Source: Natrinema sp. SYSU A 869 (GTDB lineage Archaea > Halobacteriota > Halobacteria > Halobacteriales > Natrialbaceae). From it: a stretch of 64,000 bases of DNA. Both the position numbers and the translations under genes were made by a program. Positions within the stretch are counted from its first letter, which is position 1, and each line of letters starts with the position of its first letter. This document shows positions 1 through 64,000 of the stretch, in pieces. The DNA is taken from NCBI RefSeq assembly GCF_019879105.1, contig NZ_CP082249.1, forward strand, positions 3,534,001 to 3,598,000, written 5' to 3'. The notes under the pieces were generated by a model. The model saw only the letters and a program-made list of their open reading frames with translations. It was not told where the DNA came from and searched no databases.

Positions 1-2
1 CG

Positions 3-389
3 GACGTCCTGCGCGCGCTGACGTTCACCGAGGAAGAGCACATGGACGTCCAGATCACGAACATCTCGATGCTCGACACCATCACCCGGGAGTCGATCGT
101 CCAGAGCATCGAGGACGTTTCGGACAAGTACGCAGACATGCAGGTGATGCACGCCCACGTCCGCTTCCACGAGCACAACGAGAAGCTCCGTGGGACCCCG
201 CTTGTGCAGTGTCAGATCCGCCTGCGCACCAACAAGGACCAGGTCGCCGGCACCGGCGAAGGCTACGGCGCGGAGAATTCCTTCCGGGTCGCACTGGACA
301 AACTCGAGCGAAACGTCCTCGAACTCAAGGGCGTCACCAGCGACGAGGAGTACCGCGGCCAGCTCCTGCGGAAGCTGAACCAGATCTAA
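3..389 (+). CDS. C-terminal part of a probable CBS-HPF (ribosome hibernation) protein, 5' end outside window
   Basis: The frame is open from the left edge, so the true start lies outside the window. The first residues (DVLRALTF) look like the end of a CBS domain. The next 115 residues, from the Met codon at 42, have the outline of the HPF/RaiA hibernation fold: an opening MDVQIT strand, a HAHVRF strand, then the closing helix ALDKLERNV. Archaeal proteins joining CBS domains to an HPF-like domain are known ribosome dimerisation or hibernation factors that bind the 30S subunit. I infer that role here. The Met at 42 could be mistaken for a start, but the upstream codons read through in frame with no stop. 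The alternative is an unrelated CBS-linked domain. The gene ends 211 bases before the convergent radB. Confidence 0.5.
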   Translation, partial: DVLRALTFTEEEHMDVQITNISMLDTITRESIVQSIEDVSDKYADMQVMHAHVRFHEHNEKLRGTPLVQCQIRLRTNKDQVAGTGEGYGAENSFRVALDKLERNVLELKGVTSDEEYRGQLLRKLNQI

Positions 390-600
390 GTCAACACTCA
401 CGCTCGGGTGTGAGATCACGCTGTCAAACCGACGGTCGCGTATTTTTCCTCACAGTAACCGATCAGGAACCGATTACTACCGGCTAGCCTGCCGGCGGTT
501 CACGTCGATAAGACGATCATACTCGGGTGAACACGAGATGCGATTCGACCACGAACCGGGAGACCGGTGCGAGGAACGGCACTCGCCAAGTCAGTGCGAA

Positions 601-1335
601 TCAGGAACGAACGGTTCCGTCTTCACCCTCGAGTCCGGTATCGGTAATCCGGAACTGCACCGACTCGCCCGCGGCTTTCGAGCGGTGCTTTTCTAGCGTC
701 GCGCGTCGCTTCCCGCCGCGGAAGCGTTCGAGACGGACGACCGTTCCGGTCCAGTGCTCCAAGGTGTTGCCGCCCAGTCCGCGGGTGCGGTCCGAGTCGG
801 GGTCGGCGAAGACCTGATTCGTCAGGACGACCGCGAGATCGTGTTTTCGCGCGAGCGAGAGCAGATGTGTCACCTGCCGGGTGACGCTTCGAAGCGCTTC
901 CCCCTCGTCGCCGTCGGCCGTGCGCTCGAGACGGTAGAAGCCGGTCGCGCTGTCTAAGATGATCAGTTCCGCGCGCTCGGCGAACTCCTCGGCGTCGCGG
1001 ACGGCTTCGGCCTGTTCTTCGAAGTCCAGTACGTCCTCGATGACGATTCGCGAGGCAACGGCTTCGACGTCATCGGTCTCCTCGCCGTCTCGAGACGTCC
1101 CCTCGCCGGTTTTGGCCTCGAGCAACTGCTGGAAGCGGTCGACCGAGACACCCTCGGTGTCGATATAGACCGCGGTCCCGCCGTCGACGGCCGTTTCGAC
1201 GGCCGCCGACAGCGCGAGATTCGTCTTCCCAGCGGCCGGCGGGCCGTACAACTGCGTGACGGTCCCGCGTTCGAACCCCCCACCGAGCAACTCGTCGACC
1301 GGGCCACAACCGGTTGAAATCGGCTCGTCGGTCAC
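601..1335 (-). CDS. radB: DNA repair and recombination protein RadB
   Basis: RadB is an archaeal RecA/RadA paralogue that assists homologous recombination. It has a RecA core without the N-terminal HhH domain of RadA. Visible motifs are the opening STGCGPVDELLGGG, Walker A GPPAAGKT, the YIDTEG strand, and Walker B LIILDS followed by the L2-region TNQVF. The frame is open upstream to an ATG at 1467, but family similarity starts at the GTG at 1335 (VTDEPISTG). A T-rich box around 1360-1366 on the minus strand sits about 28 bases upstream of that GTG, fitting a leaderless transcript. This start gives 244 residues, a normal RadB length. It faces the convergent CBS-HPF gene and is divergent from the RNase H-fold gene at 1737. 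Confidence 0.9.
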   Translation of the reverse strand: MTDEPISTGCGPVDELLGGGFERGTVTQLYGPPAAGKTNLALSAAVETAVDGGTAVYIDTEGVSVDRFQQLLEAKTGEGTSRDGEETDDVEAVASRIVIEDVLDFEEQAEAVRDAEEFAERAELIILDSATGFYRLERTADGDEGEALRSVTRQVTHLLSLARKHDLAVVLTNQVFADPDSDRTRGLGGNTLEHWTGTVVRLERFRGGKRRATLEKHRSKAAGESVQFRITDTGLEGEDGTVRS

Positions 1336-1736
1336 GGTTTCAGTTGACAGGGAACGCGCAAAAAGGCCCCGGAACGGGCCGGAGATCGGTATCGGAATCG
1401 GACGTACACTACTGACCCGGTTTGTGAGACAGACGTGTGGGCTGCTATCGTGGTGGCTAGGTACCATACTCCCTAGCCGAGTTCTTACTCACGGACGTTT
1501 CGCGTCCGTCTGTTCACGGGCGTTCGGGACGCCGGAGACGTCGTCTCACGGGTGGAAACACCCGTTCGACCGCTCTCGGAAGCGATGGTTCCGCGGTCCA
1601 GCGTGCGCTACCGCGGTCGGTTTCTCGGTCCGATGCGAACCGCACACACTCCGCGACAGCTAGCCTCACAGTTCGGCCCGCGGTCAATACCGGCAGTTCG
1701 CGTACGTTTATTCGTCGCGGGAGCGAAGCCCAGTGC
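1336..1736. other. Intergenic region between divergent radB and the RNase H-fold gene, with a GAAA-loop hairpin
   Basis: About 400 bases with no credible gene; the upstream extension of the radB frame lacks family similarity. It holds the radB promoter box near 1363 and a plus-strand box (TTTATT, about 1706-1711) some 26-31 bases before the GTG at 1737. At 1548-1565 there is a perfect 7-base inverted repeat, ACGGGTG and CACCCGT, closed by GAAA. This would fold as a stable GNRA tetraloop hairpin if transcribed. Confidence 0.5.
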
Positions 1737-2504
1737 GTGATTGTCGTCGCCACGTCAGACTTCGAGGTGTACCACGGCGTCGTCAACGAGCTCCGCGACC
1801 GCGGAACGACGTTTACGACCGTCGAACCCGACGAGGACCTGCCGGAGCAGGCCACCGTCGTCGTCACCGGAGCCGGTCACACCGATACCTTCGCGGACGT
1901 GACGACGATCGTCGCCGATCCAGACGATCCTCGGCGTACAGTCGATCGGGCGCTGGCCGCGGTTCGCGGCGACGGCGGTCGAACGATCATCGGCGTCGAT
2001 CCGGGCAAACGGCCCGGAATCGCCGTTCTGACCGGCGAGACGATCGTTGCAACGTTTCAAGTCCCGCTCGGTGACGCGGTCGATGTGATTCAACGCGAGG
2101 CTGCCGACGCGCCGTCCCCAGTCGTCCGAATCGGCGACGGCTCCCGCCTCGAGAGCGCGAAACTGGTCAACGAACTCGACGCCGTCACAGTCGAACTCGT
2201 CGACGAAACTGGAACGACGCCCTACCTCGGCACGGGGGCTCGAGGGATGGGTGACGTCCTCGCCGCGGTCAATATCGCCCGGCTCAAGGGGGAGGTCGTC
2301 GACGCCCGCGAGATCGATCCGACGGAGGGCGAGATTCAGGTCATCAAGGACCGCTCGCGCGAAGCGAGCGAGCACAACCGAGCGATCGACGAGGTACTCG
2401 CCCGGCGGGTCGCTGCCGGCGAGTTGACGATCGACGAGGCGCTCGCTGAACATCGAGATGACGGAGACGAATCGGCGGAAACGGATCGCTCTAAAGAGTC
2501 GTGA
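1737..2504 (+). CDS. Predicted RNase H-fold (RuvC/YqgF-like) protein
   Basis: A 255-residue protein. Residues 1-75 form an N-terminal alpha/beta unit (IVVATSDFEVYHGVV). From about residue 81 there is an RNase H-like start, IIGVDPGKRPGIAVL, whose Asp and first-strand pattern match RuvC/YqgF-type folds. Later features are DGSRLESAKLVNEL and a DVLAAVNIARL helix, then a charged C-terminal tail (residues 185-255). Proteins with this GVDPG signature in archaea are usually uncharacterised nuclease-like proteins. Placement next to radB suggests a nucleic-acid role, but that is inference. The GTG start at 1737 is supported by a TATA-like box about 28 bases upstream, leaving essentially no leader. The exact family was not identified. 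Confidence 0.6.
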   Translation: MIVVATSDFEVYHGVVNELRDRGTTFTTVEPDEDLPEQATVVVTGAGHTDTFADVTTIVADPDDPRRTVDRALAAVRGDGGRTIIGVDPGKRPGIAVLTGETIVATFQVPLGDAVDVIQREAADAPSPVVRIGDGSRLESAKLVNELDAVTVELVDETGTTPYLGTGARGMGDVLAAVNIARLKGEVVDAREIDPTEGEIQVIKDRSREASEHNRAIDEVLARRVAAGELTIDEALAEHRDDGDESAETDRSKES

Positions 2505-2622
2505 TTCGTATTCAATCCCGTATAGCGCATACCAACAGCCCCTAGCACTTTCGGACGGGAAGACAAAAGAAACGGAAACTACCAGTCACGTGGTCGAAAG
2601 CCGACCGTGTGACGGAATACGG

Positions 2623-4185
2623 TTACGCTTTGGACCAGACGTTCGTCGCGGCGACGGACGTGAACTGGATGTTCTCGTTCTCCTGAATACTTACCTGCGC
2701 AGCGTTCGCACTACCGTTGCCCTCAGCGACTGCCACGGAAGAGTGTTCGTTGAGGTTCTCCTGAGTAACGAACTGTTGCTGTTCAATGGCAACGGTCGCT
2801 CCCTGATCGATGTCGTTTTTGTGGTGCGCGCTGGTGTCATAGTCGTACGAGATACCGGGGTTTGCTTCGATGTCATCGCCACCGATGGTCACGGTCGAGG
2901 ACTCGGTTCGGGTGGCACTATCGGTTGCGTACCCTGGACTGGCGTAGACGTTGAGCGCTTCGGCGTATCCGACCTGAGCGTTGAAGTTCTTCTGATCAGC
3001 GATCTGGAAGGCCGTCGCTTCGCTGCCGTTGAGTGCGATAGCCATCGCAGTGTTGTTCAGATTGACGTTCAGTTGCTCGACGGACTGTGCCTGCGCTACC
3101 GTCGCAGTCGCTGTTTGTTCACCGACTTCGTCGCCTTTCTTCGGGTTTTTGTCGTCGCTCTTCTTCGGGCTGTGGGTGCTAACAGATTCGCTCTCACCGA
3201 TATTCGCGACGTTCATCCCGGACATTGACGAGAGGACGTTCATCGCTTCTGCGGACCCCAGCTGTTGGTTAAAGTTGGACTGATCCGTCAGTTGGATCGC
3301 CGTCGCGGAACTGTTCTCGCCGACGGCGATAGCGACGGCAGCTACCCCTTGATTAACGTTATTCTGAGAGACGTTCTGTCCCTGCGCAACGAAGGCAGCT
3401 GCGGACTGCGTCTCGTCGTCCTTCTTGCCTTTCTTGTGATCGTCGTACTCTCCGAACTTTCCATCTCCGAGGTAGACGTTGGACGCGTTGGCAGCGCCTT
3501 GCTGCATGTTCTGGTTCGCCTGTGTGGTCTGCTGGAAGGCGGTCGCCTGACTCTCGTTCATTGCGAGCGCGAAGGCGGTGCTCTCCTCATTGTAGTTGAG
3601 CTGGGCGACGTCTTGGGCCTGAGCCACGCCCGCGGTTGCGGTCTGGCTGGCCGTCGTTTCACCCTTTTCGTCAGCAATTCCCCAGCCACTGAACTGCTGG
3701 CCGCCGCCGCTCCCGTCCGCCATGACGAGATGGACGTCGCCGACGTCCTCGAAGTCAGTTGTTGTGGACCCGAACGCCCGGTCTTCGGCAGATGCCTCGC
3801 CTTGCTGGACGTTCATGTTCTGCTGATCCACGTCCTGAACGGCCGTCGCCGTCCCGTTGTCGATGGCGATGGAGACGGCGGCGCCTTCTTCGTGGATATT
3901 TACCTGGTTAACATTCTGGTACGAGACGACCTCGGCGACCGCCTCCTGCTCTTCGGCGGCTGTCGGATTGCCCGCAACGTTCTCCTTGATGAACTCGTCA
4001 AGACTCTGTTCGCCAAGATCGGCACCGAAGACCAGATAGAGATCTTCGCCGTCTTCGAGGGTGTATACTGGTTCGTCCTGTGCGTGTTGGTCGCCGCCGG
4101 CAGCCGCCGGGACAGCCATCCCGACCATCGAGATGGTGACCATAACGGCGACGAAAACCGTCGTAATGCGTGATCGTTCAGACAT
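2623..4185 (-). CDS. Exported protein with five curlin-like Gln/Asn repeats
   Basis: A 520-residue protein. Residues 1-29 form a Sec-type signal peptide (hydrophobic core TTVFVAVMVTISMVGMAV, cleavage near AAAGG). After a non-repeat N-domain (30-80) come five ~50-residue repeats at about 84-132, 185-236, 262-316, 359-412 and 463-515. Each has two halves. The first is Q-x-V-x-Q-x-N-x-N followed by an A-x-A-I-A strand; the second is A-T-A-x-Q-x3-Q-x-N-x-N-x-Q. This Gln/Asn spacing resembles CsgA/CsgB curlin repeats, which stack into amyloid strand-turn-strand rungs. Linkers between repeats are charged and include Lys-rich stretches (HKKGKKDDE, KKSDDKNPKKGDE), unusual in a haloarchaeal protein. 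There is no C-terminal sorting tail. I infer a secreted fibre or matrix protein; no CsgG-like exporter is seen. Divergent from the Gly/Asp-rich gene at 4861. Confidence 0.75.
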   Translation of the reverse strand: MSERSRITTVFVAVMVTISMVGMAVPAAAGGDQHAQDEPVYTLEDGEDLYLVFGADLGEQSLDEFIKENVAGNPTAAEEQEAVAEVVSYQNVNQVNIHEEGAAVSIAIDNGTATAVQDVDQQNMNVQQGEASAEDRAFGSTTTDFEDVGDVHLVMADGSGGGQQFSGWGIADEKGETTASQTATAGVAQAQDVAQLNYNEESTAFALAMNESQATAFQQTTQANQNMQQGAANASNVYLGDGKFGEYDDHKKGKKDDETQSAAAFVAQGQNVSQNNVNQGVAAVAIAVGENSSATAIQLTDQSNFNQQLGSAEAMNVLSSMSGMNVANIGESESVSTHSPKKSDDKNPKKGDEVGEQTATATVAQAQSVEQLNVNLNNTAMAIALNGSEATAFQIADQKNFNAQVGYAEALNVYASPGYATDSATRTESSTVTIGGDDIEANPGISYDYDTSAHHKNDIDQGATVAIEQQQFVTQENLNEHSSVAVAEGNGSANAAQVSIQENENIQFTSVAATNVWSKA

Positions 4186-4860
4186 TTTGTTGATCGTGGT
4201 TCGTGTCGAATGACCTGTGAGGGTCTTTCATTGCTGAATCTCTGCGACGCGAACCAATCTCCCTCGGATATAGTCTTTGTTATCAATGCTTTATAGGACA
4301 GAAGGTGAGCGCTACCCTTGGAGAAGGGATGTACCTACCAGTAATGAGCAAGCCCTGAGAAGAAGTACCGTATTTCCTGGGCATTTCGTCCCGTATCAGG
4401 CGCCAAAACCATTAAAGTACCAGAACAGAGAAATCATCGTCGCTATAATGACTGCATATGAGTCTCTCTTAGGAGGAATATAGTCTTGCTCCTTACATTG
4501 TATGTCGGTGACTGTTTCATGGATACTATTTCGGTGACGGCGCCGGGTCGATATATTGATCAATTTGGTCGTATAAGTTGCCTTATACTAATTATGTTGT
4601 CAATTGAACCCTGAAACCGACTAACTGTTGCTCCAAAGACAGCTGCTACGTGCGTTTGCGGGCCTCTATTTCAATTCTAATCCCGCATAGCTCGTGAAAC
4701 CATAATTCGGGTTAATACGTGATACCAGCAACAGGGTCATCTGGGCAACGCGCCGTGGCATCCGCTCGGATCGGTCGGACGAGCTGCGAAGGGTTGTGTA
4801 GCCGGCCGGTGCGATGAGACAGTTCCGGTGGTCCGCGCGTGTACCCAACGGTAGACAACT
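4186..4860. other. AT-richer intergenic region between divergent exported-protein genes
   Basis: A 675-base gap, noticeably more AT-rich than its surroundings, with several TATA-like stretches (around 4265-4300 toward the curlin-like gene; TTATACTAATTATG near 4583-4596). It presumably carries both divergent promoters. Short open frames here (for example 4277-4483) have no recognisable features. Confidence 0.4.
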
Positions 4861-5358
4861 ATGAACCGAACATTCACGGCAACGCTTACGGTTGCATTGA
4901 CTCTCGGCATGCTCCTGACGATGGGAGCGGGAGCCGCGGCAGCAACGAGTTCCTCCTCTCACACCACACAGACTAACACCATCTCCAACTCACCGACTAT
5001 CGCTGATTCCTCCGGTGGAGACGTCGTCACAGTCGGCGGTGCCGGCGGCGATGGGGGGGACGGCGGTATCGGCGGTGACGCCGATGCTGACGCCGGTGAC
5101 GGCGGTGATGCCGATGCTGACGCCGGTGACGGCGGTGATGGAAACAGTTTCCTCATCGGTGTTGGTGGTGACGGTGGTGACGTTGAAGATGATGTTGAAG
5201 GTGGTGACGGCGGTGACGTTGAAGACGACGTCGAAGGCGGCGATGCCAATGGCGGTGACGGCGGTGACGGCGGTAGCGCTATCAACTTTGGAGATGGCGG
5301 TGACGGCGGACATGCCTTTAGTCTGAGTGACTACAGTCAGAACAACTACAACTGGTAG
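4861..5358 (+). CDS. Exported Gly/Asp-rich low-complexity protein
   Basis: A 165-residue protein with a clear signal peptide (residues 1-28, TVALTLGMLLTMGAGAAAA). A Ser/Thr-rich stretch follows (29-53). Residues 57-147 are almost entirely Gly and Asp with Ala, Val and Glu, built from short repeats (GDGGDADADA twice, VEDDVEGGD twice, many GGDGGD). The last residues, SLSDYSQNNYNW, break the pattern; their SQNNYN resembles the QxNxN motif of the neighbouring curlin-like protein. The strongly acidic Gly-Asp body would be disordered or would bind cations. It sits between the curlin-like gene (divergent) and another repeat protein gene downstream on the same strand. I recognise no family; export and composition are seen, any role is inference. 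Confidence 0.65.
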   Translation: MNRTFTATLTVALTLGMLLTMGAGAAAATSSSSHTTQTNTISNSPTIADSSGGDVVTVGGAGGDGGDGGIGGDADADAGDGGDADADAGDGGDGNSFLIGVGGDGGDVEDDVEGGDGGDVEDDVEGGDANGGDGGDGGSAINFGDGGDGGHAFSLSDYSQNNYNW

Positions 5359-5747
5359 AAGCTTTCCGTAGCTTCCCTACACCAGGCAGCGAATTGAACC
5401 CTACTTTTTTGTTGTATAGCGGACCCACCGACCAGCCGAAAGCGGGTCTCTGAGAGCAAGATCTGCTGATCGTCCACCTATAATATAGTAAATACTGAAC
5501 GTCAGTGTGCACCGTATCGCATGACAACTGTGCAATCCGTGTGTAAACAATTTCAATTATTACTATCAGTATGAATGATACTTATCGAAATGGACGGTCT
5601 GGGAATCGTCCGTTTTACACGGAGCACGGCGCGGAATCCGCGTTACGACCGCGCTACCGTTGAAACCGTGTCGCATCTTCATAACCGTACGAATGCTCTG
5701 ACAGAACCGAGGAAGCTAGACGGGAAGACCACCTCTCAAAACTACAA
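5359..5747. other. Intergenic region between two exported repeat-protein genes
   Basis: 389 bases without a credible gene. AT-rich patches occur around 5478-5495 (CTATAATATAGTAAATAC) and 5550-5580. The first could be a promoter but lies too far from the start at 5748 to assign with confidence. Confidence 0.3.
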
Positions 5748-6242
5748 ATGATTCGAACGATCGCGGTCCTACTGGTAGTACTGTTCATGTTGCTATTTGC
5801 ATTTGGTAGTATTGCCAATGACGCTATTGGTACTGACAGTGAGAATGGTATCATTGCTCAGAGCAACGGTGAAGATGGTGAAACCATCTCAACCGCTGGT
5901 GAAGACGGCGAAGATGGGAGAGACGGTGACGATGGAACCGTCGTTCAGAGCAACGGCGAGGATGGTGAGGACGCTTCGGCCATCGGCGAGGATGGTGAGG
6001 ACGCTTCGGCCATCGGCGAGGATGGTGAGGACGCTTCGGCCATCGGCGAGGATGGTGAGGACGCTTCGGCCATCGGCGAGGATGGTGAGGACGCTTCGGC
6101 CATCGGCGAGGATGGTGAGGACGCTTCGGCCATCGGCGAGGATGGTGAGGATGGTGTGGATGGCGAACATAGAGAGAACGGAGAGGATGGCGAAGATGGA
6201 GAAAATGGAGAAGATGGAACCGTCATTCGGTGTAACCGGTAA
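5748..6242 (+). CDS. Exported or membrane-anchored EDGEDASAIG repeat protein
   Basis: A 164-residue protein. Residues 2-25 (IRTIAVLLVVLFMLLFAFGSIA) form a signal peptide or N-terminal membrane anchor. The rest is made of Gly-Glu-Asp units: two QSNGEDGE segments, then six perfect copies of the ten-residue unit EDGEDASAIG (residues 71-130), then a decayed EDGENGEDG tail ending at VIRCNR. The Gly-Glu-Asp triplets resemble collagen-like runs, but the ASAI interruption every ten residues rules out a continuous triple helix. A further out-of-frame unit after the stop (6246-6275) suggests the coding region was once longer. It is the third repeat-rich exported protein in 3.7 kb. No family recognised. 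Confidence 0.6.
   Translation: MIRTIAVLLVVLFMLLFAFGSIANDAIGTDSENGIIAQSNGEDGETISTAGEDGEDGRDGDDGTVVQSNGEDGEDASAIGEDGEDASAIGEDGEDASAIGEDGEDASAIGEDGEDASAIGEDGEDASAIGEDGEDGVDGEHRENGEDGEDGENGEDGTVIRCNR
5958..6137 (+). repeat. Six perfect 30-bp tandem repeats inside a coding region
   Basis: Six identical 30-base units starting GAGGATGGTGAGGACGCTTC run head to tail, each encoding EDGEDASAIG in frame. Perfect identity at third positions points to recent expansion or ongoing homogenisation, so copy number may vary between strains. Confidence 0.97.
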
Positions 6243-6543
6243 AGGTGGTGAGGACGCCTCAATATTGGCGAAGATAGAACGAACATATATAGTATTACAT
6301 CTGTGTTAAAATAATCACTATGTTAGTTCCACTGCCGTTACTTCAGGTATTGTTACCAATTAAAACCACGGGAACAGTCCTCCAGTGAGGGTCCCAGGAT
6401 CCCAATCAGACGATATAGCGGTTTTGTCTCGCCGTTACGAGCATCATACTATCCGTATTTGCCAGCACGATTGGCACTACAGGCGCTAAGTAACTACTGT
6501 GTTTACTTCCGAATCATTTTCGGCCACCACAAGATACGTAACG
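6243..6543. other. Intergenic region with a leftover repeat unit
   Basis: Just after the stop of the EDGEDASAIG protein, 6246-6275 reads GGTGAGGACGCCTCAATATT then GGCGAAGATAG. This is a decayed copy of the 30-base unit, out of frame and with a one-base slip inside. The rest of the roughly 300 bases shows no gene, and the larC stop follows at 6544. Confidence 0.5.
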
Positions 6544-7857
6544 CTATTGCTTCGGTTCTAAGTCGACTGCACGCTTCGCACGCCGTATGACATCTCGAGT
6601 CGCCAGTCCCGTCTCTCGAGCCACCGCCTTTGCATCGTCGTACTCCGCACTCACGTCGTAGACCTCACCATCCGCATCACTCGCGATTTTCACGGTGACT
6701 TCGTACTCCTCGCCGTCGATTGCGAGCGTTACGGTCTCAAATTCACGATTCGCGATCCACCGATGCGTAACACCGGCGTCGCGGACTCCGAGCGTCCCAG
6801 TTTCTTCGGCCAGCGCTCGAGCGACCCGCTCCCGATCCGCGGGCTTGCAGATGACCTTCACGAGGTGGCCGGGTCGGGACTTCTTCATTGTCGCAGGCAG
6901 GACCGACACGTCTCGAGCGCCCGCGTCCGTGAGGGTCTCTTGGAGTCCGCCCAGCACTTCGGGCGTCGCGTCGTCGAGGTTCGTCTCCAGCACCGCGATA
7001 TCATCTTTGACGAGTTTGCTTCCGTCCTCGCCGGCCCCGACCAACACCCGAAGCACGTTCGGGTGGGGATCGAGGTCGTAGCCACCCGCGCCGTAGCCCG
7101 AGGCCTCGAGGTCGAGTGCAGGCAGCGAGTCGACGCCGTCGGCGACGTGGCCCAGAATCGCCGCGCCGGTCGGGGTGAGTAGTTCCGCGTCGACCGGCCC
7201 GCCGCGCAGCGACCAGTTAGCACCTTCGGCAATCTCGACAACCGCTGGCGTCGGCACGGGATACTCGCCGTGGCTCATCGTCACCGTCCCGCCGCCGGTC
7301 GCCAGCGGCGTGGTGATGACGCGATCGGGCTCGAGGTCGTGAAGCAGGGCCGTGGCACCGACCACGTCCGCGATCGCATCGTCGGCCCCGACCTCGTGGA
7401 AGTGAATTTCTTCGAGGGTCTCTCCGTGAACGCTCGCCTCCGCCTCGCCGAGCAACTCGAAGATCGCGAGCGCGTCGCGTTCGACTGCCGGCTCGAGGTC
7501 CATGTCGGCGACGATCTCGCGGACCTCGAGATAGCTCCGATGGGGGCCGTGGCCCTCGGCGCGAACGCCGTCGTGGGTGTGGCTGGTGTGAGTATGGTCG
7601 TCGTGAGTGTGGTCGTGTTCGGCGTCGGACTCCTCGTGCGCGTGTGAACTATCGTCGTCGCCATCCGCGTCCGTCAGGAACACGTCGACGGCCGTCGCGG
7701 CGATACCGTTCTTGTCAGCCTCGTCGATCCGATACTCGACCTCGAGAGACTCGGTCACGGGCTCGAGGGCGTCGGGGTCGCCACCGGCGCCGAGGAGCGC
7801 GGCGAGGAGCATGTCGCCGCTGGCTCCCATCCGGCCGTCGAAAGCGAGGACTCGCAT
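6544..7857 (-). CDS. larC: Nickel insertion protein LarC
   Basis: LarC inserts nickel into the pyridinium-dithiocarboxylate cofactor of lactate racemase-type enzymes, using CTP. The start MRVLAFDGRMGASGDM at 7857 matches the conserved LarC opening; the frame continues upstream to 7968 but those 37 residues are not family-like. The protein is 437 residues. A His-rich insert (HDHTHDDHTHTSHTHDG, about residues 82-98) is a probable metal store, as in other LarC proteins. Other conserved stretches are FHEVGADDAIADVVG, PVPTPAVVEI, LTPTGAAIL and ETNLDDATPE. No larA or larB is nearby, so the client enzyme is not identified. Divergent from cdc48 at 8069. Confidence 0.9.
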   Translation of the reverse strand: MRVLAFDGRMGASGDMLLAALLGAGGDPDALEPVTESLEVEYRIDEADKNGIAATAVDVFLTDADGDDDSSHAHEESDAEHDHTHDDHTHTSHTHDGVRAEGHGPHRSYLEVREIVADMDLEPAVERDALAIFELLGEAEASVHGETLEEIHFHEVGADDAIADVVGATALLHDLEPDRVITTPLATGGGTVTMSHGEYPVPTPAVVEIAEGANWSLRGGPVDAELLTPTGAAILGHVADGVDSLPALDLEASGYGAGGYDLDPHPNVLRVLVGAGEDGSKLVKDDIAVLETNLDDATPEVLGGLQETLTDAGARDVSVLPATMKKSRPGHLVKVICKPADRERVARALAEETGTLGVRDAGVTHRWIANREFETVTLAIDGEEYEVTVKIASDADGEVYDVSAEYDDAKAVARETGLATRDVIRRAKRAVDLEPKQ

Positions 7858-8068
7858 ACTTCCATTCTCGGAGCGGAAGACGCAAAAGCCACCTCTCCTA
7901 CTCCGTACAGGCACGGTGTCGATAGGGCCAAAACCAACCGAGGCCGGTACACCTTTGTAGCGTCCCACCTTATCTGCGTGTGGTAGCCACTAGCACAGGA
8001 AATGACTCACACTAGCAAAAACCTATCCGCGCACGAATCGGAGTCATTGACACCGCTGTCCCTAAAAT

Positions 8069-10297
8069 ATGAACGAAGTTCAACTTGAGGTTGCGAAGGC
8101 GTACCCGAACGACTCGGGTCGTGGTATCGCCCGACTCGACCCGGACACGCTGTTGCATCTGAAGCTGAGTCCGGGCGACATCATCGAGATCGAGGGTGCA
8201 GATACGACTGCCGCGAAGGTCTGGCGCGCGGACCGGCAGGACTGGAACACGGATACCGTCCGTATCGACGGCTTCACCCGCCAGAACGCCGACGTCGGTA
8301 TCGGCGAACGGGTGACGATCCGGAAGGCAGAAGCGACGAAAGCCGACAAGCTGGTGCTTGCACCGCCCGAAGAGGCGTCGGTCCAGTTCGGCTCCGACGC
8401 CGCCGGCATGGTGAAACGGCAGATCCTCAAACGGCCGGTCGTCGGTCGCGACATCGTCCCCGTCATGAGCTCGACGAATCATCCGTTCATGCGGTCGCCT
8501 GGCCAGGCGATCCCACTCATAGCCGTCGAGACCGAACCGGAGGGCGTTGTCCTCATCACCGAAGATACCGACGTTGAACTCCGCGAAGAGCCCATTTCGG
8601 GCTTCGAGAAGACCGGAGGCGGGATCACATACGAGGACATCGGCGGCCTGCAAAACGAGATCCAGCGGGTCCGGGAGATGGTCGAACTCCCGATGAAGCA
8701 TCCCCAGATATTCAAGAAGCTCGGCATCGAGCCGCCACAGGGCGTGCTCCTACACGGCCCGCCGGGCACCGGGAAGACCTTACTCGCCAAGGCCGTCGCC
8801 AACGAGACCTCCGCCAGTTTCTTCTCTATCGCCGGGCCGGAGATCATCTCGAAGTACTACGGCGAGTCCGAACAGCAACTCAGGGAAATCTTCGAGGACG
8901 CCACCGAGGAGTCGCCGTCGATCATCTTCATCGACGAACTCGACTCCATCGCCCCGAAACGGGAAGATGTCACCGGCGAGGTCGAACGCCGGGTCGTTGC
9001 ACAGCTGTTGACGATGATGGACGGCCTCGAGTCGCGAGGCCAGGTCATCGTCATCGCCGCGACCAACCGCGTCGATTCGGTCGATCCCGCGCTGCGCCGT
9101 CCGGGCCGATTCGACCGCGAGATCGAGATCGGCGTCCCCGATGAAACGGGCCGCGAGGAGATCCTGCAGATCCACACCCGCGGGATGCCGCTTTCCGACG
9201 ATGTCAGCCTCGGTCACCTCGCCGACGAGACCCACGGCTTCGTCGGTGCCGACATCGAGAGCCTGACCAAGGAGGCGGCGATGAAGGCGCTCCGGCGCTA
9301 CCTCCCCGAGATCGATCTCGACGAGGAGGACATCCCGCCGAGCCTGATCGACCGAATGATCGTCAAGCGAACGGACTTCCGCGGCGCGCTCAACGAGGTC
9401 GAACCGAGTGCAATGCGAGAGGTCCTCGTCGAACTCCCGAAGATCTCTTGGGACGACGTCGGCGGCCTTCAGGATGCCAAAGACCAGGTCAAGGAGTCCG
9501 TCGAGTGGCCGCTCTCGACCCCCGAACGGTTCGACCGGCTGGGCGTCGATCCGCCGGCTGGCGTCTTGCTGTACGGCCCGCCGGGCACCGGGAAGACGCT
9601 GATGGCGAAAGCCGTTGCCAACGAGACCAACGCGAACTTCATCTCGGTGCGCGGCCCACAGCTCCTCTCGAAGTGGGTCGGCGAGTCGGAGAAAGCCATC
9701 CGGCAGACCTTCCGCAAGGCCCGACAGGTCTCGCCGACGGTCATCTTCTTCGACGAGCTCGACGCGCTCGCGCCGGGCCGGGGCGGTGAAACTGGTTCGA
9801 ACGTCTCCGAGCGGGTCGTCAACCAGCTCTTGACCGAGCTCGACGGGTTAGAGGAGATGGGCAACGTGATGGTCATCGGCGCGACCAACCGGCCGGACAT
9901 GATCGACCCCGCACTGCTGCGCTCGGGGCGGTTCGACCGGCTGGTCATGATCGGCCAGCCCGACGTCGACGGTCGGGAACGCATCCTCGAGATCCACACC
10001 GAGGACACGCCACTGGCTGCGGACGTCACGCTTCGCGAGATCGCCGAGATCACCGACGGCTACGTCGGCAGCGACCTCGAGTCGATCGCTCGCGAGGCGG
10101 CCATCGAGGCACTGCGCGAGGACGAGGAGGCCGATATCGTCGAGATGCGTCACTTCCGACAGGCTATGGAGAACGTCCGGCCGACGATCACCGACGATAT
10201 CCTCGACTACTACGAACAGGTCGAAGAGGAGTTCCAGGGCGGCACGAGCGGCCCCGATCCGACGGGTCGTCGCGGCAGCCGCATCGGCTTCCAGTAG
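8069..10297 (+). CDS. cdc48: CDC48/VAT-type AAA+ ATPase (first paralogue)
   Basis: A 742-residue unfoldase with the full CDC48/p97 layout: N-terminal substrate-binding domain (1-180), D1 AAA module, and D2 AAA module. D1 has Walker A GPPGTGKT at 230-237 and Walker B IIFIDE at 285-290; D2 has Walker A near 503-510 and VIFFDE after it. Arg-finger and sensor segments ([29 protein letters not shown]) are intact in both. In archaea this hexamer unfolds proteins and can feed the proteasome. There is no C-terminal HbYX motif: the tail ends RRGSRIGFQ. Transcribed away from larC; a perfect 18-base palindrome just after the stop may terminate it. Confidence 0.95.
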
Positions 10298-10311
10298 TCA
10301 CGGTCATCGCC

Positions 10312-10329
10312 TTCGGACTCGAGTCCGAA
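10312..10329 (+). terminator. Possible terminator palindrome after cdc48
   Basis: TTCGGACTCGAGTCCGAA is a perfect 18-base palindrome starting 15 bases after the cdc48 stop. T-rich sequence follows (TATTTCGTGTTTCGTGTTTTCG, about 10344-10367). Haloarchaea also terminate on T-runs alone, so the role of the palindrome is inferred. Confidence 0.4.
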
Positions 10330-10527
10330 CCCGATCGCAGTCGTATTTCGTGTTTCGTGTTTTCGTCGAGATCGAGTGTCTCGAGCGCTGGGAGTGAGTC
10401 GAGAAGTGAGGCGATAACGGAGGACCGCTCGGGCATCGACATCCGGGTGGAAAGTCGTCCGAACAACTCTCGAGTGACCGTCTCGGTATGAATTGCTACC
10501 TGATTTCTTCCCGCAGTCTGAGAGAGG

Positions 10528-11589
10528 TCACTCCGTTCTCCCGCTGTCGCTCGCGTTCGGGCTATCGCCCCCGTGTGGTGTATCACGGGATCGAATCCGT
10601 GCGGCGTGGACCGTCTCGGTCGCATCGTCGATCACGACGACTTCGCCGGGTGCGTCCGGCAACCGTTCCGCGTCGGACAGTGAGCCGCTCATGTAAGTCG
10701 GCTGGGCGGCCTCGAGCGCCGTCAGATCGTCCCGGGAAGTCAGTCGATGCGAAACGAGGATGTCCGACTGGGAGATCCCGGTTTCGGGGATGGCACTGGG
10801 ACGCTGTGTCGCGGCGACCAGACTGACGCCGGGCGCACGGCCGCGCGTGAGAATCGTCTCGAGGGCGGGTTCGGCGACGCCCTCGAAGAACGTGTGGGCC
10901 TCGTCGAGCAGGAGCCAGGGTAACCGGTCGATCGAGCGGCGAATCCGTGCCCGGTAGAGCCCTTCCGCGATCGCGCGACAGACGGCGTTCATCGGGGCGT
11001 CCGCGAGCCCAGAGACGTCGACGACCGTCACATCGGTGCCCGCGAGGTCGGTAGCCCTGAGTCCGTCGGCATCGAAGATGTCCCACGAATCCGCGAGGCG
11101 GAGATGGTTGCCGGCGGCGCGCGCGGCGACGCTCGAAGCCTCGGCCGACTCGATGTGGGTTCGCATTCCGTCGATCGTCGATTCCGCCTGTGCGGCCTGC
11201 CAGATCAGTCCGCCAGCGCCGCTTTCCGGCGACAGGCCGAGGAGCGCACACCACGATCTGGGATCGAGCGACGCGGGGGTAACGGTCGGGTCGTCGATCA
11301 CGCGTACAGGCACCGCGTCGCCGTCGACCGTCGCTGCGAGCGTGTCGAACACGCCCATCGGGTCGACGATGACGGGTGCGACGCCGCGTGCACGCGCGAG
11401 TCCTTCCGCGACGACGCCCATCGTATAGGACTTCCCGTAGCCGCGCTTGCCGACGATCAACAGTGCATGTGGATTGTCCAGATCAAGGTGCAACGCCGCG
11501 CCGTCGCTGCCGTCGAGTGCACGATAGGAGCCGAGCGAACCGACCGGCCCGTCCTCGAGAGCGGCGTCGCGACCGAGTACAAAACTCAC
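10528..11589 (-). CDS. HerA/FtsK-like P-loop ATPase
   Basis: A 353-residue ATPase. Seen motifs: a small N-terminal barrel (VLGRDAALEDGPVGSLG), Walker A VGKRGYGKSYTMG, Walker B LPWLLLDEAHTFF, and the following ATQRPSAIP segment. Together these are typical of DUF87/HerA-type DNA- or membrane-associated ATPases. The chosen GTG at 11589 begins VSFVLGRD. A CAAATACG box about 25 bases upstream supports a leaderless start and excludes the longer reading from 11631. No nurA or mre11/rad50 lies nearby, so the end-resection HerA role is not supported. Divergent from the membrane-anchored protein at 11664 with 74 bases between starts. Confidence 0.8.
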   Translation of the reverse strand: MSFVLGRDAALEDGPVGSLGSYRALDGSDGAALHLDLDNPHALLIVGKRGYGKSYTMGVVAEGLARARGVAPVIVDPMGVFDTLAATVDGDAVPVRVIDDPTVTPASLDPRSWCALLGLSPESGAGGLIWQAAQAESTIDGMRTHIESAEASSVAARAAGNHLRLADSWDIFDADGLRATDLAGTDVTVVDVSGLADAPMNAVCRAIAEGLYRARIRRSIDRLPWLLLDEAHTFFEGVAEPALETILTRGRAPGVSLVAATQRPSAIPETGISQSDILVSHRLTSRDDLTALEAAQPTYMSGSLSDAERLPDAPGEVVVIDDATETVHAARIRSRDTPHGGDSPNASDSGRTE

Positions 11590-11663
11590 GAGCAGAATTC
11601 CCGCGCGTTCGTATTTGAACCCTCGATCCAACGTTTAAGGCGGAAGCCGCGGCCAAGCGGGGC

Positions 11664-12170
11664 ATGGCTTCGAAACGGGCCGATTCGGATTCGACCGACG
11701 AGACGTACCGTTCGCGGTCGTTCGCTCGGGACGACCGTGCGATCGAGGGGTTGCCGATTCGATTGGTGATCGCACTGGTCGTCGGTGTCGCGGCGCTCGC
11801 GATCATGCTGAACATGCTCGGTGGGATCGGGGCTGTCGGCGATACGGAGGTGACCGTGAAAATCGCTGACGATGATCAGGTGATCGATTCGGATAACAAC
11901 GATGCGACGGTCGACGTCTATGCGATGGACGAAAACGGGAACAACGTTACAGGCGCGACGATCGTCGCGACCGCCGATTCCGCCCAACTTGACGGTGTAC
12001 TCGACAAATCGACCGACGACGACCACCACGCCGAGCTGGAGTTCGACGGCGATCAGAGCCTTCGAGCGGATCAGGATATGGGTGCGATCCAACTCGAAGT
12101 GATTCCGCCCTCGGACAGCAACTACATCGACGAACAACCGAACCCGAGCATTCGGGTCGTCTCCCGCTGA
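11664..12170 (+). CDS. Membrane-anchored protein with one TM helix and an extracellular domain
   Basis: A 168-residue haloarchaeal protein of unknown function. Residues 1-27 are charged and cytoplasmic (ending ARDDRAIEGLP). Residues 28-53 form one TM helix (IRLVIALVVGVAALAIMLNMLGG). The rest (54-168) is an acidic beta-rich domain with a carboxypeptidase-regulatory or Ig-like feel (EVTVKIADDD, NGNNVTGATIVATAD). The charged N-terminus followed by one hydrophobic helix recalls type IV pilin-like proteins, but no clear prepilin-peptidase site is visible. It precedes the two TrkA-C-like membrane genes by 83 bases and may be cotranscribed with them. Confidence 0.6.
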   Translation: MASKRADSDSTDETYRSRSFARDDRAIEGLPIRLVIALVVGVAALAIMLNMLGGIGAVGDTEVTVKIADDDQVIDSDNNDATVDVYAMDENGNNVTGATIVATADSAQLDGVLDKSTDDDHHAELEFDGDQSLRADQDMGAIQLEVIPPSDSNYIDEQPNPSIRVVSR

Positions 12171-12253
12171 GATGGTGAGTTCATCCCTGTCCGATACGAA
12201 TACGCTCGGTCACACTGCACAGGATCGCCATCGCACACGCGTCTCGAACAGCT

Positions 12254-13615
12254 ATGCTAGAAACGACGACTGAACTCATCATCGGCATCGCGTTCGGGCT
12301 GGTACTCGGAATCGGACCTGCGGTCGCGGTCGGTCTCCTCGGTGCCGTAGGAGACTACCGCGGCTCGACGCTCCCGCGGTCAGCGAGTATCGCGGCCGCG
12401 CTCCCGCTTGCCGCTCTCAACGCTGCCGCTGTGGGGATGCTCGATCTCGGGTCTCTTCGAATGCAGGCACCGCGCCTCGCGATCGGATCGGTCGTGGTCG
12501 TTCTCCTGGCGCTGTATGCGACCAGTCAGGGCAAACGCGTCGCATCGGAGCTCCCACTTGGGGCCACACGGCCGGTCGTGCGAAAGTGTGCACTCTCCGG
12601 CGACGCCATCGACTCGGTCGACGCGATGGGACAGGTAACGATCCACGTAACGGGCCGAATTCGCGACATCGACGGCTATCCGTCACCCTCGCCCGATCTT
12701 CGGGAAGTTCTCGAGGTAGATTCGTGGCAACTCCCCGCAGACCTTCCGCTCGTGGCGCTCGAGACTCGGCTCGCGGCTCGGCTCCGGACCGAGTACGATC
12801 TGGCTGCAGTCTCGGTATCGATTGATCGGCGCGGCCGGGCGACGATCGCCGCCGCGCCGTCGTCCGGCGGCAACTCGACGGCGGTTCCGGACGGCTGGCG
12901 CGCCGTCTCGGTTGCCGCCCTCTTGCCAACGGGAGTGGCACCAGGTGACGAAATTGAGGTTCACGCCTGCAATGAGGCAGTACAGGGCACGATTCTGAGC
13001 ATCGGTCGAAACGACTCGGGGAGCACGAACAGCCGAACTGGATCTGACCTGGCAACCGAACACGGTTGCCGTTCCGAGACCGATACCGGGCAGCCGGCCG
13101 AGACTGGCGGTCGGACGGGGGTCGGATCGCCGATCGTACTCCAGCGACCGGACCCCGAGGCGGACGGTGGTAATGCCCGGGTCACTGTCGCCGTGCCCGC
13201 CGGTCGCGCCGGCGCGTTACTGACTGCCGATCGGTGTCGTATCATCGTTCCCGCCAGCACGCCAGACGCCGATCGCGAGGCGCTTTCCAGACTCGAGCAA
13301 GCCGACTACTCGGTTCGTCACGCGAGGGTCGGCGAGATCGGGATGATCCCTGAGTCGACCGACGAAGCGAGCGATCTCCGCGCGCTCGCGGCGACTCGTC
13401 GCAGCGATACCGGCGTCGATGGGACAGCCGCGATGCGCATGAAGACGGCAGCCGAACGCGATCAATGGACCATCGATCCGGGCGAGAAAACGCTCGAAGC
13501 CGGCGACGAGGTGTTCGTCGTTGGTCCGCGTGCCGCAGTGAAACGACATCTCGACGACGATTGCGAGACAAGACCGGGTGCGACCGCGACGCCAGAACTG
13601 GAGGGTGAGTCGTGA
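12254..13615 (+). CDS. Membrane protein with TrkA-C-like domains (first of pair)
   Basis: A 453-residue protein. The first ~100 residues hold three TM helices (IIGIAFGLVLGIGPAVAVGLLG; AALPLAALNAAAVGML; AIGSVVVVLLALYA). The remainder is cytosolic and contains two segments resembling RCK_C/TrkA-C ligand-binding domains: DGWRAVSVAALLPTGVAPGDEIEV and the C-terminal EKTLEAGDEVFVVGPRAAVKRH. TrkA-C domains regulate potassium channels and transporters, but no ion pore helix or full TrkA-N Rossmann domain is present. It may be a sensory partner. The stop overlaps the GTG start of the next gene by four bases (GTGA), so the two are translationally coupled. The next protein has the same layout, suggesting a duplicated pair that works as a heteromer. 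Confidence 0.6.
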   Translation: MLETTTELIIGIAFGLVLGIGPAVAVGLLGAVGDYRGSTLPRSASIAAALPLAALNAAAVGMLDLGSLRMQAPRLAIGSVVVVLLALYATSQGKRVASELPLGATRPVVRKCALSGDAIDSVDAMGQVTIHVTGRIRDIDGYPSPSPDLREVLEVDSWQLPADLPLVALETRLAARLRTEYDLAAVSVSIDRRGRATIAAAPSSGGNSTAVPDGWRAVSVAALLPTGVAPGDEIEVHACNEAVQGTILSIGRNDSGSTNSRTGSDLATEHGCRSETDTGQPAETGGRTGVGSPIVLQRPDPEADGGNARVTVAVPAGRAGALLTADRCRIIVPASTPDADREALSRLEQADYSVRHARVGEIGMIPESTDEASDLRALAATRRSDTGVDGTAAMRMKTAAERDQWTIDPGEKTLEAGDEVFVVGPRAAVKRHLDDDCETRPGATATPELEGES

Positions 13616-14772
13616 CTGGACCCATCGTTTTGCAGTCGATCGTGACCGAATGGACCGAAACGGCGCTGATCAATAGCCTCGGATTCGCGGTGCTCGCCGG
13701 CGTCGTCGCAACGGGCATCGCGTTCGGCTACCGAGGATATAGCACTCGAGGATCCCCAGTCGGGGTCGGCATATTCGCTGGGATCGCCGTTGTCGCGGGC
13801 TGGTTGAATCTGGTCGGTCTCGAGCACGCAACGAGTATCGGCGATGTGCCGCTCGTTCATCACGCGACCGCCGCGTACTTCCTCGGTGCGATCGCCGTCA
13901 GTGCGGTCGCGGCCGAGGGCGGACGCCGGATCGGCGATCAGTTTGCCCACGACGTCTTCGATATCGATCGCGTGGCGGCTACTGGCGACGTCGCATCGCT
14001 CGTCCGATCGGCACGACAACCAACGCCGATCGAGTTGCCCGACGAGATCGGCGATATCGACGGCTACCCGCCCGTCGACGCGTCGGTCAAACGCGAACTT
14101 GCCGGCCGAACGGTGTTGGTTCCACAGTATCGCAACGACTCCGCGCTACGGTCGCGGCTGTCGACCCGCCTCGAGCGGGATTACGATGTCGACCACGCTT
14201 CCATCGCGATCGACAGTGACGGGACGATCGATCGTCTCGCGGTGGGACGGCGACGCGCCGGAATCGGCGCGATGCTTCCGTCGGGAACGGCCGCCGTTGC
14301 GATCCGTGGCGATCCGTCGCCGACCGCCAGCGCCGGGGATCCGATCGAAGTCTGGACGACCGCCGGTGACTCGAGTCGACTCGTCACGACCGGGACGCTC
14401 CGGGCCACGGCGGGTAATATCGCGACGATTACCGTCAGTGCCGATACCGTCGACGAGTTCGCGTTCGATCCGGAGCCGACGTACAGACTGACGACGCGGT
14501 CGGACCCGCCAGACGATGGCTATGGCTTCATGTCCGTACTCCGTGCCGCCGACGAGACAGTCCGGTCCGTGACGGTCCGAGAGGACGGGTCTCTCGACAA
14601 CGAGTTCGTTGATTGGCTCTCCGGAACCGTCCTCGTCGTGGTTCGCGACGACGAGGTGATCCCGTTTCCCGATGGAAACGAGACGCTACGGGCCGGCGAC
14701 CGACTCTCCGTTCTAGGGACGCCCAGTGAACTCGATTCGCTATCGGCGAACGAGGAGAGGGCACCGCGGTAA
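13612..14772 (+). CDS. Membrane protein with TrkA-C-like domains (second of pair)
   Basis: A 386-residue paralogue of the preceding protein. The N-terminal TM helices are ALINSLGFAVLAGVVATGIAFG, GVGIFAGIAVVAGWLNL and AAYFLGAIAVSAVA. A cytosolic part follows, with GDIDGYPPVDASVKRELAG (the upstream protein has RDIDGYPSPSPDLREVLE at the same place) and a C-terminal TrkA-C-like block, NETLRAGDRLSVLGTPSELDSL. The GTG start at 13612 lies inside the previous stop. The TrkA-C assignment rests on the AGDRLxVxG pattern; a regulatory or stress-sensing membrane role is inferred. Convergent with the second cdc48 gene, 44 bases away. Confidence 0.6.
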   Translation: MTGPIVLQSIVTEWTETALINSLGFAVLAGVVATGIAFGYRGYSTRGSPVGVGIFAGIAVVAGWLNLVGLEHATSIGDVPLVHHATAAYFLGAIAVSAVAAEGGRRIGDQFAHDVFDIDRVAATGDVASLVRSARQPTPIELPDEIGDIDGYPPVDASVKRELAGRTVLVPQYRNDSALRSRLSTRLERDYDVDHASIAIDSDGTIDRLAVGRRRAGIGAMLPSGTAAVAIRGDPSPTASAGDPIEVWTTAGDSSRLVTTGTLRATAGNIATITVSADTVDEFAFDPEPTYRLTTRSDPPDDGYGFMSVLRAADETVRSVTVREDGSLDNEFVDWLSGTVLVVVRDDEVIPFPDGNETLRAGDRLSVLGTPSELDSLSANEERAPR

Positions 14773-14816
14773 CGGTCCGCTCGGTGCATGTCGAATCGAC
14801 AGCGATCGAGCGGGCA

Positions 14817-17057
14817 TCACGTCGCGTCTGTCTCCGCTCGAGCGGCCTCGAGATGATGGCGTTCGATGCGAACCTCGGACGCTTTTTCGTTTGCCGTTTC
14901 GGGCCCGTACTCAGTGGCGACCTCGCGGATCGCTCGCATCGATGCGTTCCGGATCAGCGCCTCGAGATCGGCCCCGGTGTATCCCTCGAGTTCGGCCGCG
15001 AGTTCGGCGATGTCGATGTCGTCGCCGAGCGGTTTCCCTTGGGCGTGGACCGCGAGGATCTTCTCGCGGGCCTCCCTGTCGGGTTCGCCGACGAAGACGT
15101 GCGTATCGAGCCGACCGGGACGGAGCAGTGCAGGGTCGATGTGGTCCTTGCGGTTGGTCGCGGCCAGCACGACGAGATTCGGGTTCTCCCGCATCCCGTC
15201 GAGTTCCGTCAGAAGTTGTGAGACCACGCGTTCGGTGACCTCGTGGCCGTCGCCCCGGGCGGCTGCGATGGCATCGATCTCGTCGAAGAAGACGATCGAC
15301 GGGGCCGACTGGCGCGCGCGTTCGAACACCTCCCGGATCGCCTTCTCTGATTCGCCGACGTATCGATCGACGATTTCGGGACCGTCGACGCGGACGAAGT
15401 TGACGTCCGTTTCGCCCGCCAGCGCGCGGGCGAGCAACGTCTTTCCAGTCCCCGGCGGACCGTACAGCAAGACGCCGGAGGGCGGATTGGTGTTGGTCTC
15501 CTCGAAGAGGCGGTCGTAGGTCAGCGGCCACTCGACGGACTCCCGGAGCGTCTGCTTCGCCGTCTCGAGGCCGCCGACGTCCGAGAAGTCGGTGGACGGT
15601 GACTCGGCGACGTACTCGCGCATCGCGGACGGCTCGATGGACGCGAGCGCAGCGTCGAAGTGGGTCTTTCGAACCGTCGGATTACGGTTCCAGTCCCGTC
15701 GCTCGTCAGTCTCGGTCGGCCGGTCGCGGATCGCGGCCATCGCGGCCTCGCTCGCGACGGTGTCTAGGTCCGCTCCGACGAAGCCGTGGGTCCGTCGCGC
15801 GATTGCATCAACGTCTACGTCGTCAGCGAGTGGCATTCCGCGGGTGTGGACCTCGAGGATCTCCCGGCGACCCTCCTCGTCGGGGACGCCGATCTGGATT
15901 TCGCGGTCGAAGCGACCGCCGCGACGGAGCGCGGGATCGATCGTGTCGACGCGGTTAGTCGCGCCGATAACGATCACCTCGCCGCGGGCGTCGAGGCCGT
16001 CCATCAGGGTCAGTAATTGGCCGACGATCCGGTTTTCAGCGTCTCCGTCGTCGTCGCGCGTGCCGGCGATAGAGTCGATCTCGTCGAAGAAGATGATCGT
16101 TGGCGCGTTCGCCTCGGCGGTTTCGAACACCTCGCGGAGTCGTTCCTCGCTCTCGCCTTTGTACTTCGACATGATCTCCGGCCCCGAGATCGTCTCGAAG
16201 TTGGCGTCGACCTCGTTGGCCACTGCACGGGCGATCAGCGTCTTGCCGGTCCCCGGCGGACCGTATAGCAGGACGCCTGACGGCGGTTCGACGCCGAGTC
16301 GACGGAACAGCTCCGGCTCCGATAGCGGGAGCTCGATCATCTCGCGGACGAGCTCGAGTTCCTCGTCTAACCCGCCGATGTCCTCGTAGGTGACGCCGGA
16401 GTTCGGGCTGGGTTCGTCGATATCGGCCTCGGAACCAGTGCCGGCGGTGGCTGGTGTGCCCGTGGAGTCGTTCGCTCCGCGGCCGCGGTCGGCGGCTCCG
16501 GAACTGCTCGCACTCGCGGTGCTGCCCGGTCCCACGTCGGCGTCGACGATTCGAATCGTCGTCGCATCCGTAATTCGAACGTCGCCGTCGGGATCGGTGT
16601 CGGTGACTCTGAACGGCTGCTGGTCGATGCCTTCAATCCGGACCTGTTCACCGGCACGCACCGGCCGGTTGCGGAGCTTCTCCGTCGCTTCGTTCTCGGC
16701 GGCCCGCCGCTGGCGTTCGGGCAGTGCCGGCGGCGCGATTAGCGTGACTCGGTCCGCGTCAGTGATAGTCGATTTGTCTTTCGCGCGGACGGAAACCGTA
16801 TCGCCGACGTGAACTCCGGCGTTCGCACGGGTGTCCCCGTCGATCTGAATCGCGTTCTCCGGGACCGACTGGTCGGCGGGCCACATCTTGGCGACCGTCG
16901 TCTCGTCGCCCTCAATCACGACGGTGTCGCCACTCAAGATGCCGAGCTGTCTCCGTGTCGGTTCGGGAATCCGTGCGACGCCCCGGCCGGCGTCTCCTTT
17001 CTCCGCAGCGCGGACCGACAGCGTCACGCCGTCCGATTCCGACGAACTCATACCCAT
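14817..17057 (-). CDS. CDC48-type AAA+ ATPase (second paralogue)
   Basis: A 746-residue two-module AAA+ protein. The N-domain (SVRAAEKGDAGRGVARIP) is like that of CDC48. A low-complexity Ser/Gly/Ala/Thr linker (about residues 178-218) separates it from D1, and this linker is absent from the paralogue at 8069. D1 has GPPGTGKT and IIFFDE; D2 has GPPGTGKT and IVFFDE. The pore-loop region in D1 reads MSKYKGESEERL, against the YYGESEQQL of the other paralogue. Haloarchaea often carry several CDC48 paralogues; division of labour is not clear from sequence. The start at 17057 could instead be the ATG at 17051 (MSSSESDG). Confidence 0.92.
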   Translation of the reverse strand: MGMSSSESDGVTLSVRAAEKGDAGRGVARIPEPTRRQLGILSGDTVVIEGDETTVAKMWPADQSVPENAIQIDGDTRANAGVHVGDTVSVRAKDKSTITDADRVTLIAPPALPERQRRAAENEATEKLRNRPVRAGEQVRIEGIDQQPFRVTDTDPDGDVRITDATTIRIVDADVGPGSTASASSSGAADRGRGANDSTGTPATAGTGSEADIDEPSPNSGVTYEDIGGLDEELELVREMIELPLSEPELFRRLGVEPPSGVLLYGPPGTGKTLIARAVANEVDANFETISGPEIMSKYKGESEERLREVFETAEANAPTIIFFDEIDSIAGTRDDDGDAENRIVGQLLTLMDGLDARGEVIVIGATNRVDTIDPALRRGGRFDREIQIGVPDEEGRREILEVHTRGMPLADDVDVDAIARRTHGFVGADLDTVASEAAMAAIRDRPTETDERRDWNRNPTVRKTHFDAALASIEPSAMREYVAESPSTDFSDVGGLETAKQTLRESVEWPLTYDRLFEETNTNPPSGVLLYGPPGTGKTLLARALAGETDVNFVRVDGPEIVDRYVGESEKAIREVFERARQSAPSIVFFDEIDAIAAARGDGHEVTERVVSQLLTELDGMRENPNLVVLAATNRKDHIDPALLRPGRLDTHVFVGEPDREAREKILAVHAQGKPLGDDIDIAELAAELEGYTGADLEALIRNASMRAIREVATEYGPETANEKASEVRIERHHLEAARAETDAT

Positions 17058-17135
17058 TCCTTTCGGATCAGTCGCCTTGAGAATTGTCCTCTCACCGGCA
17101 GTTGGAACCGTCGATGATGGGTGCCCGCTCGCGGA

Positions 17136-17774
17136 TTATAGCGCGTTTTCGAGTACCCGATCGATCCCCCGTCGCAGCCGCTCGGATGCCGACGGTGCCG
17201 AAATGCCCAACCGGTCACCGATCTCCTCGGTCGAGGCTTCCCGTGGAACCGCGAAGTAACCCGCTTCGCGGGCTGCGATCAGTGCTTCGTACTGTTCGTC
17301 GGTGAGTCCGAACGGCGGATCGTCGGTCGACGACTCCCGCGTGAGTCGCTCGAGTTTGAACGTGGCGCCCCGTTCCGTACAAAACGCGCGATACTCCGCG
17401 AGCGCCTCCCGGTCGGGAAACCGCGCCCGCCCCCACCAACCGTCGACGGTGACGATTCCGCCCAACGGAGTGGTCCCCAGTTCGACGTACTTTCGGTAGA
17501 TCGGAAGCGGTGGATCCCGCAGTTTGATGCGATACAGCGCGTCTCCCTCCCCGTCCAAATCGTCCATCGTGGTGTACGTCTCGACCGTCGGATCGTCAGC
17601 GAGCGCCTCGGAAAACCCATCGGCGGCCCCGGTGGCCCGGCAGAGAACGACCGGCCGATCGGGATCGACGACCAGAATTCGCTCGATATAGAGCGTGACG
17701 TCCGGGACGGCCATCACTGCATCCGTCAACGGTAAGTCCGGTGAGTTGAGCTGAAACTCCGCGATGAGTCCCAT
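17136..17774 (-). CDS. Bat-type HTH-10 transcriptional regulator
   Basis: A 212-residue protein. Residues 1-150 form a sensor-like domain typical of bacterio-opsin activator (Bat) relatives (AEFQLNSPDLPLTDA, LGGIVTVDGWWGRARFPDREALAEY). The C-terminal HTH_10 is LTDEQYEALIAAREAGYF followed by EIGDRLGISAPSASERLRRG, the usual signature. No ligand or PAS/GAF motif is recognised. It is transcribed away from the R2lox-like gene at 17855, whose control region it shares; regulation of that gene is a natural guess and not shown. Confidence 0.85.
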   Translation of the reverse strand: MGLIAEFQLNSPDLPLTDAVMAVPDVTLYIERILVVDPDRPVVLCRATGAADGFSEALADDPTVETYTTMDDLDGEGDALYRIKLRDPPLPIYRKYVELGTTPLGGIVTVDGWWGRARFPDREALAEYRAFCTERGATFKLERLTRESSTDDPPFGLTDEQYEALIAAREAGYFAVPREASTEEIGDRLGISAPSASERLRRGIDRVLENAL

Positions 17775-17854
17775 ACGACTCTTTCATCCTGGTGCTACTT
17801 AAACACGCTAATGCATGAGATACAGGTTGATCGGACGACGGCGCATATATTCGA

Positions 17855-18763
17855 GTGAGTATGGCCACCGACGATCACCCTGCGATGCAACTCGATACGA
17901 CGATTCGATCGCATAACTACTACCGGAACGCGGTCGAGAAACATTGGGATCCCCACGAGATAGACCTCGAGGCGGATCTCGAGGGGGTCGCAGAACTCCC
18001 CGATATGGCCTTTACGGGCCTCAAACAGTCGCTCGCGCTGTTCGGCGCGGGCGAAGAGTCAGTGACCGAGGATCTCGCGCCGCTGGCAGTCGTCCTCGAG
18101 GACATCGAGGACCAGCTGTTCATCACGACCCAGCTCTACGAAGAGTCGAAACACACCGACTTCTTCGATCGCTACTGGCGCGACGTGATCCACACTGAAG
18201 AGGAGCGACGCGGACAGGAACGCTCCTCTCCGACCGACGAGAAGTGGTTCAGCGAGCCCTATGACGAACTGTTTGAGCGCAACGAGCAGGCAATGGCACG
18301 GCTTCTCGAGGAGGACACGCCGGAAACTCGCGCGAAGGCTCACTGCCACTATCACCTGACGATCGAGGGGATTCTGGCCCAGACCGGCTACTACGGGCTC
18401 ACCCTCGCGTACGGAGAGAACGAACCCGACCTACCCGATCTGCCCGGGCTGGTCGAGGGGCTCAAACTGGTTCGCAGCGACGAGGGCCGTCACGTCGGCT
18501 TCGGGATGGCGAAACTCAAGGAACTCGTCAGCGATGGCGAGATCGACCCGGACCTCCTCCGCGAGACGGTCGACGAACTGGTGCCGCTCGTCCAGGAGAG
18601 CCTGGCCGGCGACGAGGGGGCCAGTTCCGAGGCCGGTCCCGGCCCGAGCCCCTCCGATCTGGCCGACTACGCGTACACGAAACACGAACAGCGAATGCAA
18701 CAGATCACTTCCGCGAGCGAGCAAATCCCGGACGTCGAAGAGCTAACCGAACTCGACGCCTGA
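17855..18763 (+). CDS. R2-like ligand-binding oxidase (R2lox)-like ferritin-fold protein
   Basis: A 302-residue di-metal carboxylate protein of the ribonucleotide reductase R2 superfamily. Numbered from the GTG at 17855, probable metal ligands are E67, E97 and H100 (EESKH), E171 (TIEGILA), and E210 and H213 (DEGRH). R2lox enzymes carry a Val-Tyr ether crosslink. Val70 lies three residues after E67 and Tyr166 five before E171, the spacings I recall for that pair. No large subunit (nrdA) is adjacent, which also argues for R2lox over RNR. The start is uncertain: GTG 17855, ATG 17861 or ATG 17885. A CATATATT box at 17843-17850 is close enough to favour the last. Confidence 0.75.
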   Translation: MSMATDDHPAMQLDTTIRSHNYYRNAVEKHWDPHEIDLEADLEGVAELPDMAFTGLKQSLALFGAGEESVTEDLAPLAVVLEDIEDQLFITTQLYEESKHTDFFDRYWRDVIHTEEERRGQERSSPTDEKWFSEPYDELFERNEQAMARLLEEDTPETRAKAHCHYHLTIEGILAQTGYYGLTLAYGENEPDLPDLPGLVEGLKLVRSDEGRHVGFGMAKLKELVSDGEIDPDLLRETVDELVPLVQESLAGDEGASSEAGPGPSPSDLADYAYTKHEQRMQQITSASEQIPDVEELTELDA

Positions 18764-18850
18764 ATCGCAAGCGTTCCGCGCCGACGATCCGTTCAGGACG
18801 GCGATGGCGGCCGGAGAAACGCCTTTGTCGTTCGCGTTCCATCGTCTCCC

Positions 18851-18985
18851 ATGGTCGTCCAGACAGAACGCGACGACACCATCTGGTATGAGTGTGAGAC
18901 CTGCGGACTCCTCTTCGACGAGCAGTCCGACGCAGCGGAGCACGAAAAGCGGTGTGACGGCTCCGATCCGACCTACATCCAGTAG
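18851..18985 (+). CDS. Small zinc-finger protein (44 residues)
   Basis: A short gene encoding 44 residues. The body is YECETCGLLF, then HEKRC, giving C-x2-C and H-x3-C, a classic single zinc finger. Many haloarchaea carry such tiny zinc proteins, and some affect biofilm or stress phenotypes. The start ATG at 18851 is the only one available. It lies 87 bases after the R2lox-like gene and is convergent with the next gene, which ends four bases away. Confidence 0.75.
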   Translation: MVVQTERDDTIWYECETCGLLFDEQSDAAEHEKRCDGSDPTYIQ

Positions 18986-18988
18986 CGG

Positions 18989-19234
18989 TCACTCGAGTCG
19001 GTCGCGGTGCTCGGCCGCGAGTTCGCGCGCCCCCTCGAGCGTGTGGGTCTCCGTCCAACGGACGCGGTCGCCGTCACCGTAGGCTAATACGCTCTTGAGT
19101 TCGTCTCGGAGGACACCGTGATCGACCGCCAGCACCGTCCCCGACCCGTCGCCGAGTTCGTAAACGCCGGGCCGGTCCGGCGCGGCAGCAACCGTCTCCC
19201 GCTCGAGGTCGCGCCAGGGTTTTTGCAGCGGCAT
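18989..19234 (-). CDS. Small conserved haloarchaeal protein with a GIY-YIG-like start
   Basis: An 81-residue protein. The segment APDRPGVYELGDGSGTVLAV resembles the first two strands of UvrC-type GIY-YIG domains (PGVY...). The rest lacks the catalytic Arg/Glu pattern, so nuclease activity is unlikely. The start codon overlaps the stop of the upstream gene by one base (TAATG), so both are in one operon with translational coupling. Confidence 0.6.
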   Translation of the reverse strand: MPLQKPWRDLERETVAAAPDRPGVYELGDGSGTVLAVDHGVLRDELKSVLAYGDGDRVRWTETHTLEGARELAAEHRDRLE

Positions 19235-19665
19235 TAGTCCGCGCTCTCGACGAGTTCGTAGGCGTGTTCGCTCATCTCGTCCTCGGCGAAGACGAACACC
19301 CGCCCGTCGACGACCGAGAGATCAGCTTCGACGCGGATCGAGTATGCCTCCGTGGCAACGGTGACGCCCGGGAACAGTTCTGCTTCGTCGTCTCGGTCGA
19401 GCATTACGCGACCGACGCCGGTCGTCTCGAGGATGTCATCGTGGGTGTTCCGGTCGTTGACGTAGGTCATGACGCCCTCGACGCCATCGGGGTCGGTGAC
19501 GAGGACGTGGACTTCCTTTCCTGGCGGGGTCGTCAGGGCCCCATCAACCGGTTCCGGTGGGCCGTGGTAGAACACTTCTCGGCCGTCGTGGTACTCGACG
19601 ACCACGCCACCGTCGACGAAATCGACGCCGATCGTGCTCGGGGCGACGTCGTTGCGTGCACTCAT
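19234..19665 (-). CDS. Conserved haloarchaeal protein of unknown function (DUF5796-like)
   Basis: A 143-residue acidic protein starting MSARNDVAPSTIGVDFVDGG at 19665; the frame continues upstream to 19890 without family-like sequence. It is mostly beta-strand (VVVEYHDGREVFYHGPPEPV, EVHVLVTDPDGVEGVMTYVN). I believe it belongs to the haloarchaeal DUF5796 group, from memory. It is first in a two-gene operon with the 81-residue gene, one-base overlap. Confidence 0.6.
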   Translation of the reverse strand: MSARNDVAPSTIGVDFVDGGVVVEYHDGREVFYHGPPEPVDGALTTPPGKEVHVLVTDPDGVEGVMTYVNDRNTHDDILETTGVGRVMLDRDDEAELFPGVTVATEAYSIRVEADLSVVDGRVFVFAEDEMSEHAYELVESAD

Positions 19666-19792
19666 TACTCCCTCGTTGGATCGGATCGGGGAAAAGCGGT
19701 GCGTTCCATGGGTCGTCCGCTCGAACCGGATTTGATATTTTCTATCCAGAGGTGTCGGAAGACATTTTCCTACTGCAGGAGATAACCTCCCT

Positions 19793-20320
19793 ATGCCGGG
19801 CTCAGCGTTTCTTTCCGGGGATCGACTCACACTCCGTCCGCTCGAACCGGACGACCACGCCTTTCTCTCCCGACACTGGAACGATCCCACCGTCCGTCAT
19901 GGAACCAACAAATACACGCCGATAACGGAGTCTGATATCGCGGACCTCCTCGCAGCCGATGACACGGTCTACTTCCTCCCCTGTCGAGACGGCGAACCGG
20001 TCGGACTGACGTGGCTGTTTCAGATCAGCGACGTCCATGGCAACGGGGAACTCGGCTACTGGATCGCCACCGACGAGACGGGACAGGGGTACGCGACCGA
20101 GGCCGCCCGACTGAGTCTCCGTCACGCATTTGACGAACGAAACCTCCGAAAAGTCACCGCCCGCGTCTTCGAGGACAACGACGCCTCGATGCGCGTCCTC
20201 GAGAAACTCGGCTTTCGCGAGGAGGGACGGCTCCGTGACCACTACTACGTCGACGGACGATCCGTAAACGCCGTTCTCTACGGGATGCTCGAGTCGGAGT
20301 TCCGAAACCGGACGGAATAG
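19793..20320 (+). CDS. GNAT family N-acetyltransferase (RimJ/RimL type)
   Basis: A 175-residue acetyl-CoA-dependent acyltransferase. The start GDRLTLRPLEPDDHAFL is the usual RimJ/RimL opening. The acetyl-CoA loop DETGQGYATEAA is the motif A variant. VFEDNDASMRVLEKLGFREEGRLRDHYY is the standard C-terminal signature. Substrate is not predictable from sequence; ribosomal-protein N-terminal acetylation, antibiotic and small-amine acetylation are all possible in this subgroup. Confidence 0.88.
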   Translation: MPGSAFLSGDRLTLRPLEPDDHAFLSRHWNDPTVRHGTNKYTPITESDIADLLAADDTVYFLPCRDGEPVGLTWLFQISDVHGNGELGYWIATDETGQGYATEAARLSLRHAFDERNLRKVTARVFEDNDASMRVLEKLGFREEGRLRDHYYVDGRSVNAVLYGMLESEFRNRTE

Positions 20321-20505
20321 CCGGATTGCAGTCGATTGTCGCGGATGTGAGACGAGTAGTCCGACTTCTACGGATCGTCAGCCGTAGGGACTAGTCGGTG
20401 CTCTACTTGGCGACTGGTTGGGCACCAAAGCAGACCGCTACCGACCGGTCGTCGCGTAGCCACGAGACCGTCAGCCGTAAGTACGCCCTCTGAGAGTGTC
20501 CGAGT

Positions 20506-21378
20506 ATGGATGGCCGTGCTGTCGCCCCCGCAGCCGGAACGGTACTCAACGCGCTCGCGACCGGCACCGGGTCGGCGTTCGCGATCGACCTCGAGACGAC
20601 GGCGACCGTCGAGCTCACCGAGGACGGCGACGTCGTCGGTGAGGTCGCCGGCCAGCCCGAGGCCGATACGACGCTCGTCGAACGCTGTGCCACGATGACG
20701 ATCAGTGAGTACGCCGAGCGGGCCGGATTGGACAAATCAACCGTCGGTGCTCGAGTCCACACCGAAAGCGAGGTGCCGATGGCCTCTGGGCTGAAGAGTT
20801 CCAGCGCCGCGGCCAACGCGACGGTGCTCGCAACGCTCGACGCGCTCGAGGTCGCCGATGCGGTCGAACGAATCGAGGCCTGCCGGCTCGGCGTCCGGGC
20901 CGCTCGCGACGCCGGTGTGACGGTGACCGGCGCGTTCGACGACGCCAGCGCGAGCATGCTCGGCGGCGTGACGGTGACCGACAACACGGCCGACGCGCTA
21001 CTCGCTCGCGAGGAGGTCGACTGGGACGCGCTAGTCTACACGCCACCAGAACAGTCCTACAGCGCCGACGCGGACGTTTCGGCCTGCGAGCGCGTCGCCC
21101 CGATGGCCCGACTCGTCGAGGAACTCGCGCTTGACGGCCGCTACGGCGAGGCCATGACTGTCAACGGCTTCGCCTTCTGTGGTGCGCTCGAATTCTCGAC
21201 GGGACCGATGATCGACGCCTTGCCCGATGTCACCGGCGTTTCGCTTTCGGGCACCGGCCCGAGCTACGTTGCCGTCGGGGAACGGGACACGCTCGAGGCA
21301 GTCAACGAGCGATGGGACGAGCGGGACGGAACGACACGATTACTGCAAACGCGAACGGACGGGACACAACGGATATGA
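20506..21378 (+). CDS. aroK: Archaeal (GHMP-type) shikimate kinase
   Basis: A 290-residue GHMP-superfamily kinase that phosphorylates shikimate in aromatic amino acid synthesis. Archaea use this unrelated form in place of bacterial AroK. The ATP-binding motif VPMASGLKSSSAAANA lies at about residues 90-105. The opening AVAPAAGTVLNALATGTGSAFAID and the late GVSLSGTGPSYVAV motif match the family. Its TGA overlaps the ATG of the chorismate mutase gene by four bases (ATGA), so the two shikimate-pathway genes are coupled. Confidence 0.93.
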   Translation: MDGRAVAPAAGTVLNALATGTGSAFAIDLETTATVELTEDGDVVGEVAGQPEADTTLVERCATMTISEYAERAGLDKSTVGARVHTESEVPMASGLKSSSAAANATVLATLDALEVADAVERIEACRLGVRAARDAGVTVTGAFDDASASMLGGVTVTDNTADALLAREEVDWDALVYTPPEQSYSADADVSACERVAPMARLVEELALDGRYGEAMTVNGFAFCGALEFSTGPMIDALPDVTGVSLSGTGPSYVAVGERDTLEAVNERWDERDGTTRLLQTRTDGTQRI

Positions 21379-21710
21379 CTCGAGAGCCAACTGACGGAGC
21401 GACGGACGACGGAATCGACGCGGAGAATCGCACGCCCGAGGAGATGGACCTCGACGAACTGCGCGAGGAGATTCGGACGATCGACCAAGAGCTCGTCGAA
21501 CTGATCGCCCAGCGGACCTACGTCGCGGACACGATCGCGGCAGTCAAAGACGAACGAGGGCTGCCAACGACCGACGAGAAACAGGAACAGCAGGTCATGG
21601 AGCGAGCGGGCAACAACGCCGAACAGTTCGACGTCGACGCGAACCTCGTCAAGGCGATCTTTCGGCTACTGATCGAACTGAACAAAGTAGAGCAGCGTGA
21701 GAGTCGGTAG
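21375..21710 (+). CDS. Chorismate mutase (AroQ class)
   Basis: A 111-residue helical protein that converts chorismate to prephenate for Phe/Tyr synthesis. The core is LDELREEIRTIDQELVELIAQRTYVADTIAAVK, then KQEQQVMERAG and LVKAIFRLLIELNKVEQRESR. The AroQ-type Arg and Lys residues of helix 1 are present. A 25-residue acidic N-terminal extension precedes the domain. The ATG at 21375 overlaps the shikimate kinase stop. The last ~33 bases of this gene reappear as degenerate copies at 22633, 23344 and 25516, marking the left boundary of an accessory island. Confidence 0.93.
   Translation: MTREPTDGATDDGIDAENRTPEEMDLDELREEIRTIDQELVELIAQRTYVADTIAAVKDERGLPTTDEKQEQQVMERAGNNAEQFDVDANLVKAIFRLLIELNKVEQRESR
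21678..21710 (+). repeat. 3'-end repeat, native copy (A) within the chorismate mutase gene
   Basis: The last 33 bases of the gene, encoding LNKVEQRESR and the stop. Copies C (23344-23376), B (22633-22664) and D (25516-25548) resemble it. Copy C matches at 29 of 33 positions, with most differences at synonymous sites. Confidence 0.7.
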
Positions 21711-21902
21711 GGATACGGGCGGCTGTTACAGAGCTTCTAGCTGCGTATTAGTGAGGTAGGGTCGATTCTCGACGCCACCATACGAAGTTTCAGACTTGAT
21801 GAGCAGCCGGAAGATTCGACGCGAGTCTGTTGCCCACGCGGCCACGACAACCACTACAAGTACCACGCTTCGTTCAGCTGTGACTATATCCTCCGTCCGG
21901 AG

Positions 21903-22289
21903 TCATTCCTCGTCGGTCGGCTCGAGTGGGACTCGTTCTACCTCGATATCTTCGTAGTCCTTCTCAGAGGAGAGTACGTTCATCCCTCGCGTTTCCGCAG
22001 TCGCCGCGTGGAAGGCGTCGAACGGCGTCATTCCCTCGTCGTAGTAGTTGACACCTTTCAGAACTACCTGTTTCTCTTCCTCGTTCCGCACAGGGACGAG
22101 TTCGAGTAGGTTCGCCACCAGCGGGACGTAGTCGAACTCGTAGCGTTCTCGGGCGAGGAGGAGTTCGAGATACGAGAACGGTGACGTTTCGACGTCGTAC
22201 TCGCCGAGGGCGTCCTCAGCGGAGCCCTGCAACCAATCAGTGTCTTTGGCGAGTGCGAGCAGGAAATCCGTCTTGACGTACACCGTCAT
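21903..22289 (-). CDS. vapC: PIN-domain toxin of a VapBC-type pair
   Basis: A 128-residue PIN-domain ribonuclease. Acidic residues sit where the PIN active site expects them: D8 (VKTDFLLAL), E42 (SYLELLLA), D91 (TPFDAFHAA) and D111 or D114 near the end. PIN toxins of this kind cleave RNA and are held in check by the cognate antitoxin encoded just upstream. Its ATG forms an ATGA with what appears to be the original antitoxin stop, but the antitoxin frame as read now runs 53 bases into this gene. Part of the island between repeats A and B. Confidence 0.88.
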   Translation of the reverse strand: MTVYVKTDFLLALAKDTDWLQGSAEDALGEYDVETSPFSYLELLLARERYEFDYVPLVANLLELVPVRNEEEKQVVLKGVNYYDEGMTPFDAFHAATAETRGMNVLSSEKDYEDIEVERVPLEPTDEE

Positions 22290-22530
22290 CTGTCGCCGCC
22301 GGCTTCCTCAGCCTCGTCTTCGCCTCCGCCTCGATGTCCTCTCGAATTTCCTCGACTGATGCATCATGAAGTTCGCCTGCCGCCTCGCGGACAGCTGCAA
22401 GTGGATCGTCCGCGACCGGAATCAACTCGATTCTGTCCTCGTACATAACGATGTGATACTTCTGGCCGTACTTCTCGCGCACCTCTTTTGGGATGTACAG
22501 CCGTCCCTGCCCGTCCGTCTCTGCTGACAT
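22237..22530 (-). CDS. vapB: AbrB/SpoVT-type antitoxin of the VapBC-type pair, apparent frameshift near the C-terminus
   Basis: A 97-residue protein with an N-terminal AbrB swapped-hairpin DNA-binding domain (ETDGQGRLYIPKEVREKYG, then VMYEDRIELIPV) and a C-terminal toxin-binding region (EEIREDIEAEA). The reading frame then gives KTRLRKPAATDDGVRQDGF, very basic and unlike the rest. In the next frame the same DNA reads EDEAEEAGGDR followed by a TGA that overlaps the toxin ATG as ATGA, the usual arrangement. A one-base deletion near 22322 in the minus-strand gene would explain this. The ATG at 22530 follows a poorly coding stretch and starts MSAETDGQG. Confidence 0.82.
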   Translation of the reverse strand: MSAETDGQGRLYIPKEVREKYGQKYHIVMYEDRIELIPVADDPLAAVREAAGELHDASVEEIREDIEAEAKTRLRKPAATDDGVRQDGFPARTRQRH

Positions 22531-22852
22531 GGATGGGACTATGTTACCACAGAAAAAGAATCTTACCACTATCGAGTGGTTGATGGTTTTCATCAAAACA
22601 GTTCAGTAGTGTGTATGGTGGCTTTCATCTATTTGAATGAGGTTGAGCAGCGAGAGATAGGTAGTCGAAAACAGGCGTTTTAGGCTGTATCCGGGCCGCA
22701 TAGATTTGAGATTCTCTTCCGTTAGCTGTCTTCGTGATTCCCGGTCGATGAACCACGTTACAGCCCTCCGATCTTCACGAAAGCCTATTTCACCACCACC
22801 CCATCTAGATACTGGTCAGCGGGTGGTTCTCAGCCACGCTAGACCAGTAACC
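22531..22852. other. Island spacer containing repeat copy B
   Basis: About 320 bases with the vapB promoter region, repeat copy B at 22633-22664, and the leader of the VOC gene. The open frame running in from 22706 has no family-like sequence before the ATG at 22853. Confidence 0.5.
22633..22664 (+). repeat. Chorismate mutase 3'-end repeat, copy B
   Basis: TTGAATGAGGTTGAGCAGCG and the following AGAGATAGGTAG resemble the chorismate mutase 3' end (LNEVEQRE in the same frame). A 16-base core, GTTGAGCAGCGAGAGA, is identical to copy C. Similarity to copy C continues about 25 bases further (GAAAACAGGCGTTTTA against CAAAATCAGCGTTTAT). Confidence 0.65.
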
Positions 22853-23275
22853 ATGGAACCACGCATTACCGTCATCACGTTGGGAGTCAGTGACTTAGAA
22901 AAATCCCTCACCTTTTACCGTGATGGCTTAGGTTGGCCAACGGAGGGAATCGTCGGAACGGAGTTTGAGGGTGGAGCAGTCGCCTTCTTCTCTCTGAGTA
23001 ACGGCTTGCAACTTGCACTCTACCCTAAACATCAAATCGCGGAAGACGCAAACGTCGACGAAACTGCGTTGAGTCCTGCGAAGTTCACTATCGGCCACAA
23101 CGTCGCGTCGAAAGAAGAAGTCGATGACGTAATGCAGACGGCGGAAGAAGCCGGTGCGAAGATTACCGACTCGCCTCGTGACCGCGAATGGGGTGGATAT
23201 TCAGGCCACTTCCAAGACCCGGACGATCACCTGTGGGAAGTAGTTTGGAATCCGCAGTTCGAAATCGAAGAGTAA
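22853..23275 (+). CDS. VOC (glyoxalase/bleomycin resistance) family protein
   Basis: A 140-residue vicinal-oxygen-chelate protein. Two beta-alpha-beta-beta-beta modules are visible: ITVITLGVSDLEKSLTFYRDGLGW, and the C-terminal GYSGHFQDPDDHLWEVVWNP. Metal-binding positions of the family (a His in the opening strand, Glu in WEVVWNP) are only partly present: the opening strand has no His. Substrate is unknown; subgroup members are often annotated as lactoylglutathione lyase-like. The start ATG at 22853 begins the conserved strand. The gene is bracketed by repeat copies B and C, suggesting it arrived as a separate insertion. Confidence 0.85.
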   Translation: MEPRITVITLGVSDLEKSLTFYRDGLGWPTEGIVGTEFEGGAVAFFSLSNGLQLALYPKHQIAEDANVDETALSPAKFTIGHNVASKEEVDDVMQTAEEAGAKITDSPRDREWGGYSGHFQDPDDHLWEVVWNPQFEIEE

Positions 23276-23343
23276 TATTCCCTCCGCCGACTTTTCCTCC
23301 GAAAGCGGCAAAGTAGACGAAATCTGTAACGTCAGTTTGAGAC

Positions 23344-23376
23344 CTGAACAAGGTTGAGCAGCGAGAGAATCGGTAG
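23344..23376 (+). repeat. Chorismate mutase 3'-end repeat, copy C
   Basis: These 33 bases read LNKVEQRENR-stop in frame and match the native gene end at 29 of 33 positions. That is the pattern left when an element integrates at a gene 3' end and carries a replacement end from another genome. Confidence 0.7.
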
Positions 23377-23504
23377 ACAAAATCAGCGTTTATAGACACC
23401 GTCTTGGGTAATTAGTGTCGGACAATCTTCCAACTGCTGTTCAGTTAGTTTGTCGCTGAATTAGCCGTTGGAACCGGAAGCGTCCGGTGTAACAAACACA
23501 TGAG

Positions 23505-23786
23505 TCAGTCTAGTCCGAGACTCAGTTTCAACGCTTCGTCCACCGCTTCCATCGTTTCTGCGCCGAGACTTCCAATTACTGAATGAATCCGCTTTTCGAT
23601 TGACACGACACGAATCTGGTCGAGACGAATGGACGAATCCTTCTCGAAGGGTGACTCCGCCGCTTCAACAAGCACCTCGAACGGAAAACCTCGATACGTT
23701 CCTGTTGCAGGTGCGACGATGGTCGTACTAGAATTCTCGTTTCCAATGTCGTTCTGTACGATCACCGCGGGTCGAGACTTCTTCAT
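23505..23786 (-). pseudogene. MazF/PemK-like toxin fragment, N-terminus lost at an IS insertion
   Basis: The frame contains the MazF/PemK core KKSRPAVIVQNDIGN, TTIVAPATGTYRGFPFEV, and a C-terminal helix SLGAETMEAVDEALKLSLGLD. The usual first strand (a GDIV-type motif with its catalytic-site neighbours) is missing. Upstream codons instead run into the hairpin end of the TnpB element at 23805-23825. The cognate antitoxin lies on the other side of the element at 25185-25436 on the same strand. So an antitoxin-toxin pair was split. The remnant could still be translated from the ATG at 23786 but would lack part of the toxin fold. Confidence 0.75.
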
Positions 23787-23925
23787 CGGCGGTCGAGGCG
23801 GATACCCCGAGGCTTGACTTCGGGGAGGAAGCCGACACTGGGGGAGCAAACCACGTTTACCAGCACGACCAACTCCCCCCATCCAAATCAGCATAATTAA
23901 ACAGTTCTACCACTTCTAATGAAGT

Positions 23926-25149
23926 ATGGCAGAGGTGGTTAGGAACATCCAAGTCAAACTCAACATCCCCGAGTCACGACACTCGGATGTTGACCAGACA
24001 TTCAAGGAGTTCCGCCAAGCCGCCCAACACGTCGCAGACCACGGATGGAACGACAATCCTGACTACCTCATCAAAGCCAAGAACAAACTCCACAAAGCCA
24101 CATATACCGAAGTCCGCAAGACAACCAACATTCAATCCAGCCTCGTTCAATCCGCAAGAAACCTCGCAGCCAACGCCCTGTCGAACTGCAAGGACTTGCT
24201 CGATGACGACAAGAACACGAGCAAACCCGAATTTCGGGGAAGCGTCATCGTGTACAATGGACGCACCATCACGTACAATAATGGCCATGTGACACTCGCC
24301 ACGGTAGGCGACCGCGTGAAAGCCGAATACGTCCTCCCACACGAGGACAAAGGCACACCGTTTGAGGAATACTGGCACGAGGACGAGTGGGAGAAAAAAG
24401 AGGCCACGCTCCACGAGCGAGACGGAGAATACTACCTCCACGTTGCTGTTGAGAAAATAGTTGATCCTGTTTCTACTGATGAACAGACTGAGAACGGAGT
24501 GGTTCTCGGCGTAGACCTCAACGTGGACGGCTACCTCGCCGTTACCAGCACCGGATCGTTCCTCGGGAACGCGGACGAACTCAACCACAAGCGCGGCGAG
24601 TACGAACGCCGCCGTGGACACCTCCAACAGACGGGTACTCGCTCAGCACATCTCACCATTCAAAGTATCGGTGACAGGTTTTCCGGGTGGAGTCGTCACC
24701 GCTTGCACGACGTGTCGAACGGTATCGTTCGAGAAGCCGTTGAAAACGGTTGTACGCACATTGCGTTCGAGCGGTTGACGTGGATTTGGACGCGCATCTC
24801 GAACGCCTTGAAATTCCAGCAGTGGGCGTTCCGAGAAATCCAACGCCAAGTCGAATACAAGGCCGAGGAACACGGTATCGAAGTCGAAACCGTCGCTCCA
24901 CAGTACACGTCTCAGCGATGTAGTCACGGCGAGTGTGGGTTCACACACGAGGACAACCGTGATGGTGACGAGTTCGAGTGCTTGGACTGCGGGAAAGAAC
25001 TGCACGCGGATTATAACGCTGCTCAGAACGTAGCGTGGCGTCTTGTCCAGAACTGGCTCAAGTCTGGTTCTGGACGGGCTACCAGTCAACTAGCCCTCAA
25101 GTCAGGAACCGTGAACGCGAATGGCGATTTCAACGTCTTCGCTGTCTAG
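23926..25149 (+). CDS. tnpB: TnpB RNA-guided nuclease of IS200/IS605 element
   Basis: A 407-residue TnpB. The RuvC-like triad appears intact: D197 (GVDLNVDGY), E282 (IAFERL) and D362 (HADYNAAQNVA). The zinc finger has C332, C337, C352 and C355 (SQRCSHGECGF, ECLDCGKE). TnpB proteins are the ancestors of Cas12. They cut DNA guided by an omega RNA made from the 3' part of the gene and the right end of the element. The N-terminal part (VRNIQVKLNIPESRHSDVD) matches haloarchaeal members. The gene is full length with no lesion. The DNA just outside the right end would supply the guide, here the coding DNA of the neighbouring antitoxin gene. Confidence 0.93.
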   Translation: MAEVVRNIQVKLNIPESRHSDVDQTFKEFRQAAQHVADHGWNDNPDYLIKAKNKLHKATYTEVRKTTNIQSSLVQSARNLAANALSNCKDLLDDDKNTSKPEFRGSVIVYNGRTITYNNGHVTLATVGDRVKAEYVLPHEDKGTPFEEYWHEDEWEKKEATLHERDGEYYLHVAVEKIVDPVSTDEQTENGVVLGVDLNVDGYLAVTSTGSFLGNADELNHKRGEYERRRGHLQQTGTRSAHLTIQSIGDRFSGWSRHRLHDVSNGIVREAVENGCTHIAFERLTWIWTRISNALKFQQWAFREIQRQVEYKAEEHGIEVETVAPQYTSQRCSHGECGFTHEDNRDGDEFECLDCGKELHADYNAAQNVAWRLVQNWLKSGSGRATSQLALKSGTVNANGDFNVFAV

Positions 25150-25175
25150 CGGCAGAGCGAGAGTTCACTGACAAG

Positions 25176-25196
25176 CCCCGACCCTTAAGGTCGGGG
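25176..25196 (+). ncRNA. Right-end hairpin and probable omega RNA 3' end
   Basis: CCCCGACC and GGTCGGGG form a perfect 8-base stem around CTTAA, 26 bases after the tnpB stop. TnpB omega RNAs normally overlap the 3' end of tnpB and finish in such a right-end structure, directly followed by the guide. The transcript itself is inferred. Confidence 0.55.
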
Positions 25197-25436
25197 TTGT
25201 TGACCTAGTCCGCTCCACGCCTCGTCCGACACTTCAGCCCATTCTTCCGCCAGCGATTCCGAATTCTCTGAAGCCTCGCGGTACGCGGCGGCTAGTTCGT
25301 CCTCGTCGGGATGGTCGGATTCCACCTCGACGACGGCGACGGTTACACGCTTGTTCGCGTACTCCGTCCCGAGATAGATTCGACCTCGGTCGTCGGTCTC
25401 ATTGGTTCGTAGGTCCTTGGCATCTACTTTCGTCAT
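25185..25436 (-). CDS. AbrB-like antitoxin, C-terminus altered by the IS right end
   Basis: An 83-residue protein. The N-terminal part (TNETDDRGRIYLGTEYANKRVTVAVVEV) is an AbrB-like swapped-hairpin domain. The middle is an acidic helix that would bind a toxin (ELAAAYREASENSESLAEEWAEVSDEAW). The last residues, GQQPRP, are encoded by the right-end hairpin of the TnpB element, so the native end was replaced. Its toxin partner lies 1.4 kb away on the same strand beyond the element. Much of the antitoxin is intact and may still work, but it is now uncoupled from the toxin. Confidence 0.68.
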   Translation of the reverse strand: MTKVDAKDLRTNETDDRGRIYLGTEYANKRVTVAVVEVESDHPDEDELAAAYREASENSESLAEEWAEVSDEAWSGLGQQPRP

Positions 25437-25515
25437 GTTACCGACTAAAGCCTACTGTCGAATGAGTGTTACCCACTATTACCCACAGCGATCTATACCG
25501 CTCGTATTGACAGAC

Positions 25516-25548
25516 CTGAACGAGACCGAACAGCAAGAGCATCGATAC
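25516..25548 (+). repeat. Chorismate mutase 3'-end repeat, copy D (weak)
   Basis: In the frame of copies A and C this reads LNETEQQEHRY. It shares AGACCTGAAC with the bases around copy C. It is the weakest of the copies and marks the apparent right edge of the island, just before the RND transporter operon ends. Confidence 0.5.
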
Positions 25549-25567
25549 GTCGTCCGGACTTGAGCGC

Positions 25568-28105
25568 CTAGCTTTCCCCAGACAGGGACCGAGCCGACTC
25601 CCGCCACTGAACGTCGCCGAGCGGGCCGAATCGTCGCTCGAGGCGATCCCAGACGACAATCGTCGAGGGAAGCAGGAGGATCGACGTGAGGTAGGCGTAG
25701 AAGACCCCCAGCGCGAGCAGGAGTCCGAACTCCATGATCATGGGGATCAACGCGAAATATAACACGCCGAGCCCGCAGACGGTCGTGAGCATACTGCCAG
25801 TCAGGGCACCCCCGGTACCGCGAACCGTGACCGCAAGCGCGTCGTGGACGTCGGCCCCCGACTCGAATTCGTCGACGAACCGGTGCATGAAGTGGACCGT
25901 GTAGTCGACGCCGAGTCCGATCGAAACTGACAGAATGGGGGCATTGAACGGCGACAGCGGGATATCGAACAGTCGCATCGACCCAGCCAACATCGCGACC
26001 GTGACAAGGACCGGAACGAGGTTGATCACGCCGTAGACCATCCGCCCCTCGAGCCACCAGTAGGACAGCATCAGGAAGACCGCAGTGAGGACGAACGCGA
26101 CGACCAGACTCCTGATCGCCGACTCGGTGATGCGATCGATGACGGCCTGATTGACCACAAGACTCCCCGTCGCCGTCGCGTCCATCGTCATCTCGTTAGC
26201 GATGGACTCGGCGGCGTTCGTCGCCTCTGTCTGGTCGGCGTCAACATCCACCTGATACACGATCCGGGTCGCACTCCGGTCGCTCGTGACGTACTGTCGA
26301 GCATCGTCTTCCTTGAGCAGTTCGTCGTAGACGCGGTCGACGTCTCGATCCGGAAGACCGTCGCCGTTCGAGTCGGTCCGCTTGACGGTCGCCGCGAACT
26401 CGGGATCGGACGCCTTGCGCTGTTCGATCACGCTGACAATGCTGCTCGCTTCCGCGCGGCGATCGGTCTCCTTGAACGCATCGGGCGGCTCCTCGACCGC
26501 GCGATCGATATCGCGGAAGACGGCGTCCGATCTCACGTCCGGATCGTCGACGTAGACGGTTACCGAACCAACGAATCCCTGATCGAAGTCCTCCTCGAGG
26601 TAGTCGAGGACGGTCATGAAGGTGTAGCCTCCGGGTGTGAGTGGTTCAGGGAGTCGCTCGTACTGGTCGAGCCGATCCTCGTCCGGGAAGAACGCTTCCT
26701 GGGAGAACTCCGTGTCGACGCCTGTCCCGTAGCCGGCCGCCGCTGCGCCGAAGATGAGTGCGCTCACGAGGACGACAGCGGGGGCGATTCGTGCGGCCCT
26801 CGCCCCCACTGGAAGGATGCGGCCGAGGACGGAGTCCTCGCTCCCCATCGGGCTCGTGCCGAATTCCGGGAATCGGGTCCCGTCTCGGAGTCGATCCAGC
26901 CCGACCTTTCCGGCCGGCAGGAAGACGCCGAAGATAAGGAACGTAAACAGGATGCCGACCGACGCGACGATTCCGAACTCTCGAAGCTGGGACAGCGAAC
27001 TCGTCAGGTTCGCAGCGAACCCGATGACGGTAGTGAGAGTGACGATCAGGAACGCACCCGACAACTGTCCCGTTGTGATTCCCATCGCATCGCCGATGGC
27101 CGCTCCCTCGGCACGTTCCTCGCGATACCGGTTGATGATGTGGATCCCGAAGTCGATCCCCACAGCTATCAGGAGCGGGAACACCGTTATCATCATACTC
27201 GAGAACGGGATGCCCGCATAGCCCATGAAGCCGAAGGTCCAGATCATCGTCATCAGCAGCGCGAGCAATCCGAGTCCGAGATCGAGCGGATCGCGATAGG
27301 CCACCAACAGGAAGAACAGAAGCAATACGAGCGCCGCCGGGAAGACGACGATCGCGGTATCGCCGAGCAACTGTAGCATCTCCTCTTCGATGATCGCATC
27401 GCCGAACACCTCGACGTTCTCGCCCGTCTCGTAGCCGTCGATTTCATTGGCTAGCTCGGCGGTTCCCGTCTGTAACTCCGCCGTGTCGTCCGTATCAGCG
27501 TTCGGCGGCGTATCGTAGGTGACCGCGACCTGGGCAACGTCTGCCTGTGCCGACTCCCGGGTGAAGTCCGTGCTCACTGGCAGGCCTGCGGTCTCGTCAG
27601 CATCCGTGATCGCCGCCTCTATTTCCCGTTGCGTGGCCCGCTCAACGGCGCGTCGCTGCTCTTCGGGCGTTTCCGCGTCCGGATCGAGGTGTTGGGCGAC
27701 GAGTGAGGCCGGACTCGTCGTCGATGCGACCCTGAGCCCATCTTCGTTTTCGGCACGCTCTTGGAACTCGAGCATCCGAAGGAGGCTCGGCTTCGAGAGG
27801 GTGTTTCGATCATCGCTGATGAACAGATTCGCGGTCGATCCGCCGCCCTCGCGGCCCCCGTTCTCGAAGTCGTCCTGCATGTCCTCGAGGGCCTCCTGTT
27901 CTTCCAGACCATCAGTGAACTGGTCGGTTCCGGCCTGTTGTTCGCCACCACCGCCGATGCCACCGACGAACAGTCCGGTGACCACAGCGAACGCGAGAAC
28001 GATCCGCCAAGGATGGTCGGATATCATCGCATTGAGCCGGCTTTTGAGGGTCGGCTCGCTCTCCGTCGAGTCCGTCCGGCCGCGGATCGAATCGGAATCT
28101 GACAT
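25568..28105 (-). CDS. RND superfamily (MMPL/SSD-type) transporter
   Basis: An 845-residue membrane protein with two homologous halves, each having one TM helix, a large extracellular domain, then a five-TM block. The blocks carry paired signatures, GVDFGIHIINRYREE and GLGVDYTVHFMHRFVDE, whose Asp residues are typical of proton-coupled MMPL/RND proteins. This family exports lipids, hopanoids or other hydrophobic compounds. It is the second gene of a two-gene operon with the CARDB-type protein (3 bases apart). A divergent TetR gene lies upstream, so drug- or lipid-responsive export is the likely role. Confidence 0.88.
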   Translation of the reverse strand: MSDSDSIRGRTDSTESEPTLKSRLNAMISDHPWRIVLAFAVVTGLFVGGIGGGGEQQAGTDQFTDGLEEQEALEDMQDDFENGGREGGGSTANLFISDDRNTLSKPSLLRMLEFQERAENEDGLRVASTTSPASLVAQHLDPDAETPEEQRRAVERATQREIEAAITDADETAGLPVSTDFTRESAQADVAQVAVTYDTPPNADTDDTAELQTGTAELANEIDGYETGENVEVFGDAIIEEEMLQLLGDTAIVVFPAALVLLLFFLLVAYRDPLDLGLGLLALLMTMIWTFGFMGYAGIPFSSMMITVFPLLIAVGIDFGIHIINRYREERAEGAAIGDAMGITTGQLSGAFLIVTLTTVIGFAANLTSSLSQLREFGIVASVGILFTFLIFGVFLPAGKVGLDRLRDGTRFPEFGTSPMGSEDSVLGRILPVGARAARIAPAVVLVSALIFGAAAAGYGTGVDTEFSQEAFFPDEDRLDQYERLPEPLTPGGYTFMTVLDYLEEDFDQGFVGSVTVYVDDPDVRSDAVFRDIDRAVEEPPDAFKETDRRAEASSIVSVIEQRKASDPEFAATVKRTDSNGDGLPDRDVDRVYDELLKEDDARQYVTSDRSATRIVYQVDVDADQTEATNAAESIANEMTMDATATGSLVVNQAVIDRITESAIRSLVVAFVLTAVFLMLSYWWLEGRMVYGVINLVPVLVTVAMLAGSMRLFDIPLSPFNAPILSVSIGLGVDYTVHFMHRFVDEFESGADVHDALAVTVRGTGGALTGSMLTTVCGLGVLYFALIPMIMEFGLLLALGVFYAYLTSILLLPSTIVVWDRLERRFGPLGDVQWRESARSLSGES

Positions 28106-28108
28106 CGA

Positions 28109-29728
28109 TCAGTCCTGTCTCAACCAGAGGCCGATACCGATTCCACTCACGGCGAGTGCGCCGAGTACGCCGACGATCAGTGACGGGAATCCGCCACCGT
28201 CATCTTCGCTAGGTTCGACCTCGATGGGGTGCTTATAGACGTCCGAAAGAACCGTCTCTCCTCGCCGGGTGTCGTACTCGAAATCGAGTTCGACCGGATG
28301 TGTCTCGACGGTCGCGTCCGCCGCCGCCGAGATCTCGAACGGAATTTCGGCCGACTCTCCGGGCTCGAGTTCCTTGACGAACGCTTCGTCATCGGGCGCA
28401 TCGAGGGCCCCTTCGGTGTAGAGTCTGGCGTCGATATTCGTCACCGTCTCCGGACGCTCGTTCGTGATCTCGAGAACGAGGTCGCTGGTTTCGCCCTGTC
28501 GAACCGACGCGCCATCGTCGCTGATCGAGAACTCATCGGTTCGGTCGTCAACGACGACTCGCTTGGAGATCGGACCGTCCTGCAGGGTCGCGTCCCCGCT
28601 CCCGGTGTACTCGACCGTAAACTGGAGCTGTCGGGCACCCGCGTCTGCCTGGCCACTGACTTCCACCGGATAGGCAAACGTTGCAGCCTCGCCGGACTTC
28701 AGCTTGGGAAGCGCGTAGCGGGTGTCTTCGACGAACAGCGAGTCGCTCATCGGTTCGACGATCAACACCGCGTCGTCGACGGGTCGTGGCCCATCGTTAA
28801 CGACATCACCCGTCACGTTCCCCTCGTAGCCGACCGAGAGGGAGTCCTCGAGGTTCCGAACCGAGAACGATTGGGCTGCTCCCAGCGAGAGCGTCGTCCG
28901 GACGGGATCGCTGGTCCGGTCGATACCGGACTCGTCCTCGTAGGTGAACGTCGCCTCGATCGGCTTGTCTGTCGCGCTGGTCGACTCGGCGATCGACGCC
29001 TCGACGGTCGTCGTCGTCGACTCGTTTGGCGCGAGGTCACCGATCGCGTTCTCGCTTGTCCCGCCATCGATCGTCACACCGCCGAAGCCGGTGACGGATA
29101 CGCGCGTGTGGTTCGCGGACTCGCCTCCCGAGTTTTCGATCTCCATCGTTACGTCACCGCTCGCACCGGGGGAGACGTCAGTCGCGACGGTCGACACGTC
29201 GAATCGAGGTTCCTCGGGGACCGTCACTCGCAGGTCGAGGGTTTCGGTCTTCGTGAGTCGCTGCTGGACCCCGGAGGAGTCCGAGACGCGGTTCGTGTAG
29301 GCGTATTCGATATCGACCTGAATCTCGTGAGTGCCGGGCTCTACGTCTTCAGGAACGTCGATCGTGAGCGGAGCCGTCGCGATCGTCCCGTCTTGAATCG
29401 GGCCGACCGCCACTTCGCCGCCGGTCGACTTGAAGGGATCAGCATCGGCGAGTTCGGCAGTCACGCCGCGAGCCGTGAGCACCCGGTTGGACTGCGTTCC
29501 TGTTCGCAGGGTGCCGTCGTTCTTAATCTCGACCTCGAGAGTCGTTTCAGTGCCCGGCGTGACCTCCGGGTTCGAGTCGACGAGTTCGAGATTCGGTTCG
29601 CCGCGAGTCAACTCGCCACTGGATTGCTGTGCCATCGTGGCAGTGATTGAAAGGGGTGCGAGCACGCTGACGACCGTCACAATGGCGAGCGCGAGAACAG
29701 CAACGCGCCGACGACTCATTTGGACCAC
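28109..29728 (-). CDS. Exported CARDB/NEW3-domain protein, partner of the RND transporter
   Basis: A 539-residue protein with an N-terminal signal peptide (VAVLALAIVTVVSVLAPLSITATMAQ), a series of Ig-like CARDB/NEW3 domains, and a C-terminal TM helix (LIVGVLGALAVSGIGIGLWL) ending in WLRQD. Repeating domain features are NPEVTPGTETTLEVEIKNDG, DVSPGASGDVTMEIENSGGE and SVRQGETSDLVLEITNE. Such proteins (COG1361-like) are commonly encoded next to archaeal RND transporters and probably act as an extracellular adaptor. The start is either ATG 29728 or ATG 29719 (MSRRRVAVLA). Confidence 0.85.
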   Translation of the reverse strand: MVQMSRRRVAVLALAIVTVVSVLAPLSITATMAQQSSGELTRGEPNLELVDSNPEVTPGTETTLEVEIKNDGTLRTGTQSNRVLTARGVTAELADADPFKSTGGEVAVGPIQDGTIATAPLTIDVPEDVEPGTHEIQVDIEYAYTNRVSDSSGVQQRLTKTETLDLRVTVPEEPRFDVSTVATDVSPGASGDVTMEIENSGGESANHTRVSVTGFGGVTIDGGTSENAIGDLAPNESTTTTVEASIAESTSATDKPIEATFTYEDESGIDRTSDPVRTTLSLGAAQSFSVRNLEDSLSVGYEGNVTGDVVNDGPRPVDDAVLIVEPMSDSLFVEDTRYALPKLKSGEAATFAYPVEVSGQADAGARQLQFTVEYTGSGDATLQDGPISKRVVVDDRTDEFSISDDGASVRQGETSDLVLEITNERPETVTNIDARLYTEGALDAPDDEAFVKELEPGESAEIPFEISAAADATVETHPVELDFEYDTRRGETVLSDVYKHPIEVEPSEDDGGGFPSLIVGVLGALAVSGIGIGLWLRQD

Positions 29729-29849
29729 CCCATCTGCGACTCCAGAGCCACCGGCGACGCCCTCATCGCCGGTTTCTCTCGGCCGATATGTTTGTAGAAT
29801 TGATTGTTACTCATTGGGAAAGGAGCGGAACGCTGTCGGTATAACTCTT

Positions 29850-29869
29850 TTGAATGAACGTTCAATCAA
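29850..29869. promoter_or_regulatory. Palindromic operator for the TetR-family regulator
   Basis: TTGAATGAACGTTCAATCAA is a near-perfect 20-base palindrome centred between AC and GT. It lies in the 260-base divergent region between the CARDB-RND operon and the tetR gene. TGAACGTTCA is the kind of core bound by haloarchaeal TetR/AcrR regulators. A TATA-like GGTATAACT (29838-29846) sits just upstream on the plus strand, so binding would block transcription toward tetR and probably the exporter operon as well. Confidence 0.7.
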
Positions 29870-29989
29870 ACCGATTATGGCACTACGGCGTGACGTATCG
29901 CTGCATGCACTCGTTCGATTCGCTCACGGCGTCGGCCGTCGGCGCGTTGTTCCGGTCGGTACCGATGATGGGTATCGAGGTGAACCGCT

Positions 29990-30616
29990 GTGTCGAGTGA
30001 TATCTTCGACGAGCCGACGGACACCCGCGAGAAAATCTTGGCGGCAACCTATCGTAGTCTCAGTGAGCATGGCTACGCCGACCTGACCATGCAAACGATC
30101 GGTGACGAACTCGAGCAGAGTCCGTCGCTCGTCTATCACCACTACGAGAACAAGGACGCGCTGGTGCTCGCCTGTCTCGAATTTCTGCTCGAGCACTTCG
30201 AGGACGAGCTCGGACAGGGAACGATCGAGGAGCCACGGGAGCGACTCGAGGAGATACTCGAATGGTGGTTCGCCACGGACGTCGACGACGAGTGGCACGC
30301 GTTCGTGACGACGGTGCTCGAGCTCCGGGCACAGGCAGTCCACGATCCGGACTATCGGGCTCACTTCACCCGAAGCGATCGCGTCTTCAAACGGTCGCTC
30401 GCCGCGCTCCTCCGAGCGGGGATCGAAAGCGGGACGTTCCGCGAGTGCGAGCCAGAGCGCGTCGCGGAGATCCTACAGACGACCCTCAACGGGACGGTCC
30501 TTCGTCGCTCAAGCACCGATGACGATGAGTGGCTCTCAGCGGTCCACGGCGAATTACAGGAATATCTTCGAACGCGCGTGTACGCGGGACCAGACTCGGA
30601 TTCTGCTGACGAGTGA
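29990..30616 (+). CDS. TetR/AcrR family transcriptional regulator
   Basis: A 208-residue repressor. The N-terminal HTH is TREKILAATYRSLSEHGYADLTMQTIGDEL, then SPSLVYHHYENKDALV, a textbook TetR DNA-binding domain. The C-terminal helical part (60-200) would bind the inducer. The GTG at 29990 is forced: an in-frame TGA lies at 29981. The leader of about 120 bases contains the palindromic operator at 29850. Divergent orientation from the RND exporter operon suggests it controls that operon and itself. Confidence 0.9.
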   Translation: MSSDIFDEPTDTREKILAATYRSLSEHGYADLTMQTIGDELEQSPSLVYHHYENKDALVLACLEFLLEHFEDELGQGTIEEPRERLEEILEWWFATDVDDEWHAFVTTVLELRAQAVHDPDYRAHFTRSDRVFKRSLAALLRAGIESGTFRECEPERVAEILQTTLNGTVLRRSSTDDDEWLSAVHGELQEYLRTRVYAGPDSDSADE

Positions 30617-30956
30617 GCGGTCGGCTCTGATCCGTCAGCATTCGATAAACCTGACCGGTCGGTGGCGACAAACCGCGTTCCGCAGTCAGTCTGGCTTCAG
30701 GACTCGATTTGGACGATACTTTCTCGAGCGACGGCTCCCGCACAGTCGTTATCCCATGTCCCCATCCATCACGAATGAGGTGCCCCTGGAAGACATCCGT
30801 TGCAAGTAACTCAGTCGCCGCCAGAGAGTACCTATCTTCTCCGATGTCGAAACGGAACGGATCAGCCCTGTGGCTGAGATTGAGCACTTGATTCACACGG
30901 AGTGATGACTGTCAGTATCTATTATATGTAATCCGTGAACTGTCGGCACGAGAGAG
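30617..30956. other. Intergenic region upstream of the beta-helix surface gene
   Basis: 340 bases without a credible gene. An AT-rich TATA-like box at about 30918-30926 (TCTATTATAT) lies about 35 bases before the ATG at 30957 and is the likely promoter. Confidence 0.45.
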
Positions 30957-32318
30957 ATGAGTACGGAACGGACGCGACCCACGAGCGGACTCGACCGACG
31001 ATCGTATCTGAAACTAGCCGGACTGGCGGTTCCGGCGGCCGTCTCCTCGATGTCGGTAGCGAGCGCAGCGGACGATGCCGAGTCGTACGAGGTCATCGAG
31101 GCCCGCGGCCAGACGATAGACATCGACGATGGCGAAACGTTTGCGAACAAACTGATCGATTACACGACCGGTGAGGGGTGTACGATCGACGCCAGGGAGT
31201 CGACCGATTGGACGATACGAAACGTCGGGTTCAGAGGGCGAAAGCGAGCGCCACGGACCGTATTCGGCCTCTCCGATACCGACAACGGGACGAGCACCGT
31301 CGAGAACGTCTATCTCGGCGATGGATCGGACGACGTCGGCGACTCACCACACGGCCCCGGCGGCATCTTCGTCGGCCCGGAGCACACCGGAACGATCGAG
31401 TTCAGGAACGTCAACGTCCAAGGGTTCCCCAACAACGGCATCTACGCTTCCGCCCCGGCAACGAGTGGCGAGGGATCGATCCACATTGACGGCTGTTATG
31501 CAGCCAACTGCGGGGTCTCCCAGTATCGCGTCGGCGGCGACGACGATACGATTGCCAACTCGACCGCTGTACTCACCGAGAGCGGCTACGACGGCCGCGG
31601 CGTCTGGGCGTGGTCCCCCGGGGAGGTCAACGTAGCGAACTGCCAGTTTGCGATGGACGGTCGCCACTACTCGTTCGTCGTCGGCGCGAACGACGACTCG
31701 AGTCGGCTCTCCGTTACCGACACGGAATGGGACGACGAGTTCCACGGCGGGTGGGCGAACCGGTACAGCGGAGATATCTGCTTCGACGGTGGCAACGGCA
31801 ACGATCCGTACGCCATCGTTCCGGAGGGGTGTCCGGCGTCGGTCGCCGACGTGTTTCCGGCCGACATCGGTGACATCTTCATTGCTGATCAGGAGTCGAC
31901 CGGCGACGCCATTACCGTGGGGTTGGCGTTTTATAATGCCGCTAACGCCGTTGTTGTCGTTGAAACCGAATCCGGCGATGTAGTCGGTCACAGCGATGTG
32001 ATCCCAGCCGGTGACGCCGTCGAGGGGCTTTCGGTCGAGTTAGCGTCGCCGCTCGAGGAGACACAGCGGGTAACAGCGCGACTACACCATGTCACCGATG
32101 AGACACCTGGTACTGTGATTACGGTCGACGGTGAACCGATTGCGACTACCGTCAACGTGACGCTCAATAATTGGTACGGAGACTACACCGCCGAAGACGG
32201 TGTCGTCGACAACAGTGGACTCAATGGGGCAGTTACAGATTACTTAGCCAACGAGCTTGCTCCGAATCAGCTCAATGAAATTATCTCCTACTACCTCTCC
32301 GGTGAGCCAATGTCGTAA
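30957..32318 (+). CDS. Tat-exported parallel beta-helix protein with a dockerin-like C-terminal module
   Basis: A 453-residue protein. The N-terminal twin-arginine signal is DRRSYLKLAGLAVPAAVSSMSVASA, so it is folded before export. Residues 55-300 look like a right-handed beta-helix (repeating short strands such as TIEFRNVNVQGFPNNGIYA and GSIHIDGCYAANCGVSQYRV). A beta domain follows (300-395). The last ~50 residues (YTAEDGVVDNSGLNGAVTDY, then LNEIISYYLSGEP) closely match the C-terminus of the S-layer-type protein encoded next. Beta-helix proteins often bind or cleave polysaccharide; catalytic residues were not identified. Likely surface-bound via the C-terminal module. Confidence 0.8.
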   Translation: MSTERTRPTSGLDRRSYLKLAGLAVPAAVSSMSVASAADDAESYEVIEARGQTIDIDDGETFANKLIDYTTGEGCTIDARESTDWTIRNVGFRGRKRAPRTVFGLSDTDNGTSTVENVYLGDGSDDVGDSPHGPGGIFVGPEHTGTIEFRNVNVQGFPNNGIYASAPATSGEGSIHIDGCYAANCGVSQYRVGGDDDTIANSTAVLTESGYDGRGVWAWSPGEVNVANCQFAMDGRHYSFVVGANDDSSRLSVTDTEWDDEFHGGWANRYSGDICFDGGNGNDPYAIVPEGCPASVADVFPADIGDIFIADQESTGDAITVGLAFYNAANAVVVVETESGDVVGHSDVIPAGDAVEGLSVELASPLEETQRVTARLHHVTDETPGTVITVDGEPIATTVNVTLNNWYGDYTAEDGVVDNSGLNGAVTDYLANELAPNQLNEIISYYLSGEPMS

Positions 32319-33140
32319 CTCGAGTATTGTCTCTCGATAATTCGGTAGATATTATTCGTATTAAATATAGTAGTATTCTATTACTATCTCCATTAGACAT
32401 AAGACAAGTTGATAAGGGGAGAATCGATAGCTATCGGTGGCGGGGACGGATGGGGTATCGCCCTGCTCACCCACAATCACCGACTCCCGCCCTGTGGGTA
32501 GGGGTACCAGGGTGACTACCGCTAACCATCCGACTTTTGATGCAGGCCAAGTGACTATCTCTTGTCCGCGTGCTATTCGTGGTTCTGTGACATGATTTCG
32601 GACTGCGAAACGTGTTCTCGAACAGTTGCACTCCTGTAAATATATTCAAATTTACATTCTCAAATAGTGGTCTTCGAACGGGGTAGTAAACTCCTGTCGT
32701 AAGAACTTCTTACGATTGATTGGGACTTTCTTTCGCCGATCGTGCTTCTGACCACGAACGGCTCGAAAATTATATCAAGTGGAATGTCTTCCAAAACAAC
32801 TTTTTTATACCGGATTAGTTATATTATATCTCACGGCCACCGATATCACGCAAATTGGTCGTTTGAGCCACTGAAAGCGCTATATGCCCAATATAGCTGG
32901 CGTATTAATTAGTTGCTAACCCCGTTTTTTGTATGTCGAACAGTATACTCGTCACTTGTGACGTACAACAAACTATATAAGAGATGCCTATGAATTACCT
33001 GCCGTACCCCTACCCATGGTCATGCAAGCAAGTAGGATCGGACGGCGTCTCTCGGACCGGCCCCAATGTCCGATTACCCCGATTCACGATCGGAACGCAA
33101 GCGTGGCCACGCAGGAGAAGCAACCCGAATAATACAAAAC
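32319..33140. other. AT-rich upstream region of the first S-layer-type gene
   Basis: More than 800 bases without a credible gene, strikingly AT-rich for this genome (around 32340-32400, 32640-32710 and 32760-32960). It contains an inverted repeat with arms ACCCACA and TGTGGGT near 32469-32499, next to GGGTAGGGGTACC, which might be an old IS end. The promoter at 32971 and a leader of about 140 bases close the region. Long AT-rich control regions are common upstream of highly expressed S-layer genes. Confidence 0.45.
32971..32980 (+). promoter_or_regulatory. TATA box of the first S-layer-type gene
   Basis: AACTATATAA is a strong archaeal TATA element. Transcription would begin near 33000, giving a leader of roughly 140 bases before the ATG at 33141, unusually long for this organism but in line with S-layer genes. 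Confidence 0.55.
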
Positions 33141-36100
33141 ATGACAAGAGACAATACAGCAACCTATCGCGAGAAGGGACGCGCAGTAGTCCTGACCGTG
33201 ATGATGGTACTCTCTGTCGTCGCAATGTCCGCAGCGTTCGCGGGCGGGGCGGCGGCAGTATCCGACACTACTAGTGGAGATGGCATTACCGCAAATGTCA
33301 CCACCACAGGCGTACAGGCAACTCACACAGCTAACGTTACAGTCGAAAGTGGAGATAGTGTAGTTGGAAATGGGGATCTCACTGAAATCTCGGCCAACTA
33401 TTCAAACTTCACGACTACTGGGACTGACTCCGTAGCGAATGTCGTTGCGAATGATGACGCAACTGTTCTGGTTAACGGTAACCAAGTAACGGTTAACGGC
33501 GTCACCCAGGGTACAAGTGGCGACGAGGCAGTCATCAACGTCACTAACACCACCCTTCAGGCTGGAGACACCGTCGAAGTCCAACTTGTTGGTGTCGACA
33601 ACCCTGAGAGTGCAGAAAGCGCTAACGTCGCTGTTACGCTATCGGAAACCAGTAACACGGCTGACGACAACATTAACCTAGGTCTCGCAACCACTCAGCC
33701 GAACGTCGATGTTGAACCCAATCCCGGCGTTACGTCTGTCGGAACCAGTGTCGAATACACCGCTACGGTGACCGACAGCAACGACGACCCGATTGAAGGT
33801 GTTAATGTCACGGTTGACGAGGTCAGCGCCGATACGCTGGCAACGACTGCCGGCCAAGCTGCCTCTGACCTCCCGACGAATATCACCATGGATGCTAACG
33901 GTGAAGCCACGCAGACACTGTCCAACACTACGGCCGCTGGTACGGGCGTCTACGATGCTACCTTCACCGAGGGGCTGAGTGCTGATGGCAACGCTGTCAC
34001 CGTCAGTCATCAGGCATCCGATCAGGACACCGCATATATTGACGGTGACATCGCTGACGACAGCCTGAACCCGATTGAGGACGATGGGAGCATCACCATC
34101 AACGTGACTGACGACAACGGTCTTACGATCGTTGATGAGGTCCAGCTCGCTGACTTCGATACGCTCGCTTCGAACAACGACTTCGTCGAGAGTGCTGGCT
34201 TCACGTCCTCCTCGGACATGAGCAACGATCAGCGCGGCGAGTACTACATCGAACTCGCGACCTCCGGCGAAACGACTTACACCTTCGAGGCTGATGCCGA
34301 GGGCTTCGAAGCGTTCGACGGTTCGGTGACGGTCAGCCCCGGACAGCAGGGCGACCGGAACCTCCGTCTCACCCGAAACGTGGACGCCGACCGTCTGACC
34401 CTCATCGATGACGGTGAACTCGAGACCATCGAGGGCGACCTCGAGGACGGATCGTACACGCACGGCGAACCGACGTCGATAGGGGCCCAGGAAGCTGACC
34501 TCGAAGAGACGGTCAGCGTCAACGCCTTCGTCGAGACCAATAACACCGAGGCATTCAATACTGCACTCGGTGAATCCGCACCGTTCCCCGACGATACGGT
34601 TGATGTTACCGTCGACAACGTCGATAACCCGAACGATGGGACCACGGTCGCTACGGGCGACGTGAACATCAATCCGAGTAGCAGCGAAGCCGTCAACGAG
34701 AACGCGACTACTGCCTTCGATGTCTCGCTCGACCTCGGCGCTAACAACCCCGACGACTTCACTGAGAACATCGTCGTCGATCTGACGTTCGCGGCTAACA
34801 GCAACGCCAGCACGACCGACGAGCTGACCGTCACCTTCGTGCCTGAAGTCGACGGTACCGGTACGATCTCCGGTGAAGTCGACGAACTCGTCGACGACTC
34901 TGACAGCAACGTCGAACCCGCTGACACGCAGGTCTACGCTGTCCAGACCTCGGACTTCGCTCCGAACACCGCTACGATCAGCGAGACTGATAATCTGACG
35001 GTCGAAAAAGGCGACACGTACCGTATCGTGAGCGTCAGCGATGAAACCGGTGAGACGAGTGTGGAAGACGCTCGCGTCAACTACCTTGTCTCGACCGACA
35101 ACGGAGTCGAAGTGACGGAGAACGAGAGTTCCTTCGAGATCGCCTCCGAAGTCGACACTTCGTACAACCTCACCCTGCGCTTCCTGCAGAACGAATCCTA
35201 CCAGCTTCAGGAATACAACGAAACCTCTGGTGAGTTCGAAGCTGACGACAACGTTACCGCCTTCGATCAGACGGTGACCGTCGAAGATGGCGATGACGTT
35301 GCAAGCACCTTCGAAGCTACGGAGGACCTGACTTACGACGCGATCGACTCCAAGTACGAGGAGGACCCCGTGGTGCCGGTCGACGTGACCAACAGCCTGG
35401 GTAACTTCGAACTGTACAACCTGCCGGCGAACAACGACTACGTCGTGATCGCTGGTGGTATCGGCACCGAAGAAGCTGACACCGCAGACGGATACGCGAA
35501 CTTCCGTGGATTCGACAACGTCTCCGTCTACGAGAACGCAGATGAAAGCTCGGAGCAGAAGGAAGTCGACCTGACGGTCGAGGAAGTCGAAATCGACACG
35601 TACTTCGACTACGACCTCGACGTCCAGCTCCGTAACGAAGACGGTGAACTCGTCAAGGAAGATCGCATCGAGACCGGCGAAGAGATCGAAGTCGGTGTCT
35701 TCGTCAATGCGAGCAACCAAGACAACGGCAACGTGATCGACGCTGACTCCAGCGCAGTGCAGGGGCAGCAGATCAACCTCACGACGCTCGACCAGGACGC
35801 CAACCAGACCGAGATCGACCCCGAGTTCGGTAGTCTCGCCGACACCGAACTTGAGGTTGAACACGTCGTAAACGGCACGGCGTACGCCAACACGACGTTC
35901 TCGGCTGACGCACTCCAGACTGGTACTGCGAACATCTCCGCATCCACTACGAACGACCGCGATCAGGTGTACGAAACCCGCGAGGGGGCAGGCACCAACG
36001 ATCGTAGTGACCAGGCACAGGTTGAGGTCTTCGACACCGTCGAGATCACTGGCGACGTCGTCAACGAGAACGACGACAACATCAAGGGCGCAGTCGTGCT

Positions 36101-36833
36101 CCTATTCGACCTCGACGAAGTCGATAATCCGGCTCAACTCGAGCGCGGTGACGAGAACGTGACCCAGTCTTCCAGTACCGGTACTGAGGGCTCGTACGTG
36201 TACACGAGCGTCGAAACCGGTAACAGATATGGTATCAAGGCTATCGCCCAAGATGCCGACGAAAACAAGGTGTCCAACACCCGAACGCTGAATAAGGGCG
36301 ACTCCGTTCAGGACGCCCTTGGTGGTGAAGACATCGTCGTCGAAGGTGCGTCGCCCGACCAGCCGCTTCAGGGCGCGTTCTTCGGCGTCAGTACCCCTGA
36401 CTCCCAAACGATCACTCAGGGAGAGGATCTGACGGTCACCGTTGACGTCGAGAACACCGGTGCAATCGAGTCCACCCGAGACGTCACGCTGACTGTCGAA
36501 GACGAGAACGGCAGTGTGACCGAGCTCGACAGTACTGAAGTGACGCTCGAAGCTGGTGGAAATACCACTGTGGACCTCAACGTGGAGAATGTTAACCTCG
36601 AGGCCGGCGAGTACGATCTCACGGTCTCGACTGGCGACACTGAAACGACTGCCACGCTGACGGTCAACGACAACGGTAGCAGCAACGATCACCCCTACAC
36701 CAACGACAACGGTGTTGTCGACGAAGAGGGTCTCAACACCGCTGTTACCGACTACCTGAACGACGATCTCCAGGGTAGCTACACCTTCAACGAGCTCGTC
36801 AGCGCCTACCTTACCGACGAACCGCTCGCATAA
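33141..36833 (+). CDS. S-layer-type surface glycoprotein with a dockerin-like C-terminus
   Basis: A 1230-residue, highly acidic exported protein. The ATG at 33141 begins MTRDNTATYREKGRAVVLTV, followed by a signal core VMMVLSVVAMSAAFAGGAAA nearly identical to that of the protein at 37288; the longer frame from 33066 is not signal-like. Many N-x-S/T sequons are present, fitting N-glycosylation. The body is made of Ig-like beta domains (for example SVGTSVEYTATVTDSNDDPI, and a late QGEDLTVTVDVENTGAIEST). It has no PGF-CTERM tail. It ends instead in the same module as the beta-helix protein: YTNDNGVVDEEGLNTAVTDY, then FNELVSAYLTDEP. This suggests a second surface-retention mechanism. Likely a major or alternative S-layer component. 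Confidence 0.85.
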   Translation: MTRDNTATYREKGRAVVLTVMMVLSVVAMSAAFAGGAAAVSDTTSGDGITANVTTTGVQATHTANVTVESGDSVVGNGDLTEISANYSNFTTTGTDSVANVVANDDATVLVNGNQVTVNGVTQGTSGDEAVINVTNTTLQAGDTVEVQLVGVDNPESAESANVAVTLSETSNTADDNINLGLATTQPNVDVEPNPGVTSVGTSVEYTATVTDSNDDPIEGVNVTVDEVSADTLATTAGQAASDLPTNITMDANGEATQTLSNTTAAGTGVYDATFTEGLSADGNAVTVSHQASDQDTAYIDGDIADDSLNPIEDDGSITINVTDDNGLTIVDEVQLADFDTLASNNDFVESAGFTSSSDMSNDQRGEYYIELATSGETTYTFEADAEGFEAFDGSVTVSPGQQGDRNLRLTRNVDADRLTLIDDGELETIEGDLEDGSYTHGEPTSIGAQEADLEETVSVNAFVETNNTEAFNTALGESAPFPDDTVDVTVDNVDNPNDGTTVATGDVNINPSSSEAVNENATTAFDVSLDLGANNPDDFTENIVVDLTFAANSNASTTDELTVTFVPEVDGTGTISGEVDELVDDSDSNVEPADTQVYAVQTSDFAPNTATISETDNLTVEKGDTYRIVSVSDETGETSVEDARVNYLVSTDNGVEVTENESSFEIASEVDTSYNLTLRFLQNESYQLQEYNETSGEFEADDNVTAFDQTVTVEDGDDVASTFEATEDLTYDAIDSKYEEDPVVPVDVTNSLGNFELYNLPANNDYVVIAGGIGTEEADTADGYANFRGFDNVSVYENADESSEQKEVDLTVEEVEIDTYFDYDLDVQLRNEDGELVKEDRIETGEEIEVGVFVNASNQDNGNVIDADSSAVQGQQINLTTLDQDANQTEIDPEFGSLADTELEVEHVVNGTAYANTTFSADALQTGTANISASTTNDRDQVYETREGAGTNDRSDQAQVEVFDTVEITGDVVNENDDNIKGAVVLLFDLDEVDNPAQLERGDENVTQSSSTGTEGSYVYTSVETGNRYGIKAIAQDADENKVSNTRTLNKGDSVQDALGGEDIVVEGASPDQPLQGAFFGVSTPDSQTITQGEDLTVTVDVENTGAIESTRDVTLTVEDENGSVTELDSTEVTLEAGGNTTVDLNVENVNLEAGEYDLTVSTGDTETTATLTVNDNGSSNDHPYTNDNGVVDEEGLNTAVTDYLNDDLQGSYTFNELVSAYLTDEPLA

Positions 36834-36839
36834 CCGCGT

Positions 36840-36880
36840 AAAGGGCATCCTGTCCTTTCCGTCTAATCGAGTTCTTTTTT
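36840..36880 (+). terminator. Terminator of the first S-layer-type gene
   Basis: A short inverted repeat (AAAGG and CCTTT around GCATCCTGT, from 36840) is followed by a T6 run at 36875-36880. T-runs after a coding region are the usual archaeal stop signal. Confidence 0.45.
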
Positions 36881-37208
36881 GGATCTACCGATTAGTTGTT
36901 AGACCCGTCTACTAGTTGAACGCACGTGATAGCTAATAGAATTGCAACGAGATCGGATGCCAATGCGAATCTCTGCTCGTTTACGGGCGCGGCATAGCCC
37001 GCGATTTCACTTACGGATAGTAGAATTCATCATCACACATGGTTTCCCGTTGGTTCACGTATGTTAGATACCCCTCAAGACTGATCTATCGGCGATAATA
37101 GAATATTATTTCAACAAATTACGGGAGAAATATGGCCGGAGAGGCCGACAGCATGGTTATTTCTAACGTGTAGTGTAAATAGGATTCCGCGTCAGGTAAC
37201 ACAAAGCA

Positions 37209-37217
37209 TTTAATATA
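37209..37217 (+). promoter_or_regulatory. TATA box of the second S-layer-type gene
   Basis: TTTAATATA precedes the ATG at 37288 by about 75 bases, giving a leader near 45-50 bases. The second gene therefore has its own promoter, in addition to the terminator after the first. Confidence 0.5.
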
Positions 37218-37287
37218 TCAACCCAAGGTTTCGGGTGTATCGGGACGGGTAATCCACCCTTGTCCCCGGCACAACAAGTGGATAAAA

Positions 37288-40143
37288 ATGACAAGCAATA
37301 CAACAAATAAGGCACGCAGCGTACTTCTCGCTGTTATGATGGTGCTCTCTGTGTTCGCGATGTCCGCCAGTTTCGCTGGCGCTGCCGCAGCACAGGAAGC
37401 CTCCACGGCCGATCGCGCACTCGCGACGACTGAAGTCACGAGCGGCGAGACGGTCGAAGTTACGATTGATGTAGCGTTCGACGAAGAAACAGAGTTCCAG
37501 ATCGTTGATACGATCGACGAAGAGCTGGATGCCGAAGTTACCAGCGGTCCTGGTAACGTCGACGGTAACGATGTTACCTATAACTTCGTTAGTGCTCTCG
37601 GTACCTCGACGGATCAGGCTACAGTCACGTACGACGTGACTGTTCCTGAAACCGCCGACGCTGGAACCACCTACGAATTCGATGGTACCGTCCAGTCGGA
37701 TACGTCCGTTTCCATTGACGGACCTAGTACCCTCGAAGTCGTCGAAGGCGACGACTCCAACGAGGACGACTCCAACGAGGACGACTCCAACGAGGATGAC
37801 TCGAGCAGCGCCGATCATGTCTTCGACACCCCGAACGACCTCGGTGAAGTCTCCGTTGTTTGGGCGGGTCAGTCCGTCGAAGTTCACGGCCTAGACGAGA
37901 ATTCAGACATCGCGCTCCGCGAGGATCTGGAAGACGGTGACAGACTCGAAGAAGAGCTTAGCACCGACTCCAATGGTGTCGTCGAGTTCGACACTGACAG
38001 CCTCGACGGCGAATACTTCCTTGAGGGTGCGGGAGCAGACGCTAGTTCCACCACCTTCGAAGTGGCGACCCAGGAACTCAACGTAGAGTTCGATGAGGAT
38101 GAGGCCGAGAACGACGAAGCAGTCGACATCGAGTTTGACTCCAACCGCGGCACGTACGCGGTGAACGTTAGCTCCGACAGCCTGGACGCTGACGAGCTCG
38201 CAGCCATCTTCAACACCGAAGAGAACGACTTCGACGTTGACGCGACGGTCGATGATGACGAAGAGATCATCCAGATCTCGAACATCAACGACGGAACGTT
38301 CAGCGCTGACTTCGACGACGTCGACACTGGCTCGTACGACTTCGACTTCCAGTCGACTGACACCGAAGCCGAAGCGAACGCAAGCATCGACGTGGTCGAG
38401 GCGGCTGAAGGCGAAGTCGAGTTCGACTCCTCCGACATGTTCGAAACGCGAAGTAACACTGCCGAAATCACCGTCAACCTCGAGGATACCGACAGCGGCT
38501 ACCTCAAGGTCGGTGACGAGGGAACCTCGAACTACGAAGTGTACCTCGAACTCGTCGACGATAACGACGACGGCGTCGTAACCGTCGAGATGGACACTAC
38601 CAAGGCCCACCACGCGAACGGTGACGCCTTCTCGGCTGCTAATGACGACGATGCCGTTAACTTCGAGGAAGAAGTGGCTTCCCCAGACGGGGAACTCGAA
38701 GCCGGTGAATACGAACTCGCTACCTCGCTCGACTTCGAAGCAGGTAACACTGACGCCTTCGCAGATGAAGAGATTGACAGTGCATACCTGACGCTCCAAG
38801 ACCGAGAGGGTCTCAGCGGGGACGCGCTCATCACGCAGACTGTTCCTGCAAGTGATGACTTAGACACCGACGACGACGAGAATCTCGGCGATCTCGAGGA
38901 CACGACCATCACCAGCACCAACACGATCGCAGACGGTGACAAGCTGCTGGCCACCCTCGAGACCGACGGTCTCCACACGTACTTCGAGAAGGGAGACTCG
39001 TTCAGCGATGTCAACGACCAACTCGAAAGTAACGACAGTCTCAACCTGAGTATCGCAGAGGAAGACTCGGCACCGAACGCTGACCCGGTCAAGTGGAACA
39101 CCAACGGTGTCGACGCTGACAACCAGATTGCCGAACACGTGACGGTTGTCGAGGCTAACCAGACCCTCGGGCACGTCGTGTTCGCTATCGATTATCAGGC
39201 GATTAACAACGACGACGACCTTGACGACCTCTCGATCGACGAGAGCTACGATGTCACCTTCGCTGTCGACGACGAGTTCGAGTACGCCAGCGAAGATGCC
39301 GAGGACAACGAAGAGGCAACCACAGCGTTCGATCTCGAAGACCGTGAATTCGAGCTCGACAGCAGCAACGAAGAGCTGCCTGCCTCCGCGACGGCGACTG
39401 TGACCGGTGACACCAACGTCGCACCTGGCACGGAAGTCAGCGACCGACTCCGTTCGCCCGGTAACTTCACGCAGTCCAACTCCGCAGACGTTGCCAGTGA
39501 CGGCTCCTTCGAGATCAGTCACGATCTCAGCGAGTACAGCGCTGGCATCGACTACACGCTCAGCGCCGAGGAAGACGTTAGCGCTGAAGACGACCTCGAA
39601 GGCACGACGATCCCGGCCGACGAGCTCCAGTCCTTCGACTACGACGTGACCACTGCCCCGTCCAATCCGACGGTCGGTGACAACGTCACTGCAACGATCA
39701 CTGTTGAGAACCCCAACGCCGACCAACCCAAGTCCGAAGACGTTGAGTTCGTCTTCAACGGAGATACGCTCTACGATGAGACCGTTGAACTCAACGGAAG
39801 CGGCTCCGACACGATCAGTGTCGAACTCCTCGAAAACGCTGAGAAAGGCGACTACGAGTGGGACCTCTTCGTGAACGGTGAAAGCAGAGAGGACGGCTCG
39901 CTGTCGGTCGCCGAAGAGGATACCTCTGACGGCGGCTCCGAGGACGGCGGCTCCGAGGATGGCGGCTCCGAGGACGGCGGCTCCGAGGACGGCGGCTCCG
40001 AGGACGGCGGCTCCGAGGACGGCGGCTCCGAGGACGGCGGCTCCGAGGACGGCGGCTCTGACGAGACGCCCGGCTTCGGTGTCGGCGTCGCACTCGTCGC
40101 TCTGCTCGGCGCAGCCATGCTGGCACTCCGACGCCAGAACTAA
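37288..40143 (+). CDS. S-layer-type surface glycoprotein with a PGF-CTERM tail
   Basis: A 951-residue exported protein. The signal is VMMVLSVFAMSASFAGAAAA. An acidic DDSNE repeat lies at residues 153-170. The body has beta domains rich in Asp and Glu (DELAAIFNTEEND, DYDLDS-like strands) and several N-glycosylation sequons. Near the C-terminus are nearly nine copies of DGGSE, then the PGF-CTERM tail: ETPGFGVGVALVALLGAAMLALRRQ. In haloarchaea this tail is cut by archaeosortase ArtA and the protein is lipid-anchored. The domain order matches HVO_2072-type S-layer glycoproteins. It is probably the principal S-layer subunit, or shares that job with the preceding gene. Confidence 0.9.
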   Translation: MTSNTTNKARSVLLAVMMVLSVFAMSASFAGAAAAQEASTADRALATTEVTSGETVEVTIDVAFDEETEFQIVDTIDEELDAEVTSGPGNVDGNDVTYNFVSALGTSTDQATVTYDVTVPETADAGTTYEFDGTVQSDTSVSIDGPSTLEVVEGDDSNEDDSNEDDSNEDDSSSADHVFDTPNDLGEVSVVWAGQSVEVHGLDENSDIALREDLEDGDRLEEELSTDSNGVVEFDTDSLDGEYFLEGAGADASSTTFEVATQELNVEFDEDEAENDEAVDIEFDSNRGTYAVNVSSDSLDADELAAIFNTEENDFDVDATVDDDEEIIQISNINDGTFSADFDDVDTGSYDFDFQSTDTEAEANASIDVVEAAEGEVEFDSSDMFETRSNTAEITVNLEDTDSGYLKVGDEGTSNYEVYLELVDDNDDGVVTVEMDTTKAHHANGDAFSAANDDDAVNFEEEVASPDGELEAGEYELATSLDFEAGNTDAFADEEIDSAYLTLQDREGLSGDALITQTVPASDDLDTDDDENLGDLEDTTITSTNTIADGDKLLATLETDGLHTYFEKGDSFSDVNDQLESNDSLNLSIAEEDSAPNADPVKWNTNGVDADNQIAEHVTVVEANQTLGHVVFAIDYQAINNDDDLDDLSIDESYDVTFAVDDEFEYASEDAEDNEEATTAFDLEDREFELDSSNEELPASATATVTGDTNVAPGTEVSDRLRSPGNFTQSNSADVASDGSFEISHDLSEYSAGIDYTLSAEEDVSAEDDLEGTTIPADELQSFDYDVTTAPSNPTVGDNVTATITVENPNADQPKSEDVEFVFNGDTLYDETVELNGSGSDTISVELLENAEKGDYEWDLFVNGESREDGSLSVAEEDTSDGGSEDGGSEDGGSEDGGSEDGGSEDGGSEDGGSEDGGSEDGGSDETPGFGVGVALVALLGAAMLALRRQN
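39928..40059 (+). repeat. 15-bp tandem repeat encoding DGGSE
   Basis: The unit GACGGCGGCTCCGAG repeats about 8.8 times with only single-base changes (one GAT, one TCT). It encodes a flexible acidic spacer before the membrane-sorting tail. Copy number is likely to vary between strains. Confidence 0.95.
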
Positions 40144-40155
40144 GCTGTAACACTA

Positions 40156-40192
40156 CCGGCTCACGCCGGCCCTTATTTCGCGGTTTCTTTTC
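40156..40192 (+). terminator. Terminator of the second S-layer-type gene
   Basis: CCGGC and GCCGG arms around a TCAC loop (40156-40169) are followed by T-rich sequence, TTATTTCGCGGTTTCTTTTC, up to about 40192. Confidence 0.5.
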
Positions 40193-40923
40193 TTGACCGT
40201 CACACTCACCAGCGATAGCAAGAGTTGGGTGTTGACAGTCTGAGCCGGACTGGTGACGGGTTTCGTCTCCCGAGAGAATTACCGAAGGTAATACAGCCGA
40301 GTGGTCGAGGGGGACACCAACGCTCGAGGAACCGAAAGTAGATCCGTCGACGAGTCACACCAGACTGTTATTGACCGACGCGAAGTCGTCCGAGAGGAGC
40401 TATGCCTACCACGAGTTGGTGAAAACCATCGTCATTGAGCGCCCCCGAAGTTTTGTGGACGTGAAGATTTCGCAGTCTTTCTCGTTGGCGCTCCTCGACG
40501 AGCCTCGATCACCGGTGGACGCTTACGCTACACGGCTATTCGAATCTTGCCGACGGATGTCGACAACTCAATGATGGAGTGGCCGGAATCGTAACGATCG
40601 ATGAGCCCACAGACGTCACGGAACTGTGGCAGACGAGGGCGTTCTCTGGTATGCGAAACGTTCTAGATCATGATATGATATCATTGGCATCGTGTAGAAC
40701 GTTGGCAAACGAACGTCTCGGCTCGATTCCGACGGGATGGGTTCCAAGGGACGCGAGTTAGATGATCACCCACGGCTCGGCTGGCCTCGAGTATGCTGGT
40801 GTTACACCATCCATGACGGACTAGAGATGTGATGTAGAGATAGTGAATGCCGAATAGAGGAGAACAGAGAACTATCGGTGATCGGTTCGTGATTCTCGTG
40901 ACGATATCCGATAACTGATTCCG
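40193..40923. other. Gene-poor spacer, possible decayed sequence
   Basis: About 730 bases. Short open frames at 40371-40574 and 40579-40761 have no recognisable start context or family. An ATGATATCAT palindrome at about 40674 is the only distinct element. The region may be decayed accessory DNA, but I could not match it to any transposase. Confidence 0.35.
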
Positions 40924-42249
40924 TCAGTCGTCGGCCGTGGCCGGTTCCGCTTCTTCCGCGCTCGAGTCGGCTCGCTCCAGATCCTCGAGGTACTCGTCCG
41001 CATCCAGTGCGGCTTTCGAACCCATGCCGGCGGCGGTAACGGCCTGCTGGTAGTGGTAGTCGACGACGTCGCCGGCACCGAAGATGCCGGGGACGTGGGT
41101 TTCGGTCTGGCCGCCGCCCTCGCCGCCTGTGGTCTTCAGGTAGCCCTCGGCGTCCATCTCGACGCCGGTGTCCTCGAGGTAGTCGGTATTGGGGGTGTGA
41201 CCGATCGCGAAGAAGACGGCTCCGACGTCGAAGTCGAATTCCTCGGTTTCGGGGTCGTCGAGGCGGTCCGTCGGGTGGCCCTGATCGTTTTCGACGAGGG
41301 TCACGTGGTCGACGCCCTCCGCTTGGGAGCCGTGGATTTCGATCAGTTCGGTGTTTTTCATGATCTCGATGTCGCCGTCCTCGACCTTCTCGTGGACGCG
41401 GTCGACCCAGTAGTCCTCCGCGCGGAACTTCTCACGGCGGTGGGCGATGTAGACGGTGTCAGCGAACTTCGTGAGGAAGGTGGCTTCCTCCATGGCGGCG
41501 TCGCCACCGCCGACAACAAGCATGTCCTCGCCGCGGAAGAACGCGCCGTCACAGGTCGCACACGTCGAGAGACCGTAGCCCATGAGTTCGTCCTCGCCGG
41601 GGATGCCGAGCGTGCGGGCGCTGGCACCCGAGGCGGCGATGACGGCGTCGGCGGTGTAGACATCGCCGTCTTTCAGTTCGACACGGAACGGTCGACTCGA
41701 GTCGTCAACGGACTCGATGATACCGTTTTTCAGGTCGGCACCGAACTGTGTGGCCTGCTCTTTCATGTTGTTGACCAGTTCGGGGCCACCGATGCCCTCG
41801 GGGAAGCCGGGGTAGTTGGCGACATCGGTGGTCAGCGTGAGCTGGCCGCCGGGTTCGTCGCCCTCGATGACCAGGGGCTCGTTGTTCGAGCGGCCGGCGT
41901 AGATCGCGGCGGTTAGCCCGGCGATGCCGGTGCCGGCGATGATGAGTGTCCGGTGTTCGACGATTTCATCGTCGTTTTCGGTGGCGATTCCGAGTTTCTC
42001 GTCGAGTTCACCGGTCTCGTTGAGTGCGCTGGTGTCGTCCCAGCCGCCGATAAGTTCATCGTCGATGAATACTTCCGGGGCAGTCTGGCGACCGTCTGCA
42101 CGCTCGATCATCTCCTCGAAGCGTTCGTCGTTGCCAGTGACGTTGTAAGTCTCGTATTCGATGTCTTTGCTGTCGAAGAGATCCTTGGCCTTCTCGCAAT
42201 AGGGACAGTCGGTCTTAGTATAAATCTCGACGCGTGGCTGGTCACTCAT
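40924..42249 (-). CDS. trxB: Glutaredoxin-thioredoxin reductase fusion
   Basis: A 441-residue fusion. Residues 1-88 are a glutaredoxin-like domain with active site C15-P-Y-C18 (IYTKTDCPYCEKAKDLF) and the cis-Pro segment TAPEVFIDDELIGG. Residues 98-420 form a low-molecular-weight thioredoxin reductase: FAD motif GTGIAG (106-111), redox pair C230-A-T-C233 and NADPH motif GGGDAA (247-252). The final GIFGAGDVVDYHYQQAVTAAGMG is the usual FAD-binding end. It would reduce its own glutaredoxin domain with NADPH. Halophiles use gamma-glutamylcysteine in place of glutathione, so the domain may handle that or thioredoxin targets. Confidence 0.92.
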   Translation of the reverse strand: MSDQPRVEIYTKTDCPYCEKAKDLFDSKDIEYETYNVTGNDERFEEMIERADGRQTAPEVFIDDELIGGWDDTSALNETGELDEKLGIATENDDEIVEHRTLIIAGTGIAGLTAAIYAGRSNNEPLVIEGDEPGGQLTLTTDVANYPGFPEGIGGPELVNNMKEQATQFGADLKNGIIESVDDSSRPFRVELKDGDVYTADAVIAASGASARTLGIPGEDELMGYGLSTCATCDGAFFRGEDMLVVGGGDAAMEEATFLTKFADTVYIAHRREKFRAEDYWVDRVHEKVEDGDIEIMKNTELIEIHGSQAEGVDHVTLVENDQGHPTDRLDDPETEEFDFDVGAVFFAIGHTPNTDYLEDTGVEMDAEGYLKTTGGEGGGQTETHVPGIFGAGDVVDYHYQQAVTAAGMGSKAALDADEYLEDLERADSSAEEAEPATADD

Positions 42250-42307
42250 GTATTCAGGATAGGGACAGAGCGCCTAAACCGCTTGCGTTCTCAGCAATCA
42301 CTCCCGC

Positions 42308-43624
42308 TTACTGTGACGGCCCGACGGCGTCGTCCGCTGTCGTCGCGCCGTCGACGAATTCCACGGCGACCGTTATTTCACGGTCGGTTTGGTCTTCGAG
42401 TGCCGTCTTGAGCGTCTCAGCGAGAGAGGGATATGGTTGGTCCACGGGTCGCTGGACAACGACGGTGACGCTCGTCTCGTCGCTGACGACGCCGCCGTCG
42501 TTGAACTCGGTTCGGACCTCGACCAACTCGAGGCGAGCGTACTCGTCCTCGCTGAGGACGGTTCTGACCTCGTCGTGGACATCGTTTTCGAAGGCAACGT
42601 GCTGGCCGAGAACGATGCCAGCACCGGTGACGGCGACCGTACCGAGTGCGAGGACGATGACGAGCGTGCCGACCCGGTCCCGAGAGACGTTCTCGCGGAG
42701 TCGGCCTCGTGTCCAGCCCTCAGGCCGGTAGCCGAGGTACAAGAAGACGGCGAGTCCTGCCAGCAGGATCGAGGCGGCGTTGACTGCGACGAGGACGAAC
42801 GCGCCGAGGGTGACGGTCGCGTGGCCCCAGGCCAACCCGATTCCTACTGCAGCGGCGGCCGGGAGCAGCGCGACAGCGATCATTACACCGACCAGCGAGA
42901 CAGGGATTGCCGTTGCGAGGCCGAACGCGCCCGCGGCTCCGGCACAGACACCGACGACGATCGCGAGCAGGCCCGGCGAAATACGGTTCTGGACCTGTGC
43001 GATGGCCGTGATATCGATCGTCGAGGGAACCGCACCGCTGAAGCGGACCACCCAGGCGAACGCGAAGGCGCTGAGGATCGCGACGCCGAGCCCGATCGCT
43101 AGCGACGAGAGGCCATCACGGACCATGGTCCGATCGTCGAGTACGAGTCCGACGGTACTAGTGAGGGCTGCGCTGACCTGCGGGGCGATCACCATCGACC
43201 CGACAACGATCGCCGGAGAGTCGAGCAACAGCCCCGCCGTCGCGACCAGTGCGCTCAGGACGGTCATCGCGTAGTAGGTGACTCGACCAGGCATCATATT
43301 CAGCGCCCGCGTGCGTATCTCTTCACGGGCGATGCTATCGTCCTCTTCCCGACCGTTGACGTACCGTTCCTCGAGTTTCTCGATCCGCGGAGTTCGAGCG
43401 GTTTCGATCGAGGAGACGACGATGAAATCGTCCTCGATCCCGACCTCGCGCAGTGACGTGAGTACGTGATCGACGGCCTGGGTCGGGATCGGGAAGGTCA
43501 CGAGTTCGCCGTTATCCTCGTTACTGTTCTCGTCAGTTCGGACGTAATCGAGGTCCTCACTTTCGAGGACGCGAAGCGCGTCACCCCGGACCGCCTCCGG
43601 CACGAATACCTGAACGAGTCGCAC
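42308..43624 (-). CDS. DUF389 (TIGR00341) membrane protein
   Basis: A 438-residue protein. An N-terminal cytosolic domain (VRLVQVFVPEAVRGDALRVL) is followed by about ten TM helices carrying the DUF389 signature (PAIVVGSMVIAPQVSAALTS; ISPGLLAIVVGVCAGAAGAFGL; VSLVGVMIAVALLPAAAAVG). The C-terminus is a soluble domain (ETSVTVVVQRPVD). Function is unknown. The GTG at 43624 gives the conserved RLVQVFVPE start; an ATG at 43666 lies inside a TATA-like box and would add a non-conserved stretch. It is separated from the reductase gene by 58 bases on the same strand. Confidence 0.82.
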   Translation of the reverse strand: MRLVQVFVPEAVRGDALRVLESEDLDYVRTDENSNEDNGELVTFPIPTQAVDHVLTSLREVGIEDDFIVVSSIETARTPRIEKLEERYVNGREEDDSIAREEIRTRALNMMPGRVTYYAMTVLSALVATAGLLLDSPAIVVGSMVIAPQVSAALTSTVGLVLDDRTMVRDGLSSLAIGLGVAILSAFAFAWVVRFSGAVPSTIDITAIAQVQNRISPGLLAIVVGVCAGAAGAFGLATAIPVSLVGVMIAVALLPAAAAVGIGLAWGHATVTLGAFVLVAVNAASILLAGLAVFLYLGYRPEGWTRGRLRENVSRDRVGTLVIVLALGTVAVTGAGIVLGQHVAFENDVHDEVRTVLSEDEYARLELVEVRTEFNDGGVVSDETSVTVVVQRPVDQPYPSLAETLKTALEDQTDREITVAVEFVDGATTADDAVGPSQ

Positions 43625-43752
43625 TCTCGAGGGACACGATGAGCCGGTTGAAACGTATGTGGCCATTATCCGGTTGCCTACCTTGCAAATGCGGATGACG
43701 ACCGCCGCGGGTGCGACGATGCACTTACGGGCCCGAGCAACGAGGGTCGACC

Positions 43753-44040
43753 ATGGCTGCCGATCTCGAGGAGAAGACGAATCGGTACGGCGAACTGCTC
43801 GCGGCGGCGCTCGAGGAGGCCACGATCGCACCCCCTGAGGGAACTCCGATGGCTAACGCGGCCGCCGACTGTTACGAGATGGCGGCGTCGTACCTGGACG
43901 ATGGCAATCACTTTCAGGAGCACGATGACCTTGTCAATGCACTCGCGTCATTTTCCTACGGGCACGCGTGGCTCGATGCGGGAGCACGCGTCGGGTTGTT
44001 CGACGTACCGAGAGAGGGGCATCTCTTCACCGTCGACTAG
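43753..44040 (+). CDS. DUF357 family protein
   Basis: A 95-residue helical archaeal protein (ADLEEKTNRYGELLAAALEEA, then MANAAADCYEMAASYLDDG and DLVNALASFSYGHAWLDAGARVGLF). This is the DUF357 signature, widespread in archaea and uncharacterised. The ATG at 43753 begins MAADLEEK. Divergent from the DUF389 gene and upstream of tfb. Confidence 0.82.
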   Translation: MAADLEEKTNRYGELLAAALEEATIAPPEGTPMANAAADCYEMAASYLDDGNHFQEHDDLVNALASFSYGHAWLDAGARVGLFDVPREGHLFTVD

Positions 44041-44158
44041 CGCGGCTTGCTTATCGACCGGCCCCTGAACCCTTGCCCTGCTATCTCAAACGATTAATCA
44101 CTATGTAACCGGAACCTATATACCAGAAAATCCGGGCAGTTTATAAAGTAGGCGGAAG

Positions 44159-44167
44159 GTTTATATG
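44159..44167 (+). promoter_or_regulatory. Promoter (TATA) region of tfb
   Basis: TTTATATGG at 44159-44167 is a strong TATA element with a purine-rich sequence (GGCGGAAGG) in the BRE position. A second candidate, TTATAAAG, lies about 20 bases upstream. Transcription would begin near 44190, giving a ~65-base leader, unusually long here. Confidence 0.6.
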
Positions 44168-44213
44168 GCTTACGGCCTTACCCTATGTTAGCTGAGGCGA
44201 CCGGGTTTCTTCT

Positions 44214-44243
44214 GGTTACCCCACCCGGGAGTCCCGAGTAACC
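44214..44243 (+). promoter_or_regulatory. Possible 5' leader hairpin of tfb
   Basis: GGTTAC and GTAACC arms enclose an inner CCCGGGAGTCCCG region within the tfb leader. Folding would put a stem 13 bases before the start codon. An autoregulatory role is only a suggestion. Confidence 0.35.
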
Positions 44244-44256
44244 CACCCAACACACC

Positions 44257-45237
44257 ATGACAGACACTAGCATCCGAACCTATACGAACGAGCGAGAGAC
44301 AGAAACTGAGGAGGAAAGCACAGCGGTATCCGACGAACAGGAATACTGTCCGGAGTGTGGCGGTCGACTGATCTCGGACGACGAACACGCCGAGACAGTC
44401 TGTACGGACTGCGGTCTCGTCGTCGAGGAAGACGAGATCGATCGCGGCCCTGAATGGCGTGCGTTCGACGCCGCCGAGAAAGACGAGAAGTCCCGCGTCG
44501 GTGCACCGACGACCAACATGATGCACGACCAGGGCCTCTCAACGAACATCGGCTGGCAGGACAAGGACGCCTATGGCCGCTCGCTCTCGAGTCGCCAGCG
44601 CCAGAAGATGCAGCGCCTACGCACCTGGAACGAGCGGTTCCGCACCCGTGACTCCAAGGAACGAAACCTGAAGCAAGCGCTGGGCGAGATCGATCGAATG
44701 GCCTCCGCGCTCGGCCTCCCCGAGAACGTCCGGGAAACAGCCAGCGTCATCTATCGGCGCGCACTCGAGGAGGACCTACTGCCGGGCCGCTCCATCGAAG
44801 GCGTCGCGACGTCCTCGCTGTACGCCGCGGCCCGACAGGCCGGCACACCGCGCAGTCTCGACGAGATTTCCGCGGTCTCCCGCGTCGAGAAGATGGAGCT
44901 GACCCGTACGTACCGCTACATCATTCGGGAACTCGGCCTTGAGGTCAAGCCGGCCGATCCCGAACACTACGTGCCGCGGTTCGTCAGCGACCTCGACCTC
45001 TCCGACGAGACCGAGCGCATGGCCCGCGAACTGCTCGAGTCGGCTCGTCAGGAGGGCGTCCACAGCGGGAAGTCCCCGGTCGGCCTCGCGGCCGCCTCGG
45101 TCTACGCCGCTGCCCTGCTGACCAACGAGAAGGTCACCCAAAACGAGGTCAGCGAAGTCGCGAGCATTTCCGAAGTGACCATCCGAAACCGGTACAAGGA
45201 ACTGCTTGAGGCCTCGGACACCGCCGCACCTGCCTAA
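44257..45237 (+). CDS. tfb: Transcription initiation factor TFB
   Basis: A 326-residue TFIIB homologue. The zinc ribbon uses C31, C34, C49 and C52 (YCPECGGRL, VCTDCGLV). The B-reader region is DRGPEWRAFD. Two cyclin folds follow (EIDRMASALGLPENVRETAS and ERMARELLESARQEG). TFB binds the TBP-TATA complex and recruits RNA polymerase. Haloarchaea have several TFBs; which one this is cannot be told from sequence alone. The charged N-terminal 29 residues are typical of haloarchaeal forms. Confidence 0.96.
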   Translation: MTDTSIRTYTNERETETEEESTAVSDEQEYCPECGGRLISDDEHAETVCTDCGLVVEEDEIDRGPEWRAFDAAEKDEKSRVGAPTTNMMHDQGLSTNIGWQDKDAYGRSLSSRQRQKMQRLRTWNERFRTRDSKERNLKQALGEIDRMASALGLPENVRETASVIYRRALEEDLLPGRSIEGVATSSLYAAARQAGTPRSLDEISAVSRVEKMELTRTYRYIIRELGLEVKPADPEHYVPRFVSDLDLSDETERMARELLESARQEGVHSGKSPVGLAAASVYAAALLTNEKVTQNEVSEVASISEVTIRNRYKELLEASDTAAPA

Positions 45238-45346
45238 ACGATCGACAACTGCGGCTGTCGTCTGTCGCGTCGCGATGACGCGGGTGGTCTTTTGGCCGTG
45301 TGGAACTGCGACAACGTTTTTCAGCACTCGTGTGAAAGAGTATAAC

Positions 45347-45526
45347 ATGGACAGGACGACCGTCCAACTGTTGTGTCCCGAGTGTACGAAAGACTGGCAG
45401 ACTTCTCCGGACGAACTTCCCGCGGCCACCGAGATGTTTCATTGCCCGGACTGTCACGCGTCCCGTCGAACTGCCGAGTTTATGCGAACGGACCGTGATC
45501 TGCAGACGCTGAAACAGCTTGGGTAA
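45347..45526 (+). CDS. Small zinc-ribbon protein (59 residues)
   Basis: A short protein with CPECTKDW and CPDCHASRRT, giving two C-x2-C knuckles spaced as in a zinc ribbon. The C-terminal helix is charged (AEFMRTDRDLQTLKQL). A leaderless start at 45347 is supported by a T-rich box some 26 bases upstream. Conserved in haloarchaea, function unknown. Confidence 0.75.
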   Translation: MDRTTVQLLCPECTKDWQTSPDELPAATEMFHCPDCHASRRTAEFMRTDRDLQTLKQLG

Positions 45527-45805
45527 GGGGCCAGGTCGCAGCCCCTTCCGTCACCGAACGAACATTTTCACGCTATCGTTTCAGTAGTAGTCACGGTTTA
45601 ACTCTCCGAACACAGCGTATCGGAAGCTGGGGAGAAACATAGTATTACATCCGTAAATAGAATTGTAACGCTTCCATGTCCGGCGGTTTTTATCGCGTAG
45701 GGACAGCATTCGAACTACCCTTGTTTGTGACACACTGGATAGCTAACACAGGCCTCGTGTTAACGCGACTCAAGATAATAATAACCCTGCAGTGGGTAGG
45801 ACAGG

Positions 45806-46048
45806 ATGGTTATGAAGAAGCAGGAGCTCATTCACCTTCACGGCCTTCTCGCGGAGGTATCCAATCAGTGTGCAGCATGGGAAAACTGTCAGATCGATCT
45901 CGAAGAATACGAGTCACGGGGTATTCGACCGACATCGATCCACAAATCGAAAACCGACCACAAGGCCGCTGTTTTTGCGCTTGCCGGGGGAATTACGAAG
46001 AACATGCGGGAAGAAGAGCAGGAAACAGTCGCAGCAACTGCGGACTAA
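45806..46048 (+). CDS. UPF0058 family protein
   Basis: An 80-residue helical protein (KKQELIHLHGLLAEVSNQC, then SIHKSKTDHKAAVFALAGGI). This matches UPF0058, described as metal-binding and found in most haloarchaea. An AATAATAATAA box at about 45775-45785 is ~25 bases upstream, fitting a leaderless ATG at 45806; the ATG at 45812 is an alternative. Confidence 0.8.
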   Translation: MVMKKQELIHLHGLLAEVSNQCAAWENCQIDLEEYESRGIRPTSIHKSKTDHKAAVFALAGGITKNMREEEQETVAATAD

Positions 46049-46276
46049 GCATCTCGTCGCATCCTCCGACAGATCACCACGCCAACTGGTGAGAGACATC
46101 GCCGCCGATCGTGGCGGTTGACGAACAACTGTCCCTATCACGCTCGTCGGCCCTCATTTGATGCGACGAGCGAAACGAGCGACCGGTGTACTCGCTGCCC
46201 GTCACCGATGTTCGACTGGTCAGCAGGAATCGTTCCGACGGTCCGACCGTCCGATCGGTGGCCCGACAACCGCGGG

Positions 46277-46762
46277 CTACTCGACGAGATCCTCGAATTC
46301 GGGGAGGATTTCCTCATCGTCTTCGTCGTCAGTCCCTGCGTCCGAGGTGCTCGCTGCCTCGGTCTCCTCGTCCGCCTGATCGTCGTCCGACGACTCGTCG
46401 CTCGACTCCCCCGCTTCGTCATCCTCGTCTTCCAGTACGTCGATCTGTATAACCTCGAGCGGGATATTCTCGAGGAGTTGGCCGATCTCTTTTCGTGCGA
46501 TACGCGAGGCGTGTTCCTCGCGCTCAACGTTGAAGACGGTCATCTCCAGTTCGAGCGCGACGAGAGCTTCGTCGGCCGCGATGAACGCGGGTGGGAGTTC
46601 CTCTCCCGATGGCGAGGTACGCTCGCTCATGTTGATCTCGACGTAATTAAGGTCAGGGTTCAACATCTCGCCCGTCTTCGAGATGGCGATACGGATCGCC
46701 TCGTCTTCCGTTTCAACGTCGAATACCGGCACGGCAGCTTCGACGACAACCCTGCAATTCAT
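46277..46762 (-). CDS. UPF0212 family protein with an extended acidic tail
   Basis: A 161-residue protein starting MNCRVVVEAAVPVFDVETEDEA; the longer frame to 46927 is not family-like. The core (1-115) is alpha/beta (ELEMTVFNVEREEHASRIAR). Residues 118-161 are a very acidic, Ser-rich low-complexity tail, beyond the usual UPF0212 length. Function unknown. Divergent from the glycosylase gene at 46911. Confidence 0.75.
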   Translation of the reverse strand: MNCRVVVEAAVPVFDVETEDEAIRIAISKTGEMLNPDLNYVEINMSERTSPSGEELPPAFIAADEALVALELEMTVFNVEREEHASRIARKEIGQLLENIPLEVIQIDVLEDEDDEAGESSDESSDDDQADEETEAASTSDAGTDDEDDEEILPEFEDLVE

Positions 46763-46910
46763 GCGTAGACGTTGTATGGCATACAGTAAGAAGGTTCGCC
46801 TCACGGCGGTCAGATCGGTGCTATCGCGCTGTGAACCGTTCGGCAGTCGAGGACCGCCCAGCGTCCCGCTTCGAAAGGCACAGGAGCCACACCTCCGAAG
46901 GGGAAGCTGA

Positions 46911-47792
46911 ATGGAGACGGGGACCATCCCAATCGACGATCTCGGTGGTGGATTCGACCTATATAGAACGCTCGAGAGCGGCCAGAGCTACCTCTGGCGG
47001 CGCGCAGACGGCGAGATGTACACGGACACGCCGGCCCCCGATGCGTGGTACGCGACGGTCGTCGAGGGCAACGTAATCCGCGTCCGGGCCCGTGACGGAC
47101 ATCTCGAGTGGGAATCGACGGCCGACGCCGAGCCGACCGTTCGCCGACTGTTACGTCTCGACGACGACCTCGAGGCAATCGTCGCGGCCGGGCCGGACGA
47201 TGCGTTGCTTCGCGAGGCCTACGAGGCCCATCGCGGAATGCGGCTCGTCCAAGACCCGCCCTTTGGCTGTCTAATATCATTTATCTGCTCGGCACAGATG
47301 CGAGTCGGTCGCATTCACACAATGGTCTCGACGCTGGCCCGCGAGTACGGCGACGAGATCACGTTCGACGGGGAGAGCTATCACGCGTTTCCGACGCCTG
47401 AACAGCTCGCGACCGCGACCGAAGCCGAACTTCGCGACCTCGGACTAGGATATCGAGCCCCCTACGTCGTCCGGACCGCCGAGATGGTCGCCGGCGGCGA
47501 GGCTCACCCGGCCGAAGCACGTGACCTCGAGTACGAAGCCGCGCGGGAGTACCTAACGCGGTTCGTCGGCGTCGGCGACAAGGTGGCCGACTGCGTGCTC
47601 CTCTTCTCGTTGGGCTTCGACGAGGCCGTCCCGTTGGATACGTGGCTCAAGTCGGCGATCGAGGAGTACTATCCCGATTGCGATCGCGGGTCCTACGCCG
47701 CAACCTCGCGGGCGCTTCGCGAACGGCTCGGTGGCGAGTATGCGGGGTACGCCCAGACGTACGTCTTTCATCACTTACGAACCGGCGACTGA
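46911..47792 (+). CDS. ogg: 8-oxoguanine DNA glycosylase (OGG1-type)
   Basis: A 293-residue HhH-GPD base-excision enzyme. The catalytic pair is K224 (VGVGDKVADCVLLFSLG) and D243 (AVPLDTWLKS), spaced 19 residues apart exactly like K249 and D268 of human OGG1. The N-terminal beta domain (LESGQSYLWRRADG, GQ-F/Y-W type motif) is also as in OGG1. It excises oxidised guanine and cleaves the strand by beta-elimination. A 3-methyladenine glycosylase (AlkA) call is less likely because of the Lys. Confidence 0.93.
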   Translation: METGTIPIDDLGGGFDLYRTLESGQSYLWRRADGEMYTDTPAPDAWYATVVEGNVIRVRARDGHLEWESTADAEPTVRRLLRLDDDLEAIVAAGPDDALLREAYEAHRGMRLVQDPPFGCLISFICSAQMRVGRIHTMVSTLAREYGDEITFDGESYHAFPTPEQLATATEAELRDLGLGYRAPYVVRTAEMVAGGEAHPAEARDLEYEAAREYLTRFVGVGDKVADCVLLFSLGFDEAVPLDTWLKSAIEEYYPDCDRGSYAATSRALRERLGGEYAGYAQTYVFHHLRTGD

Positions 47793-47834
47793 CGGTCGTC
47801 TCGCTCCCAGTCGAACACACTGTACGTCGCAACA

Positions 47835-47975
47835 TTGGTTTTCCTCGTCGCAGCGGTCGAGTACACGGATCCATTCGACGGCTCCGAGGCGATCTGGATC
47901 GTATTCGTGGTCGGTATCATCGGACTCGCCATTCGAATGATACTCGGTGCTCGCCGCTACGAGGAACCGGCGTAG
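47835..47975 (+). CDS. Possible small two-TM membrane protein
   Basis: The frame reads LVFLVAAVEYTDPFDGSEAI, then WIVFVVGIIGLAIRMILGAR with a YEEPA end. That gives two TM helices with an acidic loop. No ATG or GTG starts it; a TTG at 47835 is the only plausible codon, and the frame closes 5' at a TGA at 47790. It may be a remnant, or the start may be atypical. Confidence 0.35.
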   Translation: MVFLVAAVEYTDPFDGSEAIWIVFVVGIIGLAIRMILGARRYEEPA

Positions 47976-48125
47976 TCGCGGGATAGCGCTCGATTCCACC
48001 GTGAGTGTGCAATCGATCAGCAGAACACGATGATTGCCCGTTGCACGTAACTCTGTCGTGCGTGAGAACCGCCTAGTGGGACCGTGAGCCGATTGTGACC
48101 GACAGCCGTCCCTGTACACTTGTGA

Positions 48126-48362
48126 ATCTTCGCGCCCGGTGATAGCCCAGTAGGTCTGCAAGACGAGGATGATCGCGAACATGACGACGAGCGCCGCGGC
48201 GATCCAGATCGCGACCTGCTATCCGAGCAGGAATACGCCAGCCGCGCTTGCTCCGAGAACGAACAGCACCGCGCCGACGACTGACTCGAGGAGTTCCTGA
48301 ACCGACGCGCGGTCACTCGAGACAGCCAGGTACTCCTCCTCGAAGCGATCGATGATGCCCAT
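48126..48362 (-). pseudogene. Small two-TM membrane protein gene interrupted by an amber codon
   Basis: The ATG at 48362 shares one base with the TGA of the upstream nuclease-like gene (TGATG). The frame reads MGIIDRFEEEYLAVSSDRAS, TM1 VVGAVLFVLGASAAGVFLLG, then TAG at 48219-48221, then in the same frame QVAIWIAAALVVMFAIILVLQT, a second TM helix, ending TYWAITGRED. The intact frame on both sides of the TAG, with sensible TM sequence after it, suggests a TGG-to-TAG change in an otherwise ~80-residue protein. Coordinates end where sense sequence fades. It could also be a 47-residue protein as it stands. Confidence 0.65.
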
Positions 48363-49408
48363 CAGCGGAACTCCTCGAGCGTGGTTTGGTTTTGCTTCAG
48401 TGGCTGTGCACGATAGCCGTATTCGGTCGCGAGGGTATCCGCGAACGCCTCGTCGAAGCCGTGCGTCGTATAGACGATCTCAGGGTCGATCGCGCGGACC
48501 GTCTCGAGGAGTTCGTCGAAGTCACAGTGATCGGTGAGCGGGAAGGTGACGTCATAGTTCCCGCGATAGCGGAAGGAGTCGTCGACGGCCCACCCCGAGA
48601 ACCCTGCCTTCAGTCCGCCCTCGCGGTCGACGGCCGTCTCGACCCAGTCGGCGCGTGCCTGATTTGAAGGGAGGATCACGATTTCGTCGGTCAGCCCGCG
48701 AAGCGAGTCGTAGCGCTCGCCGGGAAACGCGAGCTCGCCCTCGGTCGCCGTTTCGATGGCCCGGTTCACGTCGTGAATTGACTGGGAAATCAGAATGTCG
48801 CGGCCGTCGTCGCCGGTCGCCTCGCGGGCGATCCACTGGAGCTTCTGGGAGCGACCAAGCGAGTAGCCGAACAGAAAGAGCGGCCGATCGTCATTATCAC
48901 GGAGCCAGTCCGTGATCGCAGCCTCGAGTTCGTCCTGTGGAGCAAATCGATACTTTGGCAGGCCGTAGGTCGTCTCCATGATGAGCGCGTCCGCATCGAC
49001 GGCGTGGGGATCGAATCCCTCGAGGTAGCACCGATCCCGAATCGAGAAGTCGCCGGTGTAGCAGTAGCGCCGCGGGGTAGTGTCGTCGACTGCGTCCTCG
49101 CCCAGTCCTCCGGGCCTGTCCTCGAGATCGATAATCGCCGCTCGCGAGCCGACAACGTGGCCGGCTGGGACGAGTTCGATACCGGGGGCCCGGTCGACGA
49201 ACTCGAATCCGGTTCCCGTTCGGGCTTCGGCGATCGCTGCGGTTTCGGCCGAGCAGACGACCGTCTCCGGCGTCGTTCGAAAGGTGTGGTCGGCGTGGGC
49301 ATGGCTCACCACGTTGATCGCGCCGACAGTGCTCCGAGTGTCGGCGACGACGCCCGGCTCGTCGCGCTCGCGTTCGAAATGAATTCCGTCTCGTCGCCGT
49401 ACCGTCAC
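48362..49408 (-). CDS. MBL-fold nuclease-like protein (mRNA 3'-end processing factor/SNM1-like)
   Basis: A 348-residue metallo-beta-lactamase-fold protein. The metal site is HAHADHT, with GHVVGSRAAII, YTGDFSIRDR and the late LTDHCDFDELLE and YTTHG. The order and the long C-terminal domain fit exonuclease-like proteins annotated as mRNA 3'-end processing factors (YSH1/SNM1 relatives). The GTG at 49408 starts VTVRRRDGIHF; the frame continues upstream to 49588 but with no family-like sequence. The downstream small membrane gene overlaps its stop by one base. Confidence 0.8.
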   Translation of the reverse strand: MTVRRRDGIHFERERDEPGVVADTRSTVGAINVVSHAHADHTFRTTPETVVCSAETAAIAEARTGTGFEFVDRAPGIELVPAGHVVGSRAAIIDLEDRPGGLGEDAVDDTTPRRYCYTGDFSIRDRCYLEGFDPHAVDADALIMETTYGLPKYRFAPQDELEAAITDWLRDNDDRPLFLFGYSLGRSQKLQWIAREATGDDGRDILISQSIHDVNRAIETATEGELAFPGERYDSLRGLTDEIVILPSNQARADWVETAVDREGGLKAGFSGWAVDDSFRYRGNYDVTFPLTDHCDFDELLETVRAIDPEIVYTTHGFDEAFADTLATEYGYRAQPLKQNQTTLEEFR

Positions 49409-49503
49409 TGAAATCGCTAGGGGATCGAGACACCTCCCGTTATCGCATCTACTGTGCGGGAATCGGAATCGGGTTTTTGACGGTCGCGGTCGATGGCTCC
49501 CAC

Positions 49504-49782
49504 ATGGCAGATCGAACACGTGCACACGTTTTCGTCTCGGGGACGGTACAGGGCGTCTACTACCGCGCGAACACCCGCGATACGGCACGAGAGGCGGGAG
49601 TCGACGGCTGGGTGAAGAATCTGGACGACGGACGGGTCGAGGCGATCTTCGAGGGCCCCGAAGACACCGTCGAGGAGATGATCGAGTGGTGCCACACGGG
49701 CAGTCCCGCGGCTAACGTCGAGGGTGTCGAGGCTGAGTACGAGGAACCACAGGGAGAGGACGGCTTCGAAATTCTGTACTGA
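49504..49782 (+). CDS. acyP: Acylphosphatase
   Basis: A 92-residue enzyme that hydrolyses acyl phosphates. The signature VSGTVQGVYYRANTRDTAREAGVDGWVKNLDDGRV contains the catalytic Arg (YYRANT) and Asn (VKNLDDG), with GPEDTVEEMIEWCHTGSP after it. The start ATG at 49504 begins MADRTRAHVFV. Monocistronic. Confidence 0.95.
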   Translation: MADRTRAHVFVSGTVQGVYYRANTRDTAREAGVDGWVKNLDDGRVEAIFEGPEDTVEEMIEWCHTGSPAANVEGVEAEYEEPQGEDGFEILY

Positions 49783-49824
49783 GTCGGTTTTTGCCACGAT
49801 GCTATCGGGACGACCCTTGTCGTC

Positions 49825-49983
49825 TTATCGGAACAGCGTACTGACGGCAATTTCGACGTACTCCAGGAACGAGACAGTCGGCGTCCCGGGCATGTAGATC
49901 TCGGGATCGGATTGTTCCATTGGGGTGTCGAACTGTTCACTGCGGCGCGTGTCGAGAGAGTCGGTGGCTTCGTGTGCGTCCAT
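49825..49983 (-). CDS. Small conserved-looking acidic protein (52 residues)
   Basis: A short gene: MDAHEATDSLDTRRSEQF, a middle DPEIYMPGTPTVSFLEYV, and an end EIAVSTLFR. A TATA-like CATAAATAG box (50004-50012, minus strand) lies 25 bases upstream of the ATG, strong support for a leaderless transcript. The high Asp/Glu content matches the proteome. No family recognised; likely haloarchaea-specific. Confidence 0.6.
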   Translation of the reverse strand: MDAHEATDSLDTRRSEQFDTPMEQSDPEIYMPGTPTVSFLEYVEIAVSTLFR

Positions 49984-50137
49984 GTCCTGGCTACGAACCC
50001 TGCCTATTTATGAATTGGCAACTATTGTTTTGGAATCAAAAACAAACAACCGTCATAGAGAAACCGTCACACGGATACTGCAACCACGAACCACTGTCCG
50101 TTGCTCGACCGCCGGATCCGAACGTTCGCGCGAGCCC

Positions 50138-50635
50138 CTACTCGTGTCCGGGGAGAGACGCCTCGAGCCACGATGGTTCGTCGGTGTACTTCCACTCGGC
50201 CCAATCAGCCTTCTCGCCGGCGTAGTAGGCGCGGTAGGCGGCCACGGGGTCGTCAGGTCGCTTATACTCGTCGGGCATCGTCTGGGGCCGGGGCGTCGGC
50301 TCGTCGGCGGGAAACGAAATCGCGTCGGGGTCGATCCGCTCGATTACCTGCCAAGAGGCATGGTCGTCGTCTTTCCCGTAGCGCTCGACGAACTCAGTGT
50401 TGAGCGCCGCGGCGTGCTCCCGGAGGCGAAGCCAGTTGGCCCGCGACTCCGTCGCCCACTTCGTCACAGGGTGGTCAACGTGGGTCGAGCTATAGAGGAA
50501 GTCGGCCTCGTAACCGTTCTCGCGGGCCGCGGTACACAGGACCTGCGCGGCCTCGAGCAGCAACTTGTTGACGTGCTGGTCGCAGTGATAGCGCGCGGCG
50601 AGCCGCGGGTCCTCGTCGAGCCAGAAGACGTTCAC
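50138..50635 (-). CDS. Conserved phage-type protein of unknown function
   Basis: A 165-residue protein starting MNVFWLDEDPRLAARYHCDQ, then HVNKLLLEAAQVLCTAA, and a late DPVAAYRAYYAGEKADWAEW. This pattern (DxDPxxAAxxHCDxHVxKxxLExAQ) recurs in proteins of phages and some bacteria and archaea; function is unknown. The His and Cys positions suggest metal binding. It sits between core genes with no other viral genes near, so it is probably a resident acquired gene. Confidence 0.65.
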   Translation of the reverse strand: MNVFWLDEDPRLAARYHCDQHVNKLLLEAAQVLCTAARENGYEADFLYSSTHVDHPVTKWATESRANWLRLREHAAALNTEFVERYGKDDDHASWQVIERIDPDAISFPADEPTPRPQTMPDEYKRPDDPVAAYRAYYAGEKADWAEWKYTDEPSWLEASLPGHE

Positions 50636-50741
50636 GGCAGCGGTAGGGGCTCGAAGAGGTTGGGCCTACCGCCTACCAATGTTCCCGACCGATTGCGAAC
50701 GGTCCGCAACGTTGAACGGACGGCCCGTCGAACCCCCAGCC

Positions 50742-52169
50742 ATGATTACAGGCGAGCGAATGGCCGCCGTCGACGAGAACGCCGCGGCGCTGGGCGTGCC
50801 GCGAAAGCAGTTGATGGAGTCGAGCGGGAATGCTGTCGCCCGCGCGGTCCGCGACGTCGCGGAGCCGGGGGCTCGAGTCGCCATCGTCGCCGGCCGGGGC
50901 AACAACGGCGGGGACGCGTTCGTCGCGGCCCGATTCTTAGACGGGTACGATGTCACAACGCTGCTGCTCGGCCGCGCGGAACTGATCGGAACCGACATCG
51001 CTCGCGAGAACTGGGACGCCCTCGAGCAAGCCGACTACGACACTCGGGAGATCACTGACTCGAGCGGGTTCGACCTCCCGGAGGTCGACGTCGTCGTCGA
51101 CGCAATGCTCGGAACGGGGATCAGCGGCGACCTCCGGGAACCCGCGGCGACCGCGGCCGCGGCGATCAACACGGCCGGCGCGACCGTCGTCGCGGTCGAC
51201 GTTCCATCCGGATTCGACGCCGACGGGGGCGACCATGCAGCCAACGGCATCGAGGCAGACCGTGTCGTCACCTTCCACGACGCGAAACCGGGGCTCGAGG
51301 ATCTGGCGGCCGACGTGAAAGTCGCGGACATCGGAATTCCGGCCGCCGCAGAGCGGTTCGTCGGGCCCGGCGATGTCACGCTCGCGCGGCCCGACGGCCG
51401 CGAAGGGCGACCCTACATCATCGGCGGCGGTCCCTACACCGGGGCGCCGGCGCTCGCCGCCCAGGCAGCGCTCCGTGCCAGTGCGGAACTCTCTTTCGTC
51501 GCCGCGCCCGAGTCCGTCGCCGGCGAGATACAGGGCTACAGCGAGGATCTGATCGTCCAGTCCTACGAGAGCGAGGTCCTCACCCCCGAGGTGGCCGACG
51601 ACCTCCTCGAGACCGCCGAGAACTACGACAACGTCGTCGTCATCGGGCCCGGTCTCGGCACTGCCGACGAGACTCTCGAGGCGACTCGCCAGTTCCTCTC
51701 GTCGTACACGGGGCGAGCCGTCGTCGACGCGGACGCACTGACGGTCGTTCCCGACATCGAGACCGACGCGACGCTGATCTGTACGCCCAACCGCGGTGAA
51801 CTCGCGCGGATGGGTGGCCCGGACACCGATGACCTGGCGTCGGCGGCCGACGAGATCGAGTCCTTCGCGGCCGAGCTGGGCCACGTCGTCCTCGCGAAGG
51901 GGGCGAACGATGTGATCACCGACGGCGAGCGAACGCGGATCAGCCGGTCGGGAACTGTCGGGATGAAAGTCGGCGGCACCGGCGACACGCTCGCCGGGGT
52001 CGTCGCGGCGCTGCTCGAACACGCCGAACCGCTCGATGCCGCCGCAGCGGGCGCACAGGTCAACGGTCTCGCCGGCGAACGTCTGGCCCAAACACAGGAG
52101 TTCGGCTTCCTCGCATCCGATCTACTCGAGGAGCTGCCAGCGGTACTCTGGGGTGATCACGATGAGTGA
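50742..52169 (+). CDS. nnr: Bifunctional NAD(P)H-hydrate epimerase/dehydratase Nnr
   Basis: A 475-residue repair enzyme for hydrated NAD(P)H. The epimerase half (1-210) has GRGNNGGDAFVAARFL and VVDAMLGTGISGDLREP, the YjeF_N motifs. The dehydratase half (215-475) has GGGPYTGAPALAAQAAL, VIGPGLGTADETLE and the ATP/ADP motif GTGDTLAGVVAALL. The ATG at 50742 starts MITGERMAAVDENA. The stop overlaps the moaC start by eight bases, so the two are coupled. Confidence 0.93.
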   Translation: MITGERMAAVDENAAALGVPRKQLMESSGNAVARAVRDVAEPGARVAIVAGRGNNGGDAFVAARFLDGYDVTTLLLGRAELIGTDIARENWDALEQADYDTREITDSSGFDLPEVDVVVDAMLGTGISGDLREPAATAAAAINTAGATVVAVDVPSGFDADGGDHAANGIEADRVVTFHDAKPGLEDLAADVKVADIGIPAAAERFVGPGDVTLARPDGREGRPYIIGGGPYTGAPALAAQAALRASAELSFVAAPESVAGEIQGYSEDLIVQSYESEVLTPEVADDLLETAENYDNVVVIGPGLGTADETLEATRQFLSSYTGRAVVDADALTVVPDIETDATLICTPNRGELARMGGPDTDDLASAADEIESFAAELGHVVLAKGANDVITDGERTRISRSGTVGMKVGGTGDTLAGVVAALLEHAEPLDAAAAGAQVNGLAGERLAQTQEFGFLASDLLEELPAVLWGDHDE

Positions 52170-52668
52170 AGATTCCGAGAAGAAGTCCGCGAACGCCGAC
52201 GAACTGACCCACACCACCGACGAGGGCGACGTCCAGATGGTCGATGTCGGTGACAAACCCGACAGCGAACGCCGCGCCGTTGCCGCCGGGGAGATCCGCC
52301 TCCAGCCGTCGACGATCGAGGCGATCCGAGACGATCAAGTCGGCAAGGGTGACGTACTCGCGACCGCTCGCGTCGGCGCGATTCAGGCCGTCAAGCACAC
52401 CTGGGAGACGATCCCAATGTGTCACCAGATCCCGATCACGAACGTCGACACTGACTTCTCGCCCGCCAAGGACCGGATCGAACTGCAGGTCACCGTCGAG
52501 ACCACCGGCAAGACGGGCTGCGAGATGGAGGCCCTCGAGGGCGTGACGACCGGCCTGAACGTCGTCTGGGACATGGTCAAGGCCATCGAGAAAGACGACG
52601 ACGGCCAGTATCCGGACACGGGGATCGAGAACGTGCGGGTACTCGAGAAGGAGAAGCGACAGGCCTGA
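52162..52668 (+). CDS. moaC: Molybdenum cofactor biosynthesis protein MoaC
   Basis: A 168-residue cyclic pyranopterin monophosphate synthase. Conserved MoaC segments are KGDVLATARVGAIQAVKHT, then IPMCHQIPITNVD, and the late TGCEMEALEGVTTGLNVVWDMVKAIEK. The catalytic Lys and His positions are present. The first 25 acidic residues are an extension. It is coupled to nnr by an eight-base overlap. It makes the precursor of molybdopterin from the MoaA product. Confidence 0.94.
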   Translation: MSEDSEKKSANADELTHTTDEGDVQMVDVGDKPDSERRAVAAGEIRLQPSTIEAIRDDQVGKGDVLATARVGAIQAVKHTWETIPMCHQIPITNVDTDFSPAKDRIELQVTVETTGKTGCEMEALEGVTTGLNVVWDMVKAIEKDDDGQYPDTGIENVRVLEKEKRQA

Positions 52669-52681
52669 TCCGTGGTGGACA

Positions 52682-53710
52682 ATGACGCTACAGACCCCAC
52701 TCTGTGACCTGCTCGAGATCGAGTATCCGATCGTTCAGGCACCGATCGGGAGCGCGACGACTCCGGAACTCGCAGCCGCCGTCTCGAACGCCGGTGGGCT
52801 CGGTCACCTCGCCGTCACGTGGCGTGACACGGCGGAAACGTGCGCGGTGATCCGCGAAACGCGCGAACTGACCGACGGGCCGTTCGCGGTCAACCTCGTG
52901 CTGGACGACTCGACGACGACCGTGGACACCGAGAAACACCTCGAGACGGTTCTCGAGGCCGATGTCGACGTCATCACCCTCTCGTTCGGGGACGCCGCTC
53001 CCTCCGTCGACCGGATTCACGAGGCGGGATCGATCGTCGCTCAGACCGTCGGTAGCGCCGAGGCAGCACGCACGGCGGTCGATGCGGGCGTGGATATCGT
53101 GGTCACGCAGGGACTCGAGGCCGGCGGCCACGTCCAGAGCGAGGTGGCGACGACGGCGCTCGTTCCCCGCGTCGCGGACGCCGTGGGGGGCGAGGTTCCT
53201 ATCGTCGCCGCGGGTGGGATCGCCGACGGCCGAGGGATCTCGGCCGCGCTCGCACTCGGTGCCGACGGCGCATGGCTCGGGACGCGGTTCGTGGCGACCG
53301 AGGAAGCGGCCGTCCACGACGCCTACCAGCGCCGACTCCGCGAGAGCGACGAGACCGATACCGAGTACACGACCCTTTTCGACAAGGGCTGGCCCGGAAT
53401 GCCACATCGCGTCCTGCGAAACGAGACGCTCGAGCGATGGGAGGGAGACGGCGGTCCACCCACAGGAGAACGGCCGGGCGAGACCGATATCGTCGCGACC
53501 ACCGAGGCGGGCGACCGGATCGAGCGCTACGACGAGGCGCTCGCGACCCCGAATGTCGACGGGGATATCGAGGCGATGGCGCTGTTCGCCGGTCAGAGCG
53601 TCGGGCTGACGGATGAGATCCGATCCGCCGATATCGTCGTCGAGGAACTCGTCTCGGAAACGCGAAACGCGATCGATGGACTCCCGAGTCGGCGGCGCGA
53701 CGACGGCTGA
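52682..53710 (+). CDS. Nitronate monooxygenase-like flavoprotein
   Basis: A 342-residue TIM-barrel flavoprotein. FMN-binding features of the NMO/2-nitropropane dioxygenase family are IEYPIVQAPIGSATTPELAAAV, VVTQGLEAGGHVQ, IVAAGGIADGRGISAALALG and DGAWLGTRFVATEEA. It probably oxidises nitronates such as propionate-3-nitronate, or works as an uncharacterised FMN-dependent enzyme; enoyl-ACP reductase FabK-like members share the fold but are unlikely here. 13 bases after moaC. Confidence 0.9.
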   Translation: MTLQTPLCDLLEIEYPIVQAPIGSATTPELAAAVSNAGGLGHLAVTWRDTAETCAVIRETRELTDGPFAVNLVLDDSTTTVDTEKHLETVLEADVDVITLSFGDAAPSVDRIHEAGSIVAQTVGSAEAARTAVDAGVDIVVTQGLEAGGHVQSEVATTALVPRVADAVGGEVPIVAAGGIADGRGISAALALGADGAWLGTRFVATEEAAVHDAYQRRLRESDETDTEYTTLFDKGWPGMPHRVLRNETLERWEGDGGPPTGERPGETDIVATTEAGDRIERYDEALATPNVDGDIEAMALFAGQSVGLTDEIRSADIVVEELVSETRNAIDGLPSRRRDDG

Positions 53711-53825
53711 TCGCCTCCGGAGGGGGCGATCACTTCCTTGAGGTTCTCACGCCTCCTTCGTTCCGCACCCATAGTGATAGAATGCTGAATCATTTCCCTG
53801 CTCGGTGCGTATCCGATCGGACGGA

Positions 53826-54233
53826 ATGAGTATGCTCACCTTCTGGCCGTGGACCGTGCTCGCGTTGCTCAGCGGCCTCCTCGTGTTTTCATCGATGCTC
53901 TGTCTCTGCTATGCGATCGGAACGGACGCGGCCGCCCGCGGCGCGAGCGGCGTCGGCTGGGCGCTGTTTGCCGTCTTGTTCCTGCCGATCGCCGCTCCGG
54001 CCTACGCGGTGTACAGGACGCGACTCCCCGCTCGAGACGCGTCTCCCGAACCACTCGAACGCGGACTCGGCGCGTTCGGGATCGGTGGCACCGCCGCATT
54101 CATCACCTCCGCACTCGTCTCGCCGCCGGATCCGTTGACGCAACTGCTCTACCTGGTCCCGCTGGTGCTCGTCTTCGTTCCCGCCGCTGCCCTCGTCTGT
54201 TACAAGCCCGACTGGCGCGCGCTCATTCCGTGA
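53826..54233 (+). CDS. Four-TM membrane protein of unknown function
   Basis: A 135-residue integral membrane protein. TM segments are WTVLALLSGLLVFSSMLCLCY, GVGWALFAVLFLPIAAPAYAV, GAFGIGGTAAFITSALV and LLYLVPLVLVFVPAAALVCY. The start is ATG 53826 or 53832; a GTG at 53805 would add seven residues. No family recognised. Confidence 0.6.
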   Translation: MSMLTFWPWTVLALLSGLLVFSSMLCLCYAIGTDAAARGASGVGWALFAVLFLPIAAPAYAVYRTRLPARDASPEPLERGLGAFGIGGTAAFITSALVSPPDPLTQLLYLVPLVLVFVPAAALVCYKPDWRALIP

Positions 54234-54359
54234 GGCGGTAATCGCGAATTCTGGTCGCCAATTACGTCTCTCCGTCCAGTCGTGAGGCGAGCAGATTGCT
54301 AGCTTTGGCTTTCGGTACAGGCCACAAGAATAATAGTCACTTGTTACTCTCAGTCTCGT

Positions 54360-55538
54360 ATGACGATCCGTTCTGCGGTGGTCCTCGCAGCGGGAGAGGG
54401 TGCCCGCCTCCGGCCGCTGACGAAGTATCGGCCGAAGCCAATGCTTCCCGCGGCGACCAAACCCATCCTCGAGTACGTCTTCGATGCGCTCGTCGAGGCC
54501 GGTATCACAGATATTACCGTCGTCGTCGGCTACGGCCGGACGCACGTTCAGTCTCACTTCGGATCGGCGTATCGCGACGCGAGCCTCGAGTACGTCGTAC
54601 AGGACAAGCAACTCGGGAGCGGTCACGCCCTCCTCGCGGCCGAGTCCGAGGTGTCGGAGCCACATCTTGTCCTCAACGGCGATCAGCTCGTGGCCTCGCG
54701 AATCGTCAAGGACGTCCGCGCCGCTCACGACGACGGCGATGCAGTCGCGACGCTCGGGCTCATTCGAGATGAGAACGTCGACGAATATGGCGGCGTGATC
54801 TGTGAACACGACGGCCGCGTCGCGGAGATCGTCGAACATCCCCGCGATGATCGAACCTATCAGCTCAACGCGGGCGTGTACGCGTTCGACCCGGAATCAT
54901 TCGAGTATCTCCGGGGACCGGAACCGCAGTTGAGCGAGTACTCGCTCGTCGACGGCATCGCGAACGCGATCGACGCCGAGGAGACCGTCCGCGGCGTCAC
55001 CTCCGAAGGTATCTGGATGGACGCGACGTACCCGTGGGACCTGCTTGAGGTGACCGAGACGCTCTTCGAGCACGCGGACGGCGTCGAGAGTACAGTCTCG
55101 GCGGACGCGCGGATCCACGAGTCGGCGACGATCATTGAGCCGGTTATCGTCTCGGCGGACTGCGTCGTCGGTCCCGGCTCCGTCGTTGGACCGAACGTCG
55201 CGCTTGGCGAGAACGCGACGATTGGCGCGAACGCCGTCGTCGAGGACAGCGTCGTCGACGCCGACACACGCGTGGGGTCGGGGGCGACACTCGTCGACTG
55301 TGTCACCGGCCGTAACGTCCGGGTCGGCACCGGTTCGACCGTCGTCGGCGGCCCTGGAGACGTCCGCATCGGTGACCGCGTCCACGAAGACGAGCGACTG
55401 GGCGCGTTGCTCGCGGACCGCGTTCGCGACGGTGGCGGCGTGACCTACACGCCGGGAACGATGGTCGGCTCCGATGCCGTCATCGCTGCCGGCACGACTG
55501 TTCGCGGCACGATCGAAACTGGAACTGAGGTGCAGTAA
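54360..55538 (+). CDS. glmU: Bifunctional sugar-1-phosphate nucleotidylyltransferase/acetyltransferase (GlmU-type)
   Basis: A 392-residue enzyme. The nucleotidyltransferase half has AAGEGARLRPLTKYRPKPML, then GSGHALLAAESEV and LVLNGDQLV. The C-terminal half is a left-handed beta-helix of hexapeptides (VVGPGSVVGPNVALGENATI). It would convert GlcN-1-P to UDP-GlcNAc. glmS follows two bases after its stop, which supports this pathway over the general dTDP-sugar reading of the same family. UDP-GlcNAc feeds N-glycosylation and surface polysaccharides. Confidence 0.88.
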   Translation: MTIRSAVVLAAGEGARLRPLTKYRPKPMLPAATKPILEYVFDALVEAGITDITVVVGYGRTHVQSHFGSAYRDASLEYVVQDKQLGSGHALLAAESEVSEPHLVLNGDQLVASRIVKDVRAAHDDGDAVATLGLIRDENVDEYGGVICEHDGRVAEIVEHPRDDRTYQLNAGVYAFDPESFEYLRGPEPQLSEYSLVDGIANAIDAEETVRGVTSEGIWMDATYPWDLLEVTETLFEHADGVESTVSADARIHESATIIEPVIVSADCVVGPGSVVGPNVALGENATIGANAVVEDSVVDADTRVGSGATLVDCVTGRNVRVGTGSTVVGGPGDVRIGDRVHEDERLGALLADRVRDGGGVTYTPGTMVGSDAVIAAGTTVRGTIETGTEVQ

Positions 55539-55540
55539 CA

Positions 55541-57342
55541 ATGTGCGGAATCGTTGGCTACGTCGGCTCGGATGGTGGGGACGACGCCGTTTATGTTGTC
55601 CTCGACGGGCTCTCGGCACTCGAGTATCGTGGCTACGACTCCGCCGGACTTGCCGTGCCGACACCCTCGATGACGGTCTCCAAGGCAGCTGGCGAGCTGT
55701 CGGCCCTCGAGGGAACGGTTTCGCGGAACGAACTCGCGGGCGAATCGGTCGGCATCGGCCACACGCGATGGAGTACGCACGGCGCACCGTCCGATGTCAA
55801 CGCCCACCCGCACTGTGACGAGGAGGGCCGGGTCGCCGTCGTCCACAACGGGATTATCGAGAACTATCAGCGACTGCGCGACGATCTCGTCGACGCCGGT
55901 GTTGCGTTCCGGAGCGAGACCGACACCGAAGTGGTCCCTCACCTGATCGGGCGCTACCTCGATCGCGGCGCGGACTCCGAGGAGGCGTTCCGGCTGGCGA
56001 TCGACCAGCTCGAGGGCAGTTACGCGATCGCCGCGGTCGTCGACGGCTCGGAGACGGTGTACGCGGCGCGGCAGGACTCCCCGCTCGTCGTCGGCCTCGG
56101 CGACTACGGCACGTACCTCGCGAGTGATGTCCCCGCGTTCGTCGAGCACACTGATCGCGTCTGTTACCTCGAGGACGGTGACTTCGCCCGGCTGAGCACG
56201 GATGGCGCAGTCATCACTGACGCTGAGGGCCATGCCGTCGATCGGCCGGCGGAAACGGTTGCGTGGGATCCCGAGGACGCGGAGAAGAGCGGCTACGACC
56301 ACTATATGCTCAGGAGATCCATGAACAGCCGTCCTCCCTGCGTCAGTGCCTCCGCGGTCGGATCGACGAACTCGAGGGGACGGTGGATCTCCCCGAACTC
56401 GAGGATATCGACCACACCGGCCCGGTCCAGTTCGTCGCCTGCGGAACGTCGTACCACGCGGCGATGTTCGGGGCGGAGCGACTGCGGACGGGCGGCGTGA
56501 ACGCACAGGCGTTCCTCGCCAGCGAGTATGCGTCTGATCGCGTCCCCGTTGACGAGGACACGCTTGTCGTCGGCGTCACCCAGAGCGGCGAGACCGCCGA
56601 CACGCTACGCGCACTGCGCGAGGCCGACCGGTCCGGGGCGACGACGCTTGCAGTGACGAACACAGTCGCCAGCTCCGCCGCACGCGAGTGCGATCACACC
56701 CTCTACATCCGAGCCGGCCCCGAAATCGGCGTCGCGGCGACGAAGACGTTCGCGAGCCAGCAACTCGCGCTCGCACTACTGGCGTTCGAACTCGGCGAAG
56801 ACCCGACGCGCGCCGAACTCGAGGCGCTCCGTGACATTCCCGGACAGGTCCAGTCGGTTCTCGAGACGACGGACGCCCGAGCGGTGGCCGAGGAGTTCGT
56901 CGACGCGGACGCCTACTTCTTCATCGGACGAGGGTATCACTATCCAGTCGCGCTCGAGGGCGCGCTGAAGATGAAGGAGATTACTTACCGACATGCGGAA
57001 GGGTTCGCCGCCGCCGAGCTGAAACACGGCCCGCTCGCGCTCGTGACTGGAAACACGCCGGTGTTCGCGGCCGTCACCGGCGACGGGGAAACCGCCCGGA
57101 AGACAATCGGGAACATCAAAGAGGTCGAAGCCCGCGACGCGCCCGTCGTGGCGGTCACCGACGGCGAATCCGACGTGACGCGGTACGCAGACCACGTCCT
57201 CGAGATCCCCGCTATCGATGACCTCGGTGCGTCGGTGCTTGCGAACGTACAGCTACAGTTGGTCGCCTACTGGGTCGCGAACCAATTGGAGCGGTCGATC
57301 GACAAGCCGCGAAATCTGGCCAAGAGCGTGACCGTCGAATGA
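55541..57342 (+). CDS. glmS: Glucosamine-fructose-6-phosphate aminotransferase GlmS, frameshifted as read
   Basis: GlmS makes glucosamine-6-P from fructose-6-P and glutamine. The first part begins with nucleophile Cys2 (MCGIVGYVG) and reads as the glutaminase domain to DPEDAEKSGYDHYML at about 56311. There the sequence reads CTC AGG AGA TCC where CTC AAG GAG ATC is expected. One base is missing near 56312. From there the sense frame is one base over, giving EIHEQPSSLRQCLRG, VQFVACGTSYHAAMFG (first SIS domain), EGFAAAELKHGPLAL and the NLAKSVTVE end. Together the parts make a normal ~600-residue GlmS. Two base pairs after glmU. Either a sequence error or recent inactivation; given its expected importance I favour the former. 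Confidence 0.9.
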
Positions 57343-57423
57343 TCGTCGCAGAGATCGTCTCCGATGCCGACCGCCGGCTCGAATCGAGCCGATTTAAGTA
57401 GTCGTGTTCTCCCACTTTCACCA

Positions 57424-58251
57424 GTGAACCGCGCGGAACTCATCGTCGCGATATTCGCCGGGATTGTCCAAGGGATCGTCGAGTGGCTCCCTGTCTCGAG
57501 CCAGGGCAATCTGGCGCTGTTTCTGACGTTCGCGGGGACGGATCCCGACGTCGCGCTACAACTCGCGCTCTTCTTGCAACTCGGGACGACCCTCTCGGCG
57601 GCGACCTACTATCGCGAAGACATTGCGACGGCCCTGCGCGCAGTGCCCGGCTGGCGACCCGCCAGCGCCTACACCGGCGAGAACGCGATTGCATCATACA
57701 TCGTCGTTGCCTCGTTCGTGACCGGCGTCGTCGGGATCCCGCTGTACGTGTTCGCGGTTGACCTCGCCGGACAGCTCACCGGTGGCGTCTTCATCGCCGT
57801 CATCGGCGTCCTGTTGGTTCTGACGGGAGCTCTGCAATTGGCTTCGGAGTCGGTCTCGATGGGAATCCGCGACGCGCCGACACTGCTGGATTCTGTGCTG
57901 GTCGGTGCCGTTCAGGGCGTCGCGATCCTGCCCGGCATCTCTCGATCGGGCGTCACGACGAGCGCGCTGCTGTTTCGCAGCTACGACCCGCCGGCGGCGT
58001 TCCGACTCTCCTTCCTGCTCTCGATCCCCGCGAGTTGCGGTGCGGCCGCGCTCACCGTCGCGGGTGCCGGCGGCCTCCCCGGTATCGGACTCGGACCCGC
58101 CCTGGCCGCGCTCGCGCTCAGCGCCGTCGTCGGCTATCTCACGATCGACGCCCTCATGCGAGTCGTCGATCGAGTCCCGTTCTGGGTCGTCTGTTTCGGC
58201 CTCGGCGGCCTCGCGATCGTCGGCGGTGGCGTCGTCTCCATTGTCGTGTAA
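57424..58251 (+). CDS. uppP: Undecaprenyl-diphosphatase-like protein UppP (BacA family)
   Basis: A 275-residue membrane phosphatase. The active-site region AGIVQGIVEWLPVSSQGNL resembles the usual GxxEFLPVSSTGHL with Gln-Gly-Asn replacing Thr-Gly-His, as in many archaeal members. The second motif is VAILPGISRSGVT. It should dephosphorylate polyprenyl (dolichyl) diphosphate carriers used for glycosylation. The GTG at 57424 starts VNRAELIVAI and has a TTTAAGTA box about 27 bases upstream. The mobile VirB4 remnant begins directly after its stop. Confidence 0.88.
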   Translation: MNRAELIVAIFAGIVQGIVEWLPVSSQGNLALFLTFAGTDPDVALQLALFLQLGTTLSAATYYREDIATALRAVPGWRPASAYTGENAIASYIVVASFVTGVVGIPLYVFAVDLAGQLTGGVFIAVIGVLLVLTGALQLASESVSMGIRDAPTLLDSVLVGAVQGVAILPGISRSGVTTSALLFRSYDPPAAFRLSFLLSIPASCGAAALTVAGAGGLPGIGLGPALAALALSAVVGYLTIDALMRVVDRVPFWVVCFGLGGLAIVGGGVVSIVV

Positions 58252-58309
58252 TCGGATTCGTTCTCGATACGGATGCGTTACTGCGGATGTTGCCGATGAC
58301 CTCGAGGGC

Positions 58310-60055
58310 GTGGGCATCGCCGTGAAGTTGCGAGACCACATCACGCCGAAGGATCAGCAACAGGCACGTGACGAACTCCAGCGGGTCGCAGACGATCTCC
58401 GAGCCGACGCAGACCTTGAGCAGAGCGTGCGTGGTGCGTACCTTCAGGAGCGAGCGGTCGAGGCGGTCTCGACCTACAAGAGCGTTGAGAACGGCAGTCG
58501 CGTGTTCGACCAGGGAACGTTCATCACGATCCGTGCAGCGACCCGTGACCAGCTTCGGGATGCCGTCCGCACCGTCAAGAGTCGCCTCCGCGAGGAACCA
58601 GCAGGGCTCTCACCGAAGACGGCCATCTGCAAGCAAGATCTCGCGATTCAGGCGGCGGCACCGATCGGCCCCAATCCATTCGGCCGGGAGGCGACTGCAC
58701 TCGGCGGGGCCATCGGTGCGCTGTTAGCGTCACCACACAATGCGACGATCCTCGAGGACGGTGGCGTCGAATTCGGCGATCACTGGCGGAATCAGAGCCC
58801 CGTCGTGATCGACCCGTTCGCTCGAGAAAACGGGTACGCGATGTTCACGATCGGCGATCCCGGTTCGGGTAAATCGTTCGGCGCGAAGCAGAACTTCATC
58901 CGCTCGATCGAACACAGCGAGGATCGCATCGGGATCATCCTGGAGCCGCTGAATAACTGGGCAGGCGTCGCCGAAGCCCTCGGCGGTGAGCGCATTACGA
59001 TCGGTGGGAACATGGGTCTGAACCCACTCGAAATCAAGCCGACGCCCGAACGGGTACAGCGAGCGATGGGCGAGGATGCTAGCCCCTACCGAGAAAAGCT
59101 CGATAGCGTCATGAGTTTCCTCTCGAACTACTTCGCCCTCCGCGGGATTCGACTCGGCGATCGACGAACGACGCTCGAGACGGCGATCGAGAGCGCCTAC
59201 GACCACAAGGGAATCACCGACGATATCGCGACACACCACAACGAGAGTCCGACAATGCGTGACACCCTCGATATTCTCGAGGGGATGGTCGACGACCCTG
59301 ACGAACACGTCGTCCGCACTCACGAGGAGGCGACCAAGATCCGCGAGGACGCAACGTGGCTCATCGACCAGTTACGATCCTTTGACGAGGGCGGCCGGTA
59401 CGAGAATCTCGGACGGGAAACGGAGTTCGATATCCGTGACGAGAAGGTAATCTATCTCGATCTCGCCCAACAAGAGGGGAGTCTCGGCGGCAGTACGAGC
59501 CTCATCATGCAACTGCTGATCTCGGCGGTCTACGAGCGAGCGAAAGAGACGGACAAAGAGGTCGTCTTCGTTATTGACGAGGCCCGCTACATTATGCAAG
59601 ACGCAGCGAGTCTCGAGTATCTCGAAATCGTCTTTCGGCATCACCGCCATCACGATCTCTCGATTCGCCTCGTCACACAGACCGTCGACGAGTTCTTTCA
59701 GCATCCCGAGTCAGAGGCGATCATCGACCAGTGTGCAATCAAGCAGTTCCACCACCTCGACGGAATGGACCGCGAGTGGGCCGACGAATTCGGACTCAAT
59801 TCCGCACAGATGCGGTTCATCCAGGACGCCGTCCCCGGAAACGATCTGGCGGGCTACTCGGAGGCCCTCGTCGGCGTCGACGGCGAGTGGCGCGGTATCG
59901 AAGTTCGGGCGCTGGATAACGAAAAAGAGGTTATCGACTTCGATCCGAAATCACAGTCTCAGTCCCAGTTACCGGGCCACTCTAGCGATACCGCCGACGA
60001 TGTTTCTGACCGCACCAAGGGTGGCGGTCAGAGTTCTCGAGGATACTCTGACTGA
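58310..60055 (+). CDS. VirB4-type conjugation ATPase, N-terminal part missing
   Basis: Type IV secretion/conjugation ATPase of the archaeal TraC/VirB4 group. Walker A GDPGSGKSFGAKQNF lies about 30% into the remnant; Walker B VVFVIDEARYIM and the following RHHRHHDLSIRLVTQTVDEF are intact. The sequence opens with VADDLEGVGIAVKLRD in an open frame that runs back into the uppP 3' region. No start codon fits before the GTG at 58310. A full VirB4 would have a few hundred more residues, so the 5' end was lost at the junction with uppP. Probably non-functional for DNA transfer. Followed by the primase-like gene after 5 bases. Confidence 0.8.
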   Translation: MGIAVKLRDHITPKDQQQARDELQRVADDLRADADLEQSVRGAYLQERAVEAVSTYKSVENGSRVFDQGTFITIRAATRDQLRDAVRTVKSRLREEPAGLSPKTAICKQDLAIQAAAPIGPNPFGREATALGGAIGALLASPHNATILEDGGVEFGDHWRNQSPVVIDPFARENGYAMFTIGDPGSGKSFGAKQNFIRSIEHSEDRIGIILEPLNNWAGVAEALGGERITIGGNMGLNPLEIKPTPERVQRAMGEDASPYREKLDSVMSFLSNYFALRGIRLGDRRTTLETAIESAYDHKGITDDIATHHNESPTMRDTLDILEGMVDDPDEHVVRTHEEATKIREDATWLIDQLRSFDEGGRYENLGRETEFDIRDEKVIYLDLAQQEGSLGGSTSLIMQLLISAVYERAKETDKEVVFVIDEARYIMQDAASLEYLEIVFRHHRHHDLSIRLVTQTVDEFFQHPESEAIIDQCAIKQFHHLDGMDREWADEFGLNSAQMRFIQDAVPGNDLAGYSEALVGVDGEWRGIEVRALDNEKEVIDFDPKSQSQSQLPGHSSDTADDVSDRTKGGGQSSRGYSD

Positions 60056-60060
60056 AAGAT

Positions 60061-61215
60061 ATGATCGACGAAAACGCAATTCCGGAAACGCTGTGCGCTC
60101 GAGATCAGTGGATCTGCTGGGAGCAAGCCGAACGGAACGGAGAGCCAACGAAGATCCCGATTGACCCGCAGACGGGGCGCTTCGCATCGACGACGAATGA
60201 CCAGACGTGGTGCACTCTCGAGACCGCTCTCGGGTACTTGGATTCGAATCAGGCGGTAGTCGATGGTCTCGGATTCGTGTTCACGAGCGACGATCCGGTC
60301 GTCGGCGTCGATCTCGATGACTGTCGCGATCCGGAAACTGGCCGGCCGACCGAGCGAGCAAAGCGCATCATCAATCGATTAGACTCGTATACGGAGAGCT
60401 CACCGTCAGGAACCGGCTACCATATTCTGGTTACCGGCGAACTCCCCGACGGTCGCAACCGATGCGGTCACGTCGAGATGTACGACCACGCCCGATACTT
60501 CACGGTCACTGGCGATCACGTTTCGGGAATGCCGACGCGAGTCGAATCACGACAGGCCGAACTCACGGAAGTCCACGAGACATACGTTCGTGAGACCGAT
60601 GACGACCGTCACGAGACGCTTTCACCAGAATCGGATTCGAATCCTCCTCTCTCGGACGACGAACTCCTCGAAAAGGCGCGAAACGCATCGAATGGAGATA
60701 AATTCGAACGTCTCTGGAACGGAACGACCACCGGATACGCGAGTCAATCGGAGGCAGATATGGCCCTCTGTTGTCTCCTCGCGTTCTGGACCGGTGGTCA
60801 TGCTGTCCAGATGGACCGATTGTTTCGACGATCCAAACTAGACCGCCCGAAGTGGTATCACGTCCACTATGCAGACGGCTCCACGTATGGTGAGAAAACC
60901 ATTACTCGAGCAATCGAGCACACCTCTGAGTTCTACGAGCCGTCCGAGACGAGGTCGAACGAGACACAGACGCAGGAGTTCGAGTCGCCGACGGATCGCG
61001 AACACGCCTATCTCAAAGAGAAGCTTTCCCTCCTTCGAAAGCAGACTTCGACTCTCGAGACGCAACTGGCAGAGAAGACCGCGCGTATTGAACAGTTGGA
61101 GCGACGGCTCAAGACATATGAGGGGAGCGTTGTGAGAGAGGAGAAACGAGAACGGTCCTCAGAGACGCAACTTCAATCGATAGTACGTTGGATACGTGGA
61201 ATACGGAACGGGTGA
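60061..61215 (+). CDS. Primase/polymerase-like replication protein with a coiled-coil C-terminus
   Basis: A 384-residue protein. The N-terminal part (about 10-170) resembles archaeal/viral prim-pol-like domains: DQWICWEQAERNGEPTKIPIDP, then FVFTSDDPVVGVDLDDCRDP (acidic metal site) and SPSGTGYHILVTGELP. The middle (210-290) matches the helix-bundle region found with such polymerases: LWNGTTTGYASQSEADMALC and LFRRSKLDRPKWYHVHYADG. The end (310-370) is a coiled coil (KEKLSLLRKQTSTLETQLAEK). No helicase motor is seen. Likely a plasmid or viral replication initiator; the 3' part is duplicated downstream at 62346. Confidence 0.72.
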   Translation: MIDENAIPETLCARDQWICWEQAERNGEPTKIPIDPQTGRFASTTNDQTWCTLETALGYLDSNQAVVDGLGFVFTSDDPVVGVDLDDCRDPETGRPTERAKRIINRLDSYTESSPSGTGYHILVTGELPDGRNRCGHVEMYDHARYFTVTGDHVSGMPTRVESRQAELTEVHETYVRETDDDRHETLSPESDSNPPLSDDELLEKARNASNGDKFERLWNGTTTGYASQSEADMALCCLLAFWTGGHAVQMDRLFRRSKLDRPKWYHVHYADGSTYGEKTITRAIEHTSEFYEPSETRSNETQTQEFESPTDREHAYLKEKLSLLRKQTSTLETQLAEKTARIEQLERRLKTYEGSVVREEKRERSSETQLQSIVRWIRGIRNG

Positions 61216-61397
61216 GTTAGCATTGTCTCCTTTTGCACCTCTGCTGGCGGCTGTCCATTGAGTGACTGTGTGATTGCTGTCTATTATAGTATGGTGGATG
61301 GTGTATCTATGACGGCTCGGGTCACGAACTACTCACAGCTAACGCTGTGCAGGTCGCCGCAACCGTTATCCGACTATGTGCAGAACATGCACATAGA

Positions 61398-61763
61398 ATG
61401 AGTGCTAGTGATGATCCTCGACGAGTCCACTTCCAATCTCCGGAGTATCTCGTCGAGCGCCTTGACGCGATCGCGGACCTTTTCGACAAGGATCGAACGG
61501 ATCTCCTCGTCGAGGCCATCCGTGAGTACCTCGAGGAGACCGCCGACAGCGAGACGTTTCAAGAACTTGTCGCAACGAAGTACTACGACGACCAACTCGA
61601 GTTCGAAACGGTCAAGCAACTGGTCGGTGCTGAGACCGCCCAGCGGCTCCGTCTCCTGAAAGCGGACCTTGAAGACGAACCGCTTGATCTCGCTGCTCCC
61701 GACGATGTCGATATCTACGGCGATGACGCGGCGACGGTCGATACCGACGATGGCGACGAGTGA
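61398..61763 (+). CDS. RHH-type antitoxin-like protein
   Basis: A 121-residue protein. The ribbon-helix-helix part is RRVHFQSPEYLVERLDAIAD, then FDKDRTDLLVEAIREYLEE. The C-terminal half is acidic and extended (AAPDDVDIYGDDAATVD) and would wrap the partner. Its stop overlaps the PIN gene start (GTGA), the usual toxin-antitoxin layout. The ATG at 61398 is preferred; the frame is open upstream to 61347. Confidence 0.78.
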   Translation: MSASDDPRRVHFQSPEYLVERLDAIADLFDKDRTDLLVEAIREYLEETADSETFQELVATKYYDDQLEFETVKQLVGAETAQRLRLLKADLEDEPLDLAAPDDVDIYGDDAATVDTDDGDE

Positions 61764-62332
61764 TGAGCGGCCCACGCCTGCAGACAGTCGTCGCCGACAC
61801 GAGCGCACTCGTCAGTCTCGCTGTTCCGCGGGCCGATACAGCATACGATACTGACACTGCCCCGGACCCCCTCCAGTATCTCCTCACTTCGTGTGACGTA
61901 GTCGTACCACCGGAAGTCATCACAGAACTTCGAAACATCACGCAGTATCAGGATATCCACGGTGCCGCGGCGACCAACGTCCTCACAGCTCGCGACTACT
62001 ACACGGTTGAGGACCCGTATGAGCGAGCCGACACGCTCGAGTCGCGGCCGACGTTCGGCCTTGACGATGGCGAAACCGATGGAATCGTCCTTGCAAACGC
62101 ACTCGATGTTGATGGTTTTCTGACTGACGAGTTCGGTGGGACGAATTTCGCTCTCATCCACGCAGTACTGCAGGGTCCACGTATTGTCCCGACACCGCGG
62201 CTCATCTGTGACTACGCCCGAAACGATCATATAACCCACGATGAGGCCCGAACGCTACTGGCGTCGATCAGCCCACACCGCAGCTGGGAGAATAGCCCCT
62301 ACGTCGCACAGTTACGACAGTTCTTGGAGTAG
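61760..62332 (+). CDS. PIN-domain toxin-like protein
   Basis: A 190-residue PIN-fold protein. Acidic residues at VADTSALVSL, PPEVITELRN, DDGETDGIVLANAL and LTDEFGG fit the metal-binding tetrad. Starts GTG 61760 or ATG 61763. The coupled RHH gene upstream suggests a VapBC-like module stabilising the integrated element. The C-terminal 40 residues are longer than in typical VapC proteins. Confidence 0.78.
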   Translation: MMSGPRLQTVVADTSALVSLAVPRADTAYDTDTAPDPLQYLLTSCDVVVPPEVITELRNITQYQDIHGAAATNVLTARDYYTVEDPYERADTLESRPTFGLDDGETDGIVLANALDVDGFLTDEFGGTNFALIHAVLQGPRIVPTPRLICDYARNDHITHDEARTLLASISPHRSWENSPYVAQLRQFLE

Positions 62333-62345
62333 CAGCGCCCATGTT

Positions 62346-62762
62346 AAACGTCTCTGGAACGGAACGATTACCGGATACACGAGTCAGTTGGAGGTAGATA
62401 TGGCCCTTGTTGTCTCTTGGCGTTCTGAACCGGTGGCCATGCCGTCCAAGTGGACCGACTGTTTCGACGATCCAAACTAGACCGCCCGAAGTGGTTTCAC
62501 GTCCACTATGCAGACGGCTCCACGTATGGTGAAAAACTATTACTCGAGCGATCGAGCATACCTCTGAATTCTACGAGCCGTCCGAAACGAGGTCGAGTAC
62601 AACACAGACGCAAGAGGTCGAGTCGCCGAAGGATCGCGAACACGCCTATCTCAAAGAGAAGCTTTCCCTCCTTCGAAAGCAGACCTCGACCCTCGAGACA
62701 CACCTGGTGGAAAAGACTGCGCGTATTGAACAACTAGAGCGACGGCTCGAGACATATGAGGG
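62346..62762 (+). pseudogene. Decayed duplicate of the primase-like gene 3' half
   Basis: About 417 bases repeat 60707-61123 closely (CGTCTCTGGAACGGAACG... to GACGGCTC-AGACATATGAGG) with scattered substitutions and small indels. Early frameshifts and an in-frame TAG (near 62395) prevent translation. The copy covers the middle LWNGT-type block and the coiled coil. It lies after the RHH-PIN pair, so the pair is bracketed by two copies. Confidence 0.9.
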
Positions 62763-62851
62763 ACGACCTGCGACTTGAGAGCAGCCGTCTGACCCCTCGA
62801 AAATGACTCAGCCACGATCGATTTGGGGTCGCCTCTGGAGATTGACCTCCT

Positions 62852-62871
62852 CCACGGCCTGAAGGCCGTGG
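62852..62871. repeat. IS200/IS605-type end remnant (hairpin)
   Basis: CCACGGCC and GGCCGTGG form a perfect 8-base stem with a TGAA loop. The surrounding GACCTCCTCCACGGCCTGAAGGCC and GGAATCCTACC are the kind of end sequence seen in haloarchaeal IS1341-type elements. No tnpB follows, so only the end remains. Confidence 0.55.
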
Positions 62872-62991
62872 AATCCTACCATGGGATTTCCGCGTCGCTT
62901 CTGTTACGTGTTCGAGGTTTCAAGACGCATGCGTTCACACGTCAGCCACTCCCTCCTCGCAGAGCCTAACCACTGGGTGCTATAGTAGGAG

Positions 62992-63483
62992 TTAGAAATA
63001 ACTGCTCACCTTTGGTACAGAGAGCTGATTAAGTGCGGTATCGATCGCCGTTGTTAACTCGCTAAGTGAGTCAAAAAACCGATTGCTGAGAGCCGTTTGG
63101 AGCTGTCGCCAGCACTCTTCGACCGGATTGAGTTCAGGAGAGTACGCCGGTAACGTGACGAAGGCGAGGTCGTCACGGGCCGCCAGGTCCGTGACGGCCG
63201 ATGCCTGGAAATACGGCGCTCCATCGAGCACGATGATTAGATCTTCTTCGAATTCTTTGCATAACGCGAGAATGAAATGTTTCGCGTGATCGGCAGTGAC
63301 GTACTCGGTGAATCGTGAGAAGAAGCACTCGCCGTCTTCGGTGATCGCGCCGAGCAGACACGTCCAGTCGCGTTGGCCAGAAAGTTCGACGCTCGGCCGC
63401 GTGCCGCGCGGAAACCACGCGGCACGCGGCTCAACCTGGACGGATTTCTTGGTCTGATCGATGCAGACTACTGTGGCGTCCAT
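62992..63483 (-). CDS. IS630-family transposase, C-terminal frame (DDE catalytic part)
   Basis: 163 residues. The DDE residues are visible: Asp in VVCIDQTKKSV, Asp in IIVLDGAPYF, and Glu in AYSPELNPVEECW. Frameshifting at the A7 run upstream would yield one full transposase of about 330 residues. Initiation at the ATG at 63483 would give only the catalytic half. Confidence 0.85.
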   Translation of the reverse strand: MDATVVCIDQTKKSVQVEPRAAWFPRGTRPSVELSGQRDWTCLLGAITEDGECFFSRFTEYVTADHAKHFILALCKEFEEDLIIVLDGAPYFQASAVTDLAARDDLAFVTLPAYSPELNPVEECWRQLQTALSNRFFDSLSELTTAIDTALNQLSVPKVSSYF

Positions 63484-63992
63484 CTCCGCTCGCTTTTTTT
63501 GAGTTCGTCACGGAACTCTTCTGTGTCGGATTCCTCGGCTTCGTCGGCTGTGCGGCGCGGTTTTTGGTAACTCAATCCAGCTTCTTTGAGCAACCGCCGG
63601 CAACTCGGATAGGAGTACTCGACGCCGTAGGTTTCTTCAAGAAACTCCTGGACGAGCGCCGGCGTCCATGCCGGCGCGTCGATCCCGACTTCCTCGGGAG
63701 GTTCGTGAACGGTTTGTTCAAACTCTTCTTGCTGTGTTTCTGAGAGCTTTCGTTTTCTCCCGGATCGGTGAGCATCAGAGACGGCTTGCTCAAGCGGTTC
63801 GTCCGTATCGAGTCGCATGAGCCAACTGTAGATCGTCCTTCGACCAGTGTCGTGCCACTCTGCAAGTTCGGTCTGTGTCACGCCGTTCTTGTACGCAATC
63901 GCCGCTAACAACCGTTGTGTCGGCTTGTTTCCCTCAACCTTGTCAAGGGCGTCTTGGAGTTCTTCAACGGAAATCTCGTCGAGATGGTCCAT
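63468..63992 (-). CDS. IS630-family transposase, N-terminal frame (HTH part)
   Basis: 174 residues. The winged HTH/homeodomain-like part includes NKPTQRLLAAIAYKNGVTQTELAEWHDTGRRTIYSWLMRL. The second helical part is PAWTPALVQEFLEETYGVEYS and YPSCRRLLKEAGLSYQKPRR, the usual IS630 join before the catalytic domain. The frame ends just after an A7 run (63494-63500 complement), where a -1 shift would join the second frame. Confidence 0.85.
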   Translation of the reverse strand: MDHLDEISVEELQDALDKVEGNKPTQRLLAAIAYKNGVTQTELAEWHDTGRRTIYSWLMRLDTDEPLEQAVSDAHRSGRKRKLSETQQEEFEQTVHEPPEEVGIDAPAWTPALVQEFLEETYGVEYSYPSCRRLLKEAGLSYQKPRRTADEAEESDTEEFRDELKKSERRWTPQ

Positions 63993-64000
63993 TGTCTACA

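Follow-up and report, generated by a model that had tools for sequence, protein, structure and literature searches.

Our analysis supports a conserved, co-inherited pair of genes, in which a gene for an exported Gln/Asn-repeat protein (gene A) is accompanied by a divergent gene for an acidic or low-complexity exported companion, and in the lineage of Natrinema sp. SYSU A 869 this companion is gene B. The initial annotation of the window (the whole 64,000-nucleotide stretch of DNA analysed) had grouped three exported repeat-rich proteins into one surface or matrix system. An ORF check found all three reading frames where they had been placed (Table 1), and the proposed grouping stood for A with its B-type companion but not for gene C, which has neither a homologue in 28 other Natrinema genomes nor a companion box.

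Table 1 Features of the locus (window positions)
Feature	Position	Strand	Basis
Gene A, exported 520-aa protein	2623..4185	-	ORF; five ~55-residue Gln/Asn repeats, low-conservation linkers
Signal peptide of A, Sec-type (residues 1-30, end PAAAG)	4096..4185	-	Sequence; aligned in 24 homologues
Repeat 1 of A (residues 84-137)	3775..3936	-	Alignment, motif counts
Repeat 2 of A (residues 181-237)	3475..3645	-	Alignment, motif counts
Repeat 3 of A (residues 260-315)	3241..3408	-	Alignment, motif counts
Repeat 4 of A (residues 357-414)	2944..3117	-	Alignment, motif counts
Repeat 5 of A (residues 460-516)	2638..2808	-	Alignment, motif counts
Conserved upstream element of A (GATAACAAAG ... GGTTCGCG ... 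AAAGAC)	4186..4284	-	Alignment of 45 upstream regions
63-bp companion box (GAAACCGTT..CCGGGTT.AAAT ... CGACTGGGCAACGCGCCACAG)	4696..4758	+	PSSM, IC 69 bits
Predicted hairpin in the 5' leader of B (arms at 4742-4767, 5', and about 4830-4848, 3')	4742..4848	+	Leader folding, arm swaps
Gene B, companion, 165 aa, Gly/Asp-rich (GGD)n body, C-terminal YSQNNYNW	4861..5358	+	Signal HMM, E 2e-11
MITE- or REP-like dispersed palindrome, ~83 bp, separating B from C; outside the system	5484..5566	.	DNA search with C region
Gene C, orphan acidic 164-aa ORF, outside the conserved system	5748..6242	+	Homologue, box and signal searches

Gene A and its companion

The five Gln/Asn repeats that had been described in A were confirmed. 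The motif A.A.Q...Q.N.N.[QE] occurs five times in the protein and in none of 2000 composition shuffles, and the Gln/Asn ladder positions are nearly invariant across 36 homologues. In the AF2 model the repeat cores reach a pLDDT of about 80-96 and long beta strands are predicted; mean pLDDT is only 57-61 for the models of full A and of repeats 2-4, the latter modelled separately with no better confidence, and this counts against a fibre reading. Searches of A, B and C against Pfam, NCBIfam and PDB sequences returned nothing meaningful, only weak low-complexity matches (such as ATP19 for B, Collagen and SclB for C).

The A family is nearly confined to Natrialbaceae, where it was found in all 29 Natrinema genomes and in 54 of the 61 genomes searched across the family; at least 20 Natrialbaceae genomes are without A, which counts against a fibre system. 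The gene is kept at one chromosomal place, with RadB, LarC, CDC48 and a HerA-like ATPase identified as neighbours. A C-terminal sorting signal, PGF-CTERM (PF18204; a PGF motif, a hydrophobic stretch and a basic end), was detected in 4 of 24 A homologues, and in further homologues by eye. Where present, these predicted tails support a surface location, and to that extent the surface role first proposed for the proteins is strengthened.

A small exported divergent companion accompanies A at 60 of 67 loci, the first one at a median of +680 bp, and the signal HMM of the companions gives no match elsewhere in those loci. The two genes are usually ~680 bp apart, and A, being divergent from B and C, is not in an operon with them. 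Companions are small, fast-evolving and often tandemly duplicated, and they share a stereotyped signal peptide (MKR-LT--LTVALIGSL-FMGFAGTAAA). Many of them, although not all, carry one copy of A's own repeat (best E 5e-15; up to 50.7 bits with the A-repeat HMM vs. at most 7.1 bits for shuffles), and some have (GGD)n bodies.

B has this signal peptide, is divergent from A and lies behind the 63-bp box, and it is 70% and 56% identical in alignment to the companions of G010 and G006, respectively. Its description as Gly/Asp-rich was accurate (30% Gly and 20% Asp in the mature part), and the mature proteins of the pair are strongly acidic, with net charges of -55 for A and -31 for B. The A-type repeat scores 4.0 bits in B, under the best shuffle, which counts against the fibre reading; the Gln/Asn repeat core appears to have been lost from B in the lineage of Natrinema sp. 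SYSU A 869. The export signals that had been described as shared by the three proteins were not confirmed as such: the signal peptides of A and B differ, and the hydrophobic N-terminus of C scores 1.8 bits with the companion signal model vs. 37.9 for B.

Inheritance of the two genes is linked at several levels. Of 12 tested genomes with A, 11 gave a match to the companion signal; 26 A-less genomes yielded only one weak match (2.9e-4), inside an unrelated frame, and companions are missing in the 20 A-less Natrialbaceae genomes tested. Distances among A proteins correlate with those among companions after the LarC signal is removed (partial r 0.49, p 0.0005). Within one genus, three allele classes of A occupy the same locus, each with its own companion type, and the flanking LarC gene does not follow the A allele class.

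Companion box and leader

The box in front of B lies at +511 from the start of A and scores 53.4 bits. No other locus was found to carry such a box: it is the single match in its own genome with up to three mismatches allowed, and reversed-pattern controls gave no matches in 29 genomes of the genus. A companion ORF starts 129-206 nt past the box in 58 of 61 cases, and the box is probably a promoter plus the start of a leader.

RNAalifold on a MAFFT alignment of the leaders gave no useful consensus because the loops differ in length; leaders were instead folded one by one and their arms swapped. Cognate arms reached a pairing sum of -1702.6 vs. -1513.7 for swapped arms (SD 23.7), the best of 5000 swaps being -1614, all of these values uncorrected for relatedness. 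The companion leaders thus seem to form a family of covarying hairpins, to which an Rfam search gave no match. The fold of the B leader alone is no more stable than those of shuffles (z 0.2), which counts against the fibre or matrix reading. Together, the conserved box and the RNA leader make expression and knock-out tests of the pair straightforward.

Fibre, coat or chance

We give roughly even odds to the reading that A and B together make up an exported system, specific to Natrialbaceae, that forms a fibre or matrix, and we infer fibre or amyloid formation by A and its companion. Both proteins would be secreted via Sec, with A acting as the conserved platform or nucleator, anchored by PGF-CTERM in several genera, and the companion as the coat or polymerising subunit. 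Among known systems, CsgB and FapB play the first of these roles and CsgA and FapC the second. Stacked as Gln/Asn-laddered beta-arches, the repeats would yield a surface fibre or matrix serving adhesion or biofilm. In B a highly acidic (GGD)n body would have taken the place of the repeat core, and because of this replacement B would be more likely to decorate or hydrate fibres made of A than to polymerise itself. More tentatively, the pair may be an independently evolved archaeal functional amyloid, composed of the five-repeat nucleator A and a hypervariable, often multi-copy companion, with an archaeosortase anchor in some genera, the pair being exchanged as an allele cassette and companion output being controlled by a promoter box of its own and by a novel structured leader in the mRNA. 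If true, an archaeal, non-curli lineage would join the few known two-subunit functional amyloids.

The strong acidity of both mature proteins, the existence of (GGD)n companions and the PGF-CTERM anchors on some A homologues would also suit non-fibrous cell-surface or S-layer accessory proteins, i.e., a soluble or lipid-anchored acidic coat binding ions or water, whose fast variation would stem from recognition by viruses or predators; the allele classes with matched companions and an independent LarC agree with such variation. We regard this alternative as rather unlikely, as the near-invariant Gln/Asn ladder, the long beta strands of the A model and the repeat common to A and companion point to an ordered, stackable structure.

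A chance adjacency of three unrelated low-complexity secreted genes, with Gln/Asn and acidic bias arising from halophile composition and repeat slippage, is highly improbable overall. For A and B it is excluded by their conserved gene order, by a box that occurs once in the genome, by the covarying leader arms and by the way the two genes occur and vary together. It does fit C. This protein is rich in Glu, Asp and Gly with ten-residue repeats, as had been noted (21% Gly, 18% Asp, 18% Glu; six exact tandem 30-bp, i.e., 10-aa, units starting at 5955, 5985, ... 6105), and its export is plausible. The initial annotation had called for a search for co-occurring homologues of all three proteins: those of A and of B-type companions do occur together, and none of C was found among 28 other Natrinema genomes. 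No box precedes C, the only box match in the window belonging to B, and a DNA search using the C region returned only the dispersed palindrome nearby. By these searches, C appears to be a lineage-specific orphan and no part of the A-companion system.

Comparison with curli, Fap and archaeal surface material

We found no description of the A/companion family in the open literature. True Curlin_rpt proteins (L140, E 2e-45) occur in Natrialbaceae; PF07012 was found in 2 of 242 genomes of the class, and the window genome is not among them. PMC3521004 mentions a single archaeal protein in which curli-like repeats recur at regular intervals; this protein may be a relative of L140 or of the A family.

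The curlin family name first attached to A had to be dropped. PF07012 (Curlin_rpt, Pfam) is absent from A and 23 homologues and is not among the matches listed for 37 companions. The minimal curli repeat, X6-Q-X-G-X2-N-X10 (PMC3521004), is represented in A by a single Q.G..N (shuffle mean 0.35), with none in the companions tabulated. The curlin kernel N-$-P-$-P-$-Q, in which P is hydrophobic, S or T and which occurs as two motifs per ~23-residue repeat (PMC10192328), is absent from A in its strict form and present six times in a relaxed form (shuffle p 0.055). The missing domain and both failed signatures rule A out as a curlin, and genuine membership of A in the curli family, as an archaeal CsgA/CsgB pair, is most improbable in spite of the Gln/Asn-rich tandem repeats, the two homologous subunits, weak Foldseek matches to CsgA and the presence of L140 in the same archaeal family.

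Against solved structures, A has no detectable sequence homology and no significant fold match. A Foldseek search of the PDB with the full model returned CsgA or FapC in three of three matches (weak, E 0.56-9.2), and the model of repeats 2-4 returned FapC twice, SufBCD and CsgA (E 2.7-9.4, not significant); TM is at most 0.16 across these matches, which is likewise not significant. The CsgA and FapC matches weakly favour the fibre reading, and their lack of significance counts against it. The layout of A, imperfect Gln/Asn repeats with linkers, is curli/Fap-like. Curli (CsgA/CsgB; PMC3521004, PMC10192328) resemble A and its companion in having two exported subunits with homologous, Gln/Asn-bearing imperfect repeats, one subunit conserved and the other highly variable. 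They differ in repeat length (~23 vs. ~55 residues) and in being encoded in one operon, whereas A and companion are divergent and the companion has an RNA leader, and the host of the pair has an archaeal single-membrane envelope. CsgE/F/G are not expected where the envelope has no outer membrane. Fap (FapB/FapC; PMC12822426) likewise combines a small number of imperfect repeats, in which Asn and Gln are conserved, with hydrophilic linkers between them; the repeats number three vs. five in A, and FapC is among the few PDB fold matches of A.

Within the archaea, several A homologues share the C-terminal sorting signal of haloarchaeal PGF-CTERM surface proteins, which are archaeosortase substrates, whereas window A and most Natrinema A lack it. 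Methanospirillum hungatei, likened here by description only, also has an archaeal extracellular structure built from an amyloid-like protein (PMC10593813, PMC6242892), but this is a sheath, vs. the two-gene repeat-protein pair described here. Congo red and thioflavin T both stain the biofilm matrix of Haloferax volcanii, a putative amyloid whose determinant is not established (PMC4180959). That system offers stained material with no protein identified, whereas the A/companion pair, from a gene family nearly confined to Natrialbaceae, offers a widespread candidate in that family for amyloid-like material.

Locus and gene A

The three repeat-protein reading frames that the initial annotation placed at 2623-6275 are all present as real ORFs: A, a five-repeat Gln/Asn protein, the Gly/Asp-rich B and the acidic C. 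At many loci A occupies the same conserved site, flanked by RadB and the 255-aa type gene at one end and by LarC/CDC48 at the other end.

Features of the locus, in window coordinates
Feature	Position	Strand	Remark
RadB/Rad51-type recombinase	601-1467		neighbour
Unnamed 255-aa gene	1737-2504		neighbour
Gene A	2623-4185	minus	
Gene B	4861-5358	plus	divergent from A
Dispersed near-palindrome, ~83 bp	5484-5566		TATAGTAGCCACTGAAAGTCA...TTTCAGTGGCTACTATA
Gene C	5748-6242	plus	divergent from A
LarC, nickel-insertion protein	6544-7968		neighbour
CDC48-type AAA ATPase	8069-10297		neighbour; assigned from sequence

By its sequence, A begins with a Sec-type signal peptide, followed by five repeats, each 54-58 residues long, with linkers of 22-45 residues between them. 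The pattern A.A.Q...Q.N.N.[QE] occurs exactly five times, as against none in 2000 shuffles, and Q.Q...Q.N.N four times against a shuffle mean of 0.0045. Identity to 35 homologues is 55-63% in the repeats vs. 24-45% in the linkers, and the Q/N positions of the repeats are invariant or nearly so. In the AlphaFold2 prediction every repeat contains long beta strands, block pLDDT reaching the mid-90s, and confidence is low outside the repeats (mean 60.5 and pTM 0.52 for the model). A also has its own, strongly conserved upstream element.

A occurs in all 29 Natrinema genomes and in 54 of 61 genomes of the haloarchaeal family Natrialbaceae. A wider sample of the class yielded matches in 93 of 391 genomes: 79 from the family, 5 others with full-length relatives, and 9 in which the match is confined to an N-terminal segment of long surface proteins. 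Within the family, at least 20 genomes are without A. Some homologues (4 of 24 by PF18204, with further ones visible) end in a PGF-CTERM tail, which is absent from the window's A; such tails mean that a protein is processed by archaeosortase and anchored at the cell surface. The close relative G010 carries two A genes, one window-like and adjoining LarC/CDC48, the other of the majority class, adjoining RadB and with an in-frame TGA (L031 and L081), as if the locus had been split or an allele cassette gained. Natronorubrum bangense has apparently identical A genes on chromosome and plasmid (L091, L092), with companions at equal spacing.

The exported companion and its co-inheritance with A

We are almost certain that A and a small exported protein encoded divergently from it, the companion (B in the window), form a real co-inherited exported system. 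The best evidence that their products work together is co-inheritance and co-variation. The proposed link between A and an acidic companion is real and stronger than could be seen from the window. Among 38 chosen genomes, the companion signal is present in 11 of the 12 with A, and the 26 without A (20 of the same family) gave a single weak match, inside an unrelated 439-residue frame. In G057, G048 and G089 both are present though non-adjacent. At one and the same locus, Natrinema A comes in three allele classes (one shared by the window, G010 and G006; the majority; a PGF-CTERM class), each with its own kind of companion, and LarC identity does not track these classes. The distances of A and companion are correlated at r 0.50, with a partial r of 0.49 once LarC is controlled for (Mantel p 0.0005).

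Searched by tblastn, B has relatives in the two closest genomes alone; the naive reading as a lineage-specific gene is overturned by the A-LarC gap in 44 loci, which almost everywhere holds one to four divergent genes whose products share a stereotyped signal peptide (MKR-LT--LTVALIGSL-FMGFAGTAAA) ahead of 70-270 fast-evolving residues. By a profile of this signal, 60 of 67 loci have a companion divergent from A, the first one lying at a median of +680 bp from the A start, and B matches the profile at E 2e-11. As the profile was trained on companions behind boxes (conserved upstream DNA) at these same loci, the informative results are its zero matches elsewhere within the 67 loci and its matches at box-less loci.

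Mature companions range from Q/N-rich through Q/N cores flanked by (GGDGGDGG) (L055, L093, L102, L112) to near-pure Gly/Asp (B and its sister genes). On companions the A-repeat profile reaches 50.7 bits (E 5e-15), against a maximum of 7.1 bits in ~740 shuffled ones and 4.0 bits for B, so that many companions have one repeat to the five in A, a repeat lost in the window's lineage. Larger companions of 236-294 aa (L033, L036, L039, L044-L046, L048) have a possibly folded domain between Q/N arms (e.g., ...VEFYQNDNLFVRFRWTGQMFVP...), an arrangement suggestive of a carried cargo domain. L071, L072 and L073, of the PGF-CTERM allele class, have a second PGF-CTERM surface protein (MTTKPTTLEKGRAVVLAGLMVLSVIAMSVAFAGGAAA...) among the companions, on the minus strand about +2700 to +3900 from A. 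At L079 (G057) three companions still adjoin LarC/CDC48, with A located elsewhere, and one carries an 11-residue tandem repeat, KKDDDRKHADD.

Box and leader upstream of companions

The box is a 63-bp element, GAAACCGTT..CCGGGTT.AAAT...CGACTGGGCAACGCGCCACAG (69 bits), lying mostly at +480 to +550 from the A start and always on the companion's strand, with none on the opposite strand and none in shuffles of 1.09 Mb. Extra copies precede tandem companions, and 58 of 61 boxes lead into a companion ORF at 129-206 nt (median 167). The window's own genome (5.67 Mb, three contigs) has a single occurrence even with three mismatches allowed. Across the 29 Natrinema genomes, matches with 0-1 mismatches lie at the A locus, the reversed control gave none, and a few two-mismatch matches elsewhere look unrelated.

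The 5' leader of companion genes is probably transcribed. Just before the start codon lies a stretch (such as UGUGAUGCGUGCCU) with complementarity to the 3' half of the box (GGGCAACGCGYCACA). Arms from the same gene pair far better, summing to -1702.6, than arms swapped between genes, at -1513.7 (SD 23.7; best of 5000 swaps, -1614), an excess of which part can be relatedness, since the test ignores phylogeny. Folding z averages -2.2 over 58 leaders, with 31 below -2, and in the simple group one pair has covaried cleanly from U-A to C-G. In B's leader the arms can form, with stability not above shuffles (z 0.2). Companion leaders had no match in Rfam.

Gene C, earlier counted as a third part of the cluster, drops out and is treated as a recent orphan: none of the other 28 Natrinema genomes has a homologue, and the gene lacks both a box and the companion signal (1.8 bits). 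Six exact 30-bp units make up most of C, which lies ~180 bp downstream of the dispersed 83-bp palindrome. The palindrome, MITE- or REP-like, recurs at more than 12 other places in the same genome (G000:C3:2276775, C3:3140023, C2:563608 and others) and in most Natrinema genomes.

Candidate mechanism and bacterial amyloid fibres

The base is a pair of proteins that are inherited and vary together and have signal peptides, a repeat common to A and many companions, a private regulatory sequence and, in some relatives, a surface anchor. On it, the repeats would stack via Gln/Asn ladders, A would serve as the platform or nucleator, and the polymerising or coating subunit would be the small variable companion, a mechanism to which we give an even chance. 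No description of the system was found in the open literature searched, where absence is no proof, and it appears undescribed.

The initial annotation of A as curlin-like showed good instinct, and the curlin identity itself falls, A having failed every curlin sequence test applied. Curlin-repeat (PF07012) proteins occur in 2 of 242 genomes of the class. A genuine haloarchaeal one, of 245 aa with a signal peptide and DADVDQRNDAGVFQDGKNN repeats, is encoded in G055 (L140:3552-4289, minus strand) and matches PF07012 at E 2e-45; it has a relative in G236 (L141).

That A may work like curli (CsgA/CsgB) or Fap (FapB/FapC) is a reasonable hypothesis. Foldseek matches in the PDB are weak, for the full model solely CsgA and two FapC entries (E 0.56 to 9.2), and for a model of repeats 2-4 FapC twice, SufBCD and CsgA (E 2.7 to 9.4). 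In curli the structure of the nucleator CsgB is conserved and CsgA varies (PMC3521004), a parallel to A and its companion, and in Fap linkers connect imperfect repeats that have conserved Asn/Gln (PMC12822426), as they connect the repeats of A.
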